Shown one piece after another: positions 1 to 64,000 of a stretch of DNA of 64,000 nucleotides. Numbering within the stretch: the first letter of the stretch is position 1; every line of letters begins with the position of its first letter. Source of the DNA: Prevotella sp. GTDB taxonomy: Bacteria; Bacteroidota; Bacteroidia; Bacteroidales; Bacteroidaceae. Under the pieces are notes generated by a model. It was not told the origin of the DNA. It made no database searches and saw only the letters and a list, made by a program, of their open reading frames with translations. The stretch lies in contig JAFUTI010000001.1 in assembly GCA_017471465.1 (NCBI GenBank), positions 62,001-126,000 of the forward strand, read 5' to 3'. Position numbers and translations under genes: made by a program.

Positions 1-571
1 TGTAGATAACCTCTTCGGTTGACAGGGCCGTCAGCGCCTTGGGATCCCAGTTCACCATGCGCAGGCCGCGGTAGATGAGTCCTTTGTTATACAAGTCGAC
101 AAAAACCTTGATCACGCTCTCGCTACGCTTCTCGTCCATCGTGAAAGCCGTGCGGTCCCAGTCGCAGCTGGCTCCCAGACGGCGCAACTGCTTGAGGATG
201 ATACCTCCGTGCTCATGAGTCCAGTCCCAGGCGTGCTCCAGGAACTGCTCGCGGGTCAGGTCGCGCTTCCTGATGCCTTCACCTGCCAACTTTTTCACCA
301 CCTTGGCCTCCGTAGCAATAGAGGCGTGGTCGGTGCCAGGCACCCACAGTGCATTCTTGCCCTCCATGCGGGCACGTCGCACGAGAATGTCCTGAATGGT
401 GTTGTTCAGCATGTGGCCCATGTGAAGCACTCCCGTCACATTGGGCGGCGGAATAACGATGGTGTAGGGCTCGCGTCCGTCGGGTTTACTACTGAAGAGC
501 TTGTTGTCCAGCCAATACTGATACCATTTTGATTCAACCTCTTTAGGGTCGTATTTGCTTGCTATTTCCAT
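1..571 (-). CDS. valS: Valyl-tRNA synthetase, N-terminal part (cut by window edge)
   Basis: Charges tRNA-Val with valine in the cytoplasm. Reading the minus strand from the ATG at 571 gives about 190 residues that run off the left edge. The class I signature [13 protein letters not shown] (residues 41-53, ending in the HIGH-type box) is followed by [13 protein letters not shown], which is characteristic of ValRS. The start follows a TAACTTTGC -7 box at 593-601 (minus strand), so the leader is about 15-20 nt. It is divergent from mazG. The catalytic KMSKS loop and anticodon domain lie outside the window. No frameshift is visible in the part seen. Confidence 0.95.
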
Positions 572-592
572 ATACCTATTTTAAAAACGGCT

Positions 593-601
593 GCAAAGTT
601 A
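593..601 (-). promoter_or_regulatory. Promoter -7 box for valS
   Basis: TAACTTTGC on the minus strand matches the Bacteroidota -7 consensus TAnnTTTG and lies 22 bases upstream of the valS ATG. Confidence 0.6.
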
Positions 602-641
602 CGCATTTTCCTTGAATTTGCGACAAGATTTTACTAAAAAG

Positions 642-673
642 TTGGTGAAATGAAAATTATTGTTTACCTTTGC
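642..673 (+). promoter_or_regulatory. Promoter of mazG operon
   Basis: TTG at 642-644 and TACCTTTGC at 665-673 are 20 bases apart, an exact fit to the Bacteroidota -33/-7 pattern. The box overlaps a TTG codon at 670, which argues against an upstream start for mazG. Confidence 0.7.
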
Positions 674-705
674 CGTGGAAAAAACGAAATACGAATACTC
701 AGAAA

Positions 706-1560
706 ATGCATACAAGGGAAGAACAGTTGAAGGCTTTCGGACGGTTGCTTGACGTGCTCGACCAGCTACGTGAGAAGTGTCCGTGGGACAAAAAGCAGAC
801 TAACGAGTCGCTGCGTCCAAACACGATTGAGGAGACCTATGAACTCTGTGATGCCTTGATGCGTGACGACCGCAAGAATATCTGCAAGGAATTGGGCGAT
901 GTGCTGATGCATGTGATGTTTTACGCCAAGATTGGTTCCGAAACGGGCGACTTCGATATGGCCGATGTCTGTAATCAGCAGGCCGACAAGCTCATCTTCC
1001 GACATCCGCATATCTACCATCCGTCGCAAGTGGGTGCCGAAGCCCCAAAGCCTCTGCCATTTGGTGAGGATTCCCAGAGCAGAGAGTTTGCAGATGCCAA
1101 GACGTCGGAGCAGGTTCTCCAGAACTGGGAGCAAATAAAGCTGAAAGAGAAGGACGGGAACAAAACCGTCTTGGCAGGTGTCCCCGCATCGCTACCCTCA
1201 CTCATCAAGGCATACCGGATACAGGACAAAGCTCGCAATGTGGGGTTCGACTGGGAGAAAAAAGAGGATGTATGGCCAAAGGTGCATGAAGAGCTGGAAG
1301 AGCTGGAAATGGAACTGAAAAAGGGCGATAAGGAGCTGTCAACCAGCGAGCTTGGTGATTTTCTTTTTGCGGTTATTAATGCTGCCCGCCTTTATAAGTT
1401 GAATCCTGAGAATGCTCTTGAGCGTACAAACCAGAAGTTCATCCGTCGCTTCAATTACATTGAAGAACACAGCATCCGTTCCGGTCGTCCGCTGACAGAG
1501 ATGACGCTTGGGGAAATGGATGCTTTGTGGAACGAAGCGAAGAAGATAGAAGAACAATAA
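706..1560 (+). CDS. mazG: Nucleoside triphosphate pyrophosphohydrolase MazG
   Basis: Hydrolyses (d)NTPs to the monophosphate and pyrophosphate; in other bacteria it sanitises the nucleotide pool and affects starvation responses. The protein has 284 residues and two MazG repeats. The N-terminal one carries the metal-binding EETYE (residues 42-46) and KELGD (61-65). The C-terminal one carries HEELEELEMEL and ELGDFLFAVIN. The size is close to E. coli MazG (263 aa). The ATG at 706 was chosen because the alternative TTG at 670 lies inside the promoter. The lipoprotein gene follows 17 bp downstream and rnz after that, so the three probably form one transcript. Confidence 0.93.
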   Translation: MHTREEQLKAFGRLLDVLDQLREKCPWDKKQTNESLRPNTIEETYELCDALMRDDRKNICKELGDVLMHVMFYAKIGSETGDFDMADVCNQQADKLIFRHPHIYHPSQVGAEAPKPLPFGEDSQSREFADAKTSEQVLQNWEQIKLKEKDGNKTVLAGVPASLPSLIKAYRIQDKARNVGFDWEKKEDVWPKVHEELEELEMELKKGDKELSTSELGDFLFAVINAARLYKLNPENALERTNQKFIRRFNYIEEHSIRSGRPLTEMTLGEMDALWNEAKKIEEQ

Positions 1561-1577
1561 AGAAGAAAGGAAAGAAT

Positions 1578-2243
1578 ATGATGAAGAGAATTGTGTCTTT
1601 TGTTTTTGCCCTGGCCATTTTTTCAATGGTTGGATGTGGTGGTAAACGCTCACAGTCGGCAGCTAACGAAGAACCGGACTCAACGGTAGCCTTTGTGCTT
1701 AATTCCGATTCCTTGGTATATGGAATCTGTGGTGACGGCACGGCTATGAATACGTTGCAGTTAATAACTGATGTCGGTGACACTCTGACGCTGAGTATTG
1801 ACGAAGCCAACAACAATGGATTGTGCTTTGGCGGCTTTCAGAGCGGCGACCGTATGGCTGTGATGCTCAAGGATGAGGCAACAGCCAAGTCGGTTATCAA
1901 CCAGTCTGCTTTGTTAGGTGATTGGGTGATGCCAAATCCGTTGGACGGCAGTTCGGAAATGGGTATCCGTATCAAGGAAGGTGGTATTGCCGAGAGTATT
2001 GACCAGCCGACATTGATCTATCGGTCGTGGAGACTCTGTAATGGCAAGCTGGAGATTGTTGCCATTCGTGAGGGCGGCGGCGACGAAGAGGAAGTCAATC
2101 TCTATGATATTGTCGCACTTGGTCCGGACACGCTAGTGTACAAGGATTCTGAAGACACTTTCGAGTACACCCGATACAGGCAGAGAGAAAACAAGGAAGT
2201 CATCAGACTTGAAAGCGCTTCTGATGATGATATGATGATTTGA
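1578..2243 (+). CDS. Lipoprotein, lipocalin-like
   Basis: Predicted outer-membrane or periplasmic lipoprotein of 221 residues. A type II signal peptide is clear: MMKRIVSFVFALAIFSMVGCGG, with the lipobox cysteine at residue 19. The mature part contains GDWVMPNPLDGSSEMGI, then alternating beta-strand-like stretches with WRLCNGKLEI and DTFEYTR. This pattern resembles the small lipocalin-like domains common in Bacteroidales, but that is inference. The start follows an A/G-rich stretch and preserves the signal peptide. It lies between mazG and rnz in the same orientation, 17 bp and 7 bp away, without functional connection that I can see. Confidence 0.75.
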   Translation: MMKRIVSFVFALAIFSMVGCGGKRSQSAANEEPDSTVAFVLNSDSLVYGICGDGTAMNTLQLITDVGDTLTLSIDEANNNGLCFGGFQSGDRMAVMLKDEATAKSVINQSALLGDWVMPNPLDGSSEMGIRIKEGGIAESIDQPTLIYRSWRLCNGKLEIVAIREGGGDEEEVNLYDIVALGPDTLVYKDSEDTFEYTRYRQRENKEVIRLESASDDDMMI

Positions 2244-2250
2244 TAGCAGC

Positions 2251-3165
2251 TTGGAACCGTTCAGAGTACATGTCTTGGGATGCGGAAGCGCGTTACCTAC
2301 GCTTCGCCATTATCCGTCAGCTCAGATAGTTGAACTGCGTGATAAATTGTTTATGGTGGATTGTGGCGAGGGTGCTCAGTTGCAGTTGCGCCGGCTGCGT
2401 GTGCATTTCTCTAAAATAGGTCATGTGTTTATCTCTCACCTGCATGGTGACCATTGCTTCGGTCTGATAGGCATGATTTCTACCTTCGGTCTCTTGGGAC
2501 GTACGGCAAAGCTGCATATCCACGCCAACGAGCAGCTTGAAGAGATGCTGAACAGTCAGATGGCATTGTTCTGCCGTGACCTGGGCTATGAGGTTGTCTT
2601 TCACTCCATTGACGCTTCGCGCCAAGATGTCATCTACGAGGATCGGTCGCTGACGGTTGAGACAATACCTCTGTGTCATCGTATGCCCACTTGTGGGTTT
2701 CTGTTTCGTGAGAAACCTTCTCTGCCACATATCCGTCGTGATATGCTAGACTTCTATCAGATTCCTGTATCCCAGATTCAGAATATCAAGAACGGTGCCG
2801 ACTGGACGACAGCTGAGGGTGAGGTGGTGCCAAACTCGCGGCTGGTGTTGCCTGCCGATCCGGTCCGTAGCTATGCTTATTGCAGCGATACGCGATATAT
2901 TCCCCAGCTGCATGAGATGTTGAAGGGTGTCAGTACGCTTTATCATGAGAGCACCTACGGCGACGACAACTTGACGATGGCCGAGAAATACTATCACTCT
3001 ACGGCTCGGCAGGCGGCGATGGTGGCTCGTGATGCCGGAGCCGGACAGCTCGTTCTGGGCCATTACAGCTCACGTTACGATGATGAGCAGGTCCTGCTGC
3101 AACAGGCCCGTGAAGTGTTCCCCAATGCCAGATTGGCTAACGAGATGGACGTCATTAACGTCTAA
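2251..3165 (+). CDS. rnz: Ribonuclease Z
   Basis: Endonuclease of the metallo-beta-lactamase fold that trims the 3' end of pre-tRNAs. The 304-residue length fits the short RNase Z form. The metal-binding HLHGDH motif is at residues 63-68. CGEGAQLQLRR near the N-terminus and the distal YHESTY and LVLGHYSSRY blocks (a metal-binding histidine in GHYSSRY) are typical of the family. Translation appears to start at TTG 2251, 7 bp after the upstream stop. No ATG precedes the conserved FRVHVLGCGSA start, so the rare start is well supported. Confidence 0.93.
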   Translation: MEPFRVHVLGCGSALPTLRHYPSAQIVELRDKLFMVDCGEGAQLQLRRLRVHFSKIGHVFISHLHGDHCFGLIGMISTFGLLGRTAKLHIHANEQLEEMLNSQMALFCRDLGYEVVFHSIDASRQDVIYEDRSLTVETIPLCHRMPTCGFLFREKPSLPHIRRDMLDFYQIPVSQIQNIKNGADWTTAEGEVVPNSRLVLPADPVRSYAYCSDTRYIPQLHEMLKGVSTLYHESTYGDDNLTMAEKYYHSTARQAAMVARDAGAGQLVLGHYSSRYDDEQVLLQQAREVFPNARLANEMDVINV

Positions 3166-3199
3166 AAATCGCTTATTGTTGAATTTTTCCGTCTGAAAA

Positions 3200-3232
3200 T
3201 TTGGAACTTTCAAGAGAAATCCGTATATTTGC
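3200..3232 (+). promoter_or_regulatory. Promoter of the envelope/sigma-factor cluster
   Basis: TTTG at 3200-3203 and TATATTTGC at 3224-3232 are separated by 20 bases, 20 bp upstream of the next ATG at 3252. Confidence 0.7.
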
Positions 3233-3251
3233 ACCAAATATTACGTAATAT

Positions 3252-3563
3252 ATGACAAAAAGACTACTCATATTATCTTTTGCTGCGCTTTTGATGGCTG
3301 TCGCTCCTTCGGCTATTTCCGCTTCTGAGATGGAATTGGCTGCTGTGGAACAGGAAGAGGCGCCCGTTAGTGTTAGCGTGACCGGTCAGACGGTTCTCGT
3401 AGCCGGTGCACAGGGCGAGACGCTAGAGGTGGTTTCGCTTACAGGACGGCAGTTGCTGACGATTAAGATTGACAGTCCTGCGCAACGTGTGGAATTAAAC
3501 ATTCCAAGAGGGTGTTATATTCTGAAAGTAGGCAAGGTGGTAAGAAAAATCCAGGTGCGCTAG
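3252..3563 (+). CDS. Small secreted protein with C-terminal sorting-like tail
   Basis: Exported protein of 103 residues with a Sec signal peptide (MTKRLLILSFAALLMAVAPSAISA). It is followed by an acidic linker and a compact beta-rich end, with VVSLTGRQLL and then RGCYILKVGKVVRKIQV. That ending resembles the C-terminal tails of type IX-secreted proteins and the stand-alone domains seen in Prevotella secreted proteins; no enzyme domain fits. A good promoter lies just upstream. The next gene appears to begin inside its 3' end, an overlap of 52 nt in another frame, which suggests translational coupling to the L,D-transpeptidase. The function is unknown. Confidence 0.72.
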   Translation: MTKRLLILSFAALLMAVAPSAISASEMELAAVEQEEAPVSVSVTGQTVLVAGAQGETLEVVSLTGRQLLTIKIDSPAQRVELNIPRGCYILKVGKVVRKIQVR

Positions 3564-5110
3564 GCTTTGCGTTACTCGTATTTTTCTCCTCGCTGGTTCT
3601 GGGATGTACAAATTCATCATCTCTTAATCATCAGCATCTTTCTTTAGACGATTTCAATGACATCAAAGTAGACAACTATGCTCTGAGTCCTCTGTTGTTC
3701 CAGGAGGAATTAGAGCGATTGTGCAAGAAAAACACAGGTAATTATACCGTTAACAAGTTTATACATCGCCATTACGAAAATGGTGGTGTTCCCGTGTGGG
3801 TCGATAAGTGGGGGGTTGATTCGCGTGCCGACACCTTGGTGGCAATCCTCGAAAGCGAATCAGCCGAAATGGGTTTTCGTCCCAGCGTGTTTCATATTGC
3901 CGACATAAAGACTGATTTAGACAGGGTGCGTACGCTCAATTTCGGCTCCGATAATGATGTGACGAGCGTGCTGGCCCGTCTGGAATACAATCTGAACAGT
4001 GCTTTTCTGACTTATGCCGCAGGACAGCGATATGGTTTTGTGAATCCTATTGTCGTTCTGAATCGCTACGATGTGCGAGAGGCTGATTCCACGGGACGTC
4101 ACGTCGTCTATCGTCGTCTTTTCGATGTCGATATTGAGAGCCCTACTGACTCTTTCTTTCATGATGCGATGGCGCATGTCGCTACCGACGGCTTAGGCAG
4201 TTTCCTTCGTCAGGCAGAACCAACGACAGAACTGTACAGCCGCCTGCGTCAGATGCTTCACAATACCAATGAAGGCCAGCGTCAGAAAATTTTGGTAAAC
4301 ATGGAGCGTTGCCGCTGGCGCGACAACCTGAACCTTCAGGCGTATCAGAAATATGTTGTCGTCAACGTGCCGGCTTTCCACCTGTGGGCTGTCGGTCCCG
4401 ATTCAGTGATGGATATGCGGGTGGCCTGTGGCGCCGTGAAGACGAAGACGCCGTTGCTGTCGAGTCTTATTTCCTATATGCAGGTGAATCCGGAATGGAT
4501 GATCCCTATGAGTATCATTAATAACGATGTAGCCCGTCACGGAGGTGATTCGGGCTATTTCTCCCGCCATCGTTACTATATTGCCGATCGCAAGACAGGA
4601 AAGCACATCTCGCCGACATCGGTCTCTGCTGCTATGCTTCGCAGCGGTAACTATCGTGTCGTTCAGGAGGGTGGGGCAGGCAACTCGTTGGGCCGCATCG
4701 TCTTCCGTTTTCCCAATAATTTCTCTGTTTACCTCCACGACACTTCCAGCCCTGGCGTTTTCCAGCGCGACGACCGTGCTGTCTCTCACGGCTGTGTACG
4801 CGTGCAGCGTCCATTTGACCTGGCAGTCTTCATGATGGAGGCCGATTCCGATGAATGGCTGCTTGACAAACTGCGCATCTCTATGGGGATGAGGCCAGAG
4901 ACTGACCGCGGACGCGACTATCTGGATCAGCTGCCTCCATCGGTAAAGACGCCGCAACTTGTCAGATCTATCAGGGTGTCGCCTCGCGTACCTATTATTA
5001 TAACCTATTACACCATTTTCTTGACACCTGACGACTCGTTGCGCCATTACCCTGATGTGTATGGCTACGATAATGTCATCAGCGAGATGTTAAAACCTTT
5101 TACCGGATGA
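3512..5110 (+). CDS. L,D-transpeptidase (YkuD domain) lipoprotein
   Basis: Predicted periplasmic enzyme that forms 3-3 peptidoglycan cross-links or anchors proteins to murein. The protein has 532 residues. The lipobox LVLGC near residue 32 gives a lipoprotein. A large scaffold region is followed by the YkuD core, with YQKYVVVNVPAFHLWAV, then YLHDTSSPGVFQ and the catalytic SHGCVRV (Cys428). The architecture resembles the large YcbB/LdtD-like group. No ATG precedes the signal sequence, so I chose GTG 3512, nested 52 nt inside the preceding gene. Its stop overlaps the start of the sigma factor (ATGA), indicating coupled translation. Confidence 0.87.
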   Translation: MLYSESRQGGKKNPGALGFALLVFFSSLVLGCTNSSSLNHQHLSLDDFNDIKVDNYALSPLLFQEELERLCKKNTGNYTVNKFIHRHYENGGVPVWVDKWGVDSRADTLVAILESESAEMGFRPSVFHIADIKTDLDRVRTLNFGSDNDVTSVLARLEYNLNSAFLTYAAGQRYGFVNPIVVLNRYDVREADSTGRHVVYRRLFDVDIESPTDSFFHDAMAHVATDGLGSFLRQAEPTTELYSRLRQMLHNTNEGQRQKILVNMERCRWRDNLNLQAYQKYVVVNVPAFHLWAVGPDSVMDMRVACGAVKTKTPLLSSLISYMQVNPEWMIPMSIINNDVARHGGDSGYFSRHRYYIADRKTGKHISPTSVSAAMLRSGNYRVVQEGGAGNSLGRIVFRFPNNFSVYLHDTSSPGVFQRDDRAVSHGCVRVQRPFDLAVFMMEADSDEWLLDKLRISMGMRPETDRGRDYLDQLPPSVKTPQLVRSIRVSPRVPIIITYYTIFLTPDDSLRHYPDVYGYDNVISEMLKPFTG

Positions 5111-5652
5111 TTGAAGACAAACTTCTCGTAGCGCAACTTGCCAACCCCAAGACGCAGCGTCATGCCTTTGAGACGATGGTGAAGGAATACAGCGAACAGC
5201 TGTATTGGCAAATTCGCCGCTTTGTACTGTCGCATGATGATGCCAACGATGTGTTGCAGAATACCTTCATCAAAGCCTGGCAGGGGTTGGCCTCGTTTCA
5301 TGGCGATTCGAAGTTGCTGACGTGGTTGTCGCGTATAGCCATCAACGAGAGCCTTGATTTCTTGCGTCGGCAAAAGAACATCCTCACCATGAGCACCGAC
5401 GATGCAGAGCTGGGGATAGCCAATACGCTGATGGCCGACGAATATTTCGACGGTGACGAGACAGAGGCACAGCTGCAGGAGGCCATAGCCACGTTGCCGG
5501 AAGTGCAGCGGACGGTCTTCCTGCTCCGCTATTACGACGACATGAAGTATAGCGACATCAGCCGTGCCTTGGGCACCAGCGAGGGTGCTTTGAAAGCGTC
5601 TTACCACATTGCCGTCAAAAAAATAACCGAATTTTTTAAGCAACGGGATTAA
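5107..5652 (+). CDS. ECF-type RNA polymerase sigma factor
   Basis: Alternative sigma factor (sigma-70 family, region 2 plus region 4) of 181 residues. Region 2 shows DANDVLQNTFIKAWQGLASF and WLSRIAINESLDFLRR. Region 4 shows LPEVQRTVFLLRYYDDMKYSDISRALGTS with the helix-turn-helix. Its ATG overlaps the stop of the L,D-transpeptidase by 4 nt. A one-TM protein follows 30 bp downstream and a Spy/CpxP-like protein after it. By analogy with other ECF operons it is likely to direct an envelope-stress regulon including its own operon; no autoregulatory promoter was identified. Confidence 0.92.
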   Translation: MIEDKLLVAQLANPKTQRHAFETMVKEYSEQLYWQIRRFVLSHDDANDVLQNTFIKAWQGLASFHGDSKLLTWLSRIAINESLDFLRRQKNILTMSTDDAELGIANTLMADEYFDGDETEAQLQEAIATLPEVQRTVFLLRYYDDMKYSDISRALGTSEGALKASYHIAVKKITEFFKQRD

Positions 5653-5682
5653 ACCTTTTTCACTCGATAGCGTCAATAAAAT

Positions 5683-6027
5683 ATGATTAACGAAGAACAG
5701 TATATCAAAAGCAAAGTCGGCGGAACAAATCCTTTCCGCGTGCCTGATGGCTATTTCGACAACTTGACTGCCCAGGTTATGCAGCAGTTGCCTGAACGTC
5801 ATCGTCAGAGCTTGGTTGTACGTCTGCGGCCGTGGTTCTACGCTGCCGCCTGCTTCTTGGCGGTGCTGTTTACAGCCGCCGTCTATTTCTATTCTCCCGA
5901 TACAAGTAGTCGTCAGGTTGCTACCAACAGTAATGTGACAGTGTCGGAATCCTATATTGATGAGGCCGCCGATTTTGTGATGGCCGATAATAATGACATC
6001 TATGCTTGTCTAGCTAGCGAATACTAA
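5683..6027 (+). CDS. Single-pass membrane protein, possible anti-sigma factor
   Basis: A 114-residue protein with a hydrophilic N-terminal half containing NPFRVPDGYFDNLTAQVMQQ, one transmembrane segment at about residues 51-70 (WFYAAACFLAVLFTAAVYFY), and an outer acidic tail. The NPF.VP.GYF motif is common in Bacteroidota proteins encoded directly after ECF sigma factors. Position and topology suggest it restrains the sigma factor, although no zinc-binding anti-sigma motif is present. That role is inference only. The next gene starts 9 bp downstream, so the cluster continues. Confidence 0.7.
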   Translation: MINEEQYIKSKVGGTNPFRVPDGYFDNLTAQVMQQLPERHRQSLVVRLRPWFYAAACFLAVLFTAAVYFYSPDTSSRQVATNSNVTVSESYIDEAADFVMADNNDIYACLASEY

Positions 6028-6036
6028 GTAGAGCCT

Positions 6037-6483
6037 ATGAAGAAAATCACAATTCTTTTTCTCTCGTTATTTCTGGCTTTGGCTGTTATGGCTCAAGATG
6101 GCCAGCAGAAACCAGGACAATTTTCGCCGGAGCGGTTCCAGGCCGAGTTGGAACAGTTTATCACACGTGAAGCTTGCTTGACGCCTCAGGAGGCTGCAAA
6201 GTTCTTTCCTATCTATAAGGAGATGCAGGCCAAGCAGCGTGCCATCTTCGAGCGTCAGCGGCAGTTGGGCAAGGTGAAACCTACCGACGAGAAGGGTTGC
6301 GAGAAAGCTATTCGTCAGCGTGATGAATACGACTTGGAACTGAAGCGTATCCAGCAGACGTATCACAACAAATTTCTTAGTGTCCTCTCTGCCTCAAAGC
6401 TGTATGACGTGCTGAAAGCCGAGGACCGTTTCCACCGGCAGATGCTGCGTGGGTGGAGTCACGCCAGACCTAAGAAGCAGTAA
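6037..6483 (+). CDS. Periplasmic Spy/CpxP-like protein
   Basis: Secreted helical protein of 148 residues with signal peptide MKKITILFLSLFLALAVMAQ. The mature part is charged and predicted helical, with CLTPQEAAKFFPIYKEMQ followed by paired R/K/Q-rich helices (RAIFERQRQLGKVKPTDEK). The LT..E..KF.P.Y.E pattern is typical of Bacteroidota relatives of Spy/CpxP/CnrR-like envelope-stress proteins, in which metal or unfolded-protein sensing has been described. As last gene after the sigma factor and membrane protein, it may be a chaperone or sensor of the same response. The gene ends 6 bp before a convergent gene. Confidence 0.75.
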   Translation: MKKITILFLSLFLALAVMAQDGQQKPGQFSPERFQAELEQFITREACLTPQEAAKFFPIYKEMQAKQRAIFERQRQLGKVKPTDEKGCEKAIRQRDEYDLELKRIQQTYHNKFLSVLSASKLYDVLKAEDRFHRQMLRGWSHARPKKQ

Positions 6484-6489
6484 GATGTC

Positions 6490-6915
6490 TTATCTTTGAC
6501 GAACGAATGGCAGAGTTTTAGGTAACTTCTGCCATTTCCCGTTTTTAGGCACCTTCAGCGTACTGCCCTTATCCTGCTGCAAGATGTAAGTGGAATCGTT
6601 CTTCCATGTAAGCGTAGCCGTCAGGTCTTCGCTACCGTAGTCGTTGATAAGGCATAGTTCTGCCTTCGTGTCGTCTTTTATCTTTGCGGCTGTTATTGGC
6701 CAGCAGAAACTGTTGTTCTTCTTGCCGAGGTATCCTGGCAGCTGTCCGTAAAGGTCGTTGCCCGGCACTATGACGGATTCGTCATAGAAGTCTATACGCA
6801 GGAATACCTCGTACTCTGCGTTATACAGATATGCCCTGAATGTCTGCATGTCGTTTTGTGCATGACAGAGGGTGCAAACAATGCCAAGGATAGCTGTGAG
6901 TATTGTTTTTTTCAT
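6490..6915 (-). CDS. Small secreted protein of unknown function
   Basis: Exported protein of 141 residues. The start at 6915 gives a standard signal peptide (MKKTILTAILGIVCTLCHAQ); a longer frame to 7065 would overlap the promoter and lack a signal. The mature part reads like a small beta-barrel or lipocalin-like fold (FRAYLYNAEYEVFLRIDFYD, then LTATLTWKNDSTYIL). A -7 box TATCTTTGT lies at 6940-6948 on the minus strand. It is a single-gene unit, convergent with the Spy-like gene. I do not recognise a characterised family. Confidence 0.7.
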   Translation of the reverse strand: MKKTILTAILGIVCTLCHAQNDMQTFRAYLYNAEYEVFLRIDFYDESVIVPGNDLYGQLPGYLGKKNNSFCWPITAAKIKDDTKAELCLINDYGSEDLTATLTWKNDSTYILQQDKGSTLKVPKNGKWQKLPKTLPFVRQR

Positions 6916-7024
6916 TGTCTTTTGGTTTTTTTTTCGGTGACAAAGATAGTAAATATAAATCAATAAATGAGCAAAAGAGGCAAAAATATATGCCAAAACG
7001 TTCCGCGTTTTTGAAATTTTTAAG

Positions 7025-7033
7025 TATCTTTGC
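7025..7033 (+). promoter_or_regulatory. Promoter -7 box of glycogen synthase
   Basis: TATCTTTGC, 22 bases before the ATG at 7055; no clear TTTG at the expected -33 distance. Confidence 0.55.
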
Positions 7034-7054
7034 AGCCGTTTATAATTATAACGA

Positions 7055-8713
7055 ATGGGAAACAAACATTTAACGCCTGACTATATCTTTGAGTCGAGCT
7101 GGGAAGTCTGTAATAAAGTAGGTGGTATCTATACCGTACTTTCTTCCCGTGCAAAGACGTTGCAAGACAGGATGCAGGACCGCATTATTTTCATCGGTCC
7201 TGATTTTTGGGAAGAGAAGGAAAGCCCCTATTTCAAGGAGGACAAAGCGCTGTTTGCTGAGTGGCAATGGAAAGCCAAGGAAGACGGCCTCCTCGTCAGA
7301 GTGGGACGTTGGACGGTGCCTGGTGAGCCTGTCGCTATCCTTGTCGACTTTCGGCCTTTTTTTGAGCAGAAGAACGATATCTATGCCTGGTTGTGGGAGC
7401 ATTATCAGGTAGACTCTCTCCACGCCTACGGCGACTACGACGAGGCCTCGATGTTCTCGTATGCTGCTGCTTTGGTGGTCGAGAGTTTTTATAACCACTG
7501 CCTGGATGCCCAGAAGCGCGTCGTCTACCACGCCAACGAGTGGATGTGCGGCCTGGGCGCCCTTTATATCAATAACAAGCTGCCTCAGATTGGTACTGTC
7601 TTTACGACTCACGCCACGAGCATCGGCCGTTCTATTGCCGGCAACCAGAAGCCGCTCTACGACTACCTCTTTGCCTACAATGGCGACCAGATGGCCGATG
7701 AGTTGAATATGCAGTCGAAGCACTCTATCGAGAAACAGACGGCCTTCAATGTCGATTGCTTTACGACGGTGAGCGACATTACGGCCCGTGAGTGTGTCGA
7801 GCTGCTCGACAAGCCCGTCGACGTCGTGCTACCCAACGGCTTCGACAACAGCTTTGTCCCCAAGGCTGCAGCGTTCACCCGTAAGCGCAAGGCAGCCCGT
7901 CGCCGTCTGCTTGACGTGGCCAATGCTTTGCTTGGAGAAAAGCTTGACGACGACACGCTGATTATCTCGACCTCAGGACGCTATGAGTTCCGTAACAAGG
8001 GTATCGACGTGTTTGTTGAAGCGATGAATCGCCTGCTGCGCGACAAGGATTTGAAGAAGCCGGTACTGGCATTCATCGAGGTGCCTGGTTGGGTAGGGGA
8101 GCCCCGCAAGGACTTGCAGGAGCGACTCCAGTCAGGACAGGCCTACGACACGCCGCTTGAGGTGCCTCAAGTGACCCATTGGCTCCACAATATGAGTCAC
8201 GACAACGTGTTGAACATGATGAAATACTACGATATGCACAACCGCCACGACGAGCGTGTGAAGGTTATCTTCCTGCCCTGTTATCTTGACGGTTCCGACG
8301 GCATTGTCAATATGACGTATTACGACGTTGTGCTGGGAAACGACCTGTGCGTCTATCCGTCGTACTACGAGCCGTGGGGCTACACGCCGCTTGAGGCTGT
8401 CGCTTTCAAAGTTCCCTGCATCACCACCGACCTCGCCGGCTTTGGCCTGTGGGCCAATGGCGTCTTTGGCCACAACGGTGAACTGGAGGATGGCGTCAAG
8501 GTGATACATCGTACCGATTATAACTATTCCGAGGTGGCTGATGCTATCAAGGATGCCGTCGCCCGATTCTCGGCTATGACGTCCAAGGAGGTGGAGGGCT
8601 GCCGTAAGAAGGCCGACGCCTTGTCGAAGAAGGCCCTGTGGAGTGAGTTCATCAAGTATTATGACGAGGCTTACGACATAGCCCTTCGTAAAGCAGAAGC
8701 ACGAAAACATTAG
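7055..8713 (+). CDS. Glycogen synthase, GT3 family
   Basis: Elongates alpha-1,4-glucan chains from a sugar nucleotide in the cytoplasm. The sequence belongs to the eukaryote-like GT3 type used by Bacteroidota rather than bacterial GlgA (GT5). The N-terminus shows SSWEVCNKVGGIYTVLSSRA, the KVGG-type donor-binding loop. YHANEWMCG and TVFTTHATSIGR follow. The C-terminal domain carries YPSYYEPWGYTPLEAVAFKVP, with the two glutamates of the GT-B retaining site. The protein has 552 residues, usual for bacterial GT3. The glucan phosphorylase gene begins 43 bp downstream, so synthesis and breakdown of storage glucan are linked. Confidence 0.93.
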   Translation: MGNKHLTPDYIFESSWEVCNKVGGIYTVLSSRAKTLQDRMQDRIIFIGPDFWEEKESPYFKEDKALFAEWQWKAKEDGLLVRVGRWTVPGEPVAILVDFRPFFEQKNDIYAWLWEHYQVDSLHAYGDYDEASMFSYAAALVVESFYNHCLDAQKRVVYHANEWMCGLGALYINNKLPQIGTVFTTHATSIGRSIAGNQKPLYDYLFAYNGDQMADELNMQSKHSIEKQTAFNVDCFTTVSDITARECVELLDKPVDVVLPNGFDNSFVPKAAAFTRKRKAARRRLLDVANALLGEKLDDDTLIISTSGRYEFRNKGIDVFVEAMNRLLRDKDLKKPVLAFIEVPGWVGEPRKDLQERLQSGQAYDTPLEVPQVTHWLHNMSHDNVLNMMKYYDMHNRHDERVKVIFLPCYLDGSDGIVNMTYYDVVLGNDLCVYPSYYEPWGYTPLEAVAFKVPCITTDLAGFGLWANGVFGHNGELEDGVKVIHRTDYNYSEVADAIKDAVARFSAMTSKEVEGCRKKADALSKKALWSEFIKYYDEAYDIALRKAEARKH

Positions 8714-8756
8714 AGCAAAAGGAAAACATTACAATAATAACAATAACTTTTAAGGT

Positions 8757-11327
8757 ATGAAGATTAAAGCAGATTATGCAAATGTTCCGCAATGGAAGGT
8801 GCTGACCGTGAAGTCGAACCTCCCTGAGCAACTGAAGTGTTTGGACGAGATTGCCCACAACCTCTGGTGGGTGTGGAACTACGAGGCTCGCGACCTGTTC
8901 CGCGACCTTGATCCTGAAATCTATCACGATGTGAAGCATAACCCCGTGATGCTGTTGGAGCGTCTCAGTTTCGCCCGCAAGGAGGAGATTATGAAAGACA
9001 AGGCTCTGATGAAGCGCATCAAGGATGTCTATGCTGCTTTCAAGAAGTATATGGATGTGAAGCCCGACACGAAGCGTCCGTCAGTAGCCTACTTCTGCAT
9101 GGAGTATGGCATGCACTCGGCCCTGAAGATCTACTCCGGCGGTCTGGGTATGCTGGCTGGCGACTATGTCAAGGAGGCCAGCGACTCCAACGTCGACATG
9201 TGTGCCGTCGGTTTCCTTTATCGCTTCGGCTACTTTACCCAGAGCCTCTCGATGGACGGTCAGCAGATAGCCAACTATGAGAGCCAGAACTTCAGCTCGC
9301 TGCCCATTGAGCGCGAGCTCGACAAGGACGGCAACCCCGTTGTTATCGACGTGCCCTACACCAATTATATGGTTCATGCCTACGTGTGGCGTGTCAACGT
9401 CGGTCGTGTGAAGCTTTACCTGCTCGATACCGACAACGAGATGAACTCAGAGTTCGACAAGCCCATCACCCACAGCCTCTATGGTGGCGACTGGGAGAAC
9501 CGTCTGAAGCAGGAGATCCTGCTCGGTATCGGCGGTATGCTGCTGCTCAAGAAACTGGGCATCAAGAAGGATGTCTACCATTGTAACGAGGGTCATGCCG
9601 CACTCTGCAACCTGCAGCGTCTGTGCGACTACATCGAAGAGGGACTGACGTTTAACCAGGCTCTGGAGCTTGTTCGCGCCAGCGGTCTCTACACGGTTCA
9701 CACCCCCGTTCCTGCCGGTCACGACTACTTCGACGAGGGACTCTTCGGCAAGTACATGGGCGGCTATCCGCAGAAGCTCGGCATTTCGTGGGACGAGTTC
9801 ATCGGCATGGGCCGCACCAACCCTGATGACAAGGGCGAGAAGTTCTGTATGTCGACCTTCGCCTGCAACACCTGTCAGGAGGTCAACGGCGTGTCGAAGC
9901 TCCACGGCTGGGTGTCGCAGAAGATGTTCGCCGGCATTTGGAACGGCTACTATCCTGAGGAGAACCACGTGGGCTATGTCACCAACGGTGTGCACTTCCC
10001 CACTTGGGCTGCTACCGAGTGGCGCAAACTCTACGGCAAGTATTTCGACCCGAAGTTCATGAGCGACCAGTCGAACGAAGACATCTGGCACGCTATCTAT
10101 AACTGTCCTGACGAAGAGATCTGGGCTACCCGCATGGCTTTGAAGAACAAACTCTTCGACTATATCAAGGAGCAGTTCCGCGAGACGTGGCTGAAGAACC
10201 AGGGCGACCCCTCGCGCGTTGTCTCTCTGCTTGAAAAGATGAATCCCAACGCACTGGTCATCGGCTTCTGCCGCCGCTTTGCCACCTACAAGCGTGCCCA
10301 CCTGCTGTTCACCGACTTGGAACGTCTGTCGAAGATTGTCAACAATCCTGAGCGTCCTGTCATCTTCCTCTTCGCCGGCAAGGCTCACCCTGCCGATGGT
10401 GCCGGTCAGGGACTTATCAAGAAGATCTATGAGATCTCTCAGCGTCCTGAGTTCCTTGGCAAGGTCATCTTCCTTGAGGACTACGACTTCCTGCTGGCTC
10501 GTCGCCTCGTATCTGGCGTCGACATCTGGATGAACACGCCGACCCGTCCGCTGGAGGCTTCTGGCACGTCAGGCGAGAAGGCCGAGATGAATGGTGTCGT
10601 CAACCTCAGCGTCAAGGACGGCTGGTGGCTCGAAGGCTACCGCGAGGGTGCCGGCTGGGCACTCACCGAGAAGCGCACCTATCAGAACCAGGGCTATCAG
10701 GACCAGCTCGATGCTGCCACCATCTATGGCTTGCTGGAGAACGAGATTGTGCCCCTCTACTACAATAAGAACAAGAAGGGACTCTCCGAGGGCTGGATCA
10801 AGGTTGTCAAGAACTCTATCGCCCAGATTGCTCCCCACTATACGATGAAGCGTCAGCTGGACGACTACTACACGAAGTTCTACGAGAAACTGGCCAAGCG
10901 ATTCAAGGAAATCTCCAAGAACAACAACCAGATTGCCAAGGAGATTGCTCAGTGGAAGGAAACCGTCGCTGAGCGCTGGGATGCCATTTGTGTGGTGTCG
11001 ACCGAGTGGGATGTGCTCGCTGCCGGTCTGGAGACAGGTACGAAGTACACCCTCCGTTACGTTGTCAACGAGCAGGGACTCGACGATGCCGTTGCCCTTG
11101 AGAAGGTCAACATCGCTACCGACAAGAACGGCGAGGACCATATCTTCTCTGTCGAGCCGCTGAAGATGGTCAAGAAAGACGGCAACAACTACACCTTCGA
11201 GGCCACGCTGTCTCCCCAGCAGGCCGGTCAGTACAAGAGTGCCGTCCGCCTGTACCCGAAGAACGCCCTGCTGCCCCACCGTCAGGACTTCTGCTACGTG
11301 AAGTGGCTGGAGCTGCCCAACACCTAA
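8757..11327 (+). CDS. glgP: Alpha-glucan phosphorylase, GT35 (DUF3417 type)
   Basis: Releases glucose-1-phosphate from storage glucan or maltodextrin using pyridoxal phosphate. The N-terminal DUF3417-like part shows [20 protein letters not shown]. The catalytic body includes [20 protein letters not shown] and the PLP-binding segment [14 protein letters not shown], with the candidate lysine at residue 608 (codon 10578-10580). A C-terminal extension of roughly 100 residues follows. The length of 856 residues matches the alpha-glucan phosphorylase subfamily rather than classic maltodextrin phosphorylase. It probably shares a transcript with the synthase. A strong terminator follows at 11362-11393. 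Confidence 0.94.
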
Positions 11328-11361
11328 ACGGCGCTTGTAGCACCAGAAAACAATAAAAATC

Positions 11362-11393
11362 AGCCGAAAGTTTTGCACTTTCGGCTTTTTTTT
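11362..11393 (+). terminator. Rho-independent terminator after glgP
   Basis: AGCCGAAAG (11362-11370) pairs perfectly with CTTTCGGCT (11378-11386) across a 7-nt loop and runs into a stretch of eight or more T. The galE promoter begins immediately afterwards. Confidence 0.9.
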
Positions 11394-11394
11394 A

Positions 11395-11403
11395 TACTTT
11401 TGC
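11395..11403 (+). promoter_or_regulatory. Promoter -7 box of galE
   Basis: TACTTTTGC, 36 bases upstream of the galE ATG and directly after the glgP terminator; it fits TAnnTTTG. Confidence 0.6.
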
Positions 11404-11438
11404 AACATCATTGTGTATTAATAACCTAAACGAATAAT

Positions 11439-12479
11439 ATGAAACAGACAATCCTTGTTACGGGTGGCACCGGCTTTATAGGCAGCCATACTACGGTAGA
11501 GCTTCAGCAGGCAGGCTACGAAGTGGTCATTATCGACAATCTGTCCAACTCCAACGCAGCCGTCGTCGACGGTATTGAGAAGATTACGGGCGTGCGTCCC
11601 GCCTTCGAGAAAGTCGACTGCTGCGACTTTGAGGCTCTGGAGGGTGTTTTCAAGAAGTATCCCAAGATTGAGGGGATCATTCATTTCGCCGCCTCCAAGG
11701 CCGTCGGCGAGTCGGTAGAGAAGCCGCTGCTCTACTATCGCAACAACCTCACGTCGCTCATCAACCTTCTGGAACTCATGCCGAAGTATGATGTCAAGGG
11801 CATCATTTTCTCATCGTCGTGCACCGTCTACGGCCAGCCCTCCGACGAGAACCTGCCCGTCACCGAGAACGCTCCCATACAGAAGGCTCTCTCTCCTTAT
11901 GGAAATACCAAGCAGATCAACGAGGAGATCATTCAGGACTACATCCACTCAGGCGCTCCTATCAAGTCGGTCATCCTGCGCTATTTCAACCCCATCGGCG
12001 CCCATCCATCCGCCCTCATCGGCGAGCTGCCCAACGGCGTGCCCATGAACCTCATCCCCTTCGTCACGCAGACGGCTATGGGTATCCGCGGCCAGCTGAA
12101 GATTTTCGGCAACGACTACAACACGCCCGACCACACCTGCATCCGCGACTATATCTATGTCGTCGACCTGGCCAAGGCTCATGTGAAGGCTATGGAGCGC
12201 GTGCTCGACAAACCCGATACCGACGCCGTTGAGATCTTTAATATCGGTACAGGCCGCGGCCTCTCTACCCTTGAGGTTGTCGAAGGCTTCGAGAAGGCTA
12301 CTGGCGTGAAAGTCAACTGGACCTACGCCCCCCGTCGTGAGGGCGACATCGAACAGGTGTGGGGCGACGTCACCAAGGCCAACGAGGTGCTGGGTTGGAA
12401 GGCTGAGACGCCTACTGACGAGGTGCTGAAGTCGGCCTGGAAGTGGCAGCAGAAGCTGCGCGAAGACGGCATACAGTAA
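11439..12479 (+). CDS. galE: UDP-glucose 4-epimerase
   Basis: Interconverts UDP-glucose and UDP-galactose (Leloir pathway, sugar donors for surface glycans). It is a short-chain dehydrogenase/reductase with the NAD-binding GGTGFIGSH at residues 9-17. Catalytic residues lie in SSSCTVYG (Ser about 125-127) and YGNTK (Tyr154, Lys158). RYFNPIGAHPSALIGE and the PNNL-like PMNLIPFV segment are typical of GalE. The length of 346 residues is normal. The gene has its own promoter and a weak terminator downstream. Confidence 0.95.
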   Translation: MKQTILVTGGTGFIGSHTTVELQQAGYEVVIIDNLSNSNAAVVDGIEKITGVRPAFEKVDCCDFEALEGVFKKYPKIEGIIHFAASKAVGESVEKPLLYYRNNLTSLINLLELMPKYDVKGIIFSSSCTVYGQPSDENLPVTENAPIQKALSPYGNTKQINEEIIQDYIHSGAPIKSVILRYFNPIGAHPSALIGELPNGVPMNLIPFVTQTAMGIRGQLKIFGNDYNTPDHTCIRDYIYVVDLAKAHVKAMERVLDKPDTDAVEIFNIGTGRGLSTLEVVEGFEKATGVKVNWTYAPRREGDIEQVWGDVTKANEVLGWKAETPTDEVLKSAWKWQQKLREDGIQ

Positions 12480-12491
12480 TTCTGAACTATA

Positions 12492-12519
12492 CGGTCAGCA
12501 TCCGTTCTGACTGTTTTTT
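12492..12519 (+). terminator. Probable terminator after galE
   Basis: CGGTCAG (12492-12498) pairs with CTGACTG (12507-12513) including one G-U pair, followed by six T. A second, T-less hairpin, GGGCTC/GAGCCC with an inner CGAT/ATCG stem, lies at 12536-12561. Confidence 0.6.
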
Positions 12520-12611
12520 GTGTTTGTGTTGTTACGGGCTCCCGATGTGAATCGAGAGCCCGCCTTTCGATTTAGACGGCGTATAAATTCTAGATTATTT
12601 CCCTCGAAAAC

Positions 12612-12643
12612 TTGCGAGTTCGTTTTTTTCTGCGTACCTTTGC
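12612..12643 (+). promoter_or_regulatory. Promoter of rubrerythrin gene
   Basis: TTG at 12612-12614 and TACCTTTGC at 12635-12643 are spaced by 20 bases. Confidence 0.7.
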
Positions 12644-12682
12644 GAAAACTATTTTATTTACTAACACCAAACAATCAGTATT

Positions 12683-13240
12683 ATGAAGAAAAAGTTCATT
12701 TGCGCCGTTTGTGGATATATCTATGAAGGCGACGAAGCTCCCGAGAAGTGCCCTATCTGTAAGGCTCCCGCCTCAAAGTTCTCCGAGATGAAGGAGGAGG
12801 GTGACGTGACTTATGCCACCGTCCACCGTTTAGGTGATGGCAAGCTTGAGGGCGTTCCCGAGGAGATGATTGAGGAGTTGCGCAACAACTATCGTGGCGA
12901 GTGCGGCGAGGTGGGCATGTATCTGGCTATGGCCCGTCAGGCCGACCGCGAAGGCTATCCCGAGATTGCCGAGGCCTTCAAGCGCTATGGTATGGAAGAG
13001 GCTGTACACGCAGCACAGTTTGCCGAGTTGCTTGGCGAGGTGGTGTTCGACACCAAGACCAATCTGGAGAAGCGTGCCGCTGCCGAACACGGTGCATGTG
13101 CCGATAAGTTCGAACTGGCCAAGCAGGCCAAGGCTATGGGCTTCGATGCCATTCACGACATGGTACACGAGGCTGCCAAGGACGAGGCTCGTCACGGTGC
13201 CGGCTTCGCCGGTCTGCTGAAGCGCTATTTCGGCAAGTAA
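12683..13240 (+). CDS. Rubrerythrin with N-terminal rubredoxin domain
   Basis: Peroxide-reducing diiron protein protecting anaerobes from oxidative stress. The rubredoxin domain comes first: [11 protein letters not shown] (Cys7, Cys10) and CPICKAP (Cys23, Cys26). The ferritin-like four-helix domain follows, with the metal-binding glutamates in ECGEVGMYL and [10 protein letters not shown], and EARHGAGF at the end. This domain order is the 'reverse rubrerythrin' type, common in anaerobic Bacteroidota and often annotated as NADH peroxidase. The protein has 185 residues. It is a single-gene unit with its own promoter. Confidence 0.93.
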
Positions 13241-13248
13241 CCCCCTAA

Positions 13249-13385
13249 AAAACCTCATAGGGGGATCCCCTGTGAGGTTCAAAATTAATAGTATTGCTAT
13301 AAAGATGGCAGCCATCCCTCACGGACGGCTGCCATCGCTTTCTATTAACTAACTATTTTACATTCTAACCTCCCCGCGCTCGGGG
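13249..13385. other. Cluster of three intergenic hairpins
   Basis: Three inverted repeats lie between rubrerythrin and the convergent small gene. The first, at 13249-13279, is AACCTCA-TA-GGGG / CCCC-TG-TGAGGTT, with an A-run on its left that reads as a T-run on the minus strand. The second, at 13304-13336, is GATGGCAGCC / GGCTGCCATC, with short T-rich flanks on both sides. The third, at 13372-13385, is CCCCG / CGGGG. The first two are plausible terminators, mainly for minus-strand transcripts arriving from 13410. Confidence 0.6.
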
Positions 13386-13409
13386 ATAAAAGAAAATATT
13401 TCTTTTATT

Positions 13410-13565
13410 CTAATACTCGTCATCGTCCCACAGGTCGCTGGCGTCGCGGCTGAGGTTGCCACTGATCTCTGTCGTCGAGCCGCCATATTTCATGGAGCCA
13501 GCCAACAGCTGCGATACTTGTATCACGATGACATTTACTTCCGGATTCTGATATGTCTTTTTCAT
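13410..13565 (-). CDS. 51-residue peptide gene, unknown
   Basis: Short gene read directly from the minus strand, beginning MKKTYQNPEVNVIVIQVSQL and ending RDASDLWDDDEY. It is preceded by a full AGGAGG (13574-13579), unusually strong for Bacteroidota, nine bases from the ATG. The layout is a basic N-terminus, a hydrophobic VIVIQVSQLLAG block, a Gly/Ser middle and an acidic Trp-containing tail. Similar short proteins (MKK.Y..PE...I......LA.S, acidic end) occur in Prevotella, but I know of no proven function. It starts 20 bp after the stop of the 793-aa secreted protein gene and is probably cotranscribed with it. Confidence 0.7.
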   Translation of the reverse strand: MKKTYQNPEVNVIVIQVSQLLAGSMKYGGSTTEISGNLSRDASDLWDDDEY

Positions 13566-13584
13566 TATTCTGTCCTCCTTTGCT

Positions 13585-15966
13585 TTACTTAATGATTACT
13601 TTCTTACCGTTCACAACATACAGGCCCTTCTGTGGAGCAGCTACGCGCTGGCCTTGCAGATTGTAAACCTCATTATTCATTGTTTCATTATTCACTAGCG
13701 CAGCGCTAACGCCTGTGGTCTCACCGAAGAGTGAGTAGAAGCCGCGGGCTGCTGGAGGCTCTGGCAGATTGGCCAGGAGTATATAAGCCGTATTAGCGCC
13801 TACGGTGAAGGCATTGGTGTTCTTGTAGAAGCCGAGGCCGTCAGTTGCATCGTTCATCAGCACCCAGCCTGTTCCTGCTTCAATTGCTGTGGCAGAGGTC
13901 ACGCCCGTCAGGATATTGCTTGACACGCTGGTAGAGCTGCTTGCCACCACGGGGATGGTAACAGTCCCCTCGCTGCCCTTCAGCAGCAGGCCGGTATTGG
14001 CAGGCACGGTCGTCGTCACGGCTTCCGTAGTCAACACGCCGTCAGAACCGCCTGTCACGATATAGGCAGCGTCAAGGTTAGTAATCGCTGAAGAGAAGTC
14101 CAGCGCATACGGGCTGCAATACGTTGCCCAGCCGGCAGAGGAGATTGTCTTGGAGACGGTAGCCTCGCCAGTTTTATATATCAACACATAATCTATACCG
14201 TATGAACTATGGTTGCCTGCTGTACATTCCACCTTTATGTCCGTAGTTGTATAAAGCGTAAACTCTGAACTCGTTCCTTCACTCCATCCACCTGCGTTCT
14301 GAGTGAGTATAGTTTCATCACCAGCCGTGAAGGTGTAAGTCTGGCTAGCGGTAGCATACGAAGCAGTCATCAGGACGTATTTTCCAGGCTCCAATGAGGT
14401 GATGGTGGTAGCTGATGTAGGTCGACCGCCAGAACCATTGGATGCGCGAGTAACGATATAATTGTTGCTAACTAATGAAAGCCCACTGATATTCTCGGCC
14501 TCCTCCAAATACACGATATCTGTTATTGTTGCATGCTTAGTGTACTCCACTTCTACCTCTTGATTATCTGAACTCAGTGTAAAAGAATCGCCGAAATAGG
14601 AGCCTGTCGCCTTACTGTTCTTATAATAAAGTTCGTCATTGTAAAGCAAATAATGGGGGAAATAATAATTAACTGTTGCCCCGTTATCGTCATAGCCTGA
14701 AGCGAGAGTGGCAAGTTCTGTCTCCCCGCATACCGCTTTCACAGTATAGTTATACTGATCATAATCGCTGTAGGTGATAACCAATTGCGCTGCATTGTCA
14801 TTGTGATAGGCTCCGATGGCAATTCTCGCAGTCCAGTCGGCTATATCAATTCCGAAGTATACTGACTCGCCAGCATTCTTTGACAAAGACTGGATATAGG
14901 TTGTTATATCCACATCATAGTATGCTCCCTGTTTCGGAGCATAATTGGTATAACCGCTTCCTGCTATTGTCGCCAATATATTAGAGCTGAAACTATAGCG
15001 TTTATTATTTGCACCTCCATAACTGTAGACCGTGTGGTTTGAGTTATAGACTGTATTTGCGTTATTTGTTACAGAAGGAAATGCATCAAGTTCACGGATG
15101 TATATGTCACCTGATACATTGGCATTTGGTTTACTTGTTGGATAGATACGGAGAACTGCACTCTTTACCTTATTAACATCCCAATTGTTGTCAAGAACAA
15201 AAGACAATGCACCTGCACCGCCCCAAGTTTTATTTGAATTCAACCATATTGTTGACGAATTGCTAGAACCGTTGCCATCACCACTTGTATATTGCGCTGT
15301 TCCTACCATAGTTATTGAACTTGCACAAGAAATAGTTGCAGTTGATTCGGTTGCTCCCTCTTCCTTGAACGTGGCATCACTGATGCTGACGTATCCGCAG
15401 TCAACTGCAAATGTAAGGTAAAGGTCGGTTGTAGCATCATCGGAACCGTCGTAAGTATAGGTAAACGTCTGAGTAAAAGCAGCATCACCATTGGTCGGTG
15501 TGACATTGGCAATAGCGGTGATAGCCGTAGAATTACGTGTAATAGCCAAAGTAACCGTAGCACCGTTAATGGCGTTTACAATGCTACTTCCGGAATATGT
15601 GCCTACATAAGTGGGTGTCTGCGAACCTGCCGCTGTTCCGTAGGCAGCAGGTGCTGCACCGAATCCACGGCAAATCATCCAAGTGTTCCATAGGTTAGTC
15701 GAATAGGGTGAGTTTCCTACAAACAGATTCCATCCCCTATAACCTTCGTCAGTAGCATTGGTCGTGTAGAATGTGAAAGTGTACGTGCCATTACCAGAAA
15801 GGGTGTAAGTCTTTGACACCCAGGCATCTGTGTCAGCACCCCAAGTGGTAGCATTGTCACTTGTGCCGGCAAAAGTGCTCGAATTCGTTGCCCATGCACT
15901 CATGTTCCCCACACCCATTAAGGCCACGGCGAGCATCATTTTCATTAGTAATTGTTTTCTTTTCAT
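13585..15966 (-). CDS. Large secreted multi-domain protein with sorting-like C-terminus
   Basis: Exported protein of 793 residues starting with a signal peptide (MLAVALMGVGNMSAWA). Ser/Thr/Gly/Tyr-rich beta domains follow. The middle has a jelly-roll or DNRLRE-like stretch (SAVLRIYPTSKPN, later ESVYFGIDIADWTARIAIGA). A carbohydrate-binding-like block comes next (EAENISGL to YVLIYKTGEA). The end is NLQGQRVAAPQKGLYVVNGK, as in Bacteroidota secreted enzymes. No catalytic motif was found, so an adhesin or glycan-binding role is a guess. It is followed by the 51-aa gene. Its leader, 15967-16273, holds a strongly structured segment and a degenerate promoter in the direct repeat at 16274. Confidence 0.75.
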   Translation of the reverse strand: MKRKQLLMKMMLAVALMGVGNMSAWATNSSTFAGTSDNATTWGADTDAWVSKTYTLSGNGTYTFTFYTTNATDEGYRGWNLFVGNSPYSTNLWNTWMICRGFGAAPAAYGTAAGSQTPTYVGTYSGSSIVNAINGATVTLAITRNSTAITAIANVTPTNGDAAFTQTFTYTYDGSDDATTDLYLTFAVDCGYVSISDATFKEEGATESTATISCASSITMVGTAQYTSGDGNGSSNSSTIWLNSNKTWGGAGALSFVLDNNWDVNKVKSAVLRIYPTSKPNANVSGDIYIRELDAFPSVTNNANTVYNSNHTVYSYGGANNKRYSFSSNILATIAGSGYTNYAPKQGAYYDVDITTYIQSLSKNAGESVYFGIDIADWTARIAIGAYHNDNAAQLVITYSDYDQYNYTVKAVCGETELATLASGYDDNGATVNYYFPHYLLYNDELYYKNSKATGSYFGDSFTLSSDNQEVEVEYTKHATITDIVYLEEAENISGLSLVSNNYIVTRASNGSGGRPTSATTITSLEPGKYVLMTASYATASQTYTFTAGDETILTQNAGGWSEGTSSEFTLYTTTDIKVECTAGNHSSYGIDYVLIYKTGEATVSKTISSAGWATYCSPYALDFSSAITNLDAAYIVTGGSDGVLTTEAVTTTVPANTGLLLKGSEGTVTIPVVASSSTSVSSNILTGVTSATAIEAGTGWVLMNDATDGLGFYKNTNAFTVGANTAYILLANLPEPPAARGFYSLFGETTGVSAALVNNETMNNEVYNLQGQRVAAPQKGLYVVNGKKVIIK

Positions 15967-16070
15967 TTGTTAGTTGTTTTAGTTGTTTATAATGTAAAAA
16001 TCACGTCCGCTTCGTCAACTGGGAAGCCTTGCGTACATTATATAATAAAAATGCGCAGGCATTCACCATA

Positions 16071-16220
16071 CGCACCTCAGGTCTAGCACAACCTCTATCA
16101 CCTATGGGTATACCTGCGCTATAAGCGCAGCTACCTGGTGATAGTTATAGGGCAAGCCGCCAAACAACCGTCCTACGTTTTGCCCTTTTCCGCTTTTACG
16201 AGGTGCTAGTTCGAGGTGCG
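16071..16220 (-). ncRNA. Candidate structured leader RNA (multi-stem)
   Basis: Five perfect helices nest in 150 nt. P1 pairs CGCACCTC (16071-16078) with GAGGTGCG (16213-16220). P1b pairs CTAGCAC (16083-16089) with GTGCTAG (16203-16209). P2 pairs CTATCACC (16095-16102) with GGTGATAG (16137-16144). P3, inside P2, pairs CTGCGCT (16114-16120) with AGCGCAG (16124-16130). P4 pairs GGGCAA (16150-16155) with TTGCCC (16180-16185). The overall shape is a closing stem with a two-armed junction. It lies in the presumed 5' leader of the 793-aa gene, so a riboswitch or leader role is possible. It matches no riboswitch core I know. The strand is inferred from context. Confidence 0.6.
16073..16112. repeat. 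40-nt repeat, copy A
   Basis: This sequence recurs in direct orientation at 17867-17906 with 37 of 40 identical bases. In this copy it forms one side of the P1, P1b and P2 stems of the structured RNA candidate. Confidence 0.85.
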
Positions 16221-16273
16221 ATTGAGCAATTAATATGTCTTGTCATCTATGTGTCTCCACACAAACTCCGTCG

Positions 16274-16353
16274 GCAAGGTTACGAACTTTATTCCGAACG
16301 GCCAAAGAAAACGGCGGGAAATTTGCTTGGGTCTGCAAATTTCCCGCCGTAAG
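16274..16353 (-). repeat. 80-bp direct repeat, copy 1 (terminator-promoter unit)
   Basis: This copy is 71/80 identical to 17296-17375, same orientation, on the other side of the Rpn gene. It contains a perfect 16-bp inverted repeat (16311-16326 with 16335-16350, 8-nt loop). On the minus strand that hairpin runs into TTTTCTTT and lies 31 bp past the Rpn stop, so it should terminate that gene. Next comes TTTG, then 20 bases, then TAACCTTGC (16274-16282), a -7 box with one base off consensus, pointing at the 793-aa gene. Confidence 0.85.
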
Positions 16354-16380
16354 GGGGTATGAATATAATAAGTGTGGTCG

Positions 16381-17268
16381 CTATAGCTGTGCTATCTCGT
16401 CTATCGTCAGGCCGGTATATTTGGCTATGAGTTCCGATGCCATACCGTCGCCCTTCATCTTAAGTGCAGCTTCAGCCCGACCCTCAGCCCGACCTCTGTT
16501 CAGTGCCGACTTCATCGTGCTGTAATAGTCCCAGTAGTTCTTCACGCTGGCCTCATACTCCCGCCGTTCAGCAGGCGTATATTGCGCTATCTCAGCCTGC
16601 TCAAACAGCTTCTTGAAGATGCGGTCCTGCAGGGCCTTCGGACGCTCCAGCAGGCGACCGAGGTTGCGAAGCACGAACATCCACTTGTCGAACATCGTCA
16701 CCAACTCGTCCTCCGTCTTGTTGAACTTCGGCATCTCCAGGTATATTAGCGTCAGCTTGTCGTAGAACACGTGGTTGTCGTCGACATCCTTCAGCTTCAC
16801 CTCATGCTTATAACTGTCGGCAGGATATTCGTTGTCGGGAAACGTGAAGTTGAGCACACCGATGGTGTACACGTCTTCCAGCTGATAGTCCCAATGCTTA
16901 GCCTTGGGAGTCTGCTCGCGGATGGCGAAGGTGGAATAGTAGAGGCTGCGGTCCTTGAAGAAATCCTGATTGGCACGCTGCATCTCCACAATGAAGCGGC
17001 CGCCCTCCTTGGTCTTGCAGTAGACATCGAACACGGCACGGCGGTCGCCATAACCGTCGCCCAGATGTTCGCTGTTCAGATACTGCACGTCCTCGATCAC
17101 CTTGCCGCTGCCGCTAAACAGGGCGTTGAGGAAACTGATGAGCAGGTCTTTGTTCATCTCAGTGCCAAACAGCTTCTTGAAGCCGAAGTCGGTATAGGGG
17201 TTGATGTACCGCTCCTGCGGTTCCAGCAGCTCCGTGCCGTACGTGTTATCGTTCTTTTCGTCTGCCAT
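16381..17268 (-). CDS. Rpn-type PD-(D/E)XK nuclease family protein ('transposase')
   Basis: Member of the PD-(D/E)XK family linked to RecA-independent recombination (RpnA-E of E. coli) and widely labelled nuclease-family transposase in Bacteroidales. The 295 residues begin ERYINPYTDFGFKKLFG (about 20-36). Catalytic candidates are Asp81 (FDVYCKT) and Glu95/Gln97 (RFIVEMQ). The tail has RGRAEGRAEAALKMKGDG and a small helical end, ELIAKYTGLTIDEIAQL. I prefer the ATG at 17268; another at 17280 lies only about 9 nt from the expected transcription start. It is flanked by 80-bp direct repeats supplying its promoter and terminator. Confidence 0.88.
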   Translation of the reverse strand: MADEKNDNTYGTELLEPQERYINPYTDFGFKKLFGTEMNKDLLISFLNALFSGSGKVIEDVQYLNSEHLGDGYGDRRAVFDVYCKTKEGGRFIVEMQRANQDFFKDRSLYYSTFAIREQTPKAKHWDYQLEDVYTIGVLNFTFPDNEYPADSYKHEVKLKDVDDNHVFYDKLTLIYLEMPKFNKTEDELVTMFDKWMFVLRNLGRLLERPKALQDRIFKKLFEQAEIAQYTPAERREYEASVKNYWDYYSTMKSALNRGRAEGRAEAALKMKGDGMASELIAKYTGLTIDEIAQL

Positions 17269-17295
17269 CTTATAAACCATATGATATCATTAGCC

Positions 17296-17375
17296 GCAAA
17301 GTTACGAACTTTATTCCGAACGGACAAAGAAAACGGCGGGAAAATTGCCGTGACGTGCAAATTTCCCGCCGTAAG
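17296..17375 (-). repeat. 80-bp direct repeat, copy 2, with Rpn-gene promoter
   Basis: This is the counterpart of 16274-16353. The hairpin arms 17333-17348 and 17357-17372 pair at 15 of 16 positions with an 8-nt loop of different sequence. On the minus strand the T-tract contains TTTG, which is followed after exactly 20 bases by the consensus TAACTTTGC (17296-17304). The Rpn gene starts just beyond. Confidence 0.88.
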
Positions 17376-17542
17376 CAAGCGGCTCACCTGTTTTTATTGT
17401 TCTGTGGGTGCAAAGATATAACAAATGCCTCAAACTCCCTCCGTTTCAGCCGTAAAAATGAGAATGATTTCTCGAAAGAATAATCGAAAGTTCTCCGACA
17501 TATGATACACCTCAAAACCATTGGCATTTTGAGACTTAACAG

Positions 17543-17599
17543 AAACGCTTCACAAAGGAGGTAAGTTTCTGAAAGACAACTTGTTCTGGTGAAGCGTTT
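17543..17599. repeat. Hairpin H1 with 35-nt loop
   Basis: AAACGCTTCAC (17543-17553) pairs perfectly with GTGAAGCGTTT (17589-17599); the loop is 35 nt. On the plus strand it is followed by TCTTGTTC. It is homologous in layout to H2 at 17798-17852. Confidence 0.75.
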
Positions 17600-17648
17600 T
17601 CTTGTTCTTAATCATTTGGTTTTCAGCCTGCCAGAAAGCGGCTGCGAG

Positions 17649-17711
17649 ACGAATTTTTCGCGGCGCTTTACAATTTTTTCGCGGCGCTTTACGAATTTTT
17701 CGCGACGCTAT
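17649..17711. repeat. Three tandem 21-nt units
   Basis: The units at 17649-17669, 17670-17690 and 17691-17711 share ACGAATTTTTCGCGGCGCTTT with one to four changes each. There are no spacers between them, and no frame across them has a usable start. Confidence 0.85.
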
Positions 17712-17715
17712 TTTT

Positions 17716-17737
17716 GTTGCTGACCAAGGTCAGCAAC
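17716..17737. repeat. 22-bp near-perfect palindrome
   Basis: GTTGCTGACC (17716-17725) and GGTCAGCAAC (17728-17737) pair perfectly around AA. With a two-base centre it is more likely a DNA-level site (protein binding or cruciform) than an RNA hairpin. A relative of it sits in the loop of H2. Confidence 0.7.
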
Positions 17738-17797
17738 AGAAGGCGCTGCGTCGCTGATAACCCTTGCAAGCATTAATCTTACTCGGAGGCCACGCGC

Positions 17798-17852
17798 AAC
17801 CCTTCACCGTAAGTTGCTGATTGTCAGCAGAAAACATTACTCGTGAAGGGTT
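17798..17852. repeat. Hairpin H2 with 35-nt loop, terminator-like
   Basis: AACCCTTCAC (17798-17807) pairs with GTGAAGGGTT (17843-17852). The loop is exactly 35 nt and carries an inner GCTGA/TCAGC stem. TTTC follows on the plus strand. It differs from the H1 stem by a compensated C-G to G-C exchange. Confidence 0.75.
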
Positions 17853-17866
17853 TTTCGGACTGAGTT

Positions 17867-17906
17867 CACCTCAGGTTTAGGACAACCTCTATCACCTATG
17901 GATATA
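17867..17906. repeat. 40-nt repeat, copy B
   Basis: It is 37/40 identical and in direct orientation to 16073-16112. The partner strands that fold copy A into a multi-stem structure are not found here, so this looks like a fragment of the same element. Confidence 0.85.
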
Positions 17907-17945
17907 AGCAGACAATAAATTAGAGGATTCTGCGTTTATACTGTA

Positions 17946-19274
17946 ATGAAGCGCATATTTCTATACCTTATTATAAATATAGGGATTTTCACGGCCTGCT
18001 CCGATGACGACTCGTTCACGACGAGCGGGAATGACCTGCTGACGTTCTCGGTGGACACGGTGAAGATGGATACCGTCTTCTCGAACGTCGGCTCCAGGAC
18101 TTACTCTTTCTGGGTTCATAACCACACTGGCGACGGCATACGCATTGGGACCGTGAGGCTGCGTAACGGCAACCAGACGGGATTCCGCGTTAATGTCGAC
18201 GGTACGTATCTGGACAATACGCTGGGGTCGGTAGCCAACGACTTTGAGGTGCGCGGAGGCGACAGCATCTGCGTGTTTGTGGAGCTGACGGCCAGGGAAA
18301 ACAATGCCCTTCAGCCGCAGTTGGTGGAGGACGACCTCGTGTTCAGTTTGGAGAGTGGGGTGGAGCAGCGCGTCAACCTGCGGAGCTATGCCTGGGACGC
18401 TATCAGCCTGAAAGACTTCGAGATAGACAAGGACACGCTGATAGAGACGGAGAAACCCATCGTGGTGTATGGCGACGGTATCAAAGTGGACAGCGGCGCC
18501 GTGCTGACGTTGCGCAACACGACGCTCTATTTCCACGACGGAGCAGGGCTGACGGTACGCGGCACACTCAACACGGACCACGTCGTCATGCGTGGCGACA
18601 GGCTTGACCACATGTTCGACTACCTGCCTTACGACCGCGTCAGCGGACAGTGGCGCGGCGTCAGCTTCGAAGGTCCATCGAAGGACAACCAGTTGACTGA
18701 TACGGAGATCAGAAACGCGATGACAGCGGTGGCGCTCGACTCGGCAGCCATCGACACGACGGCACAGCGGCTGACGATGATACGCTGCGTGGTGCACAAT
18801 GCCAAGGGCGACGGCGTCAGCGTCAGCAACAGCCATATCGGCCTCTACTACTGCCAGCTGACCAACACGCTGGGCAACTGTCTGTCACTGAAAGGGGGGA
18901 TTGCCGACATCGACCATTGCACGCTGGCACAGTTCTACCCCTTCACGGCCAGCCGCGGCGCTGCACTCAGCTTCAACGACAGCCACGACCTGTGGCTGAT
19001 GTGCAGCAACTCGATTGTGACGGGCTATACCGACGACGTGGTGATGGGCAGCCACAACGACACGGCGCGGGTGTTTGTCTACAGGTTTGAAGACTGCCTG
19101 CTACGTACACCGGCTGTTGCCGACGACACGGTCAGCTTCAAACGGATACAATGGGAGACGGCGCAGGACAGCATACAGGGGAAGAAGCACTTCGTCACAA
19201 TCGACGAGCGTAACCTCATCTACGACTTCCACCTCGACTCGCTGTCGACGGCGCAAGGGAAGGGCTGTTACTGA
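17946..19274 (+). CDS. Beta-helix lipoprotein, secreted
   Basis: Predicted surface or periplasmic lipoprotein of 442 residues. The signal peptide ends in IFTACSDDD (lipobox Cys about 18). The first third is an immunoglobulin-like module (TVFSNVGSRTYSFWVHNHTG). The rest is a right-handed parallel beta-helix of the kind seen in NosD/pectate-lyase-like folds, with repeated NTTLYFHDGAGLTVRGTL and GDGVSVSNSHIGLYYCQLTN rungs. No catalytic residues are obvious. The family is common in Bacteroides and Prevotella without assigned function. Its end overlaps the convergent cdd gene by 7 nt. No clear -7 box was found upstream. Confidence 0.78.
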   Translation: MKRIFLYLIINIGIFTACSDDDSFTTSGNDLLTFSVDTVKMDTVFSNVGSRTYSFWVHNHTGDGIRIGTVRLRNGNQTGFRVNVDGTYLDNTLGSVANDFEVRGGDSICVFVELTARENNALQPQLVEDDLVFSLESGVEQRVNLRSYAWDAISLKDFEIDKDTLIETEKPIVVYGDGIKVDSGAVLTLRNTTLYFHDGAGLTVRGTLNTDHVVMRGDRLDHMFDYLPYDRVSGQWRGVSFEGPSKDNQLTDTEIRNAMTAVALDSAAIDTTAQRLTMIRCVVHNAKGDGVSVSNSHIGLYYCQLTNTLGNCLSLKGGIADIDHCTLAQFYPFTASRGAALSFNDSHDLWLMCSNSIVTGYTDDVVMGSHNDTARVFVYRFEDCLLRTPAVADDTVSFKRIQWETAQDSIQGKKHFVTIDERNLIYDFHLDSLSTAQGKGCY

Positions 19275-19744
19275 AACTCGGTGAACGACAGGGGCATGAG
19301 GCTCTTGATGCTGTCGACGGCATAGACGCACTCGCTTCCGTAGAGAAGGATGCGCACCGGCTGACGGAAGCGCGTCTCGGTCTCGATGAGCACCTGGCGG
19401 CACGTGCCGCAGGGACTGACGGGAGTGGCCTGTAGCTGGCCCCCAGGCGTACGGGCGGCGATGGCTATCATCTTGACGGGCACGTTGGGATATTGCGCGC
19501 CAGCGGCAAAGATGGCGCTGCGCTCAGCACAAAGGCCGGCAGGGAAGGCAGCGTTCTCCTGATTGCAGCCGATAATCTCGACGCCGTTGTCGAGCAGCAG
19601 GGCGGCGCCGACGTGAAATCGCGAGTAGGGAGCGTACGAGCGGCTTGTGGCCTCGATGGCCAGCTCCACCAAATGGCGCTCAGCCTCTGTCAGCTCCTCA
19701 AGTTGGTATGCTGTGATAGTGGTTTTTAGTTCTATCTCTTTCAT
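19268..19744 (-). CDS. cdd: Cytidine deaminase
   Basis: Deaminates cytidine and deoxycytidine to uridine forms (pyrimidine salvage). It has 158 residues with SYAPYSRFHVGAALL and GCNQENAAFPAGLCAERSA, and the zinc site Cys72 and Glu74 of CAERSA with Cys112 and Cys115 of PCGTCRQ. That is the homotetrameric short form with a third cysteine replacing histidine. A -7 box TATCTTTGC lies at 19764-19772 on the minus strand, 20 bp from the ATG. It is a single-gene unit convergent with the beta-helix lipoprotein. Confidence 0.95.
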   Translation of the reverse strand: MKEIELKTTITAYQLEELTEAERHLVELAIEATSRSYAPYSRFHVGAALLLDNGVEIIGCNQENAAFPAGLCAERSAIFAAGAQYPNVPVKMIAIAARTPGGQLQATPVSPCGTCRQVLIETETRFRQPVRILLYGSECVYAVDSIKSLMPLSFTEFQ

Positions 19745-19812
19745 AGCAGTACGGTTTTATGGGGCAAAGATAATCAAAAATGTTGAAACAGCATCTTTTT
19801 CTTGCAATATTT

Positions 19813-19844
19813 TTGGCTGTTTCAGAAAAAAGTGCTATCTTTGC
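19813..19844 (+). promoter_or_regulatory. Promoter of tRNA-Ser
   Basis: TTG at 19813-19815 and TATCTTTGC at 19836-19844 are 20 bases apart; the tRNA begins 13 bases downstream. Confidence 0.7.
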
Positions 19845-19856
19845 AGTCGCAAATAA

Positions 19857-19947
19857 GGAAGGTTGGCAGAGTGATCGATCGCGCTGGACTCGAAATCCGG
19901 TATACCCCTTTCGGGTATCGGGGGTTTGAATCCCTCACCTTCCGCCA
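19857..19947 (+). tRNA. tRNA-Ser (anticodon CGA)
   Basis: The acceptor stem GGAAGGT (19857-19863) pairs with ACCTTCC (19937-19943), followed by discriminator G and an encoded CCA. The anticodon CGA is at 19891-19893, within a CTGGA/TCCGG stem. A long variable arm (TATACCC/GGGTATC) is typical of tRNA-Ser. The T-loop GTTTGAATC is present. It reads UCG codons. Confidence 0.97.
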
Positions 19948-19995
19948 AGGGAAGGGAAGTCAGCGATGGCTTCCTTTTGTCATAATTAGTAAGCG

Positions 19996-21024
19996 ATGGA
20001 CAAGGACATTTACATACTAGGAATAGAGTCGAGTTGTGACGACACGTCGGCGGCAGTCTTGAAGAATGGCGTGCTGCTGTCGAATGTCACGGCTTCGCAG
20101 GCCGTGCATGAAGCCTACGGCGGCGTGGTGCCCGAACTGGCGTCGAGAGCCCACCAGCAGAATGTCGTACCCGTGGTTGACCAGGCGCTGAAACGCGCCG
20201 GTGTGACGAAGGATCAGCTGTCGGCAGTGGCGTTCACACGCGGGCCAGGACTCATGGGGTCGCTGCTGGTAGGTGTCAGCTTTGCCAAGGGGCTGGCACG
20301 CGCCCTGGGCATACCGCTCATCGACGTGAATCACCTGCAGGGCCACGTCATGGCGCACTTCATCAAGGAGTCCGACGACGACAACACCCAGCCGCCGCTA
20401 CCCTTCCTCTGTCTGCTCGTGTCGGGCGGCAACTCTCAGATTGTCAAGGTGAACGCCTATAATGACATGGAGGTGCTGGGGCAGACCATCGACGATGCTG
20501 CCGGCGAGGCTATCGACAAGTGCTCGAAGGTGATGGGGCTGGGCTATCCCGGAGGACCCATCATCGACCGGCTGGCACGCCAGGGCAACCCCAAGGCCTA
20601 TCAGTTTGCCGAGCCCAGTATCCCCGGACTCGACTACAGCTTCTCGGGCCTGAAGACGTCGTTCCTCTACTCGCTGCAGAAGTGGGTGGCTGAGGAACCC
20701 GACTTCGTGGAAAACCACAAGGAGGACATCGCCGCCTCGCTGGAGTGGACCATCGTCGACATCTTGATGAAGAAGCTGAAGAAGGCCGTCAAACTGACTG
20801 GCATCAAGCACGTGGCAGTAGCAGGAGGCGTCAGCGCCAACAACGGCCTGCGTAATGCCTTCTACGATGCCCAGAAGCGTTACGGGTGGACTATCTACAT
20901 ACCGAAATTCAGCTATACCACTGACAACGCCGCCATGATTGGCATTGTGGGCCATTACAAATACCAGGACGGGGACTTCTGCTCCATCGATGCCCCGGCC
21001 TTCTCGAAAGTGACATTCAAATAA
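19996..21024 (+). CDS. tsaD: tRNA N6-adenosine threonylcarbamoyltransferase
   Basis: Transfers the threonylcarbamoyl group to A37 of ANN-decoding tRNAs, with TsaB and TsaE. It is an ASKHA-fold protein of 342 residues. ILGIESSCDDTSAAV is at the N-terminus. The metal-binding histidines are His113 and His117 in NHLQGHVMAHF. FLCLLVSGGNSQ and VAGGVSANNGLR form the nucleotide site. The gene starts 48 bp after the tRNA-Ser gene and is followed 10 bp downstream by the CinA-C gene, a pairing often seen in Bacteroidota. Confidence 0.96.
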   Translation: MDKDIYILGIESSCDDTSAAVLKNGVLLSNVTASQAVHEAYGGVVPELASRAHQQNVVPVVDQALKRAGVTKDQLSAVAFTRGPGLMGSLLVGVSFAKGLARALGIPLIDVNHLQGHVMAHFIKESDDDNTQPPLPFLCLLVSGGNSQIVKVNAYNDMEVLGQTIDDAAGEAIDKCSKVMGLGYPGGPIIDRLARQGNPKAYQFAEPSIPGLDYSFSGLKTSFLYSLQKWVAEEPDFVENHKEDIAASLEWTIVDILMKKLKKAVKLTGIKHVAVAGGVSANNGLRNAFYDAQKRYGWTIYIPKFSYTTDNAAMIGIVGHYKYQDGDFCSIDAPAFSKVTFK

Positions 21025-21034
21025 CTCAAGCAAT

Positions 21035-21544
21035 ATGGATTTTGAAGCAAAGATTACCAGCAGGGAGATCAGCGAACTGCTGTGGGACATGGAGAAGACG
21101 GTCGGAACGGCCGAGAGTTGTACCGGCGGACGCATAGCCGAAGCCATCATCGCTGTGCCAGGTGCATCGCGTTACTTCAAGGGCGGCATCATCTCGTACA
21201 CCAACGAGGTGAAAGAACAGCTCCTCGGCGTCGGCCGCGACCTGCTGGAAGAGAAGACTGCCGTCTGCGAAGAGGTGGCCATCGACATGGTGAAAGGCGC
21301 ATGCCGCACGCTGAATGTGGATTATGCCATCTCGGCAACGGGTGTCGCCGGACCGTCGGGCGGGACGAAGGACATACCCGTGGGCACCATCTGGCTGGCT
21401 TGCGGCAATGCCGACAGGGTGGCAACGCTGAAGGTGGAAGAGGACCACGGACGCGACATCAACCTCGCCATTGCCACCGACAAGGCTATGCAGATGTTTC
21501 TTGCCTATCTCGAGGAAGAGAATAAGCCGGCTGAGGCTGAGTAA
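21035..21544 (+). CDS. CinA C-terminal domain protein, NMN amidase type
   Basis: Stand-alone CinA-C domain of 169 residues, a family in which PncC deamidates nicotinamide mononucleotide in NAD recycling. The conserved sequences TVGTAESCTGGRIAEAI, FKGGIISYTNEVK, ISATGVAGPSGG and PVGTIWLA are all present, including the catalytic Ser/Thr loop. The protein ends NKPAEAE. The codons encoding this end are duplicated just after the stop (copy 21524-21544 and copy 21551-21571). It is probably cotranscribed with tsaD and ends at a bidirectional terminator. Confidence 0.9.
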   Translation: MDFEAKITSREISELLWDMEKTVGTAESCTGGRIAEAIIAVPGASRYFKGGIISYTNEVKEQLLGVGRDLLEEKTAVCEEVAIDMVKGACRTLNVDYAISATGVAGPSGGTKDIPVGTIWLACGNADRVATLKVEEDHGRDINLAIATDKAMQMFLAYLEEENKPAEAE

Positions 21545-21571
21545 GTCGACAAGCCGGCTGGCGCTGAGTAA
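21524..21571 (+). repeat. Short direct repeat over the CinA-C stop codon
   Basis: 21524-21544 and 21551-21571 agree at 19 of 21 bases with a 27-nt period; the first copy contains the stop codon and the second lies wholly in the 3' UTR. Confidence 0.8.
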
Positions 21572-21573
21572 AG

Positions 21574-21616
21574 AAAAAATGAGCCGCATCCCATGATGAG
21601 ATGCGGCTCGATTTTT
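21574..21616. terminator. Bidirectional terminator between CinA-C gene and DUF4295 gene
   Basis: GAGCCGCATC (21581-21590) and GATGCGGCTC (21600-21609) form a perfect 10-bp stem. There is an A-run on the left and a T-run on the right, so it serves both convergent transcripts. Confidence 0.9.
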
Positions 21617-21634
21617 ATGATTGAGATAAAACGA

Positions 21635-21793
21635 TTAATTCTTGAAGAAGTCCTTAACGGCCTCGTTGGGAACCATCTGCTCGTCGAAGATATAAGCACC
21701 AGTCTTGGGGCTCTTCACCATCTTGATAACTTTTGTATAAGCGCGACCATCCTTTGAACCTTCATGGAGGGTAGCAACGGTTTTCTTTGCCAT
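21635..21793 (-). CDS. DUF4295 protein, ribosome-linked small protein
   Basis: This 52-residue basic protein was read by hand: MAKKTVATLHEGSKDGRAYT at the start and VPNEAVKDFFKN at the end. The family is restricted to Bacteroidota and is nearly always encoded right after L33, as here (15 bp downstream). Such linkage and composition suggest a ribosomal or ribosome-associated role, but this is inference. It ends just before the bidirectional terminator. Confidence 0.88.
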   Translation of the reverse strand: MAKKTVATLHEGSKDGRAYTKVIKMVKSPKTGAYIFDEQMVPNEAVKDFFKN

Positions 21794-21808
21794 ACTTCTG
21801 TCTCTTTA

Positions 21809-22000
21809 TTATTTGATTTCTTTATGAAGCGTCATCTTCTTGAGAATGGGGTTGTACTTCATCAACTCCAGACGCTCAGACGTGTTCTTACGATTCTTAG
21901 TGGTGATGTAACGGCTCGTGCCGGGCATGCCACTGGCCTTATGCTCTGTGCACTCCAAGATAACTTGGACGCGATTGCCTTTTGCTTTCTTGCTTGCCAT
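21809..22000 (-). CDS. rpmG: 50S ribosomal protein L33
   Basis: A small basic protein of the large subunit near the E site. It has 63 residues with [14 protein letters not shown] and [24 protein letters not shown], the L33 signature. This is the version without the CxxC zinc knuckle (only one Cys). It lies between rpmB (5 bp) and the DUF4295 gene. Confidence 0.97.
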
Positions 22001-22005
22001 GATTA

Positions 22006-22269
22006 TTAATCTCCTATCACTTTAATGTCCTTCCAATCTACATATCCCTTGGCAACGGCCTGCTTCAATGCAGCATCAAGGCCTACCTTGTTGATCATGC
22101 GAAGGCCGGCAGCGCTGATCTTCAACTGAATCCAGCAAGCCTCCTCTACATAGTAGAACTTCTTGCTGAAGAGGTTTACGTCAAAGCTCCGCTTGGTATG
22201 GTGCTTTGAGTGAGACACATTGCAACCTATCTGTGCCTTCTTTCCTGTAATTTGACAAATCTTAGACAT
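22006..22269 (-). CDS. rpmB: 50S ribosomal protein L28
   Basis: Large-subunit protein of 87 residues, longer than the E. coli form as usual in this phylum. It begins [20 protein letters not shown] and carries [14 protein letters not shown]. It is the first gene of the L28-L33-DUF4295 operon. A -7 box TACCTTTGC lies at 22322-22330 on the minus strand. Confidence 0.97.
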
Positions 22270-22321
22270 TGCTATCTACTCTTTAATAATGTTCCTTTTT
22301 GTAACTTATTCCAAACAGGGT

Positions 22322-22330
22322 GCAAAGGTA
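22322..22330 (-). promoter_or_regulatory. Promoter -7 box of rpmB operon
   Basis: TACCTTTGC on the minus strand, 53 bases upstream of the rpmB ATG. Confidence 0.6.
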
Positions 22331-22389
22331 CATATTTTAATTGAGATAAGAAAGCGGAGATATGAGATTTAGCCGGGAATTAGTATTTT

Positions 22390-23139
22390 TTAACCTTTTC
22401 CTAAGAACTTTGCCTCGATGTAGCTGCCGAATTGCTCCTTATAGCTGTCACCGATGGGCAGGGCGACGTTGGCGGTGATGAAGACGCGGTTCTTGTTGAC
22501 CTCCGTGATCTTGTCGAGGTTGACGATGTAAGAACGGTGGATGCGCATGAAATTTCGGGGCAGACGCTCCTCAAGATTCTTCATCGCCAGGAGGGTGATG
22601 ACGGGCTTCGGCTGACTGGCGAGGTGCAACTTCAGGTATTCCGACATGCCTTCGACGTAGAGGATGTCGCCTAAAGACACCTTCACCACGCGGTAGTCGG
22701 TCTTCACGAAGATGGCATCCTCGTCGGCCGGCTCACGTCGGTCGTTTCTCGACTCGCCTCCCTGGCTCGGCTCATGTCGCGTCTCAACCCGCTCTTTCAG
22801 CCGGTTGGCTGCCCGCATGAAGTCCTGCAGTCCGAAAGGCTTGAGCAGGTAGTCGACGGCGTTGACCCGGAACCCCTCGACGGCATACTCTGAGTAGGCG
22901 GTGGTGAACACGATGAGGGGTGGGGCGCTGAGCGACTTCACAAAGTCCATACCGTTTAGGTCGGGCATGTTGATGTCGCAGAACAGGGCATCGACGGGTT
23001 CGCTGTTGAGGACGCCGACGGCCTCGACGGCACTCTCGCATTGAGCCACTAGCTCCAGGAACGGCACTTTCTTGATGTATGCGGCGAGCTGCTGTAGTGC
23101 CAGTGGCTCGTCGTCGACGGCTAATACTCTGATACTCAT
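22390..23139 (-). CDS. LytTR-family response regulator
   Basis: Transcription regulator of 249 residues: a receiver domain plus a LytTR DNA-binding domain. The receiver shows VLAVDDEPLA (acidic pair 9-10), the phospho-acceptor Asp55 in FCDINMPD, and the lysine in YLLKPFG. The LytTR part shows FVKTDYRVVKVSLGDILYVEG and MRIHRSYIVNLDKI. I chose the ATG at 23139; the frame extends further upstream but without receiver sequence. It lies 66 bp after the histidine kinase stop and is the last gene of the six-gene secreted-protein operon. Confidence 0.94.
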   Translation of the reverse strand: MSIRVLAVDDEPLALQQLAAYIKKVPFLELVAQCESAVEAVGVLNSEPVDALFCDINMPDLNGMDFVKSLSAPPLIVFTTAYSEYAVEGFRVNAVDYLLKPFGLQDFMRAANRLKERVETRHEPSQGGESRNDRREPADEDAIFVKTDYRVVKVSLGDILYVEGMSEYLKLHLASQPKPVITLLAMKNLEERLPRNFMRIHRSYIVNLDKITEVNKNRVFITANVALPIGDSYKEQFGSYIEAKFLGKG

Positions 23140-23205
23140 AACGGGAAGCAAAGGTATGAAAAAAAAATCACACGCAGGATGTTGGTGTGATTCTTTTAGC
23201 ATAAT

Positions 23206-24405
23206 TTAGGTCTTCAGCGGAATGTCGAGGATGACCTCGTAGGTGTCGTCGGCCTCGTTGACGCCCAAAGAGTAGTGCTCGCCGTAAATAAGGTCGAGAC
23301 GCTGGCGCACGTTGGACAGACCGACACCGCCTTGACTGGGTGTCGAGGTGGTGTTGGCGGGTTTGGCGTGCTTGCTGTTGCGGCAGGTCCAAAGCAGACG
23401 GTCGTCGCCGTTCTTGTCCTTGTAGCGTTTGCTGTCGATGGCGATGAACGAGTGGTGCTGGTAGCTGACGCCGTGTTTGAAGGCGTTCTCGACGAACGAG
23501 ACGAAGAGCAGCGGCGGCACGCTGACGCCGGCGACGTCGTCGAGAAGGTTGGCGCTGTAGCTGAGCTTGTCGCCGTAGCGCATCCGCATCAGCGTCGTGT
23601 AGTTGTCCATGAACTCGCGCTCCTTGGTCATCGGCACGCGGGGGCTGTTGCTCTCGTAAAGCACGTAGCGCAGAATCTTCGACAGCTGGATGATGGCTTC
23701 CTTTGAGCGCTCCGGGTCGATGTCGACCAAGGCGTGGATGTTGTTCAGCGTGTTCATCAGGAAGTGGGGGTTCAGCTGATACTTCAGGTACTCCAGCCGT
23801 TGCTCCAGGTTCTTCCTCTCGAGGTCGGCCATCTGCTGCTGGTCCTGGCGCTGGCGGAAGTAGAGCTTGATGCCGAGGTTGGCAAAGAGCATCAACACAA
23901 GCATGACGGTGGAGACGATGTCATGCTGGTCGAATCGGGCGGGCGGTACGTGGCCGCCGCGTTCCATCATGCCTTCGGGTCTTAGTGGCGGACGCTGACC
24001 GTCAAATTCTGGCGGCCGGTGACCGTCGTCGAAGTCGTCGTCGAAGCTGGGCAGTGGAGGCTGGCGGTAGCCGACCATCTCATGCTGTGGCCGACGGTAC
24101 TTCAGATTGTGTGGGCGATTAGAGCACTGGATGGTGACGAACAGCGCTATGACGATGGCGACGAAGCTGAAGTAGAGCACACGCCGCTGACGGTACACCA
24201 GCAGGGGCGCCAGCAGGTGGTTGTGGATGAGGAAGATGGCGAAGAAGACGCTGTACTGGCGCCATACCATCAGTACCTCACTCCAGTCGAAGGTCAGCGT
24301 GCTGTCGCCGGCTGTGCGGACGTAGAGACTCAGTACTGGTGCAATGAAGAGTATTCCCCATAGCACTAGATAAGTGAGTGTCTCTGCCAGATGCTTCTTG
24401 AACAT
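23206..24405 (-). CDS. LytS-like sensor histidine kinase
   Basis: Membrane kinase of the His_kinase (PF06580) type, 399 residues. Predicted transmembrane segments lie at about 10-28, 50-68, 78-95 and 165-182. Between the last two is an unusual Pro/Asp/Arg-rich extracytoplasmic loop (roughly 96-164). The H-box is YQLNPHFLMNTLNN with His214, and the ATP site has FVENAFKHG and GVGLSNVRQRL. It is the partner of the LytTR regulator just downstream. It starts 6 bp after the 725-aa beta-helix gene, so kinase expression is tied to the secreted proteins. Confidence 0.93.
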   Translation of the reverse strand: MFKKHLAETLTYLVLWGILFIAPVLSLYVRTAGDSTLTFDWSEVLMVWRQYSVFFAIFLIHNHLLAPLLVYRQRRVLYFSFVAIVIALFVTIQCSNRPHNLKYRRPQHEMVGYRQPPLPSFDDDFDDGHRPPEFDGQRPPLRPEGMMERGGHVPPARFDQHDIVSTVMLVLMLFANLGIKLYFRQRQDQQQMADLERKNLEQRLEYLKYQLNPHFLMNTLNNIHALVDIDPERSKEAIIQLSKILRYVLYESNSPRVPMTKEREFMDNYTTLMRMRYGDKLSYSANLLDDVAGVSVPPLLFVSFVENAFKHGVSYQHHSFIAIDSKRYKDKNGDDRLLWTCRNSKHAKPANTTSTPSQGGVGLSNVRQRLDLIYGEHYSLGVNEADDTYEVILDIPLKT

Positions 24406-24411
24406 ATCCGT

Positions 24412-26589
24412 CTATTTAGCCGTGAAGCTGGTGACGCTGGTGGTGCCTGTGGCCGATGAACCAAGGTATAGCCCGTGCCAGGCAGTGGTGGCATCGGTGG
24501 GTGCCGAGGTCGACGACTTGATGGTGTACGACGAGCCGCTCTTCATGCCGGTGGCGGTAATGAAGGTGCACGTGCTGCTGATGGCTGCCGGTAACTGGAA
24601 GGTCACGAGGTTCTTGCCCGAGGCGTCGGCAAGGGTGTTGTAGACGTTGGCCTTGAAACTGACGCTGCCAGGGAACGAGTAGCCCTGGGCGGCACCGGTG
24701 ATGGTGCCCGTGGCGCTGCTCTGCTTGCCGCCGGCGCCGATGGCGATGCCCGTGCCGGTAATCTGTATGTAGTTGTTGTTGTCGCAGTCGAAGGCTTCGT
24801 CGGGGTCGCCCTTGGTCTGGTAGGCGAGGACGGCTCCGTCGCCAATGGTGATAGCACCCGTGGTGCCGGCGTTGCTGTCGATGGCATCGTTGCCGGTGGA
24901 GTAGCAGACGGTAGCGCCGCCGTTGAAGGTGATCTTTCCGGCTGAGTTGATGCAGTCGTCGTAGCACTTCAGGTAGTGCTTGCCGCCGCGGATGTCGACA
25001 CTGGTCTTCGACTCCAAGCCCTCAGCACCGCTGGTCGACGTGCTGACGGTGGTCTCGCCGCCGTAGATGATGATGGCGCAGATAGCCTTGATAGCCTTGG
25101 CCGATGACGATGAGCTGGCAGAGCCCGTCTGTGTGACAGTCAGCGTGGGGCCGCTGCCGTCGCTCTTGCCTTGGGTGTAGGAGCCGGTGATGTTCGTCCA
25201 CGACGAGCCGCCACCCATGCCGCCGCCACCGCCGCCGGGGTTGAAGCCGCCACCACCGCCAGAACCGCCGCCGGGAGCACGCCATCCGCCGCCACCGCCG
25301 CTGCTGGTCGACTGTGTACCGTCGCCACAGCGGATGGCCTTTGAGGCATTGCCACTCATGGTGATGCTGATGGTGCCGGCGGTCAGCGCCATGTTGAGGG
25401 CCTTCAGACCCTTGGCACCTTTGACATCGCTCGAGATGGTGGCGGGAGTAGCGCTGTTGTTGATGGTCAGCGTGCCGCCGTTGGTCTCAATGTCGTAGGC
25501 CTTGACACCGCGTCCGGCCGAACCCTTGATAGTCATGCTGATGGTACCGCCGTTCTGGACGAACTTGCCGGCGCCGATGCCTGCCACGTAGGACGGGTCG
25601 CTGGAGTCGCTGGTGTCGACGCTGCCGCTGGCATTGATGGTTAGCGTGCCGTCGTTGACGTAGGCGATGCTGTCGGCCTTAAGCCCCTTGGCGCCGGCAG
25701 CCGTCGTGGTGATACTGAGGGTGCCGCCGTCGATGTAGATGTTACCAGTGTCCTCGTCCTCATGGTCGTCGGTGGCGGTATAGGTCGTGCCGTCGATGTC
25801 GCATTGTATGCCGTCGTCGCCTGTACCGCTGATGGTGACGTTGCCGCTCTTCATCTGGAAGTAGCCGTTGCAGTTGATGCCGTCGCCAACGGCTGATAGT
25901 ATGTTCAGCGTCAGGTTCTTGATGGTAATGTAGTCGCCGCTCTTGATACCGTGTTTCGTGTTGCCGTAGACGGTCAGCGAGCCGCCGCCCTGCAGTTGTA
26001 TCTGGCCCTTGGAGTAGAGGCAGCCCGTCTGCGAACCGCTGGCGCCGTCGGTCAGCGTGTTCACCGTCTCTTTCTTGGCACTGATCTGTATGCGCTTCTT
26101 GTTGCTGATGCTGATGGCGGCGCCGCTGGGGTTGGTTAGCGTGATGCCAGCCAGCTGGATGGTACACTTGTAGCTGCCGCCGAGTGTCAGTGAACCGTCT
26201 GTCGACGTGCCGCTCAGCGAGTAGGTAATCTCGTCGCCGTCAATGTCGGAAGTGTTTGTCTGCTCTATGCTGACGTGGGCACCGCTGACGGAGGCCTTCA
26301 CGTAGGGTGCCACGTTGCCGGCGATGACGACGGCTGCCGACGTGCCGTTGTAGCTGATGCCGACGGTATTGTTGCTGACGACAGTCTCGTCGACGGCAAT
26401 CTTCGTTATGTCACTCACGTTGAACGACTTACCCTGTATGGTCAGCGTCTGGCCGCTGTCTGTATAGGTCATGTCGTCGCCGTTGGCAGCGAAGGCGTAG
26501 GTGACGTTGCCCTGCACGACGTTCAGTGTCTGCGCCTGGGCAGCTATGCTGGCTGCTGCCAGCGCTATGGTTAATAGTACGTGTCTCAT
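24412..26589 (-). CDS. Secreted carbohydrate-binding beta-helix protein with Gly-rich insert
   Basis: Exported 725-residue protein (signal MRHVLLTIALAAASIAAQAQ). It belongs to the carbohydrate-binding domain family typified by Cthe_2159, a calcium- and polysaccharide-binding parallel beta-helix. Rungs such as GNTKHGIKSGDYITIKNLTL, GDGINCNGYFQMKSGNVTI and GDDGIQCDIDG repeat the GD(D/G)GI..N/D pattern, and DHEDEDTGNIYI is a likely Ca-binding loop. An insert of roughly 40 residues near 430-470 is almost entirely Gly with a few Ser/Pro/Trp. No sorting tail is seen at the end. Its start overlaps the previous stop (ATGA), and the histidine kinase follows at 6 bp. Confidence 0.85.
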   Translation of the reverse strand: MRHVLLTIALAAASIAAQAQTLNVVQGNVTYAFAANGDDMTYTDSGQTLTIQGKSFNVSDITKIAVDETVVSNNTVGISYNGTSAAVVIAGNVAPYVKASVSGAHVSIEQTNTSDIDGDEITYSLSGTSTDGSLTLGGSYKCTIQLAGITLTNPSGAAISISNKKRIQISAKKETVNTLTDGASGSQTGCLYSKGQIQLQGGGSLTVYGNTKHGIKSGDYITIKNLTLNILSAVGDGINCNGYFQMKSGNVTISGTGDDGIQCDIDGTTYTATDDHEDEDTGNIYIDGGTLSITTTAAGAKGLKADSIAYVNDGTLTINASGSVDTSDSSDPSYVAGIGAGKFVQNGGTISMTIKGSAGRGVKAYDIETNGGTLTINNSATPATISSDVKGAKGLKALNMALTAGTISITMSGNASKAIRCGDGTQSTSSGGGGGWRAPGGGSGGGGGFNPGGGGGGMGGGSSWTNITGSYTQGKSDGSGPTLTVTQTGSASSSSSAKAIKAICAIIIYGGETTVSTSTSGAEGLESKTSVDIRGGKHYLKCYDDCINSAGKITFNGGATVCYSTGNDAIDSNAGTTGAITIGDGAVLAYQTKGDPDEAFDCDNNNYIQITGTGIAIGAGGKQSSATGTITGAAQGYSFPGSVSFKANVYNTLADASGKNLVTFQLPAAISSTCTFITATGMKSGSSYTIKSSTSAPTDATTAWHGLYLGSSATGTTSVTSFTAK

Positions 26590-27572
26590 CTGATGATTCT
26601 TTTGGTGGTGGTGTTTCCGTTCTTGAAGATATAGAGCCCAGGCTTCGTGATGGTGGTCCGGCGCCCTTGCAGGTCGTAGACCTCCGTGCCAGCCGTGCTT
26701 TCTTCGCTGCTGATACCCTCGATGCTCGTGGCCGCCGACGTGTCGCTGGTGTCGAAGTTCTGAGTGCCGCCGCTGTAGTTGATGCTACCGTCGGTCTTGA
26801 TAGCCTTGCCGCCGTAGCCGCTGATGCTGAGTGTGCCGCCTGTCATGTAGAAGTTGCCCGTGTCCTCGTCCTCATGGTCGGTGGTGGCGCCGGTCGACGA
26901 AGTACCGTCGAGCTCTACCTGTATGCCGTCGTCGGTAGCACCAGTAATCGTCACATTGCCGCTCTCCATAAGGAAGTATTCTTTACAATGGATGGCGTCC
27001 TTCTGGGCAGCGGTGATGTTCAGTGTCAGGTTCTTTACCTCGATGTATTCCTTGCTGTAGATGGCGTGCTTCGAGTTGCCTGCGACGTTGAGCGTGCCCT
27101 TGCCTTTCAACTTGGTGTGGCCCTTGCTGTGGAAACAGCCGTTATAGGTTTCGTTGGCACCGTCGCTCAGCGTGTTGACGGTGCCATTCTTGGCGCTGAC
27201 GGCTATGCGCTTGCCGTCCTGGATGTTGATGGCAGGGCCAGAGGGGTTGGTCAGCGTCAGCCCTTTCAGCTCGACGGTGGCCTTGAACGAGCCTTCCATA
27301 TAGAACTCGCCGTCAGTGGACGAGCCGCTCAGAACGTAGATGATCTCACCGTCCTCGTTGTCGCTCGTGGCATCGACGCCGGCAAAGGTTGCACTCTGCA
27401 CTATCTTGACGTGTGATGACGTGCCGCTGCTGACGGTGACATAGCTGCTGATGTTGCTGGCTACAGTGACGGAGGCGCTGCTGCCGTTATAGACGATTTC
27501 AACGGTATTGTTGTCGATGGCGCTGGCGTTGATGGCTAAAGCCAGGGCCATAATGGAGAGAAGCTTTTTCAT
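26586..27572 (-). CDS. Secreted carbohydrate-binding beta-helix protein with sorting-like tail
   Basis: Paralogue of the neighbouring 725-aa protein, 328 residues, with a signal peptide (MKKLLSIMALALAINASA). Shared features are NSKHAIYSKEYIEVKNLTL, KDAIHCKEYFLMESGNVTI, DDGIQVELDG and DHEDEDTGNFYMTGG. The C-terminus, EVYDLQGRRTTITKPGLYIF with basic end, resembles type IX sorting tails. Its start overlaps the previous gene by ATGA and its stop overlaps the next gene the same way, so three genes are translationally coupled. Polysaccharide binding is inferred from family membership. Confidence 0.84.
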   Translation of the reverse strand: MKKLLSIMALALAINASAIDNNTVEIVYNGSSASVTVASNISSYVTVSSGTSSHVKIVQSATFAGVDATSDNEDGEIIYVLSGSSTDGEFYMEGSFKATVELKGLTLTNPSGPAINIQDGKRIAVSAKNGTVNTLSDGANETYNGCFHSKGHTKLKGKGTLNVAGNSKHAIYSKEYIEVKNLTLNITAAQKDAIHCKEYFLMESGNVTITGATDDGIQVELDGTSSTGATTDHEDEDTGNFYMTGGTLSISGYGGKAIKTDGSINYSGGTQNFDTSDTSAATSIEGISSEESTAGTEVYDLQGRRTTITKPGLYIFKNGNTTTKRIIR

Positions 27573-27955
27573 TTGACTGTAATTTTACGGGTTTTACCAT
27601 TTTCCTTGACGATGTAGACGCCCTTCTGCAAATTGCCTGTTGTGACTCTGCGGCCGTTAAGGTCGTACACCTCTGCGGCGTTGCCAGTCTCTGCAACGGT
27701 GGTCTCAATACCAGTAGCCTCCTTGGTGTTTGAGAAATACATACGGCTGACCTCGCTCAGCGTGAACGTTGCCGTCTCGCTGCCGTTGGTGGCGGTGAGC
27801 TGTGTGTCTGTGTAGGTGATGCTTAGTCCCATGGCGGTCAGCGAGTGTGCCGTACCGTCGTTTTTCTCAATTGTCAGGTATTGGTAGTCAGCAGCCTGTG
27901 CTGCCAGCGTTCCCGACAATAACAGGGCCATTAATGTTGGAAGTTTCATAGTCAC
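27569..27955 (-). CDS. Small secreted protein with sorting-like tail
   Basis: Exported 128-residue protein (signal MKLPTLMALLLSGTLAAQA; the ATG two codons upstream is also possible). The middle, YLTIEKNDGTAHSLTAMGLS then FTLSEVSRMYFSN, resembles the short N-terminal module of the 725-aa neighbour (FNVSDITKI). The end is EVYDLNGRRVTTGNLQKGVY plus a basic tail. It is little more than an N-terminal module fused to a sorting tail. It is coupled to the next gene by an ATGA overlap. The function is unknown. Confidence 0.75.
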   Translation of the reverse strand: MTMKLPTLMALLLSGTLAAQAADYQYLTIEKNDGTAHSLTAMGLSITYTDTQLTATNGSETATFTLSEVSRMYFSNTKEATGIETTVAETGNAAEVYDLNGRRVTTGNLQKGVYIVKENGKTRKITVK

Positions 27956-27991
27956 TATTGTTTACTTGTTTATTTATTACCTTATTCTATA

Positions 27992-29575
27992 TTACCAACG
28001 TCCGCCATGACCGCCACCGCCAGGACCGCCACCCATGCCGTTGCCGCCTGTGTAGGACGAGAGCGAAACGCTGGAACCGCCGCTGACGGTACCGCCGACA
28101 TAGCCCATGCCGAAGAAACAGGAGGAACCGCCGCTGATGCTGACGCCTGACGTGAGGGCGGGGGTGGAAGATGTAGATACCACCAAGGGGGAACCACCAC
28201 CCGACGGGGTCGTGAAGGCAAAGGCCAGATTATCGCCGTTGTAGAGCGCATACCACGTGTTAGGACTCCACGATGATGACTGGTAGCACGACTGGGTGAG
28301 ACTGGCGCCTGACTCCAGACCGCCTACAGCTACGATAGTGCCGCCTGTGACGTACAGCTTGTAGCCGCCTTCGGTATTGGCATCGATAGCTAGTTCGGGT
28401 GATGTGGTGCCGATGGCATAGACCAGCCCGCCGTTGATATAGAAGTTGCCGTTGGCGTCGAGTCCGTCGTTTCCGGTGGAGTAACCCATGACGCAGCCGC
28501 CGTTGATAGTGAAGGTCGACGCTGAGTTGATGGCATCGTCGCTGCCAACGGCACAGACCGTTCCGCCGTTGATTTCGATAGTGGTCTTCGCCTCAATAGC
28601 CTCACTCGTCTTTGAATAGGCCCTTACCTCGCCACCGTTCTGTACGTAGGCGGAGTCGCACTTAATGGCTTTCGCACGCTTCACGTCGCCGTCTTCAATG
28701 CCGTTGCCGCCGGTGGCAATGACGATGGTGCGGCCACCGTTGACGAGGATGTTACTTTCGCAATTGATGCCTTTGGCGCCGTTAGCCGACACTTCGACGT
28801 TCAGGATGCCGCCGTTGATGTAAATGCCGTCATTGGCCTTCACACCGTGGTTCGCCGTCGACTTGGCGTAGATGTTCGTACCGTTGCGCAGGACAATATA
28901 GTCAGCACAATGAATGGCATTGTTGTAGTTGCCATAGACTTCCAGCGAGCCGTTGCCGTTCATCAGCAGTTTGCCCTTGCAGTAGAGGGCGCCCTTGTGG
29001 TCGTTCTGCGACGACGTGCCATCGGTAAGCGTGCTGCTGCCGCTCAGAACGAGATATGCCCGCTTACTGCTGAGCAGGTTGAGGGCTGCTGAGTCGGGGT
29101 TGGTGATGCTGACGCTGTTCAGCTTGACTTCGTATTTCTTGTCGCCGACGACGGTGAACGAGCCGTTTGTTGTAGAACCGCTCACCACGTAGCAGACGGA
29201 CTTCGTTGAACCGTGGTTGGCTGTCACGTGTCCGCCGTTGACGGTAACGTTAACACCGTTCTCGGTCTTGGCTACAGGGTTAGACAGGTCGATGGCAACC
29301 TCCGTTGTAAATGAGTTGTTGGCGAGGTTGTCTTCTGAGTCGGGGAAATACTCGGCAACAGTCGTTGAAGGTTCTGCTGTCGTCTTGTCTATATCGATGC
29401 TGAAGGTTGGCGCGCTGGAGGTGTTGCTGGCACTTCCGTTGTTGAAGCCGTTACTGTTGCCGTAACCGTAGCCGCTATTGTCGGTGCTGAAGGGATCGTC
29501 GGCTGAACAGCATTGCAGGATGACAGCTGATACTGTCACCACTAAGAGAATCATTATCTTTTTCATCGTTGTCAT
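27992..29575 (-). CDS. Carbohydrate-binding beta-helix lipoprotein with Gly-rich C-terminus
   Basis: First gene of the six-gene operon. Lipoprotein of about 527 residues: signal peptide, then AVILQCCSADD with the lipobox Cys. Same carbohydrate-binding family as the 725- and 328-aa proteins, with rungs GNYNNAIHCADYIVLRNGT, NHGVKANDGIYINGGILNV and DDAINSASTFTINGGCVMGY. The C-terminus ends in a Gly-rich stretch (GGNGMGGGPGGGGHGGRW). The ATG at 29575 (or 29566) suits the -7 box TATCTTTGC at 29598-29606. A longer frame to 29629 would start upstream of that box. Confidence 0.82.
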   Translation of the reverse strand: MTTMKKIMILLVVTVSAVILQCCSADDPFSTDNSGYGYGNSNGFNNGSASNTSSAPTFSIDIDKTTAEPSTTVAEYFPDSEDNLANNSFTTEVAIDLSNPVAKTENGVNVTVNGGHVTANHGSTKSVCYVVSGSTTNGSFTVVGDKKYEVKLNSVSITNPDSAALNLLSSKRAYLVLSGSSTLTDGTSSQNDHKGALYCKGKLLMNGNGSLEVYGNYNNAIHCADYIVLRNGTNIYAKSTANHGVKANDGIYINGGILNVEVSANGAKGINCESNILVNGGRTIVIATGGNGIEDGDVKRAKAIKCDSAYVQNGGEVRAYSKTSEAIEAKTTIEINGGTVCAVGSDDAINSASTFTINGGCVMGYSTGNDGLDANGNFYINGGLVYAIGTTSPELAIDANTEGGYKLYVTGGTIVAVGGLESGASLTQSCYQSSSWSPNTWYALYNGDNLAFAFTTPSGGGSPLVVSTSSTPALTSGVSISGGSSCFFGMGYVGGTVSGGSSVSLSSYTGGNGMGGGPGGGGHGGRW

Positions 29576-29597
29576 TTTTTTTGTTCGTTTTATTGAT

Positions 29598-29606
29598 GCA
29601 AAGATA
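29598..29606 (-). promoter_or_regulatory. Promoter -7 box of the beta-helix/LytTR operon
   Basis: TATCTTTGC on the minus strand, 22 bases from the first ATG. No other consensus box was seen between the six genes, so this may drive them all. Confidence 0.6.
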
Positions 29607-29619
29607 ATGTAATACAATA

Positions 29620-29657
29620 AACGGGGCAAATCCGTTCAACGAACGCCCCGTTTTTTT
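29620..29657. terminator. Hairpin downstream of the Ala-rich lipoprotein gene
   Basis: AACGGGGC (29620-29627) pairs with GCCCCGTT (29645-29652). A T7 run follows on the plus strand and TTTATT on the minus strand. By position it should end the minus-strand transcript from 29687, although its better T-tract faces the other way. Confidence 0.6.
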
Positions 29658-29686
29658 CAGTAAACCGTTGGGCTTTTGCCAACAAT

Positions 29687-30262
29687 TTAAATGCCCAGAG
29701 CTTTCTTGGCCTCGTTGGCAGCATCATCGGCGGCTTTCTTGGCCTCGTTGACAGCATCATCGGCGGCTTTATTGGCAGCGTTGACAGCATCATCGGCGGC
29801 TTTATTGGCAGCGTCGCCAACTTCCTGCGCTCCGCTGAGGGTACTCTTCAGACCTGAGATGATAGCGTCGGCAGGAGCAGCAGTCAGGGCGTTGACAGCG
29901 GCCTGTATGGCAGTGTTGTTGCCAGCTACGGCCTTGATCTTGTCAGCATTCTCCTTCAGGAAGCTCTGAACCTGGGTTACATACTCCTTGGCAGCGTCAG
30001 GGTTTTCTGCCAGAATCTCTGCTACCTTGGCCTGTACGGTCGCAATGGCCTGCTGCAGCTTGCTGGCATCCTTGGCTTCAATCTGCTCTGCCAGCTTGGT
30101 GGTAGCCTGGTTGATGGCGGCCTCTACATCAGAAGCTGCGATGGTTGAGTCAGCAACGATAGTGGAATCATTGTCAGCAGGGGCTGCGCCCTGGGTCTTG
30201 TTGCCACAAGAAGCGAAACAGATGACTGCGGCGGTCATCATCAAAAACATTACTTTTTTCAT
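29687..30262 (-). CDS. Ala-rich lipoprotein with LEA-like 11-residue repeats
   Basis: Predicted lipoprotein of 191 residues (signal ends VICFASCGNK). The mature part is Ala/Asp/Lys/Asn-rich and predicted entirely helical. The last 40 residues consist of an 11-residue unit, NKAADDAVNAA and variants, repeated about three and a half times, encoded by 33-nt repeats. Such 11-mers are typical of LEA-like and apolipoprotein-like amphipathic helices. A -7 box TAAATTTGC lies at 30317-30325 on the minus strand. No enzymatic function is suggested; a stress-protective or envelope-spacer role is speculation. Confidence 0.8.
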   Translation of the reverse strand: MKKVMFLMMTAAVICFASCGNKTQGAAPADNDSTIVADSTIAASDVEAAINQATTKLAEQIEAKDASKLQQAIATVQAKVAEILAENPDAAKEYVTQVQSFLKENADKIKAVAGNNTAIQAAVNALTAAPADAIISGLKSTLSGAQEVGDAANKAADDAVNAANKAADDAVNEAKKAADDAANEAKKALGI

Positions 30263-30377
30263 CGTTTTTTTATCGTTTATATGATTGTTTTTTAGTCAGA
30301 GACTTGATTTACGTCGGCAAATTTAGCACTTTTTTAATTACGTGGTGCTTTTCTTTTGTGCTTTTTAACTTTTTTCT

Positions 30378-30386
30378 TACTTTTGC
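30378..30386 (+). promoter_or_regulatory. Promoter -7 box of sulP-type gene
   Basis: TACTTTTGC, 45 bases upstream of the ATG at 30431. Confidence 0.55.
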
Positions 30387-30430
30387 AGCCTGTTTTCATT
30401 ATTTCAGGTATTAGTTTAGGTATTAGTAAG

Positions 30431-32128
30431 ATGACAAAATCATTAGAGTTTAAGCCGCAGTTGTTTGAGACGTTACGCCACTATAGTAAGAAGCAGTTCA
30501 CCACCGACCTTATGGCAGGCATTATCGTGGGTATCGTTGCCCTGCCGCTGGCCATTGCCTTCGGTATTGCATCGGGCGTGACACCAGAGAAAGGCATCAT
30601 TACCGCTATCGTTGCCGGATTCCTTGTTTCCGTCTTAGGGGGTTCCAAAGTGCAGATAGGTGGTCCTACGGGTGCGTTCATTATTATTATATATGGTATC
30701 ATCCAGCAGTACGGATTTGAAGGACTCACCATTGCCACGCTTATGGCAGGTGTCTTCCTTGTCATGTTTGGCATCTTGCATCTGGGTACGATCATCAAGT
30801 ATATTCCTTACCCCATTGTCGTCGGTTTTACGAGCGGTATCGCCCTGACCATCTTTACTACGCAGATCAAGGACCTGCTGGGTCTGACAATGGAGAGTGA
30901 CCCTAGCGACTTTATTGAGAAGTGGATAGCATATATCGGCTCTTTCTCTACTATCGACTGGTGGAGCACTGGCATCGGACTTGGCTCTGTTGTGCTTATT
31001 GCCCTGTGGCCGAGGGTTACGCGCCAATCAGCATTGTCGAAGTTGCCAGGCTCACTCATTGCCATTGTTGTCATGACTGTTGCCGCCTTGCTGCTGAAAC
31101 AGTACGCCGGTGTGACGACTATCGAGACCATCGGCGACCGCTTCTCTATCTCAAACGTGTTGCCGGAGGCACAGATGCCGCAACTGTCATGGGAGGTCAT
31201 TAAAGGGCTGGTGTCGCCAGCCATCACCATTGCCATCCTCGGTGCCATCGAGTCGCTGCTCTCGGCTACGGTAGCCGACGGTGTCATAGGCGCCCGCCAT
31301 TCGTCTAATACCGAGCTGATAGCCCAGGGTGTGGCCAACTTGGCCTCGCCACTCTTTGGCGGTATTCCTGCCACAGGTGCCATTGCCCGCACCATGACCA
31401 ACATCAATAATGGCGGACGTACGCCGGTAGCCGGTATCGTCCATGCTGCTGTACTGCTGCTCATCTTCCTCTTTCTCATGCCTCTGGCGCAGTATATCCC
31501 TATGGCCTGTCTGGCTGGTGTACTCGTCATCGTGAGCTATGGCATGAGCGGATGGCGTTCGTTCTCCAGCATTATGAAGAACCCCAAGAGCGATGTCATT
31601 GTCCTCTGGGTGACGTTCCTGCTGACAGTCATCTTCGACCTTACCATTGCCATCGAGGTGGGACTTATCTGCGCCTGTCTGCTCTTCATGCGTCGTATGG
31701 CTGAGACGACCGATGTCAAGGTCATCAGCGACGAGATCGACCCTGCCGAGGAGGAAAGCGACTTCCAGCTGGGCAACCTTGAACACCTCACCATTCCTGA
31801 GGGCGTAGAGGTCTACGAGATCAACGGTCCCTACTTCTTCGGTGCCGGTAATAAGTTCGAGGAGATTATGGGCGCTTTGGGACACGGACGCCCCAAAGTG
31901 CGTATCATCCGTATGCGTAAGGTGCCCTTCGTCGATTCCACGGGTATCCACAACCTTACGAACCTCTGCCTGATGTCGCAGAAAGAGGGCATTCAAGTCG
32001 TACTGTCGGGTGTTAACGAACAAGTACAGGCTGTGCTCCACAAGGCGAAGTTCGACGAGCTTGTCGGTGCAGAAAACATCTGTTCGCATATCAATATCGC
32101 CCTCGACCGTGCCCGTCAGATTCTCTGA
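30431..32128 (+). CDS. SulP/SLC26-type anion transporter with STAS domain
   Basis: Inner-membrane anion transporter (sulfate, bicarbonate or other anions; substrate not determinable). It has 565 residues. The membrane part contains DLMAGIIVGIVALPLAIAFGIASGVTPEKG and GPTGAFIIIIYGI, the SulP signatures, with about 10-14 helices. The C-terminal cytoplasmic STAS domain contains VEVYEINGPYFFGAGNKFEE and FVDSTGIHNLTNL. The ATG at 30431 was preferred because the longer frame begins before the promoter. It is a single-gene unit. Confidence 0.93.
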   Translation: MTKSLEFKPQLFETLRHYSKKQFTTDLMAGIIVGIVALPLAIAFGIASGVTPEKGIITAIVAGFLVSVLGGSKVQIGGPTGAFIIIIYGIIQQYGFEGLTIATLMAGVFLVMFGILHLGTIIKYIPYPIVVGFTSGIALTIFTTQIKDLLGLTMESDPSDFIEKWIAYIGSFSTIDWWSTGIGLGSVVLIALWPRVTRQSALSKLPGSLIAIVVMTVAALLLKQYAGVTTIETIGDRFSISNVLPEAQMPQLSWEVIKGLVSPAITIAILGAIESLLSATVADGVIGARHSSNTELIAQGVANLASPLFGGIPATGAIARTMTNINNGGRTPVAGIVHAAVLLLIFLFLMPLAQYIPMACLAGVLVIVSYGMSGWRSFSSIMKNPKSDVIVLWVTFLLTVIFDLTIAIEVGLICACLLFMRRMAETTDVKVISDEIDPAEEESDFQLGNLEHLTIPEGVEVYEINGPYFFGAGNKFEEIMGALGHGRPKVRIIRMRKVPFVDSTGIHNLTNLCLMSQKEGIQVVLSGVNEQVQAVLHKAKFDELVGAENICSHINIALDRARQIL

Positions 32129-32165
32129 TAGTGAATACGAATAATCGTAAAAAAGTGTCAGATTA

Positions 32166-32198
32166 TTTGTCTTTGTGGGAAAGAATTTGTATATTTGC
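32166..32198 (+). promoter_or_regulatory. Promoter of GH128-like gene
   Basis: TTTG at 32166-32169 and TATATTTGC at 32190-32198 are 20 bases apart; the ATG is at 32230. Confidence 0.7.
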
Positions 32199-32229
32199 GC
32201 CATATTTCTGATTACTAACCCACAGAACA

Positions 32230-35200
32230 ATGACACATAACCGATTACAATCACTAAGAACAGCGATGATGGCAGTAATGTTTACTGTCAGCATCTGTTC
32301 TTTTGCAGCCAACAACAAGCAGAGCGTAGCTCAGGTCAACGAGACAGTAACCATCACGACTGCGACGGACTATACCGTCACATCGTCGACTCCCTTTGGT
32401 AGTGACGGTGTGGTAAACATTGAGAATACCGACAATGCCGTCCTGATTCTCGCTGCCGTGAAGCCATCGGCAGCTGTCAAACTGCTGTCGGCTCATGTGA
32501 AGATAGCCGGTGCCTCAGCCAGCAACGGCAATAACTGTCAGGTGAAGCTTTACAACCGCGGCTGCATTATACTGCCATACGGCGACAACACCAAACCGCT
32601 GACCGTCTATTCAGAACAGAACTTCGGCGGAACGGCTGTTAATGACTTCGGACTGGAGAACACTGGCGGCTTTATGAACACGCTGACGGATGAGAAGCTG
32701 AACAACAGGATCCGTTCATTCAAGCTCAAGCGTGGCTATATGGTTACTTTCTCGCTACGGGCCGGGGGCTATGGTTATAGTCGGTGCTTTATTGCCGACA
32801 ATGCCGATTTGGAGGTGCCGGAACTGCCTGTTGAGATGGACAGCAAGATTACGTCGTACCGTATCTTCAAATGGTATGACACCGGAAAACAGCAGTTGGC
32901 AGCAGCCGACGGTGACTATACAGCCTGCTCTGCCTTGAACGTCACGAGTACCTACACATGGGGCGTCGGTCAAGACATGGGGCCCGACTTCGAAAGCGTG
33001 CCGCAGCATATCAAGGAGAACTGGCCGGCACCGGCCGAACTGGGAAAGGCCACCTGGTCGCCCCACATGAAGACCAACAACGAGCCCAAAAATCCTGCCG
33101 ATGATTCTCCTTGTGACCTTGATGCCATCCTCGCCAACTGGGAGTCGTTGATGGCTACTGGTATGCGTCTCTGCTCACCCTCGTCGTGGGACGGTAGCGA
33201 CTACTGGAACGGTACGGGATTCCTGAAAACTTTCTTCGATGAGATTGATGCCCGCGGCTGGCGCTGCGACATCATCGACCTTCATGGCTACTGGGCCGAA
33301 GGCTCGTTCAGCAACAATATTCCCAATTGGTTCAATGCCGTGAAACGCCCAGTGTGGGTGTCGGAGTGGGTGTGGGGTGCCTCATGGAACCACAACGGAG
33401 CGTTTGCCGGCGGAGTGACAGAGGCACAGAATGCAGAAGCCGTTAAGCGCATCTGCCAGACGATGAACAATATGGGCTATGTCGAGCGCTATTACTATTG
33501 GAATGGCGAAGTCGACCCTTCGAGGGTTTATAGGAATGGGACGCTCACAGAGGCAGGCAAGTACTACGCCACCATCAACTCCGGTGTCGGCTATAAGAGC
33601 CAGTATGCCTATGTGCCTGTTGCCGTGGTGCGTGTGCCAGCCCTCTCGGCACAGTTTACGGAGGCTACTGGGACGACAAAACTCTCATGGCGCGAATTAG
33701 GTGGAGAACTGACGGCGCAGATGACGCTTGAGAAGCGTACGACAACAAATCCCGAATGGACCACGCTGGCTACTTTCGTAGTGGGTGAGAACCCGACAAG
33801 CTTCAGCTATAGCGATACCGAAAGCGGCTATGGCTGCGAATACCGTGTACACCTCGTCGATTTTAAAGGACGGGATTTATATACTGACGTGCGCTCAATC
33901 CTGAGCAGTGAAGAGGTGTATCTCTATAATGTAGGCTCCGGCCAGTGGCTCACAGGTGCCAATAACTATGGTACGAAAGCATCGCTGACACCGTCTGGCG
34001 GCCTCAAAGTCACTATGCGTACCGACGATAGCGGCAATAGCATCATCGACACAGGCATCAAGCGCGATGACGATCATCACTATCTGAATGTTGACGGCGC
34101 GTCAGCATGGGTAGATCAGGCCTCGGGATTGTGGACTGTCACCATGGTGGCCGAGGTTGGCGGAAGGCCGGCATACACCCTGTCAACCGGTGGTCAGAAC
34201 CTGCAATACGACGGTTCTGGTAGCGCCTTGGTACTTGGCACGAGCACGGATGCCAATGCACAGTGGCTGAAGGTGAGCGAGAGCGAGCGTCAGGCCATGC
34301 TTGCCGAGGCTACGGCAACCAACCACGTTGATGCCACCTTCCTTATTCCTGGCGCCGCGTTCAGCATTTATGATAGCCGTAATGACAAATGGCAGGGTGA
34401 ACCTAGTCTGGGGGGCAAACAGGAAAACCGCTGCGCTGAAAAGTTCAATACCACTTTCGACGTTAAGCAGACCACGGCATCGTCGCTTCCTGTAGGCCGC
34501 TACCGCTTGTCGGTCCAGGGATTCTACCGTGAGGGCGGATATGCTGCAGCAGCCCCTAAATATAAGAACGGTACTGAGAGTCTGAACGCCCTTTTCTATG
34601 CTGGTACCACCGCTCTGCCTCTTCAGTCGATATTCACTGAGGCGGGCAAACTGAACGTTGGAAAGACCACTTCAGGCATCAGTGGCAAGTTCCCAGACTC
34701 AATGTCCGACGCTTCAGACTTCTTCTCTGCCGGCCTATATGACAACAACTTGAATTTCATCGTAAAGAGTAGCGCTGCTATGACTATCGGTGTTAAGAAG
34801 ACTGTGGAAGCCGGAAGTGACTGGTCTATTTTCGACAACTTCCGACTGGAATACTTTGGCGATTTCAGTATAGCCACCCTCTCTACACAGGCCATCGACG
34901 GTCGTTACTGGACTACTTTCTATTGCTCCGTTTGTCCATACGAACTGCCTTCCGGCGCTACTGCCTATATTGCCAAGCGCGAAGGGACAACCCTGAAACT
35001 CTATTCTATTGGCAATGTCGTTCCGAGAAGCTGTCCCGTCATTGTTGTCAGCGACCATGCCGGCGACCTGCAACTAAACAGCACCACCTATACGCCTGCT
35101 AGCGATGTGTCGTCTCTGATTATTGCCAACGTGCTGCGAGGCACCGACAACGACATCAGGACGTCCACTTACAAGAACGTCTATTCATTGGATGCTTCCA

Positions 35201-35448
35201 GCGGTAAGTGTACATTTTTGCCTCATACTGCACTTGCCCTGCCTTCGGAGCGCGCTTTCCTGACGATGTCGTCGGCAGTAGAGGCGCTGACGGTTGAGAT
35301 TGACAACACAGTCGATGCTATCAAGAACGTCTCATCAGGTATCACCAGCACTTCTCCCGCCGCAACTTTCGACTTGCAAGGCCGCCGTGTCAGCACGCTT
35401 AGGAAAGGCGTCTATATTCAGGATGGCCGCAAGGTCGTAGGGAAGTAA
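32230..35448 (+). CDS. Secreted glycoside hydrolase, GH128-like
   Basis: Exported 1072-residue enzyme predicted to cleave beta-glucan. After the signal peptide and an N-terminal beta domain, a TIM-barrel of the Glyco_hydro_cc/GH128 type spans roughly residues 230-450. It has TWSPHMKTNNEPKN with probable acid/base Glu285, IIDLHGYW, and VWVSEWVWG with probable nucleophile Glu379. Fibronectin-like and ricin-like modules follow (VYLYNVGSGQWLTGANNYGT), then a carbohydrate-binding-type domain, and the tail DLQGRRVSTLRKGVYIQDGR. GH128 members act on beta-1,3-glucan; activity here is inferred. No SusCD pair is adjacent, so it is not in a standard utilisation locus. Confidence 0.85.
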   Translation: MTHNRLQSLRTAMMAVMFTVSICSFAANNKQSVAQVNETVTITTATDYTVTSSTPFGSDGVVNIENTDNAVLILAAVKPSAAVKLLSAHVKIAGASASNGNNCQVKLYNRGCIILPYGDNTKPLTVYSEQNFGGTAVNDFGLENTGGFMNTLTDEKLNNRIRSFKLKRGYMVTFSLRAGGYGYSRCFIADNADLEVPELPVEMDSKITSYRIFKWYDTGKQQLAAADGDYTACSALNVTSTYTWGVGQDMGPDFESVPQHIKENWPAPAELGKATWSPHMKTNNEPKNPADDSPCDLDAILANWESLMATGMRLCSPSSWDGSDYWNGTGFLKTFFDEIDARGWRCDIIDLHGYWAEGSFSNNIPNWFNAVKRPVWVSEWVWGASWNHNGAFAGGVTEAQNAEAVKRICQTMNNMGYVERYYYWNGEVDPSRVYRNGTLTEAGKYYATINSGVGYKSQYAYVPVAVVRVPALSAQFTEATGTTKLSWRELGGELTAQMTLEKRTTTNPEWTTLATFVVGENPTSFSYSDTESGYGCEYRVHLVDFKGRDLYTDVRSILSSEEVYLYNVGSGQWLTGANNYGTKASLTPSGGLKVTMRTDDSGNSIIDTGIKRDDDHHYLNVDGASAWVDQASGLWTVTMVAEVGGRPAYTLSTGGQNLQYDGSGSALVLGTSTDANAQWLKVSESERQAMLAEATATNHVDATFLIPGAAFSIYDSRNDKWQGEPSLGGKQENRCAEKFNTTFDVKQTTASSLPVGRYRLSVQGFYREGGYAAAAPKYKNGTESLNALFYAGTTALPLQSIFTEAGKLNVGKTTSGISGKFPDSMSDASDFFSAGLYDNNLNFIVKSSAAMTIGVKKTVEAGSDWSIFDNFRLEYFGDFSIATLSTQAIDGRYWTTFYCSVCPYELPSGATAYIAKREGTTLKLYSIGNVVPRSCPVIVVSDHAGDLQLNSTTYTPASDVSSLIIANVLRGTDNDIRTSTYKNVYSLDASSGKCTFLPHTALALPSERAFLTMSSAVEALTVEIDNTVDAIKNVSSGITSTSPAATFDLQGRRVSTLRKGVYIQDGRKVVGK

Positions 35449-35456
35449 AAGGTAGG

Positions 35457-36830
35457 TTACTGCATATCGTAGACGACTTGCATGAGGCGCTTGCCTAGTT
35501 CATCGGCCTCTTCCATAGTCTGTGCCTCACTGTAGACGCGGATGATGGGCTCGGTATTCGACTTGCGCAGATGTACCCAGCGAGTGGGGAAGTCAATCTT
35601 GACACCATCGATGTCGTTGACGGTGGCTTCGGAATCCTTTGCGAACATCTCTTTAACTTTCACGAGGATGGCGTCGACATCGGTATCTGGGGTGAGGTCG
35701 ATGCGGTTCTTGGCTATTTGGTAGTCGGGGAATGTCTTGCGAAGCTCCGAGGTGGTGCAGCCCTTCTGTGCCAGACTTGACAGGAAGAGGGTGATGCCCA
35801 CAAGGGCGTCGCGACCGTAGTGGCTCTCGGGGTAGATGACGCCGCCGTTGCCTTCGCCGCCAATGACAGCGCCCACCTCCTTCATCTTCGTGGTGACGTT
35901 AACCTCGCCGACGGCAGCTGCAGTGTAATGGCCGCCATGCTTCTCCGTAACGTCGCGCAGTGCGCGGGTAGAGCTAAGGTTCGAGACGGTATTTCCCTTA
36001 TCGTGAGCGAGTACGTAGTCGGCAACGCTGACCAGCGTGTATTCCTCGCCGAACATCCGGCCATCCTCACAGATAAAGGCCAGACGGTCGACATCGGGGT
36101 CGACGACGATACCCAGGTCGAAGCCTCCTTGGCGCATACGCTCCATGATACCTTGCAGGTTCTTCTCCAACGGTTCGGGGTTATGGGCGAACTGACCGGT
36201 ACATTCGCCATTGAGAATTTCGTAACTGACGCCTAATGCCTCGAAGAGCTGGGGCAGGATGATGCCGCCGACGCTGTTGATAGTATCGGCACAGACGCGG
36301 AACTTGCGTTTGCGGATGGCTTCAACGTCAGCCAGACGCAGATTGAGCACCGACTCCACGTGACGCTGGTTCATCGTGTCGTCGAAGATGACGCGACCCA
36401 ACTGCTCGACAGGAGCATAGTCGAAGTCCTCGGCTTCGGCAATGCGGAGCACCTCGGCACCGTCGGCTGCCGTGAGGAACTCGCCCTCGCTGTTGAGCAG
36501 CTTCAGAGCGTTCCATTGTGTGGGGTTATGAGAGGCGGTGATGATGATACCGCCGTCGGATTTGTGCCAGCGAACGGCGAGTTCGGTAGTTGGCGTGGTG
36601 GCCAGGCCGATATCTACCACCTCGTAGCCCATGCCGACGAGGGTGCCGCAGACAACGTCTCTAACCATAGGACCAGAGATGCGTCCGTCGCGTCCGACGA
36701 CAATCTTCTTACCTTTTATAAATGTGGCGTATGCCGTTGTGAACTTGACAATGTCTAACGGGTTCAGTGTGTCGCCCGTGTGTCCGCCGATGGTACCGCG
36801 GATGCCTGAGATAGATTTGATAAGTGTCAT
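35457..36830 (-). CDS. glmM: Phosphoglucosamine mutase / phosphohexomutase
   Basis: Alpha-D-phosphohexomutase of 457 residues, converting glucosamine-6-phosphate to the 1-phosphate for UDP-GlcNAc synthesis. The phosphoserine loop is ITASHNPTQWN (Ser100). The metal-binding loop is VVDPDVDRLAF, the sugar-binding loop GEGNGGVIYP, and the C-terminal phosphate site RKSNTEPIIRVYSE. Related phosphomannomutases are hard to exclude by eye, but SGIRGTIGG at the N-terminus and the length favour GlmM. I chose the ATG at 36830. It lies 10 bp after the DUF4827 gene and ends 9 bp from the convergent GH128-like gene. Confidence 0.9.
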   Translation of the reverse strand: MTLIKSISGIRGTIGGHTGDTLNPLDIVKFTTAYATFIKGKKIVVGRDGRISGPMVRDVVCGTLVGMGYEVVDIGLATTPTTELAVRWHKSDGGIIITASHNPTQWNALKLLNSEGEFLTAADGAEVLRIAEAEDFDYAPVEQLGRVIFDDTMNQRHVESVLNLRLADVEAIRKRKFRVCADTINSVGGIILPQLFEALGVSYEILNGECTGQFAHNPEPLEKNLQGIMERMRQGGFDLGIVVDPDVDRLAFICEDGRMFGEEYTLVSVADYVLAHDKGNTVSNLSSTRALRDVTEKHGGHYTAAAVGEVNVTTKMKEVGAVIGGEGNGGVIYPESHYGRDALVGITLFLSSLAQKGCTTSELRKTFPDYQIAKNRIDLTPDTDVDAILVKVKEMFAKDSEATVNDIDGVKIDFPTRWVHLRKSNTEPIIRVYSEAQTMEEADELGKRLMQVVYDMQ

Positions 36831-36840
36831 AATTGCTGTG

Positions 36841-37473
36841 TTATCTTCCTCTTTGATAGGTGATGTCGTAGAAATAGGGCTTGACGTTAGCCTTGGCATT
36901 GTTAGTCGTTCCCTGTGAGTGAGGCACGATGAGCCGCACGTGGGCTTTCTCGTCGTCAGGACTCGACAGCCGTCCTAACTTGATGTACTGTAGCGGGGCC
37001 AGCCAGGCCTCGGGAACGCTGCTGCCGTATGTGGAGTACATCAGCCCCCGGCTTTCAGAGAAATAAGCGGTATAGGTACTCCCCGTACGCGTGACGCTCA
37101 TGATGTCGGGAGAAAAGATGTATGTACCGTAGTAGTTGTTGATGGAGGTAGTGTCGAGGATGGCTTTCTCGGTAAACCTGCAGAGGACGTTCATCGTTTC
37201 GCCGTCCTGGATGACCTCTCCGCATCCTTGGTTCAGAATCTGCAGGTAAACGCCACTCTTGTCGAGAATGACGAACTGCTTATTTCCCAAGGTTATGTCT
37301 CCCTGATTGTGGAACTGGCTTTCGCCGATGATGACGAAACTGGAGTCGCTGATGAATCGGTCGATGGCGTCCCGCTCACGTTCCTTCAGTTCGCTATAGG
37401 TCTCGTAGTCGTTGCAGGCGATGGTTGTCAGCATGGCTGCGAGGGTGACAAGTGTATAGATGGTCTTTCTCAT
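36841..37473 (-). CDS. DUF4827 lipoprotein
   Basis: Predicted lipoprotein of 210 residues (signal MRKTIYTLVTLAAMLTTIAC, lipobox TIAC). The sequence matches the Bacteroidales DUF4827 family as I recall it, including TYSELKERERDAIDRFI and an FKBP-like beta fold ending QYIKLGRLSSPDDEKAHVRL. No catalytic function is assigned to the family. It has its own -7 box TAATTTTGC (37496-37504, minus), so it can be expressed apart from nrnA upstream. It is followed after 10 bp by glmM. Confidence 0.82.
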   Translation of the reverse strand: MRKTIYTLVTLAAMLTTIACNDYETYSELKERERDAIDRFISDSSFVIIGESQFHNQGDITLGNKQFVILDKSGVYLQILNQGCGEVIQDGETMNVLCRFTEKAILDTTSINNYYGTYIFSPDIMSVTRTGSTYTAYFSESRGLMYSTYGSSVPEAWLAPLQYIKLGRLSSPDDEKAHVRLIVPHSQGTTNNAKANVKPYFYDITYQRGR

Positions 37474-37536
37474 TTGATAATAAAATGTTTCGCGTGCAAA
37501 ATTACGAATAATTCTGCAAACATCGGCAATATTAGG

Positions 37537-38571
37537 CTACTTTAACAGCTTTTCGTAGGCTTTGATGGCTTTTTCGACCACCCCGACAGCCTCGTCGATG
37601 GTGCAGTTTAACCGTCCGCCGGAAGCGTTGAGGTGTCCGCCACCATTGAAAAACTCTTCTGCCATCTTGTTGCAGGGGAAATCGTCAACGCTTCGTAGTG
37701 ACACCCAGATGAGTTTCTCCTTCTCGGTGTCTTCACGCAGCGAGATGCTCAGTTTGTGCCCTTTTATTTGCAGCGGCATATTGACGAGTCCCTCAGCGTC
37801 GCCTTTGACAAAGTGAAACCGCTTAAGGTCTTCACGGCACAGGGCGTAATAGGAGGCGTGTCGCTCATTGTCGACCACCAGTCGTTCAAGCATGACGAAG
37901 CCTGTCAGCCGGAGGCGGTTCTCTGAGAAGTTATGATAGACGTTACGGTAGATGCGGTCCTTGTTGATGCCTTTGGTCAGCAGTTGTGAGATGATATAGT
38001 AGATAGCCGGGTCGCAGGAGTTGTAGGTGAAGCCTCCCGTGTCGGTCATCATACCGCAATAGATGGGTGTGGCGAAGTGCTTGGTCATCTGCTCGAAGCC
38101 GCCCATTTGCCATACGATGCGGAAGACGAGTTCAGAGGTGGACGATGCTTCGGGGTGGGAGACGGTAAGTTCGGAAGGTATGTCAGGCCCCAGATGATGG
38201 TCGATGAGCACTCTCTTCGCCGGAGAGTCGCAAAGGGCGGCCTGCATTTCGTCGACACGGCTGGGCGTGTTAAAGTCCAGGCAGAAGACGAGGTCGGCAA
38301 TCTTAAACAAGAGTTCGGCCTGTTCACGGTGTTTGTCGTAGCGCAAGATTTTCTCGCTGTTGGGCAGCCAGTGCAGGTAGTCGGGGAATTGGTCGGGCAC
38401 GATGATGGTGGGTTCCTTGCCTTGCGACTTGAGATACTCGGCCATGCCCAGCGACGAGCCGACAGCATCGCCGTCGGCATTCTGGTGGCAGGTGATGATG
38501 ATGTTCTGACTCTCGTTGATGAGCTCCTTCAATAGTTCAAGCTCTTCGCTGTTAAGTATGTCGTTTAGCAT
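37537..38571 (-). CDS. nrnA: NrnA-type oligoribonuclease / pAp phosphatase (DHH/DHHA1)
   Basis: Degrades short RNA oligonucleotides and/or 3'-phosphoadenosine phosphate in the cytoplasm. It has 344 residues. The DHH phosphoesterase motifs are ITCHQNADGDAVGSSLG, LVFCLDFN, RVLIDHHLGPD and MMTDTGGF. The DHHA1 domain ends with FFNGGGHLNASGG. It starts 10 bp after the ushA-like gene, suggesting a shared transcript; together they fit nucleotide turnover and salvage. Start ATG 38571. Confidence 0.93.
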   Translation of the reverse strand: MLNDILNSEELELLKELINESQNIIITCHQNADGDAVGSSLGMAEYLKSQGKEPTIIVPDQFPDYLHWLPNSEKILRYDKHREQAELLFKIADLVFCLDFNTPSRVDEMQAALCDSPAKRVLIDHHLGPDIPSELTVSHPEASSTSELVFRIVWQMGGFEQMTKHFATPIYCGMMTDTGGFTYNSCDPAIYYIISQLLTKGINKDRIYRNVYHNFSENRLRLTGFVMLERLVVDNERHASYYALCREDLKRFHFVKGDAEGLVNMPLQIKGHKLSISLREDTEKEKLIWVSLRSVDDFPCNKMAEEFFNGGGHLNASGGRLNCTIDEAVGVVEKAIKAYEKLLK

Positions 38572-38581
38572 GTTCTTGTTG

Positions 38582-40009
38582 TTATGGTAGCAGATAGTTG
38601 AGGCGGCTCTTGCCTTGATAGCTGACGGTGCCTTGCTGCTGCAGATAGCGCATGATGATTTCAGACGTGGTTGTGTTCAGTATCGTTGGTCTCAGAGTAA
38701 GATTTCCCTTGTAGGTTGCCACGACGTAGGAGTTGGTCACTACACGGTAGTTTCGTTTCCTGTCGAACCGGCTTCCGTCGGCAGCCATCAGCTTCACCTT
38801 CGTGATGTCGTTACTGCCTTTCTTCTCCAGCGTCAGGTCGGCCTGTAGTCCGCCCAGATGTGGAAATTTGTAGGTGTTCATCTGTCCGTAGGTGATGATA
38901 AATTGCTCCAGCTCGTCGCCTTTCATCGTCATCGTGACGGCTTGGCTGCCGTATGGGTCAATTTCCAGCGCGTCGCGGATGGAAATGTCGCCAGCATCCA
39001 GCCGACGTATACGGATGCCCTTGTAGTTCATAATGGCAACGTCGGCCCCTGTCTCGTTCATCAGGGCGTCACAGACCATGGCACCTAATTCCTCACGCGT
39101 CCTGAACGGCTTCTCGGCACGTGCCAATACGCGTTTGAAGTAGGGGTCTTCGGTAAATGTCTTTACCATTGTCTCAGCTACTTTGTTGCGGCGGGTGTAC
39201 CGTCCGATGAGGATATATTCGGCTTTCTTGGATACGACGTGTCCCCTGTCGACAGTCAGGGTGATATGTACCGTACGGCCTAACAGGTTACGGTTCTGGG
39301 TAATGAGCACGCCGTTGTGCAAAGGTTCCGTCTCTGCCAGCTGTCGGTGGCTGTGCCCGCCGATAATCACGTCGAGCCAGGGGCTCTCTTCAGCAATCTT
39401 GATGTCTTCTTTATAGCCTGTGTGCGAGAGCAGGATTGTGGCATCGCATTTCTGGGATAGCCACCGATGGCGGCTGGCGGCTTCGAAAGGTGACGTGAAG
39501 TGAAAACCTTTTAGCACGTCGGGATGGGCATCAGGCGTTCCTCGCCTGTTCACCTGAATGACTCCCACCACGCCGACTTTCAGCCCGTCGACATCAAATA
39601 GCTGATAGGGCACCGTACTTACCCCGAGGGAGTCATCGGCTTCGATGTTGGCACAGATATAGCGGAAGGCCGACAGTCCGCAGAGACGTGGCAGCGAGAA
39701 GTCGTCAAACTCGTGATTGCCCAATGCAGATGCATGGAAGCCTGCCAGATTCATTAGGGCTACCATCGGATAGCCCGACGGTGTGTATTTGTCGTTAATG
39801 GGGTCTCCCGTGCGATTGTCGCCAGCCGAAAACACCAGCAGGCTGGGGTAGAGCGTTCTCAAGCTGTCGATGATGCCTATCAGGCAGGGCATGCTCTCAA
39901 GGTTGGCGTGAACGTCGTTGACAGCCAGAATATGTATGTCGCGTTTCTGTCCGTAGACAACCGTCGTGATTAGGGAAAACAGACAGGCGATAAAGTATTT
40001 TCTGTACAT
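38582..40009 (-). CDS. 5'-nucleotidase/UshA-like metallophosphatase, secreted
   Basis: Predicted periplasmic nucleotide phosphohydrolase of 475 residues. Signal peptide MYRKYFIACLFSLITTVVYG. The metallophosphoesterase core has ILAVNDVHANLE, VFSAGDNRTGD, LGNHEFDD, ILLSHTGY and IIGGHSHR. The C-terminal 5'-nucleotidase domain has GAMVCDALMNETGADVAIMN. Usual UshA motifs are all present; the first reads NDVHANLE rather than ND.H. GDNRTGDPINDKY differs slightly from the usual GD...G....... block. Start 40009 follows -7 box TAACTTTGC (40030-40038, minus). The nrnA gene follows. Confidence 0.9.
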   Translation of the reverse strand: MYRKYFIACLFSLITTVVYGQKRDIHILAVNDVHANLESMPCLIGIIDSLRTLYPSLLVFSAGDNRTGDPINDKYTPSGYPMVALMNLAGFHASALGNHEFDDFSLPRLCGLSAFRYICANIEADDSLGVSTVPYQLFDVDGLKVGVVGVIQVNRRGTPDAHPDVLKGFHFTSPFEAASRHRWLSQKCDATILLSHTGYKEDIKIAEESPWLDVIIGGHSHRQLAETEPLHNGVLITQNRNLLGRTVHITLTVDRGHVVSKKAEYILIGRYTRRNKVAETMVKTFTEDPYFKRVLARAEKPFRTREELGAMVCDALMNETGADVAIMNYKGIRIRRLDAGDISIRDALEIDPYGSQAVTMTMKGDELEQFIITYGQMNTYKFPHLGGLQADLTLEKKGSNDITKVKLMAADGSRFDRKRNYRVVTNSYVVATYKGNLTLRPTILNTTTSEIIMRYLQQQGTVSYQGKSRLNYLLP

Positions 40010-40152
40010 AGGTTTTCTGTAAATGCGCTGCAAAGTTACGAAAAATCTGTCAAACAGCCTTGCTTTTTTCAGGATTTTATATCAAATGTACGCAGTCTTT
40101 GCCGTCAATGACGGTGAAGTTTCAATACTCGGCATAAAAAAGATTAAAATCT

Positions 40153-40185
40153 TTTGTTCTGCTCTCGACTTTTTTGTAACTTTGC
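40153..40185 (+). promoter_or_regulatory. Promoter of aspS
   Basis: TTTG at 40153-40156 and TAACTTTGC at 40177-40185 are 20 bases apart; the aspS ATG is at 40213. Confidence 0.7.
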
Positions 40186-40212
40186 AGGCCGAAAGCAAAT
40201 TATTCATAAATA

Positions 40213-41973
40213 ATGTATAGAACAAATACTTGTGGTGAGCTACGTCTCACCGATGCCGGGCGGCAGGTGACGCTGGCCGGCTGGGTGCAGCGCACCCGAA
40301 AGATGGGAGGTATGACGTTTGTCGACTTGCGCGACCGCTACGGTCTGACACAGCTGGTGTTCGACGAGAGTGACGACGCAGCCCTTTGTGAGCGTGCCAA
40401 TAAGCTTGGGCGCGAGTTCTGTATTCAGGTAAGAGGTACGGTTCGTGAGCGTGAGTCGAAAAATGCTAAGATGCCTACTGGCGATATTGAAGTGACGGTG
40501 ACGGAACTGAACGTTCTCAGTGAGAGCGTCACGCCACCGTTCACCATTGAAGACCAGACCGATGGTGGCGACGATATCCGCATGAAGTACCGTTATCTTG
40601 ATTTGCGCCGCTCTGTCGTACGCAAGAACCTGGAGTTGCGCCACCGCATGACCATCCTCATCCGTAATTTCCTTGACAACCTGAACTTCATCGAGGTAGA
40701 GACACCTATTCTTATTGGTTCGACGCCTGAGGGAGCCCGCGATTTCGTCGTGCCTTCGCGCATGAATCCTGGACAGTTCTATGCCTTGCCGCAGAGTCCG
40801 CAGACGCTGAAGCAGTTGCTGATGGTCAGTGGCTTCGACCGTTATTTCCAGATTGCCAAGTGTTTCCGTGACGAGGACCTGCGTGCCGACCGCCAGCCTG
40901 AGTTCACGCAGATTGACTGTGAGATGTCGTTTGCCGACCAGGAGGACGTGCTGGAGATCTTCGAGGGTCTTGCCCGTCATTTGTTCAAGGAGGTCCGTGG
41001 CATCGAACTGCCTCCGCTGCAGCGTATGACGTGGCACGAGGCTATGCGTCGTTTTGGCAGCGACAAGCCCGACCTGCGTTTCGGCATGGAGTTCGTCGAG
41101 CTAATGGACCAGCTGAAGGGTACGGGCACATTCCCCGTCTTCAACGAGGCCAATTATATTGGTGGCATCTGCGTTCCCGGTGCAGCTGACTACACTCGCA
41201 AGCAGCTTGACCAGCTGACAGACTTCGTGAAACGCCCGCAGGTAGGTGCCAAGGGCTTGGTCTATGTAAAGTTCAACGCCGACGGCACCGTCAAGTCGAG
41301 CATCGACAAGTTCTACGAGCCCGAAGTATGGCAGAAAGTCAAGGAAGCCTGCGGTGCCAAGGACGGCGACCTATTGCTCATCCTCAGTGGCGACAATGCC
41401 AACAAGACCCGTGTGCAACTCTGCACCCTGCGTCTTGAGATGGGCGATCGTCTTGGTCTGCGCGACAAGGATAAGTTCGTCTGCCTGTGGATTGTCGACT
41501 TCCCGCTCTTTGAGTGGAGCGACGAGGAACAGCGCCTGATGGCTACCCACCATCCGTTCACGCTGCCCAATCCTGAAGACATACCCCTGCTGGAGACGGC
41601 TCCCGAGAAGGTGCGTGCTGTTGCCTACGACTTCGTCTGCAATGGTGTCGAGGTGGGCGGTGGTTCTCTGCGTATCCACGACGGCAAGCTCCAGGAGAAG
41701 ATGTTCCAGATTCTCGGCTTCACCCCTGAGAAGGCAATGGCACAGTTCGGTTTCTTGATTAACGCCTTTAAGTATGGTGCGCCACCTCATGCCGGTCTCG
41801 CTTTCGGTCTCGACCGTTTCGTCAGTCTCATGGCAGGTCTCGACAGCATCCGTGACTGCATTGCTTTCCCGAAGAACAACTCGGGTCGCGACGTTATGCT
41901 TGATGCACCTGGCTATCTCGACCAGAAACAGCTCGATGAATTGAACTTAAAAATTGACTTACGTCAAGAATAG
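40213..41973 (+). CDS. aspS: Aspartyl-tRNA synthetase
   Basis: Class II synthetase charging tRNA-Asp, 586 residues, bacterial type with a GAD insertion. The OB-fold anticodon domain starts [20 protein letters not shown]. Motif 2 is [18 protein letters not shown]. The flipping-loop region is [12 protein letters not shown]. Motif 3 contains [15 protein letters not shown]. Length and order are complete. It has its own promoter and diverges from the ushA-like gene. Confidence 0.97.
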
Positions 41974-42095
41974 TAACGATTTATTTAAAAAAGCCTAAAT
42001 ATCAGTAATTTGCACAAAAAGTTGAAGTAACTTTGCACCGTCAAAAAAAAGAAGAAAGTTTTCACTTTAACACGTGTAATAATTATTTAAGCATT

Positions 42096-42398
42096 ATGGC
42101 AGAAAAGAAAGCAACAAAGAAAGCTACTGAGACTAAGGCTACAGCAGCTAAGAAGACCGAAACCGTTAAGAAGACTGCAACGAAGGCTGCAAAGGCAACA
42201 GTTGCTGTAAACGCAGAGAATGCTGGTTTCAAGGCAGGTGACGTTTATCAGGCTCTTGCTGCAGCAGAGAAGGCTCTTTCAGTGAAGGAGATTGCAAAGG
42301 CTGCAAAGATTTCTGAGGAGGAGACTCTGCTCGGTCTTGGCTGGCTCTTCAAGGAGGGTAAGCTTGCTAACGCAGACGAAAAGGTGACATTGGCCTAA
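42096..42398 (+). CDS. Winged-helix protein with Lys/Ala-rich histone-like tail
   Basis: A 100-residue protein with two parts. The N-terminal 35 residues are Lys/Ala/Thr-rich (MAEKKATKKATETKATAAKK), like the basic tails of histone H1-like bacterial proteins. The C-terminal 65 residues form a predicted winged helix of the PF10771 (DUF2582) type (FKAGDVYQALAAAEKALSVK, then LLGLGWLFKEGKL). It probably binds DNA as a chromatin-like factor; targets are unknown. I chose the ATG at 42096. TAACTTTGC lies at 42028-42036, and a strong terminator follows. Confidence 0.85.
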   Translation: MAEKKATKKATETKATAAKKTETVKKTATKAAKATVAVNAENAGFKAGDVYQALAAAEKALSVKEIAKAAKISEEETLLGLGWLFKEGKLANADEKVTLA

Positions 42399-42418
42399 TC
42401 AAGAAGCAACAATAGAAA

Positions 42419-42450
42419 AAGGTCGGTAAGCAAGATTACCGGCCTTTTTT
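42419..42450 (+). terminator. Rho-independent terminator
   Basis: GGTCGGTAA (42421-42429) pairs with TTACCGGCC (42436-42444) with one G-U pair, followed by six T. Confidence 0.9.
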
Positions 42451-42455
42451 AGTCT

Positions 42456-42794
42456 ATGACGTACGACAAGCAGATATTAGAGATCCTGACAGCCGTAGGA
42501 CAGCAGGGGATAGGGGTGCAGCAGTTGGCTAAGCATGTCTACAACCTGAACAATACTCTTTTCTCACAAGCCGACCTTAAGGAGGTGCATCAATATGTTC
42601 AGCAGTATCTGCTTCGTAATTCCAGGTCGTTGCAGTCATTGATAGAGAGCACTGGTCGTCGCGGCCATTATCGATTGAACACACAGAACAATGCCGATGC
42701 GCGCCAGCTTGTTCTCAAGTTCCGAGAAGACCAGAAAGGTGTGAAAGAGGACGGTCCGCAGCAGCAGGATTTCTCGCTCAGTCTGTTCGACTGA
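42456..42794 (+). CDS. Small conserved protein, predicted DNA-binding
   Basis: A 112-residue cytoplasmic protein without signal or membrane segment. The order of helices (YDKQILEILTAVGQQGIGVQ, QLAKHVYNLNN, DLKEVHQYVQQYLLRN) followed by GRRGHYRLN looks like a winged helix. Relatives are frequent in Bacteroidales with no assigned role. It begins only 6 bp after the terminator of the preceding gene, with no obvious -7 box, so it may depend on read-through or an unrecognised promoter. Function is unknown. Confidence 0.7.
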   Translation: MTYDKQILEILTAVGQQGIGVQQLAKHVYNLNNTLFSQADLKEVHQYVQQYLLRNSRSLQSLIESTGRRGHYRLNTQNNADARQLVLKFREDQKGVKEDGPQQQDFSLSLFD

Positions 42795-42805
42795 TTCCCG
42801 TCATT

Positions 42806-43936
42806 TTAGTATTTTTTCTCTCTATAAACTGTTTCGTATAGGGCTAATAGCTGTTCAGCTGTTGATTCCCACGAAAACAGTTTGGCTCGTTTTAATCCGA
42901 TTTCTACTTGTTCCTCGTAGAAGTCCTTGTCGTTCTCCAATCTGATTATCTGCTCACAGATGTCATCTGTCTCTTGCGGATTGACAAGGATAGCGTCGGG
43001 ACCGGCAATCTCAGGCATCGACGATGTGTTGCTTGTGACGACAGGTGTGCCGCAGGCCATCGCTTCGAGGAGCGGTATGCCGAAACTCTCGCGGAGCGAG
43101 GTGTATAGGAAGGCAAAGGCTCCGCTGTAGACGTAGGGCAGGTCGGTATTGACGATGTAGCCGGGCATGTTGATATACTCGCGGATGTTCTCGATATGAT
43201 TGCGGCTGATGATGTCGTCAAGATACTGACGGTCAAGGTCGGCCATCAGTAGGCGTCGCTTGACGCTGGAGCGTTCCAGGTAGTGTGAGTAGGCAATGAG
43301 CGTTCGTTCGGTATTCTTTTTAGGGTCGGTATTGCCAAGGAAGAACAGATAGCCTCTCTCGTCGATGTATTTGGCAAAGACGCTGTCGTGATCTTCGGTG
43401 TGGCGAAACCACTCGTTGTAGCCGTTGTAGATTCTCTTTACCACCTTTTCAGAGAGTCCGAGTTTCTCGATGATGTTATTCTTCTCAAATTCGGAGACGG
43501 TGATGATGCGCCGGCATTTCCTGAGTATGCGTGGTACGACCATCCGCCGGTAGAACCACCCCATGTTCTGGTATAGTGAGCGGTTGTTCTTGTCGCGCGG
43601 TTCGAGGAAGATGATGTCGTGTAGCGTCAGGATGAGGGGTATGTCGCAGAAAATGGGTGCTGTGTTACTGGTGCAGTGTAGTAGCTCGACCCCTGTCTCA
43701 CGGGCAGCTCGTGGTAGCGACCATTGTTCCCATAGCGGGTAGAAGCCGCCACCTATTTCAATGACATGCACGTTGGCGGAATCACTGATGCAAACGTCGG
43801 GTCCAGGTGCAACGAACACAAAATACTCGTTGTGGTGGTCCATCTTTTGCAGTTCGATAATCTCCTGAAGTACGACATAGTCCATGCCGTGCTTGTTCTT
43901 GCGGAAGATGCGTTGCGCTTCAATGCCTATTTTCAT
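42806..43936 (-). CDS. Glycosyltransferase, GT4 family
   Basis: GT-B fold retaining glycosyltransferase of 376 residues, last gene of a three-gene minus-strand unit. The N-terminal domain begins [11 protein letters not shown] and contains [13 protein letters not shown]. The C-terminal domain has [19 protein letters not shown] and the [18 protein letters not shown] signature with two conserved Glu. It probably adds a sugar to a lipid-linked surface glycan at the cytoplasmic membrane; donor and acceptor are not predictable. Its ATG overlaps the acyltransferase stop (ATGA). Confidence 0.9.
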
Positions 43937-44523
43937 ATTGTCTTGATGATTTTTGCCGGTACTCCTGCCACAAGCGAATGAGGCGGCACGTCCTTAGTGA
44001 CCACGGCTCCCGCTGCTACGACACAGTGCATGCCGATAGTGACGCCGGGTAACACGACGACGTTGGCGCCTATCCACACATCGTCGCCAATGACAACCTG
44101 CTTGGTAGAGACACCCTGTTCGTCGATGCGCTTTTCAGCATCTTCGAAGTTATGGTTCAGGGCTGTCACGGTGATGCCCTGTGCCAGGTTGACGTGACTG
44201 CCTATGGCGACAGGTCCGATGATGGTGTTATGGATGCCGATGCGTGTATGGTCGCCGATGACAATGTCGCCGACAGCGTTGTTGATGCAGCAGAACGACT
44301 CGATGACACTCTGCCGGCCCAGCGAGAACCGGCGGTAGGGTGGGGTGTCCATCCTTACGCTCCGATAAATCTTTGAGCCTCGTCCGCGGTGCTGGTAAAG
44401 AGGGGCCAGCAACCGTATATACCATCGTGGCCTTGCGTCGCGCTGGTTCATGATAAGATAGTCGAGCCACCGTTTCAGTAGTGGCAACTCCTTGAATTTG
44501 CTTCTGATGTTCTCGTTGTCCAT
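43933..44523 (-). CDS. Left-handed beta-helix acyltransferase (WcaF/maltose O-acetyltransferase-like)
   Basis: Hexapeptide-repeat O-acetyltransferase of 196 residues that probably acetylates a sugar of the surface polysaccharide with acetyl-CoA. The hexapeptide rungs are clear: [38 protein letters not shown] and [15 protein letters not shown]. The loop [15 protein letters not shown] holds the likely catalytic His. Start at 44523 was selected over an upstream codon that lacks conservation. It is followed by the GT4 gene (4-nt overlap) and preceded by a glycosyltransferase gene 10 bp away. Confidence 0.9.
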
Positions 44524-44533
44524 ATCTTTTTCT

Positions 44534-45646
44534 TCAGGGCATAACACTGTTAACGACAACCTTCATCTGGTGTTTCCACGACAGGTCTCTGATGGATTCT
44601 CTGATGTCCTGTGGACTTATCGTCAGCTGGCGATAGAAGTTTATAATCTTCTGAATGTCTACAGGCGTCTCGTCGGCCGGCATTTTCAGGACGTATGGCT
44701 TTTCATCGAAGTCGCTGTCGGTCTCGGAATAAACGAAGGGAATACCGCGTGCGGCATATTCGCGGTTTTTCAGTGTTTTTATCTTCTGGATCCCTACGCG
44801 GTGGCGTCCCAGACTGCCAATGCCGAAATCGCACAGGTTGAAAATCCGGTCTAACTCCTCACCATGTCTCTTACCATATAATATAATGTATTGCTCCACG
44901 TGGTTGTCGGCAATGAATTGTCTGAAATTCATCTCTATTTCCTTCGAAAAGAAATAGCCGACGACATGGAACTTAACCTTATATTCCTGTGGCTGTGAAT
45001 AATATTCGGCCAGTCCCTTGACGAGTCTGTCGAAACCGTGCCACCTGTGGATTTCGGCAACGCCGATGAGGTTCAGTTCTTTCGATGTATCATTCTGCGT
45101 GTCCTTCATCGGTACGCTGTCAAAGTCAATACCGTTGGAGATGTTGATGGCTCTTTGGCCGAAAATTTCCTTGTAGTCCGAGAAGGTAACTATACCATCC
45201 AGGTGTTTTGCCAGGCGGTGGCGGAAGATTTTGTCGAAGAATATCTGCTTGCTCATGCCTTGCGCCTCATATTCCGAATCGTAGGGATATGTTGGGATTT
45301 CCATGACGACTTTCATCCCGGCATGTTTCATCTGGCTCACCATGTGGATGGTGAATGGGCTGGCATTGTTGTTTGAACGGATATATACAAATCCTACATG
45401 CTCTTGTCTGGCATATTTGACGATAGCTGAAAAATCAGTTCTTTTCAGGATCTTGCTCATTGTTCCATTTCCGTAGTCAGCGATGGCTGTACTGTCGACC
45501 ATGCGTTTCTTGGTCGTCGTCTCGTCCATATAGCACAGACGAACCTCCAACCCGCAGGCCTTGAGAGCATCCACCTGGTAGGATATCTTTTTGCTGATGC
45601 CATTGCTTGGATTGAATCCGTGAAAAATGAGAAATAATGCCTTCAT
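44534..45646 (-). CDS. Glycosyltransferase, GT-B type
   Basis: A 370-residue protein, first in the minus-strand unit with the acyltransferase and GT4. It starts [20 protein letters not shown] with the substrate-facing loop of GT4-like enzymes. [20 protein letters not shown] is the usual linker into the second domain. The terminal nucleotide-sugar region is less canonical: [20 protein letters not shown] instead of an E.FG..LLEAM block, a pattern known in a subset of capsule enzymes. The specificity is unknown. It is divergent from the GT4 gene at 45801. Confidence 0.82.
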
Positions 45647-45748
45647 TTCTACAGTTTTTGTTTTGGTTTGCTAAATTAGTGTTTTTTTTCCAAACAGCAA
45701 AAGAATCTTGATTTTTATTTGCTCTTTTTCCTAAAAAGCGACATTTTT

Positions 45749-45781
45749 TTTGGGTATTTGGAAAAATAGAAGTATTTTTGC
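45749..45781 (+). promoter_or_regulatory. Promoter of the 45.8-50.8 kb glycosyltransferase run
   Basis: TTTG at 45749-45752 and TATTTTTGC at 45773-45781 are 20 bases apart, upstream of the ATG at 45801. Confidence 0.65.
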
Positions 45782-45800
45782 GCTCATAAAAAATGCGATA

Positions 45801-46970
45801 ATGAATCAGCACCGAAAGTATAGGATTGTCTATTGCACGCCGGCTCTCTATTCCGCAGGCGGGATGGAGCGGGTGGTGACAGCAAAGTCCAATTACTTGG
45901 CCGAGAATTATGGCTATGAGGTGACCATTATCGTCACCGATGGCAACGGCGACCATTCGTTCTTCCCCTTGTCGAAGAAGGTTGAAGTGATTAATTTCGG
46001 TTTGGCTTTTGAGGATTTGTGGAATAAGCCGTTCTTAAAGAAAGTCTTCTTGTATTTTAAAAAGCAAAGGCGGTATAAGAAGTTGCTCAAGCGCGAACTC
46101 CTTAGGATCAAGCCTGACATCACTATCAGCACCTTACGTCGTGAAATCAACTTCATCAACGATATTCCAGACGGGAGTCTGAAAATCGGTGAATTGCATC
46201 TGAGCCGCTCCAACTATCGGGGTATTGAAGCAGGTGACTCTTCTGTCATCAAACGTCTGTTTTCCAAGTGGTGGAGACGGGATGTCGTTTCGCAGTTGAG
46301 GCGACTTGACGCTTTCGTCGTCCTTACCGACAATGCTGTTAGAGACTGGCCTGAACTGACGAATGTCCGTATGATTCCCGACCCCCTTCCTATTGACGGC
46401 TTTAGCCAAAACCTCTCCAATGCCAAGCGTGTCATCTCTGTCGGGCGTTATTCTTACGAAAAGGGGTACGATCTGTTGCTGAAAATCTGGTCGATTGTTG
46501 AGAAAGAGTGCCCAGACTGGCAATTGGATATCTATGGTATGGGCGACCCGACACCTTACGTTAAGATGATGGACGAATTGTCGATTGACCAGCGGCGTTG
46601 CCATTTCAGGAGTAGCCTTGTAGACGTTGAAAGTGAATACCAGAAAAGTTCTGTTTTCGTTCATCCATCGCGTTCTGAAGGTTTTGGACTCGTGATTGTC
46701 GAGGCGATGGCTTGTTGTCTGCCAGTGGTGTCTTTTGATTGCGAGAACGGTCCCCGGTCTATCATTACCGATGGTGTCGACGGCTTTCTGGTTCCATCGT
46801 TTAATATCCGGTTCTTTGCCGATCGTCTGATAAAGCTCATCAATGATGAGGCTCTCAGACGTCAGATGGGCGAGTCGGGCCGGTTGAAGTCTCACGATTA
46901 TAGTATCGACAAAATTGCTATGCAGTGGAAGGATTTGTTTGACAGTCTGATGCGGCCCCATGAAGTATGA
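45801..46970 (+). CDS. Glycosyltransferase, GT4 family
   Basis: A 389-residue GT-B glycosyltransferase. YCTPALYSAGGMERVVT near the N-terminus is the Gly-rich acceptor-side loop. SVGRYSYEKGYDLLLKIWSI introduces the donor domain. HPSRSEGFGLVIVEAMACCLPVVSFDCENGP is the donor-binding signature. The GLDP.. style ending with NGPRSIITDGVDGFLVP is shared with the proteins at 48897 and 51849, so these are paralogues. ATG 45801 fits the promoter. The next gene starts inside its last codons (11-nt overlap). Confidence 0.91.
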   Translation: MNQHRKYRIVYCTPALYSAGGMERVVTAKSNYLAENYGYEVTIIVTDGNGDHSFFPLSKKVEVINFGLAFEDLWNKPFLKKVFLYFKKQRRYKKLLKRELLRIKPDITISTLRREINFINDIPDGSLKIGELHLSRSNYRGIEAGDSSVIKRLFSKWWRRDVVSQLRRLDAFVVLTDNAVRDWPELTNVRMIPDPLPIDGFSQNLSNAKRVISVGRYSYEKGYDLLLKIWSIVEKECPDWQLDIYGMGDPTPYVKMMDELSIDQRRCHFRSSLVDVESEYQKSSVFVHPSRSEGFGLVIVEAMACCLPVVSFDCENGPRSIITDGVDGFLVPSFNIRFFADRLIKLINDEALRRQMGESGRLKSHDYSIDKIAMQWKDLFDSLMRPHEV

Positions 46971-47985
46971 TGTTACCATAGGCATCCCCGTATACCGGTC
47001 CGAGCCTTTTATCCGAAGGGCGCTGACCTCTGCTTTAGCCCAGACTTATCCCTCCATAGAGTTCCTATTAGTCGATGATGCCGGCGGCGATGGCTCGCTT
47101 GCCGTGATGCAGGAGATGCAGCAGACACAGCCTCGGGGTGGCGACATACGTATCATCACCCACGACAAGAACCAGGGTGTCTCCGCTTCGCGTAATCAGA
47201 TGATTGATGAGGCTGCAGGGGAGTTTCTGTATTTCATGGATTCCGACGATGTGATAGCCGCTAACACCATTTCCCTCTTGATGCAAGCCATCCGTCGCTA
47301 TGATGCGGAAATCGCTTTCGGCTCATACGAAAAGATTGATGTTTCTGGGGAAAAGACCACATATCAGTATCCTCCGTTACAACTACTGGGTGATGGCCGG
47401 CTGGCCACATTCGCCTATCGTAAGTATGGCGGCATACAGGCCTCTGCTTGCAATTTTCTGGTGAAGACTTCTCTCTTGCGTGACCATCATCATCGTTTTA
47501 TCGCTGCCGACTATTGGGAAGACTTGGTGCTTACTTTTGATTTGGTGACGATGGTCAGGCGGGCTGTCCTTCTGCCCGATATCACCTATACTTATTTATG
47601 CCGCGAAGGTTCGCTGTCGCACTACCATCAGCGCGCTCAGATATCAAAGGAGGAGGTCCTGGGAAATATCCGTTCCGTTGAACATCTGAAACACACCTCC
47701 ACGGTACTGTGCAATATGGCCTATTACCCCAATCGTTGCCTGAACATTGTACTGACAGATTTCTATATCGTCTGTCATATCTTGAAAAAGCGTAAGCATA
47801 TCGTTCCTTCAGTCTCTTTTGCTGAGATAAAGTCAGCGCTGACGCATCCGGCAACCTTCCGTCAGATATGCTCTTTTCGTCAGGGCCGTCTGAAGAATCT
47901 TGCCTTCTATTTGCTGGGCAGACTGCCGGCACCAGTCTGCTTGGCAGCTGTCTGGTGTCTGGGAAAATGCAAAAAGTTGCTGTAA
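46960..47985 (+). CDS. Glycosyltransferase, GT2 family
   Basis: Inverting GT-A glycosyltransferase of 341 residues. The N-terminal catalytic domain reads VTIGIPVYRSEPFIRRAL, LLVDDAGGDGS, NQGVSASRNQMIDEA and YFMDSDDVI, where DSDD is the metal-binding motif. The C-terminal third is helical and less conserved, with a hydrophobic end (LAFYLLGRLPAPVCLAAVWCL) that may associate with the membrane. Overlaps the upstream GT4 gene by 11 nt, so the two are coupled. Confidence 0.91.
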   Translation: MKYDVTIGIPVYRSEPFIRRALTSALAQTYPSIEFLLVDDAGGDGSLAVMQEMQQTQPRGGDIRIITHDKNQGVSASRNQMIDEAAGEFLYFMDSDDVIAANTISLLMQAIRRYDAEIAFGSYEKIDVSGEKTTYQYPPLQLLGDGRLATFAYRKYGGIQASACNFLVKTSLLRDHHHRFIAADYWEDLVLTFDLVTMVRRAVLLPDITYTYLCREGSLSHYHQRAQISKEEVLGNIRSVEHLKHTSTVLCNMAYYPNRCLNIVLTDFYIVCHILKKRKHIVPSVSFAEIKSALTHPATFRQICSFRQGRLKNLAFYLLGRLPAPVCLAAVWCLGKCKKLL

Positions 47986-48045
47986 AATTTGGAGGATTAG
48001 CAAAAAATGATTATCTTCGCCGTCAGAAAATAATCGCTAATCATT

Positions 48046-48900
48046 ATGGCAAACTGGTACGATAAATATCTTTCCATCTATGGAAAGCCTTTCAGTGAGG
48101 TCCCTCAGGATATCATCGACGGAACCCGTGACCGGCTTGCCGCCCTTCAGAGCGACCATCCGATAGCTTCTATCGTCGTTATTGCCTATAATGAGGAGAC
48201 CCATCTGCAGGCCTGTCTCTGGGCTATCAGTGAAATCACTTGCAAATATCCTGTTGAGATTATCGGTGTCAATAACGATTCTAAGGACCGTACGGCTGAG
48301 GTCTACGAGAAGTCAGGCATCCCTTATTATACCGAATACCAACATTCCTGCGGCTATGCCCGTCGGTGTGGCTTGCAACATTCGCGAGGTAAGTATTACT
48401 TCGATGTAGATAGCGACACCCTCTATCCGCCCATGTATTACGAACTGATGCTCAATCAACTGATGAAGCCTGGAGTCGTTGCCGTTTCTGCTACCTGGAG
48501 TTATTTCCCTGATGCCAATCACGGCAAGCTTGGGCTAAAGCTGTTTGAGATGTGTCGCGACCTCTTCCTCTGGGTGCAGCATTTCAAGCGTCCTGAGCTG
48601 AGTGTCCGCGGTTTGGTCTTTGCCTATAATGCTGATTTCGGGCGGAACGAGGAGTACCGTGTCGATATCATCCGTGGCGAAGACGGATCTATGGCCCTTT
48701 CGCTGAAGAAGTACGGCAAGATAAAGTTCGTGCGCGACCGCCGTTGCCGTGCCATCACGGGTTATGGCACTATCGGCAACCAGTCTATGTGGCAGAGTTT
48801 TGTCGAGCATGTCAAGATACAGGGTAAAGGACTCTCGCGCATTTTCTTCAAGAAAGACCATTATGAAGACCGCGATGATAATCTGGTGAAGAACAAATGA
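48046..48900 (+). CDS. Glycosyltransferase, GT2 family
   Basis: A 284-residue GT-A glycosyltransferase. PIASIVVIAYNEETHLQACL and IIGVNNDSKDRTAEVYEKSG bind the nucleotide; YYFDVDSDTLYPPMYYEL carries the metal-binding DSD. A later RGEDGSMALSLKKYGKI block holds the catalytic-base ED. The -7-like TATCTTCGC upstream (about 48010-48018) is one base off consensus and lies between inverted arms GATTAGC and GCTAATC. The stop overlaps the next start (ATGA). Confidence 0.9.
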   Translation: MANWYDKYLSIYGKPFSEVPQDIIDGTRDRLAALQSDHPIASIVVIAYNEETHLQACLWAISEITCKYPVEIIGVNNDSKDRTAEVYEKSGIPYYTEYQHSCGYARRCGLQHSRGKYYFDVDSDTLYPPMYYELMLNQLMKPGVVAVSATWSYFPDANHGKLGLKLFEMCRDLFLWVQHFKRPELSVRGLVFAYNADFGRNEEYRVDIIRGEDGSMALSLKKYGKIKFVRDRRCRAITGYGTIGNQSMWQSFVEHVKIQGKGLSRIFFKKDHYEDRDDNLVKNK

Positions 48901-50030
48901 AAAAGATGAGAATCTTGTATGTCGACAGTGCTGTATCCATCTATGGTGGCTTAGAACGTGTCCTGGTTGATAAACTCAACTGGCTCGTAAACCAAGGCAA
49001 CTGCGATATTTGTCTTTTGACGGCTAATCAGGGTACTCGTCCGATTGTTTATCCTTTACACGAGAATGTGGTTCATCACGATTTAGACATACAGTTTCAT
49101 CATGTCTACCGTTATTCCGGTTGGAAGCGTCTTCGTGAAGAGATCCGTCTTCACAAACTTTTCCGGCAGCGATTGGCAAAGGAGATACGTGACTTCTCCC
49201 CCCAGGTTGTTGTCTGTACCCGTCTGCAATTATTAAACGATGTCGTTTCCGTAAAAGGTTCGGTCCCTGTCGTTTTAGAGTCTCATAATATTTGTTTGGC
49301 CCCGCGTTACGAAGGCTATGGTTGGTTTAATTCACTCAAGTACTGGTATTGGCGTCGTGCTGTCAGGAAAGTGCAGACGGTAGTCGCCCTGACCCAGGGT
49401 GATGCCGTGGAATGGAGGAAGCATACTCCTCATGTGTCGGTTATCCCCGATGTCGTTCATTTGAACGATACGGGACGTGTGAGTGATGTTAGTTCAAAGT
49501 CCGTCATCTTTGTAGGGCGCTATTCAAGTCAAAAGGGCATTGATACTCTGTTGAGTGTGTGGCAGATTGTTTTTCAACGCCATCCTGACTGGCAGCTCCA
49601 TATCTTTGGCGGCTATGGAGATCAATCTGACATTCTGATTCCTCAGATTAAAAGTATGGGTGACAGTATTGTGTTGCACGAACCCACGTCGGCCATTTTT
49701 GATGAGTATCTGAAGAGTTCTGTGTTGTTGATGACTTCATACTATGAACCTTTTGGACTTGTCCTTCCTGAAGCCATGAGTTGTGGCTTGCCGGTGGTTG
49801 CTTTCGACTGTCCATACGGACCGGCATCTATTATTACAGATGGGGTGGATGGATTCTTGATCCCTAATCGCGATATACAGGCCTATGCTGAAAAGTTGTG
49901 TCTGCTGATGGACGATGATGAATTGCGCCGGACAATGGGACAGGCAGGGATAATTTCGTCCAGACGCTACGATCTATCTGATATTATGCCTTTATGGAAA
50001 GATTTTTTGCAACATAGAATAACAAAATAA
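48897..50030 (+). CDS. Glycosyltransferase, GT4 family
   Basis: GT-B glycosyltransferase of 377 residues. ILYVDSAVSIYGGLERVLVD at the N-terminus; FVGRYSSQKGIDTLLSVWQI and YYEPFGLVLPEAMSCGLPVV in the donor domain, then CPYGPASIITDGVDGFLIP. It is a close paralogue of the proteins at 45801 and 51849 (shared GPxSIITDGVDGFL). Coupled to the preceding GT2 by a 4-nt overlap and followed by a GT32 gene 16 bp downstream. Confidence 0.91.
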   Translation: MKKMRILYVDSAVSIYGGLERVLVDKLNWLVNQGNCDICLLTANQGTRPIVYPLHENVVHHDLDIQFHHVYRYSGWKRLREEIRLHKLFRQRLAKEIRDFSPQVVVCTRLQLLNDVVSVKGSVPVVLESHNICLAPRYEGYGWFNSLKYWYWRRAVRKVQTVVALTQGDAVEWRKHTPHVSVIPDVVHLNDTGRVSDVSSKSVIFVGRYSSQKGIDTLLSVWQIVFQRHPDWQLHIFGGYGDQSDILIPQIKSMGDSIVLHEPTSAIFDEYLKSSVLLMTSYYEPFGLVLPEAMSCGLPVVAFDCPYGPASIITDGVDGFLIPNRDIQAYAEKLCLLMDDDELRRTMGQAGIISSRRYDLSDIMPLWKDFLQHRITK

Positions 50031-50046
50031 AAACTAAGGAATACGT

Positions 50047-50805
50047 ATGATACCAAAAATAATTCATCTCTGCTGGCTGAGCGGTGATCCCTATCCATCA
50101 AAGATAGCGAAGTGCTTGGAGTCGTGGAAAAAGTGTTTGCCTGATTACGAGGTCATGCTGTGGGACACCCATCGCTTCGATTTGAATACGTCCGTTTGGG
50201 TAAGGCAGGCTTTTGAACATAAGAAGTACGCTTTTGCTGCCGACTATATCCGTTTTTATGCACTCTATCATTATGGTGGCATATATTTGGATTCCGATGT
50301 TGAGGTACTAAAGGATTTTCATGAATTCCTTGACCTTCCGTACTTCGTCGGTGCAGAAAAAGCTCAGACGCCTGAGGCTGCTATTATCGGTGCAGAAAAA
50401 GGCTGCGACTGGATTAAACAGTGCATGGACTATTATCAAGATCGTGCATTTGTGAAAGAAGACGGTAGCTTGGACATCAGGAAACTGCCAGAGATTATGG
50501 TGGAACAGATCCGAAAACTGAAGCCCTTGCGTGTCCTGTCATTAGAGGATAGTCTGAATATCCGGAAACTGGACATGCAACAAGAAGTACTTGTTCTTAG
50601 TGATGAGTTTTTCTCTCCAAAGGTTTTCGATTCTCGGGAGGTGGAAATAACCCCCTATACCTATGCCATCCACCACTATCAGAACTCCTGGTTCTCTCCC
50701 AAGGCCAAAGCTTATTATCGGTCGAGGGCATTTCTGGTGAAAGTTTTCGGATTGTCCTTCGTTCGGAAAGCCGAGAATCTGCTAATGCCTTGGAAGTTCA
50801 AATGA
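50047..50805 (+). CDS. GT32-type glycosyltransferase (DXD sugar transferase)
   Basis: A 252-residue GT-A-like enzyme of the Gly_transf_sug family. It starts MIPKIIHLCWLSGDPYPSKI, then KKYAFAADYIRFYALYHYGG and IYLDSDVEVLKDF, with the DSD metal site. Family members include capsule and LPS mannosyl- or galactosyltransferases. It is the last gene of the plus-strand run from 45801. Its 3' end overlaps the convergent Stealth gene by 24 nt, so the C-terminal codons of both are mutually constrained. Confidence 0.9.
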   Translation: MIPKIIHLCWLSGDPYPSKIAKCLESWKKCLPDYEVMLWDTHRFDLNTSVWVRQAFEHKKYAFAADYIRFYALYHYGGIYLDSDVEVLKDFHEFLDLPYFVGAEKAQTPEAAIIGAEKGCDWIKQCMDYYQDRAFVKEDGSLDIRKLPEIMVEQIRKLKPLRVLSLEDSLNIRKLDMQQEVLVLSDEFFSPKVFDSREVEITPYTYAIHHYQNSWFSPKAKAYYRSRAFLVKVFGLSFVRKAENLLMPWKFK

Positions 50806-51810
50806 CGACTGCTTGGGATATTTCTTGTCCAGAATATGTTGTAGTCGGTCTTTTATGTATTCGTAGTCGCTGTCGGAACAAAGGGAGGTGTCGTTAAGAC
50901 AGATGGATGTTCCCTCGCTCTGTAGGATGGTTCGCTCTATTTGATCCATCGCTCCGCGCTCTGTCAGGAAGAAGAAATGGCTGTCTTTTTTCTGCGGATA
51001 GAAACGATTGGATGCCAATTGCCAATACCGGAAGATATAGGGATTGGCAATGACTTCCTCTCTGAACCTTGAGCAGCTGGCACTCATGAAATCAGGCTCC
51101 TTTTCCCAGACCTCATCAAAGATGGTTTTCAGAAATGCCTGCTCAGTATGGTAGTTAGAGAATCCCACAAACAATCGCTGTCGTGACAACATCCCGCTCA
51201 TCAGCAGTCCGCGAAGACCCAGGTGTGGGCCGAACCATCGACGGGGCGACTGGCGCACGGTGTCCCACCTGCGGAAGTGCCGGTTGATGATACCGATATT
51301 AGCCATCATCGACATGTAGATGCCGAATCGGTCTTTCTCTGTGTATATAGGCACATTGTAACAAGTCTCCTTATTCATATCGCATGGCAACCCGTTTTTA
51401 AAATAGTAGTCAGGCTCGACAGGAGCATTGAGTATCATGTCATCGTTGAAATAGACAAAATGCTCAGAAAGTCCTTTTATCTTATGCATGTGGAGCTCAA
51501 TAGCACATGAGTTGAATGTCGGCAGACAACTCTGTGGCATATAGTCCTCGTGCTTGACAAGTTCCAGTTTCTGACACTCCTTGTTGATCCAGTCTGGGAA
51601 TTTTCCATTGGTTATTAAAAAGACCTTACGAACCCAAGGTGCATATTGCTCTACAGCGCGAAACCAATAACGGAAGATTTTCATATCCCGGAATCGGGCT
51701 TTCGACATATCGCCTTTAGAACTCGGACTGTATTTGGCGTATGATTTTTGCCACTCCGGGTCGTTAGGGTCTAACCACGTGACAACGAAATCAATATATT
51801 GCTCTTTCAT
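50782..51810 (-). CDS. Stealth-family hexose-1-phosphate transferase
   Basis: Member of the Stealth family, which makes phosphodiester-linked capsular polysaccharides (related to GlcNAc-1-phosphotransferase). Conserved region 1: IDFVVTWLDPNDPEWQ. Region 2: YWFRAVEQYAPWVRKVFLIT, CLPTFNSCAIELHMHKI and FVYFNDDMIL. Region 3/4-like: FSNYHTEQAFLKTIFDE and RYWQLASNRFYP. The length of 342 residues is normal. Converges on the GT32 gene with a 24-nt overlap. Its presence suggests the glycan has phosphodiester links. Confidence 0.9.
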   Translation of the reverse strand: MKEQYIDFVVTWLDPNDPEWQKSYAKYSPSSKGDMSKARFRDMKIFRYWFRAVEQYAPWVRKVFLITNGKFPDWINKECQKLELVKHEDYMPQSCLPTFNSCAIELHMHKIKGLSEHFVYFNDDMILNAPVEPDYYFKNGLPCDMNKETCYNVPIYTEKDRFGIYMSMMANIGIINRHFRRWDTVRQSPRRWFGPHLGLRGLLMSGMLSRQRLFVGFSNYHTEQAFLKTIFDEVWEKEPDFMSASCSRFREEVIANPYIFRYWQLASNRFYPQKKDSHFFFLTERGAMDQIERTILQSEGTSICLNDTSLCSDSDYEYIKDRLQHILDKKYPKQSSFELPRH

Positions 51811-51848
51811 ATAGGTATAATTATTTTAGTAATAATATTATGAAACGA

Positions 51849-52991
51849 TTAAGTGGTAAGACTTTTAAAAAGCTTGTCCCATTGGTTCATAATGATATCA
51901 GCATTAAACACTTTACTACGCTCTATGGCGGCGGCAGAGAACTGATTTCTCAATTCTTGGTCTTCTATAAGCCGACAAAGCCTTTCTGCAAACAGCTTAA
52001 TTTCCCCATCATGCACTAAGAATCCACAACGTGCATCTTCTATAATGCTTTCAGGACCGTATGGGCAGTCGAAGGCTATACAGGGAACGCCGTGTCTCAA
52101 TGCTTCTAATAGCACGAGAGAGAATCCTTCAAAATAAGAGGTGACAACACAAATGGAACTCTTGGCATATTCTGCACTGATGTCAAGGGTGAATTCGTGA
52201 ATGTTGACTCTACTTATTTTGTTTATTCTGATTAAGTACAATAAAGTGTCGTACATCTGGCCTTCTCCAAATAGGTCTAATTGCCAATCAGGATGTCTGA
52301 CGGAAACGATTCTCCAAACCTCCATAAGTCTCCCGAAACCTTTCTCCCATTCCAGACGACCTGCAGCTATAATACGTTTCTGCGTACAATCGGAGTATTG
52401 GCTGATTTTCATCGTAGAGAAGTTGGGAATCACCTCTACGCGCTTGGCTCTTTTCCATTGCATTTTGTCTTTGTAAGTAAGGGTGACAATGACGTCCGCA
52501 TTGTGTTCGATAGTTTTAAAATAGAAGAATTCGAACAGAGCCTTATATACCCGGGAAGGGAAGGAAAGTTGTTCTCCAGTATTGAAGATTGTGTTTTCTC
52601 TTACCACATGACATTCTATGATTTTCTTAGCTTTGCATTTTATCGAACTAATCAGGTTAGCTTTGAACCTGGAAGCTCCTATCAAAATGTCCGGGGCAGT
52701 CTCCCTTACAGACATTGTGATGCTTCTCCGTAATTGTCGATATAGTTTCCATCTGACCCAAAGCCTCTTGGGATATTTGTATTTATATTGTGAAAAGTAT
52801 GGGATGTTAAGATGTATTTGTTTGACTTTTTCTGACATTGGGAAAAAGTTCTTTTCGTCCGGGTGTTGAAAACAAGTGATACAAGTGACGTCATAATCCG
52901 GATTATCTGCCATCTGGTTTATTTTCTCTGTCATAATTTTTTCCGTCCCCCCAGTTTTTGCGAAGGTAGCATATACATAAGCAATTTTCAT
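51849..52991 (-). CDS. Glycosyltransferase, GT4 family
   Basis: GT-B glycosyltransferase of 380 residues. MKIAYVYATFAKTGGTEKIM; AAGRLEWEKGFGRLMEVWRI; YFEGFSLVLLEALRHGVPCI; CPYGPESIIEDARCGFLV. Related to the two other GPxSII-type enzymes in the cluster. Its start overlaps the stop of the GT2 gene at 52991 by one base (TAATG). Base composition is more AT-rich than in the housekeeping genes, as in the next two genes, compatible with horizontal acquisition. Confidence 0.9.
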   Translation of the reverse strand: MKIAYVYATFAKTGGTEKIMTEKINQMADNPDYDVTCITCFQHPDEKNFFPMSEKVKQIHLNIPYFSQYKYKYPKRLWVRWKLYRQLRRSITMSVRETAPDILIGASRFKANLISSIKCKAKKIIECHVVRENTIFNTGEQLSFPSRVYKALFEFFYFKTIEHNADVIVTLTYKDKMQWKRAKRVEVIPNFSTMKISQYSDCTQKRIIAAGRLEWEKGFGRLMEVWRIVSVRHPDWQLDLFGEGQMYDTLLYLIRINKISRVNIHEFTLDISAEYAKSSICVVTSYFEGFSLVLLEALRHGVPCIAFDCPYGPESIIEDARCGFLVHDGEIKLFAERLCRLIEDQELRNQFSAAAIERSKVFNADIIMNQWDKLFKSLTT

Positions 52992-54016
52992 TATTTTTGA
53001 AACGGCCTCCTTAACCGAATTATTGGACGTAGTACATCTTCAAAGCAAGATGCATATATATGCCGCATCTGTATATACAAATGAGGTATATGTTTAAACA
53101 TGAAAGAGATTGATTTTTGTTTTGCTCCATTCCTGAAGTGTATGTCTGGCGCTAGCTGTTTAAGGAAATCAACAATCTCATTTCTTTCAGCTTTTTTTTC
53201 AAAATCACGAACTACAATACTAATCATTTTCGAGAAAGAAATGTAGACATCTTCTTCCAGCTTATGACGTACTCTTGGAGAAAGTCCATTGTCGTGTGTC
53301 AACTCCCATGTCTTGGTTATAGCAATACAAAAATCTTTTGCTTTTTTCATGTTGAACTTGAAAGTAGCGGATTCATGCCCTCTTCTGTAAATGTTCATCA
53401 GCCAGTTCGCCCTGATACATTTTTCAGCCTTGATATAACATTCATGAGTAAATGGAACATCTTGTATATATATGCCTGGAACAAATTCCAATGAGTTGTT
53501 AATTAGAAAGTCCTTTCTGTAAAGAGTTCGCCAAACATAACATTCATAAGGATTTAGGTCTTCCAAAAATAATTGTTCACCTGTCTTCTCCCTCATCTCT
53601 AATTCCTTTTGGGGAAAGACTTGTTTATTATCAATTTCTTCATCGCTCATTCTCAGGAAATCGGCGACAAGCAAGTCCGTATGGGTAGCGATAGCTTTAT
53701 CAAGCAGAACGGGTAGACTGTTTTCTATCAGTAAATCATCAGAGTCTGGCATGAGGATGTATTTACCTTCTGCAGCTGAAATACCGTTGTTTCGTGCAAC
53801 AGACAGCCCCTGATTATCTTGATTGATTATTCTAATATTTTGATGTTGTTGAATAATGTCATCAATCATCTCCATGCTGCGGTCTTGAGTGCCATCATTG
53901 ACAATGATGATCTCAAAACGGTTTTCTGCAAGCCCTTGTTGAAAAATACTTTCAAGACAGGCACGAATGTATTTCTCAACATTATACACAGGGACGATGA
54001 TAGTTAAATCTTTCAT
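52991..54016 (-). CDS. Glycosyltransferase, GT2 family
   Basis: GT-A glycosyltransferase of 341 residues. LTIIVPVYNVEKYIRACLES, IIIVNDGTQDRSMEMID, NQGLSVARNNGISAAEGKYI and LMPDSDDLLIE with the DSDD metal motif. The C-terminus is basic and helical. A -7 box TATCTTTGC at 54020-54028 on the minus strand overlaps the spot immediately before the ATG, so the mRNA would be nearly leaderless or use another promoter. AT-rich coding sequence. Confidence 0.9.
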   Translation of the reverse strand: MKDLTIIVPVYNVEKYIRACLESIFQQGLAENRFEIIIVNDGTQDRSMEMIDDIIQQHQNIRIINQDNQGLSVARNNGISAAEGKYILMPDSDDLLIENSLPVLLDKAIATHTDLLVADFLRMSDEEIDNKQVFPQKELEMREKTGEQLFLEDLNPYECYVWRTLYRKDFLINNSLEFVPGIYIQDVPFTHECYIKAEKCIRANWLMNIYRRGHESATFKFNMKKAKDFCIAITKTWELTHDNGLSPRVRHKLEEDVYISFSKMISIVVRDFEKKAERNEIVDFLKQLAPDIHFRNGAKQKSISFMFKHIPHLYIQMRHIYASCFEDVLRPIIRLRRPFQK

Positions 54017-54092
54017 TTTGCAAAGATAAGCAAAACAATACTACTATGCAAAAAAAATGAAAGTTTTTTTTCTATTCTAAAAATAAAGTATT

Positions 54093-54101
54093 AATTTTGC
54101 A
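54093..54101 (+). promoter_or_regulatory. Promoter -7 box for the 54.1-57.9 kb run
   Basis: TAATTTTGC, 30-40 bases upstream of the GT8-like gene start. Confidence 0.55.
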
Positions 54102-54130
54102 AACTATAAATTAGGTGATCCGTGAGAGAG

Positions 54131-55000
54131 ATGAAGACGAAACTAGTTTATGTATTGGTTTGTAATGAAAGCAACTATTATTATGAAATGGTTGCAATGT
54201 CCCTTTATTCATTTAGGTTATATCATCCTACGGATGCTGTGGAAGTCGTCATGGACAGAGATTCCTATAAGTATATTGAAGGGAAGCAAACTTCTTTTAT
54301 CAATGATGTGACACCTGTCGTCATTGATATTCCTTCAAATTATAATGTTGTTCAGCGCTCTCGTTACTTGAAGACTAATCTACGCCAATTCGTAGTAGGC
54401 GATTTTCTATATGTTGATTGTGACACACTGGTATGTTCAACTTTGAGTGAAATAGACAGTGTATCAGCTGACATTGCAATGGTGTCAGATATGAATAGAG
54501 TTTTTCCATTAAAAAATGGTTCTCGTTCCAGGGAGATAAATTTGCAGGCCGGTTTTTCTCCAAGAGAAGACGAACCTTATTTCAATAGTGGCATCTCGTT
54601 CGTTAAAGATACCCCGGCGGCTCATCATTTCTATGAGTTGTGGTTTCAGAATTGGCAAAAGTCTTTGGAGAGAGGAGTCCCCAAGGACCAGCCTGCTTTG
54701 CGCGAAACAAATACAGGGCTCGGTTTCCCGATTCAGGAGTTATCCGCTGTGTGGAATTGTCAGTTAGGGGGAGATAATACGCGCTGTCTTTATAAGTCTA
54801 AGATTCTTCATTATCTGAATGTCTTGGATTTTGGACAAGTGAAGAACGGCATATTGGGGCGAATCAGGAAAAGAGGCTGTGTAGATGGTGTTTTAGCCGT
54901 TATGCTCCAAGTTCCAAGATTGTTATTTTATTTGATATATCTGAAGCATTACATCCGTGATAGCTATTATCGGATACGAAATATCATTAAGGGTTGTTGA
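54131..55000 (+). CDS. Putative GT8-like glycosyltransferase
   Basis: A 289-residue protein with a GT-A core. LVYVLVCNESNYYYEMVAMS at the start, RSRYLKTNLRQFVVGDFLYV, then DCDTLVCSTLSEID with the DxD metal motif, NSGISFVKDTP and DQPALRETN. The layout fits GT8-like and related sugar transferases; the family assignment is moderate. ATG 54131 is used; GTG 54122 is an alternative giving three more residues. The C-terminal 60 residues are basic and hydrophobic, suggesting membrane contact. The sugar kinase gene follows 8 bp downstream. AT-rich. Confidence 0.82.
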   Translation: MKTKLVYVLVCNESNYYYEMVAMSLYSFRLYHPTDAVEVVMDRDSYKYIEGKQTSFINDVTPVVIDIPSNYNVVQRSRYLKTNLRQFVVGDFLYVDCDTLVCSTLSEIDSVSADIAMVSDMNRVFPLKNGSRSREINLQAGFSPREDEPYFNSGISFVKDTPAAHHFYELWFQNWQKSLERGVPKDQPALRETNTGLGFPIQELSAVWNCQLGGDNTRCLYKSKILHYLNVLDFGQVKNGILGRIRKRGCVDGVLAVMLQVPRLLFYLIYLKHYIRDSYYRIRNIIKGC

Positions 55001-55008
55001 GGAGAATG

Positions 55009-56154
55009 ATGAAAAAGGAATACGAGAATCATATTTTTTCGCCTTACCGTGTCTGTCCTATCGGTGCACATGTTGACCACCAGCATGGTTTGGTGACCGG
55101 TTTTGCCATCGACAAAGGAGTCGATTTGTGGTTTAACCCCTCCAGCGACGGACACGTCCATCTGGAGTCCCGTTCTTTCGACGGTATCGTCGATTTCGAC
55201 ATTAATACTCCGTCGCAGGTGCGTCAGCACCATTGGGGCGACTATGCCCGTGGCGCGAAGTATGCCCTACGCAAGCGTTTCGAGCTGACGCACGGCATAG
55301 AGGGTGCCCTTCAAGGATCACTGCCCGTGGGTGGCCTGTCGTCGAGTGCCGCGGTGCTTATAGCTTACGTCATGGCCTTCGCCCATGCCAACGGCATCAG
55401 CCTTAAGCCTTTCGAGGTGGCGCAGATAGCGTCAGAGGCCGAGCGTGAGTATATCGGTCTGAACAACGGTCTGCTTGACCAGGCCTGTATCGCCCTGGGA
55501 CAGCGCGATGGTCTGCTGTTCCTCGACTGCGACACCAACGACTACCGCATCATACAGCGTCACCCTGACATGCCCGACTTCGAGATTGCCATCTTCTTCT
55601 CGGGGCTGACGCGCTCGCTGGTCAACAGCGACTACAACCTGCGTGTCTATGAGTGTAAGACGGCAGCATGGAATATGCTGGCGTATACCGACCAACCCCT
55701 GAAGACGTTCGACAAGACCTTCCTTCGTGACATCCCCAAGGCTACGTTCGACAAGACGAAGATTGCTATGCCGGCGCGTTTTGCCCGTCGCGCGGAGCAC
55801 TTCTACACAGAGTATCGCCGTGTGCGTCAGGGCGTCACGGCTTGGGAGACGGGCAACATGAAGCTCTTCGGCAAGCTCTCGTTCGACTCCTGTGAGTCGA
55901 GTATCCACAACTACGAGTGTGGCTCTCCAGAGTTGATAGCCATCTACGAAATCATGCGCACACTGCCAGGTGTCTGGGGTGGCCGTTTCAGCGGAGCCGG
56001 TTTCAAGGGCGCTTGTGTGGCTCTTGTCGACCCTTCCTGTAAGGACGAGATAGAGCGTCAGATGACGGCGCGCTATCTGGATCAGTTTCCTGAGTATGAG
56101 AAAACCTTTAAGTGCTATTTCGTAAAACCCGCCGACGGCGCACGTTTCGTATGA
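55009..56154 (+). CDS. GHMP sugar kinase, galacturonokinase/galactokinase-like
   Basis: Phosphorylates a hexose or uronic acid at C1. The protein has 381 residues. The N-terminal sugar-binding motif reads SPYRVCPIGAHVDHQHG, where galactokinases have GRVNLIGEHTDY. As I recall, plant galacturonokinase has SPYRICPLGAHIDHQGG, which is far closer. The ATP loop LPVGGLSSSAAVLIAY and the C-terminal GGRFSGAGFKGACVAL are intact. The ATG at 55009 has GAGGAG four bases upstream. The stop overlaps the nucleotidyltransferase start (ATGA). An epimerase follows, as expected for a UDP-uronate salvage route. Confidence 0.83.
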   Translation: MKKEYENHIFSPYRVCPIGAHVDHQHGLVTGFAIDKGVDLWFNPSSDGHVHLESRSFDGIVDFDINTPSQVRQHHWGDYARGAKYALRKRFELTHGIEGALQGSLPVGGLSSSAAVLIAYVMAFAHANGISLKPFEVAQIASEAEREYIGLNNGLLDQACIALGQRDGLLFLDCDTNDYRIIQRHPDMPDFEIAIFFSGLTRSLVNSDYNLRVYECKTAAWNMLAYTDQPLKTFDKTFLRDIPKATFDKTKIAMPARFARRAEHFYTEYRRVRQGVTAWETGNMKLFGKLSFDSCESSIHNYECGSPELIAIYEIMRTLPGVWGGRFSGAGFKGACVALVDPSCKDEIERQMTARYLDQFPEYEKTFKCYFVKPADGARFV

Positions 56155-56888
56155 AGAATATTGTCATTGCTGCTGGCTATGCCACCCGGTTAGGGGAGCT
56201 GACGCGAAACTTCCCCAAGCCCCTTCTGAAGATAGGCAATAATACCATCCTGGGGCGTATGCTCGACGACATCGACACCATCGATGCCATCGACGAGCAT
56301 ATCATCATCACTAATCACCGCTTTGCCGAAATCTTCGAACAGTGGAGCCGTGAGGTGCACTACACCAAGCCCGTCACCATTGTCGACGACTGGACGGAGA
56401 CCAACGAGACGCGGCTGGGTGCTGTGTGCGACTTGCTCTTTGCGATGGAAAAACTCAGTATCGATGACGACTTGTTGGTCGTTGCGGCAGACAACCTGCT
56501 TTTCTTCTCCTTCCAGGAGTTCGTTGACTTTGCCCGTGAGAAGCAGACAAGCTGTATCATGTGCCACGAACAGCCAAGCATAGAGAAGCTGCAGCGAACG
56601 GGTGTCATCGTGGTCGACGAGAATATGAGGGTGCTGAACATGGAGGAGAAACCGCAGGTGCCGAAGAGCCACTGGGCCGTGCCGCCGTTCTATATCTATC
56701 AGAAGAAAGACCTGGAGCTGGTGCGCCACTCCGTAGAGAACGGCTGTGGCAAGGATGCCCCCGGCAACCTGGCACACTACATGGTGGAGCACACCACAAT
56801 GCACGCCTGGCCTATGACGGCAGGCCGTTTCGACATCGGCAGTTTAGATACTTATTACGAAGCTGTAGAGAAATATGGAAAAAATTAA
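56151..56888 (+). CDS. Sugar-1-phosphate nucleotidyltransferase
   Basis: Makes an NDP-sugar from a sugar-1-phosphate and NTP. It has 245 residues with a Rossmann-like fold. The N-terminal signature is IVIAAGYATRLGELTRNFPK plus PLLKIGN. The metal-binding Asp is in VVAADNLLFF, and RTGVIVVDENMRVLNMEEKP and FDIGSLDTYYEAVE complete the pattern. The AAGYATRL start differs from the common AGG.GTRL. Coupled to the kinase by ATGA and to the epimerase by a 14-nt overlap, so kinase product to nucleotide sugar to epimer is a plausible sequence. Confidence 0.88.
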   Translation: MKNIVIAAGYATRLGELTRNFPKPLLKIGNNTILGRMLDDIDTIDAIDEHIIITNHRFAEIFEQWSREVHYTKPVTIVDDWTETNETRLGAVCDLLFAMEKLSIDDDLLVVAADNLLFFSFQEFVDFAREKQTSCIMCHEQPSIEKLQRTGVIVVDENMRVLNMEEKPQVPKSHWAVPPFYIYQKKDLELVRHSVENGCGKDAPGNLAHYMVEHTTMHAWPMTAGRFDIGSLDTYYEAVEKYGKN

Positions 56889-57933
56889 CTTGAACGGTAA
56901 AACCATCTTTGTGACAGGAGCCGCCGGATTTATCGGCTCTAATCTGGTGAAGCGCCTTTTCCTCGACGTGAAGGATGCCACCATTGTCGGTATCGACAAT
57001 ATGAACGACTATTATGACGTGTCGCTTAAGGAGTACCGGCTGAAGCAGCTGGAGCAGCAGGCCGGAGAGACGGCGTGGCACTTCGTAAAGGGCGATATTG
57101 CCGACAAGTCGCTCATCGACAGTCTGTTTGAGCAATACCGCCCTCAGGTGGTTGTCAATCTGGCAGCCCAGGCCGGTGTGCGCTACAGCATCACCAATCC
57201 TGACGCCTATATCCAGTCCAACCTCATCGGATTCTACAACATCCTTGAAGCCTGTCGCCACTGGCCTGTAGAGCACTTGGTCTACGCCAGTTCATCGTCC
57301 GTCTATGGCACCAACAAGAAGGTGCCATACTCCACTGACGACAAGGTCGACAACCCCGTGTCGCTCTATGCCGCCACGAAGAAGAGCAACGAGCTGATGG
57401 CACATGCCTATTCCAAACTCTACAATATCCCTACGACTGGCCTGCGCTTCTTCACCGTCTACGGTCCTGCCGGACGCCCCGACATGGCCTACTTCGGCTT
57501 TACCAACAAGCTGCGCCGTGGCGAGACCATCCAGATATTCAACTATGGTAACTGCATGCGCGACTTCACATACGTCGACGATATCGTTGAGGGTGTCGTG
57601 CGCATCATGCAGGGAGCACCCGAGAAACGGCAGGGCGACGATGGACTGCCTCTGCCGCCATACGCCGTCTACAATATCGGCAACAACCAGCCCGAGAATC
57701 TGTTGACGTTTGTCGACATCCTGCAGCAGGAATTGGTCAGTGCCGGTGTGCTACCTCCCGACTATGACTTCGAGGCTCATAAAGAGCTCGTGCCTATGCA
57801 GCCGGGCGATGTGCCTACCACGTATGCTGACACTGCTGCTCTGGAGCGCGACTATGGCTTCAAGCCGTCGACGTCGTTGCGTGATGGCCTTCGCGCCTTT
57901 GCCCAGTGGTATGCTAAGTTCTATGGGAAGTAG
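56875..57933 (+). CDS. NAD-dependent epimerase, UDP-glucuronate 4-epimerase-like
   Basis: Extended short-chain dehydrogenase of 352 residues. GAAGFIGSNLVKRL binds NAD; IDNMNDYYDVSLKEYRLKQL is distinctive of UDP-glucuronate 4-epimerases. AAQAGVRYSITNPDAYIQSN, SSSSVYGTNKKVPYS and the catalytic SLYAATKKSNELMAH (YxxxK) follow; RFFTVYGPAGRPDMAYFGFT is the substrate part. With the GalA-kinase-like and nucleotidyltransferase genes it would convert UDP-galacturonate to UDP-glucuronate or the reverse. Ends in a 20-nt overlap with the convergent acyltransferase gene. Confidence 0.9.
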   Translation: MEKINLNGKTIFVTGAAGFIGSNLVKRLFLDVKDATIVGIDNMNDYYDVSLKEYRLKQLEQQAGETAWHFVKGDIADKSLIDSLFEQYRPQVVVNLAAQAGVRYSITNPDAYIQSNLIGFYNILEACRHWPVEHLVYASSSSVYGTNKKVPYSTDDKVDNPVSLYAATKKSNELMAHAYSKLYNIPTTGLRFFTVYGPAGRPDMAYFGFTNKLRRGETIQIFNYGNCMRDFTYVDDIVEGVVRIMQGAPEKRQGDDGLPLPPYAVYNIGNNQPENLLTFVDILQQELVSAGVLPPDYDFEAHKELVPMQPGDVPTTYADTAALERDYGFKPSTSLRDGLRAFAQWYAKFYGK

Positions 57934-58954
57934 CGTGCGTAGGCGCCTTCCCTAACGCTACCTGTGCATATTGCCTGGCCGCTGGTATGAGTGGGTAGAG
58001 TAGGGCGGTGATGCCTAGCGTCAGTAACAAGGCCTGCCACCAGGTGTAGCCCTCGTCGACGCGGAAACCCGTCAGCTGTGTCATCACATAGTTGACAGCA
58101 CCAATCACCATCCACTGCAGACCGATGATGACGAGTGTACCGATGGAGAGGTTTGTCACCCATCGGGGTGTCGCGATGCTCTCCAACAGCTTGCAGCCGA
58201 AGATGCCGCCCAGCAGGAAGCCGGCGTTGACGGCATAGAACAGCGTCAGATGCAGCGGCAGTTGCCAGCGAACATCGACGTGCCAGTAGAACAGCCACAC
58301 GCTGAGAATAAGAAAACCGCCGCAGAGCAGACCGTCACGCCAGCGTGCAGCAGACTGTCGCAACAGTCCCGACTGTCCGGCCAGATAGCCGAAATAGTAG
58401 AAGGGAAACTCTCTGATGAAGCCTACGGGTGTCAGGCTTGGCGTCACGTCGTAGTATCGGTACAGGTAATAGCCTACGCATGACATCAGACAGAGTCCTG
58501 TCATCAGCAGATGCTCGTGGCGTGTGTGGTGGCACAGGTCGGCCAACAAGTGCATCAGCAACAGGGCCGGCAGATACCATAAGGTGCCGTTCAGCGCCTC
58601 TGCCCAGCTGCCCTCATGCTCCATCAGCAGAGCGCCGATGACGGGCTTCGCCAGTGCTGCGCCATCAGGCCATCCTCCCATCTTGAGATAGTAGCGCACC
58701 ACCCAATAGGGTAGCATGACGATGTTATACAGGGCGTAGGGCACTATAAGTCCCCACCAGTATTTTCGCCAGTTGGCAGCCATCGAGCCGCGGTCACGTT
58801 TCAGATAGCCCGAAACGAAGAAGAATATCGTGATGATGCACGTCTGCAGGTAGCGGAAGTACATCCACTCCTGCGATTGCGGCAGGTGGCAGAATACCAC
58901 CGTCATCACCGCCAGGCATTTCGCCCAGTCGACCCAGTTGATGCGCTCTCTCAT
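57914..58954 (-). CDS. Membrane acyltransferase 3 family protein
   Basis: Integral membrane O-acyltransferase of 346 residues with about ten predicted helices. It begins INWVDWAKCLAVMTVVFCHL with the family's early His, and has TIFFFVSGYLKRDRGS. LWYLPALLLMHLLADLCHHT follows. It probably acetylates or succinylates the surface glycan. The end overlaps the epimerase gene by 20 nt; the start is divergent from a second acyltransferase 3 gene 70 bp away, so the locus carries a divergent acyltransferase pair. Confidence 0.88.
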   Translation of the reverse strand: MRERINWVDWAKCLAVMTVVFCHLPQSQEWMYFRYLQTCIITIFFFVSGYLKRDRGSMAANWRKYWWGLIVPYALYNIVMLPYWVVRYYLKMGGWPDGAALAKPVIGALLMEHEGSWAEALNGTLWYLPALLLMHLLADLCHHTRHEHLLMTGLCLMSCVGYYLYRYYDVTPSLTPVGFIREFPFYYFGYLAGQSGLLRQSAARWRDGLLCGGFLILSVWLFYWHVDVRWQLPLHLTLFYAVNAGFLLGGIFGCKLLESIATPRWVTNLSIGTLVIIGLQWMVIGAVNYVMTQLTGFRVDEGYTWWQALLLTLGITALLYPLIPAARQYAQVALGKAPTHATSHRT

Positions 58955-59008
58955 GTTGCAAAAATACTATTTTTCTGCAAAACAGCCAAGAATTCCAACT
59001 ATTTTTGT

Positions 59009-59017
59009 TACTTTTGC
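59009..59017 (+). promoter_or_regulatory. Promoter -7 box of second acyltransferase gene
   Basis: TACTTTTGC, only 8 bases before the ATG at 59025, implying an almost leaderless transcript if used. Confidence 0.5.
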
Positions 59018-59024
59018 ACTTGCA

Positions 59025-60035
59025 ATGGGTAAGCAGCGAATAGCATATATCGATGCCATGCGGGGATTGACGATGATCCTCGTCGTCTATGCCCATATCT
59101 GCCATTTCTGTCTGGGTGACGCCACGATGGGGTTCAACCGCGTCTTCTTCCTCTTCCGTCAGCCCTGTTTTTTCTTCATCAGCGGTTGGCTGTTCGAGCC
59201 TGTCTGCCGGCGGCCCTTCCTCACGAATGTGCGCCATAAGGCGATGGTGCAGATAGTGCCCACATTTATCTTCCTGCTCTTGCTGGCGCCGCCACCGGCG
59301 TTCTTCCACCAGCTGGGCACACTCAAGGGCGGCTATTGGTTTACGTTTGTGCTATTTGAGTTCTTCGTGATTGATATGCTCTTCGAAAGGGCAGGGCGTC
59401 GGTGGAGTGTCGTGCTAACACTGCTGCTGACGGTTGTGTCTTTCTACTACGATGCCGTTCGTCACCAGTTCCTCGCTTCACCCTATAATCAGCTGGCGGG
59501 CGGCCTGACGGTCACCGATGTGCTAGGCATCGTGAGCTTCCCTCTGTGGCGCTACTTCCTCTTCTTCTTTGTCGGCACGCGGGTGCATCGTCATTTCGAT
59601 ACGTTTACCAAGCGGACGGACCGTCCCGTCGTCTTCGCAGCCCTCCTTCTGCTGTTTGGCTTAGTGGCCGCTACGCCCCACTTTCCCCAGCCGGCGCTCG
59701 AGGCGCTGCGCTTCTATGTCGGCGGCATCTCGGGCATGTTCCTGGTGTTCACCTGTTTCCGCTATCTTTATACGTTTCTGAAGTTGCCCGCCGTTTTCCG
59801 CCATCTGGAGTTTGTTGGCACACGGACGCTCGACATCTATCTGCTTCATTATTTCTTCCTGCCGCTGTTCCTACTGCCATACGCCGACCGCTTGAAGTCA
59901 TACGACAGTCAGCTCGTGGAGTTTCTTTTTGCAATGGCTGTCGCTCTCGTTGTCCTGGCGCTGAGCCTCGTAGCCAGCCACATCATCCGTCTCAGTCCCT
60001 TTCTGGCGCACTACCTCTTCGGCGCCAGGCGTTGA
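59025..60035 (+). CDS. Membrane acyltransferase 3 family protein
   Basis: O-acyltransferase of 336 residues with about ten transmembrane helices. It starts KQRIAYIDAMRGLTMILVVY, then AHICHFCLGD with the conserved His, and RQPCFFFISGWLFEPV. TRTLDIYLLHYFFLPLFLLP near the end is typical. The ATG at 59025 was preferred because the frame upstream of it spans the promoter. Together with the divergent neighbour it probably decorates the surface polysaccharide. The Rpn-like gene converges 9 bp downstream. Confidence 0.88.
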   Translation: MGKQRIAYIDAMRGLTMILVVYAHICHFCLGDATMGFNRVFFLFRQPCFFFISGWLFEPVCRRPFLTNVRHKAMVQIVPTFIFLLLLAPPPAFFHQLGTLKGGYWFTFVLFEFFVIDMLFERAGRRWSVVLTLLLTVVSFYYDAVRHQFLASPYNQLAGGLTVTDVLGIVSFPLWRYFLFFFVGTRVHRHFDTFTKRTDRPVVFAALLLLFGLVAATPHFPQPALEALRFYVGGISGMFLVFTCFRYLYTFLKLPAVFRHLEFVGTRTLDIYLLHYFFLPLFLLPYADRLKSYDSQLVEFLFAMAVALVVLALSLVASHIIRLSPFLAHYLFGARR

Positions 60036-60044
60036 TACGCGATG

Positions 60045-61079
60045 CTACTTGTTGCCTTGCATCTTGGAGCTGTATCGTTCAACAGTTGTCACGTCTACGT
60101 GAAGGTTAACGGCAATTTGTTCTTCTGTCATTCCGGCATTTAACAATAACTGAATCGTTGAGCGTAACATGTCTCCTTGCTCCTTAATAGTGTCTCCTTG
60201 CTCCTTAATAGTGTCTCCTTGCTCCTTAATAGTGTCTCCTTGCTCCTTAATAGTGTCTCCTTGCTCCTTAATAGTGTCTCCTTGCTCCTTAATAGTTGCA
60301 CACTGTCGTGCTATCTCTTTGTCTTTCATCAAGATTGTGGTGTCCCGATGCTCGATGACCGAGTAGTATTCATCCTCAACATTCATCTCATGACGCATCT
60401 GAGTGTCAGAGGCTGCTGCCAGCAAGCGATGGACGATGTGGAGCATATCATCATCATTGGCATAAAGACTCTCGTCGATATTCAATGTCTGCTTACTGGT
60501 TCCATCCAAATTTGATTGGTCGAAGATGCTCAACACTTTCTCAAGGCGATTGTTTATCTGACCATGAAGTCGGGGAATCTGAACAATGATGCTGTCGTGG
60601 GTAAGACTGTCAATAAACGGATGGGGTAGCCCTTTGGTTACGATATTGTCATTATAGTCGTAGGAATGACGGCGTACGTAGAGTACGGGCTCTTCAATAT
60701 TACCGACCTTATGTCCTAGAAGGTAAATAGTAATCATTGGAATGGCATACCCTTCCTTGCTCTCTGGAAGGATGTTTTCTGGGTTGGCATAGTGTACACC
60801 AAGATATTGTCGGAAGCGGAGTGTCTCCGTCTCAAGCCATGTCTTCTGTAGTTCTATCAGCACTAGGTGTTTGGTCCCGTTTGGCTCAAGAATGGTGGCG
60901 CCGAAGTCTATCCGAAAAATGGACAGGCTCTCGCGAGTGGTATTAGTGTACTCGTTGCGACGTACCTTTACGTCAATGACTTCTTTTTTCAGTAGTGCCG
61001 ATAGGATAGTTCTTGCTATGCGTTCGTCCTCCATGAGGTACTTGAACACAATGTCGTATATGGGGTTTGCAATAATCAT
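60045..61079 (-). CDS. Rpn-type PD-(D/E)XK nuclease family protein with heptad repeats
   Basis: Second Rpn-like protein, 344 residues, different from the one at 16381. The nuclease domain starts ANPIYDIVFKYLMED. Catalytic candidates are Asp58 (FRIDFGAT) and Glu76/Gln78 (LVLIELQK). Residues about 262-303 are six exact copies of the heptad TIKEQGD, encoded by 21-nt tandem repeats, predicted coiled coil. The end, MTEEQIAVNLHVDVTTVERY, looks like a helix-turn-helix. Start 61079 fits the -7 box TATCTTTGC at 61103-61111 (minus). It may be a recombination-linked nuclease or transposase relative; no flanking repeats like those of the other copy were seen. Confidence 0.87.
   Translation of the reverse strand: MIIANPIYDIVFKYLMEDERIARTILSALLKKEVIDVKVRRNEYTNTTRESLSIFRIDFGATILEPNGTKHLVLIELQKTWLETETLRFRQYLGVHYANPENILPESKEGYAIPMITIYLLGHKVGNIEEPVLYVRRHSYDYNDNIVTKGLPHPFIDSLTHDSIIVQIPRLHGQINNRLEKVLSIFDQSNLDGTSKQTLNIDESLYANDDDMLHIVHRLLAAASDTQMRHEMNVEDEYYSVIEHRDTTILMKDKEIARQCATIKEQGDTIKEQGDTIKEQGDTIKEQGDTIKEQGDTIKEQGDMLRSTIQLLLNAGMTEEQIAVNLHVDVTTVERYSSKMQGNK
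60170..60295. repeat. Six exact 21-nt tandem repeats inside the Rpn-like gene
   Basis: The plus-strand unit TGTCTCCTTGCTCCTTAATA plus G repeats six times without interruption; only the first two bases of the first copy differ. In frame it encodes IKEQGDT heptads. Identical units suggest recent expansion by slippage. Confidence 0.95.
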
Positions 61080-61111
61080 ACTATAACCTTTTTTATTTTG
61101 GCGCAAAGATA

Positions 61112-61402
61112 CGAATATTTTTCAAATTTGCAAAAAGATACCAAATTTATTTGATGCTTTCGATTTTTTGTTTTGCCAATTATTAACTAAAATAGATTCT
61201 ATAGCTTGTTCCTGCATCCAGTTTTTTTGAAAATGGATTTTGAGTTTATTGTAATCCAATACGGTTTCGAAACAGACTGTTATGTCTACAAACTTGTTAG
61301 ACATGATTATCTCAATCGATAATGTAGGTGACACCTCTTACACCTGGCACTTAACTGGCTGAGTATCAGATATCAACTGTTGATGTTGCGGTGATTGTAG
61401 AC
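61112..61402. other. AT-rich intergenic stretch
   Basis: About 290 bp between the Rpn-like gene promoter and the 3' end of the glycosyltransferase gene. It contains a 70-codon minus-strand frame (61122-61334) with no ribosome site, odd composition and no recognisable motif, which I do not call as a gene. A short palindrome ATCAAC-T-GTTGAT lies near 61373. Nothing else stands out. Confidence 0.6.
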
Positions 61403-62569
61403 TTATAATATCTTCCTCCACTGCTCTGCAATTCGGTTGAGTTCAAAGCGGTGGGCGATAGCGGAAGCTTCCTCAGATTTCTTCTTCCAGTCAAGACTCG
61501 TGACCTCATAAAGTCTGTTGGCCAGATCTTCGATGTTACCATTTTCGTAATAGAGGCCGAAGTCGCCCATAATTTCCTGGCTGGTAGGCAGATCGCTGCT
61601 GACAACGGGCAGGCCGTGAGCCATCGCCTCTACCAGTACCAGTCCGAACCCCTCCCAACGGGAGCTTAGCACATATACCTGGGCGTTGGAATAATACCGC
61701 TGGATTTCGTTAGTAAAGGGATGCAGATGGATGCGACTCTCTAAGTGGTATTCGGCAATCTTCTGGCGATACAGATTCTCTTCAGGTCCCTCGCCCACGA
61801 TGTCGAGCTGCCAGTCACTGTTCTTCTGTGCGAAAAGATGGAAAGCTTCTATCAGCAGGTCGAACCCTTTGTGCAGGCGTGAGAAGCGTCCTACAGCCAA
61901 GAAGCGCTTGGAGGTGCCTTGAGAAGGCTGTCCGGGGGTGAGTGTCAGCGGATTGTAGATGACGGTTGGATGTAATTGCGGGTCGTAGGCCTGATAGCTC
62001 TCGGCATCGTGCTGACACAGCAAAACCGTGGCATGCAACTTGCGGAACTGATAGACATAGTGACGCTGCAGTTGTGGGCCGATATAACGCGAAGCAGGAC
62101 TGAACAACGCCTCGAATGAGTTGTGTATCCACCCGATGCAGCGTACGCCAGGCAGATGCGGCATAAGGGTGGCCAGTCGTGCTGCCAAGGGAGCATGAAC
62201 GCCGATAATCGTATCGTAATGACCTTGCTGCAACTCGCGGATAACGACCTCTCTCAATTCGGAAGGGAAGGAACTGCGGGCATACAGGTTGGAGGCGAAT
62301 CGTCCTTGTGGCTGCATCTTGCGATAGAAGCCGCTATAGCCTTTGCATAACAGCCGCCTCAGTCGCCCGACTGTCGGATAGCTGATAAACCGGTAGTTGA
62401 TGTCAGCCTCCTGTAGCCCGTAGAGTGTGGTGTCTTTCGAGTCTGGCTTGTCGAAGGTCATGATGGTCACGTCATGCGTCTTCGCCAGTTCCTTGGCGAT
62501 GACCGCCGTCACCCGCTGCACTCCTCCAATGGAGAAGATGGAGTCTGTCAGAAAGCATATACGTCTCAT
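61403..62569 (-). CDS. Glycosyltransferase, GT4 family
   Basis: GT-B glycosyltransferase of 388 residues. RRICFLTDSIFSIGGVQRVT is the N-terminal Gly-rich loop. AVGRFSRLHKGFDLLIEAFH and SSRWEGFGLVLVEAMAHGLP are the donor-domain signatures. Unusually, its ATG overlaps the stop of the TOPRIM-like gene (ATGA), so it is translated together with a probable defence module rather than with the polysaccharide genes. Its role in surface glycan synthesis is inferred from family. Confidence 0.9.
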   Translation of the reverse strand: MRRICFLTDSIFSIGGVQRVTAVIAKELAKTHDVTIMTFDKPDSKDTTLYGLQEADINYRFISYPTVGRLRRLLCKGYSGFYRKMQPQGRFASNLYARSSFPSELREVVIRELQQGHYDTIIGVHAPLAARLATLMPHLPGVRCIGWIHNSFEALFSPASRYIGPQLQRHYVYQFRKLHATVLLCQHDAESYQAYDPQLHPTVIYNPLTLTPGQPSQGTSKRFLAVGRFSRLHKGFDLLIEAFHLFAQKNSDWQLDIVGEGPEENLYRQKIAEYHLESRIHLHPFTNEIQRYYSNAQVYVLSSRWEGFGLVLVEAMAHGLPVVSSDLPTSQEIMGDFGLYYENGNIEDLANRLYEVTSLDWKKKSEEASAIAHRFELNRIAEQWRKIL

Positions 62570-63390
62570 GTTGTTTCCAGTTTTACCTTTAGTGCGTCAG
62601 CACCGAAATAGTCAAGCACATATACTGGGAAGGCACTCAGCACTGCGACTTTAGGGCATTTGTGTAGAATATGCTTTTCCAGTTGTTTCTCAAAAATCTG
62701 CTCTTGCGATTCTATTTTGTCTGGCAACTCAAACCTTCCATTCACCAGATAGTTCATCTTAGAAACATGAACACTAATCAACTCTTGCCACACTTCCCGC
62801 GTGTATCCATTTATGTTTGTCAGTTGTTTCCTGCTTTCTGTCGGTACGATGGTTTTATAGTGAGGCTCTTTCATACAGGCATCCACATCCTCGCAATCAT
62901 CCTTATACGGACAGTTGGCCCGTTTGCATTTTACGGTCAATTCCTTGAAACTCTCCATATCCTTGTAATGCCTTATAGCTTCCACCATCGGGTAGCTGAT
63001 ATAAAGCATACCATTGTCCGTTTCATTATCGAAAAAGGCCAGCATTTCGCTGATCTTTTTATCATCGGCCTTCGTCGCATGGGCATCGTAGTCAAAAAAC
63101 AAATAGATGTATGCAAAGCTGTCGCGGGTATATTCTGCCAGTAGTTCAGCATTTTTCTTGCTACGTTCCTTAAGCAGATTCACAATGTCAAGGGCAAAGT
63201 CCTCATTCTTCAGCAACTCGTACAATTGATAGATTTCGGCATCAAATACAGTCTTTACCGAAATCCGTCCACCAATGAAGTTCTGTTCGAGCTTCTTCAC
63301 ATACAGAGGCTCTGCGCTTCCACCCTCGAAAATGAACAGATGCAGTTCGTTTCGGGCTGACATGTTCTGGTCGATGACATTATCCGACAT
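62566..63390 (-). CDS. TOPRIM-like protein with four-Cys insert, RloB/DUF4435-like
   Basis: A 274-residue protein I do not fully recognise. FIFEGGSAEPLYVKKLE at 19-35 looks like the Glu-Gly strand-turn of a TOPRIM domain (Glu22). YIYLFFDYDAH supplies a DxD pair (Asp100, Asp102). YPMVEAIRHY follows. Cysteines 155, 160, 166 and 172 in CKRANCPYKDDCEDVDAC could bind zinc. Partnered with an ATPase gene upstream, this resembles RloB or the AriB TOPRIM nuclease of PARIS, both anti-phage effectors. I prefer the ATG at 63390, overlapping the ATPase stop by 11 nt; 63363 is possible. Confidence 0.65.
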   Translation of the reverse strand: MSDNVIDQNMSARNELHLFIFEGGSAEPLYVKKLEQNFIGGRISVKTVFDAEIYQLYELLKNEDFALDIVNLLKERSKKNAELLAEYTRDSFAYIYLFFDYDAHATKADDKKISEMLAFFDNETDNGMLYISYPMVEAIRHYKDMESFKELTVKCKRANCPYKDDCEDVDACMKEPHYKTIVPTESRKQLTNINGYTREVWQELISVHVSKMNYLVNGRFELPDKIESQEQIFEKQLEKHILHKCPKVAVLSAFPVYVLDYFGADALKVKLETT

Positions 63391-64000
63391 AGAACGCTCC
63401 GGCTTTATAGATCTTCTCAATATTGTGAGCCTCCCTCAGTTCCTTCTCCGTGCACTTGGGCAACGGTAGAATCTTGCGGCTATTCATCAGGAAATAGCAG
63501 TCTGGACGCATCAAGTCGTTACTCATGATGGAAGTGTTGTGAGTCGTAACAATGAACTGTACTCCCGTCTCCTTCAATTTACTGATAACCAGCCTCGACA
63601 ACTCGTGGTGGTAGAAAGCGTCGAACTCGTCAATGAAAACAAACGATACACCGCCACGCAGTATCTGCAAGTACCAGCAATAGAAAAGCATTAGAGCACT
63701 GGTTCCTGTTGACATAATCTCCGGGAATCGAATCTTCTTTTCCCCAAAATCAAATGCCAAGGCCTTTTCTCCCATCACGTCAACCACAGCCAGACAACAT
63801 TTAACATTGGCTTTGTTCAGAAAATTCTCAAAGTCGCTTACCTTCCCCTGCTCAATAATGTCTTTCTCCAAGGTACCGGTCTTGGCATCCAGCCCGATGT
63901 ACGTCCTATCCTCCAAAGAGCGGAAGAACAGCATGTGTTCCACAAACGAGAAGAAATCTGCGAAGGTGCGATTATCACCATTATCGGCCAGCGTTGAGTT
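63380..64000 (-). CDS. ABC/SMC-type ATPase, C-terminal part (cut by window edge)
   Basis: The reading frame stays open to the right edge, so at least 206 C-terminal residues are present. VSFVFIDEFDAFYHHELSR contains Walker B with the catalytic acidic pair. STGTSALMLFYCW resembles the ABC signature helix. IVTTHNTSIMSN carries the switch histidine. The region matches AAA_15/AAA_21 ATPases found in RloA, OLD-like and AriA proteins. The Walker A lies outside the window. Stop overlaps the TOPRIM-like gene start by 11 nt. Likely the sensor or regulator of the adjacent putative nuclease. Confidence 0.82.
   Translation of the reverse strand, partial: NSTLADNGDNRTFADFFSFVEHMLFFRSLEDRTYIGLDAKTGTLEKDIIEQGKVSDFENFLNKANVKCCLAVVDVMGEKALAFDFGEKKIRFPEIMSTGTSALMLFYCWYLQILRGGVSFVFIDEFDAFYHHELSRLVISKLKETGVQFIVTTHNTSIMSNDLMRPDCYFLMNSRKILPLPKCTEKELREAHNIEKIYKAGAFYVG

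Follow-up and report, generated by a model that had tools for sequence, protein, structure and literature searches.

What would a nest of perfect helices be doing just ahead of a gene for a secreted protein? This question is raised by positions 16071 to 16220 of the window (the whole stretch of 64,000 nt of Prevotella sp. DNA analyzed here), where the first-pass annotation placed a multi-stem RNA candidate that was suggested, from its position, to be a regulatory leader or, alternatively, a mobile or independent RNA. The best explanation, which we consider probable while leaving considerable room for doubt, is that the 793-aa gene has its 5' leader here, on the minus strand, as one member of a family of attenuating leader RNAs in Bacteroidales. 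All five helices originally noted are found again: P1 (16071-16078/16213-16220, 8 bp), P1b (16083-16089/16203-16209, 7 bp), P2 (16095-16102/16137-16144, 8 bp), P3 (16114-16120/16124-16130, 7 bp), and P4 (16150-16155/16180-16185, 6 bp). On either strand the 150 nt also fold far better than shuffled controls, with a minimum free energy of -64.0 kcal/mol on the plus strand (z -6.15) and -69.8 kcal/mol on the minus strand (z -6.63), and none of 200 shuffles is as good in either case. A longer minus-strand stretch, 16262-16045, folds with a z of -4.92.

Judging from base-pair types, we take the minus strand, which reads into the 793-aa gene, to be the RNA strand, because G-U pairs outnumber A-C mismatches (146 vs 27 cells in alignment A5, with the window row omitted, and 173 vs 22 in alignment A6). 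These counts, together with the orientation of the gene, led us to reject the plus strand. The helices of the original candidate stand, but its borders do not: in the first five copies aligned, conserved blocks extend past them, and the full unit is wider, running from about 16306 at its promoter-like end to about 16044 at a U-tract. All features given below for this unit lie on the minus strand. Upstream are a -33-like box (16299-16306, with TTTGG at 16306-16302) and a -7-like box, TAACCTTG (16282-16275), which is one base off TAnnTTTG, the Bacteroidetes -7 consensus (a paper on promoters by Bayley and others is cited in PMC2864571). An exact TAnnTTTG is found 40 to 75 nt before P1 (-75 to -40) in 129 of 162 copies, and TTG mostly lies 22 to 24 nt upstream of the -7 box in homologues. 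Near the expected 5' end is a small hairpin, P0 (16250-16263); similar hairpins were seen by eye, uncounted, in homologues.

Homologues of the element are numerous. A DNA search found one more full-length relative in the same genome (C36) and others in G034, G023, and G027. A model built from five sequences with a variable spacer excised (R1) was then run with eight candidates scored per genome, and at E 0.01 it matched 188 of 398 congeneric genomes, with up to eight matches in a genome. Owing to this construction, R1 placed the window copy wrongly over its 5' half in alignment A5; a second model built from 71 copies (R2) aligned that copy over its whole length. A 26-position pattern for the tail of the element, applied to named genomes, gave 94 stretches, 80 of which were made into loci. 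R1 recognized every one of the 80, with E 2.5e-9 or better in 79; in L157 the match was confined to a 47-nt piece (E 0.0067). Named carriers of the tail pattern include metagenome-assembled Prevotella and Prevotellaceae genomes, many from ruminants, together with Xylanibacter brevis ATCC 19188, Phocaeicola vulgatus ATCC 8482, and Parabacteroides distasonis; metagenome-assembled carriers were also found in Alistipes, Paludibacteraceae, and Muribaculaceae. With R2, the genome of the window has six copies at E below 1e-12, plus two matches at chance level. The same model matched 47 of 151 genomes in a sample of the family and 38 of 393 in a sample of the order, where 24 of the 206 genera have matches; in about half of the 24 they are weak, above E 1e-10, and may represent a distant subclass. 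In a phylum sample of 296 genomes, which includes a few of the own family and doubles as a rough control for false matches, only two were matched, namely the own genome and one weak hit in the same class (E 5.2e-5).

Several individual loci vary the theme. Seven weaker matches of 36 to 49 bits (L222, L224, L228, L230, L232, L233, and L234) have the same layout with another core, GAAA...ATTTC, most of them with a GCGTT...GCTT stretch upstream, and look like a distant subclass. In one of these, L232, a sub-threshold match to the DUF805b RNA (1683-1719; 32.1 bits against a cut-off of 35.6) lies shortly after the leader element. Locus L220 contains tandem elements at 1354-1487 and 1501-1634 on the minus strand, separated by 13 nt; both show a T1-like stem (described below) and a U-tract by eye, and the second scores only 28 bits. 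A copy on an IMG/VR contig (L255, 13250-13560) looks the same as that of Parabacteroides distasonis (L168) and precedes a lipoprotein ORF that matches its counterpart there in length and start.

Comparison of these copies speaks strongly for a conserved fold. In the first five, once the spacer is taken out, 98.7% of cells are paired over 31 pairs, and two-sided changes occur in 16 of these, a result that none of 500 shuffles reaches; slid structures are only 23 to 45% paired. Among 71 copies (69 distinct, window row retained), 95.7% of stem cells are paired, compared with 69.1% in shuffles and 32 to 49% in slid controls. Two-sided cells number 551 vs 167.7 in shuffles, and the stems are kept with compensation at 28 of 31 pairs vs 22.0 (a value seen in 0 of 500 shuffles). 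Of the five measures used, four lie beyond all 500 shuffles, and the fifth, further pair types, is equaled or passed in 11. Each of P1, P1b, P2, and P3 lies within 91.6 to 99.2% paired over the 69 distinct rows. Read on the minus strand, where the higher-numbered strand of each helix is the 5' one, P1 has two-sided changes in 8 of 8 pairs (69 distinct rows), P1b in 6 of 7, P2 in 7 of 7 modelled pairs, and the P3 arm (5' strand CTGCGC, 3' strand GCGCAG) in 7 of 9 modelled pairs. In alignment A7, whose 55 copies reach other families, 30 of 31 pairs are two-sided. Alignments A5 to A7 were fitted to the model and are thus biased towards P1-P3. When 22 of the 80 pattern loci are aligned by MAFFT, blind to structure, RNAalifold recovers P1, P1b, and P2, with 21 of 30 pairs two-sided; P3 and T1 were not recovered from this alignment, and a small tail hairpin was found instead. 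We regard it as practically certain that the copies form a true structured RNA family.

The conserved part goes beyond these stems. The unpaired bases CGAA, CACCUCG, and CCCAUAG are conserved, as are an upstream TTGCTC (16224-16229 in the window) and an internal GAGCAA (GGGCAA at 16180-16185 in the window, where it is also one strand of P4). The two change together in several copies, and matched variants found by eye include TAGCTC/GAGCTA, AACTC/GAGTT, GGCTC/GAGCC, and TGTTC/GAACA. This co-variation supports a pseudoknot between the predicted partners. Swapping partners between copies lowers the share of helices of at least 6 only from 94% to 82%, a weak test since the motif is conserved. As for P4, the helix is present in the window, but it belongs to a long extra arm (16150-16185) that is not family-wide: of the other four copies first compared, L007 has it and L002, L006, and L008 lack it. 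The conserved sensor-like fold shown by these comparisons consists of P1, P1b, P2, and P3 plus the pseudoknot.

The gene that follows is encoded on the same strand (13585-15966) and starts with a signal-like sequence; the leader ends about 80 nt before its ATG. Its protein of 793 aa, scanned separately, matched no Pfam family at E 0.01. The original placement of the element in the leader of this secreted-protein gene, and the regulatory role suggested by that position, are both favored by the covariation, the promoter boxes, and the finding that 150 of 167 distinct copies have a same-strand ORF (at least 60 aa) whose start lies no more than 300 nt downstream. This set was obtained by dropping identical elements, L037, L199, and the second L220 match; 6 of the 17 copies with no downstream ORF have less than 300 nt of sequence there. 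By position, the element is very likely a cis-acting leader RNA. Downstream products are predicted to be exported in 124 of 141 cases, compared with 155 of 526 control ORFs, by a crude rule based on hydrophobicity and a lipobox; the controls had to encode 150 aa or more and to come from sources no shorter than 5000 bases. Among products of at least 150 aa the figure is 105 of 117, and among divergent upstream ORFs it is 8 of 66. The typical copy has promoter-like boxes on its upstream side and, downstream, a gene on the same strand, usually for a predicted exported protein.

These products are otherwise diverse. In the protein set that was scanned (A8, 110 of the 141 downstream proteins), 51 Pfam families are spread over the 110 proteins, the largest, LRR_5, being found in 7, and regulation of a single protein family was therefore rejected. 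Examples include BspA-type leucine-rich repeats (7 of 110), Ig-like domains, T9SS tails, and a subtilase. One EcoRI-methylase-like and one DpnI-like protein in A8 are likewise encoded after the leader, and export is therefore not universal among the products. Among the 25 Pfam and 25 NCBIfam families listed, none for transport or biosynthesis stands out.

How could such a leader act on its gene? A possible answer lies in its 3' part, where a second conserved pairing shares the P3 3' strand and leads into a U-tract. In this fold, the tail sequence CCTGCGC (16053-16059) pairs with the P3 3' strand (GCGCAG, 16114-16120) to form T1, whose long loop encloses T2 (CCATA, 16103-16107, with TATGG, 16066-16070) and T3 (AGGY/RCCU). 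The T3 strands in the window, AGGT (16091-16094) and ACCT (16079-16082), flank the 3' strand of P1b. T1, a GC-rich stem, is the strong part: alone it is paired in 95.7% of cells in A5, with 5 of 8 pairs two-sided. T3 is weak, one of its pairs being unpaired in 23 of 69 rows of A5, and it is 73.2% paired in A7. Taken together, T1-T3 are 92.3% paired vs 89.3% in shuffles in A5, with 10 of 17 pairs two-sided, and 87.0% vs 79.0% in A7, with 15 of 17; both gains in pairing are small, and in each alignment all five measures lie beyond every one of 500 shuffles. At least five T are found in the 8 nt after the T1 stem (16044-16052 is the U-tract of the window) in 147 of 152 copies, compared with 7 of 152 at 12 to 20 nt further on, a count that is partly built in because the model and the tail pattern contain T columns. 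For this count, 11 of 163 copies lacking a recognizable stem end were dropped. A simple terminator scan of 15900-16450, limited to loops of 3 to 8 nt, did not report T1 and gave only a hairpin at 16311-16350. Many copies also have a small tail hairpin, GGY-GNAN-RYC (about 16053-16070 in the window), that would compete with T1; it covaries at one pair in the MAFFT alignment (CG in 15, UA in 6, and UG in 1 of 22).

A transcription attenuator is made of such parts: a sensor stem, a terminator-like fold on a shared strand, and a U-tract. Since T1 shares a strand with the sensor and both folds covary, we infer that T1 could act as the expression platform, and transcription attenuation through T1 is a likely mechanism. 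RNA polymerase would start some 35 to 50 nt upstream of P1, and the sensor would fold first. While it stays folded, the GCGCAG strand would be kept in P3 and transcription would read through into the gene; were the sensor unformed or destabilised, T1-T3 would form an intrinsic terminator and the message would stop about 80 nt before the ATG. The energies do not support a simple equilibrium switch. The P3 fold is better than the T1 fold by a mean of 13.8 kcal/mol (n=70, window row omitted; nested folding, with pseudoknot, ligand, and kinetics outside the calculation), and the T1 fold is better in only 1 of 70 copies, fewer than three T1 pairs being all that could be forced in 6 of 70. With the sensor fold some 14 kcal/mol ahead, the terminator would hardly form at equilibrium unless the sensor were disfavored. 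A kinetic or factor-driven switch, or a role of T1 other than termination, is possible.

If the leader attenuates, what would it sense? A ligand-binding riboswitch is a tentative candidate. Unrelated genes share the leader, and a genome can hold up to eight copies, so the signal is probably a global one (a metabolite, second messenger, or ion) and not a pathway end product. A new orphan riboswitch class of Bacteroidales, in which one aptamer for one small signal has been copied before unrelated genes, is an equally tentative proposal. Alternatively, the same attenuator could be switched by an RNA-binding protein or a small RNA and not by direct binding of a small molecule. The apparent regulon of diverse exported proteins, with no metabolic theme in the families listed, would suit such a switch, and the sensor is so much more stable than the terminator that an active partner could be needed. 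However, the sensor, with its pseudoknot, junction, and conserved loops, seems more elaborate than most protein sites, and we consider this alternative rather unlikely.

The tail can also be read as no terminator at all. A leader that modifies the polymerase or stabilises the mRNA, like the EAR or put RNAs, would aid downstream transcription or translation; processive antitermination of the EAR/put kind would suppress distal terminators. The very stable fold would agree with this, as would the long surface proteins encoded by some of the downstream genes, but the U-tract (147 of 152) and the covarying T1 would then be left unexplained, making this an improbable reading.

More improbable still is an independent small RNA with its end at T1 that lies before genes by chance. 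Such an RNA would be expected to have its own promoter-like box and terminator-like end, as this element does, but the copies are oriented towards genes. Where 300 nt are available on both sides (157 copies, after 10 of the 167 with less on a side were left out), a same-strand ORF lies downstream in 146 of 157 vs a divergent ORF upstream in 66 of 157, and raising the limit to 150 aa leaves 120 and 31 of 157. The ORF starts 20 to 110 nt after the tail in 127 of 167 copies. Furthermore, only 6 of 163 copies have TAnnTTTG in the 70 nt that follow the tail (the promoter-box counts use the 167-copy set minus L157, leaving 163).

A mobile DNA hairpin of the REP, MITE, or attC-like kind, to which the several copies per genome, a fragment 1.8 kb away, and an adjoining PDDEXK_2 gene might point, can be practically dismissed, since the copies are oriented towards genes, have diverged yet remain paired, and show in their G-U vs A-C asymmetry (146 vs 27) a strand preference contrary to DNA stems. 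The partial recurrence that had suggested a mobile or independent RNA is real (17867-17906 on the minus strand, 40 nt, 93% identity), but it is a fragment only, holding the 3' strands of P2 and P1b and part of P1, with no 5' half or tail. R2 has no match there, and the fragment is probably a decayed copy. Directly after it comes a beta-helix gene on the plus strand (at 17946).

Other repeats are found in this neighborhood. An 80-nt direct repeat (89%; 16274-16353 and 17296-17375) flanks the PDDEXK_2 gene (16381-17280, minus strand), with one copy preceding that gene and the other preceding the leader RNA. Both copies contain an inverted repeat next to promoter-like boxes, and 16311-16350 is terminator-like on the minus strand. 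Three tandem 21-nt repeats of the ACGAATTTTTCGCGGCGCTTT type (17649-17711) lie in the gap before the plus-strand gene. PDDEXK_2 was considered as an obligate partner, being found beside the window copy by Pfam and, as a similar ORF by eye, in L007; this was ruled against, as none was seen by eye in L002, L006, and L008, loci of about 3 kb.

The first-pass annotation recognized no known riboswitch core, and Rfam 15 agrees. At gathering level the whole window gives only a tRNA elsewhere; 15960-16300 searched up to E 10 gives only snoR143 at 9.9; and among 12 loci searched up to E 1 and 14 up to E 5, no match overlaps the element. Group II introns, retrons, and bridge or omega RNAs were rejected on the lack of an Rfam match to the element, their partner proteins having been sought downstream only. 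Transcription-terminating riboswitches in general resemble the leader in their complex 5' fold with a pseudoknot, in an alternative terminator-like fold that shares a strand and ends in a U-tract, and in having copies before several genes of one genome. In contrast to these, the element has no Rfam match, and its downstream genes are diverse and mostly for exported proteins.

Candidate structured RNAs from the same order or phylum have been described, including Bacteroidales-1, Bacteroides-1, and Bacteroid-trp (Rfam RF01692-RF01694), the last of which is marked as likely cis-regulatory in a table of PMC2864571. They differ from the leader as far as Rfam goes, no model there matching it; this comparison covers the three numbered families and excludes Bacteroides-2 and GUCCY-hairpin, for which the same table gives no Rfam number (PMC2864571). 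Fremin and Bhatt (2021) report structured-RNA candidates from the human microbiome, some of them from Bacteroidetes and 508 directly upstream of genes, and the leader family may be among the 3161 candidates in that work (PMC8040213). In B. thetaiotaomicron, 13.5% of mRNAs are reported to have leaders longer than 100 nt, about 2% of which have a predicted riboswitch (PMC7366714), and there is therefore room for such an element. The literature search found no paper describing this leader family in the texts available, supplementary tables aside, and an earlier unnamed listing in such tables is possible. The attenuating leader is possibly new, and it might represent an orphan riboswitch class.

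Attenuation by leaders is in itself well established. What this family adds is a leader with no Rfam 15 model that marks mostly unassigned exported proteins. If the riboswitch reading is true, the signal would set which exported and surface proteins are made by gut and rumen Prevotella and their relatives, and the tandem pair of L220 would be a two-input version. The phylum has few worked-out examples of riboregulation. Knowing what the leader senses would open a direct way into the surface remodeling of these gut bacteria and provide a clean model of riboregulation for the phylum.
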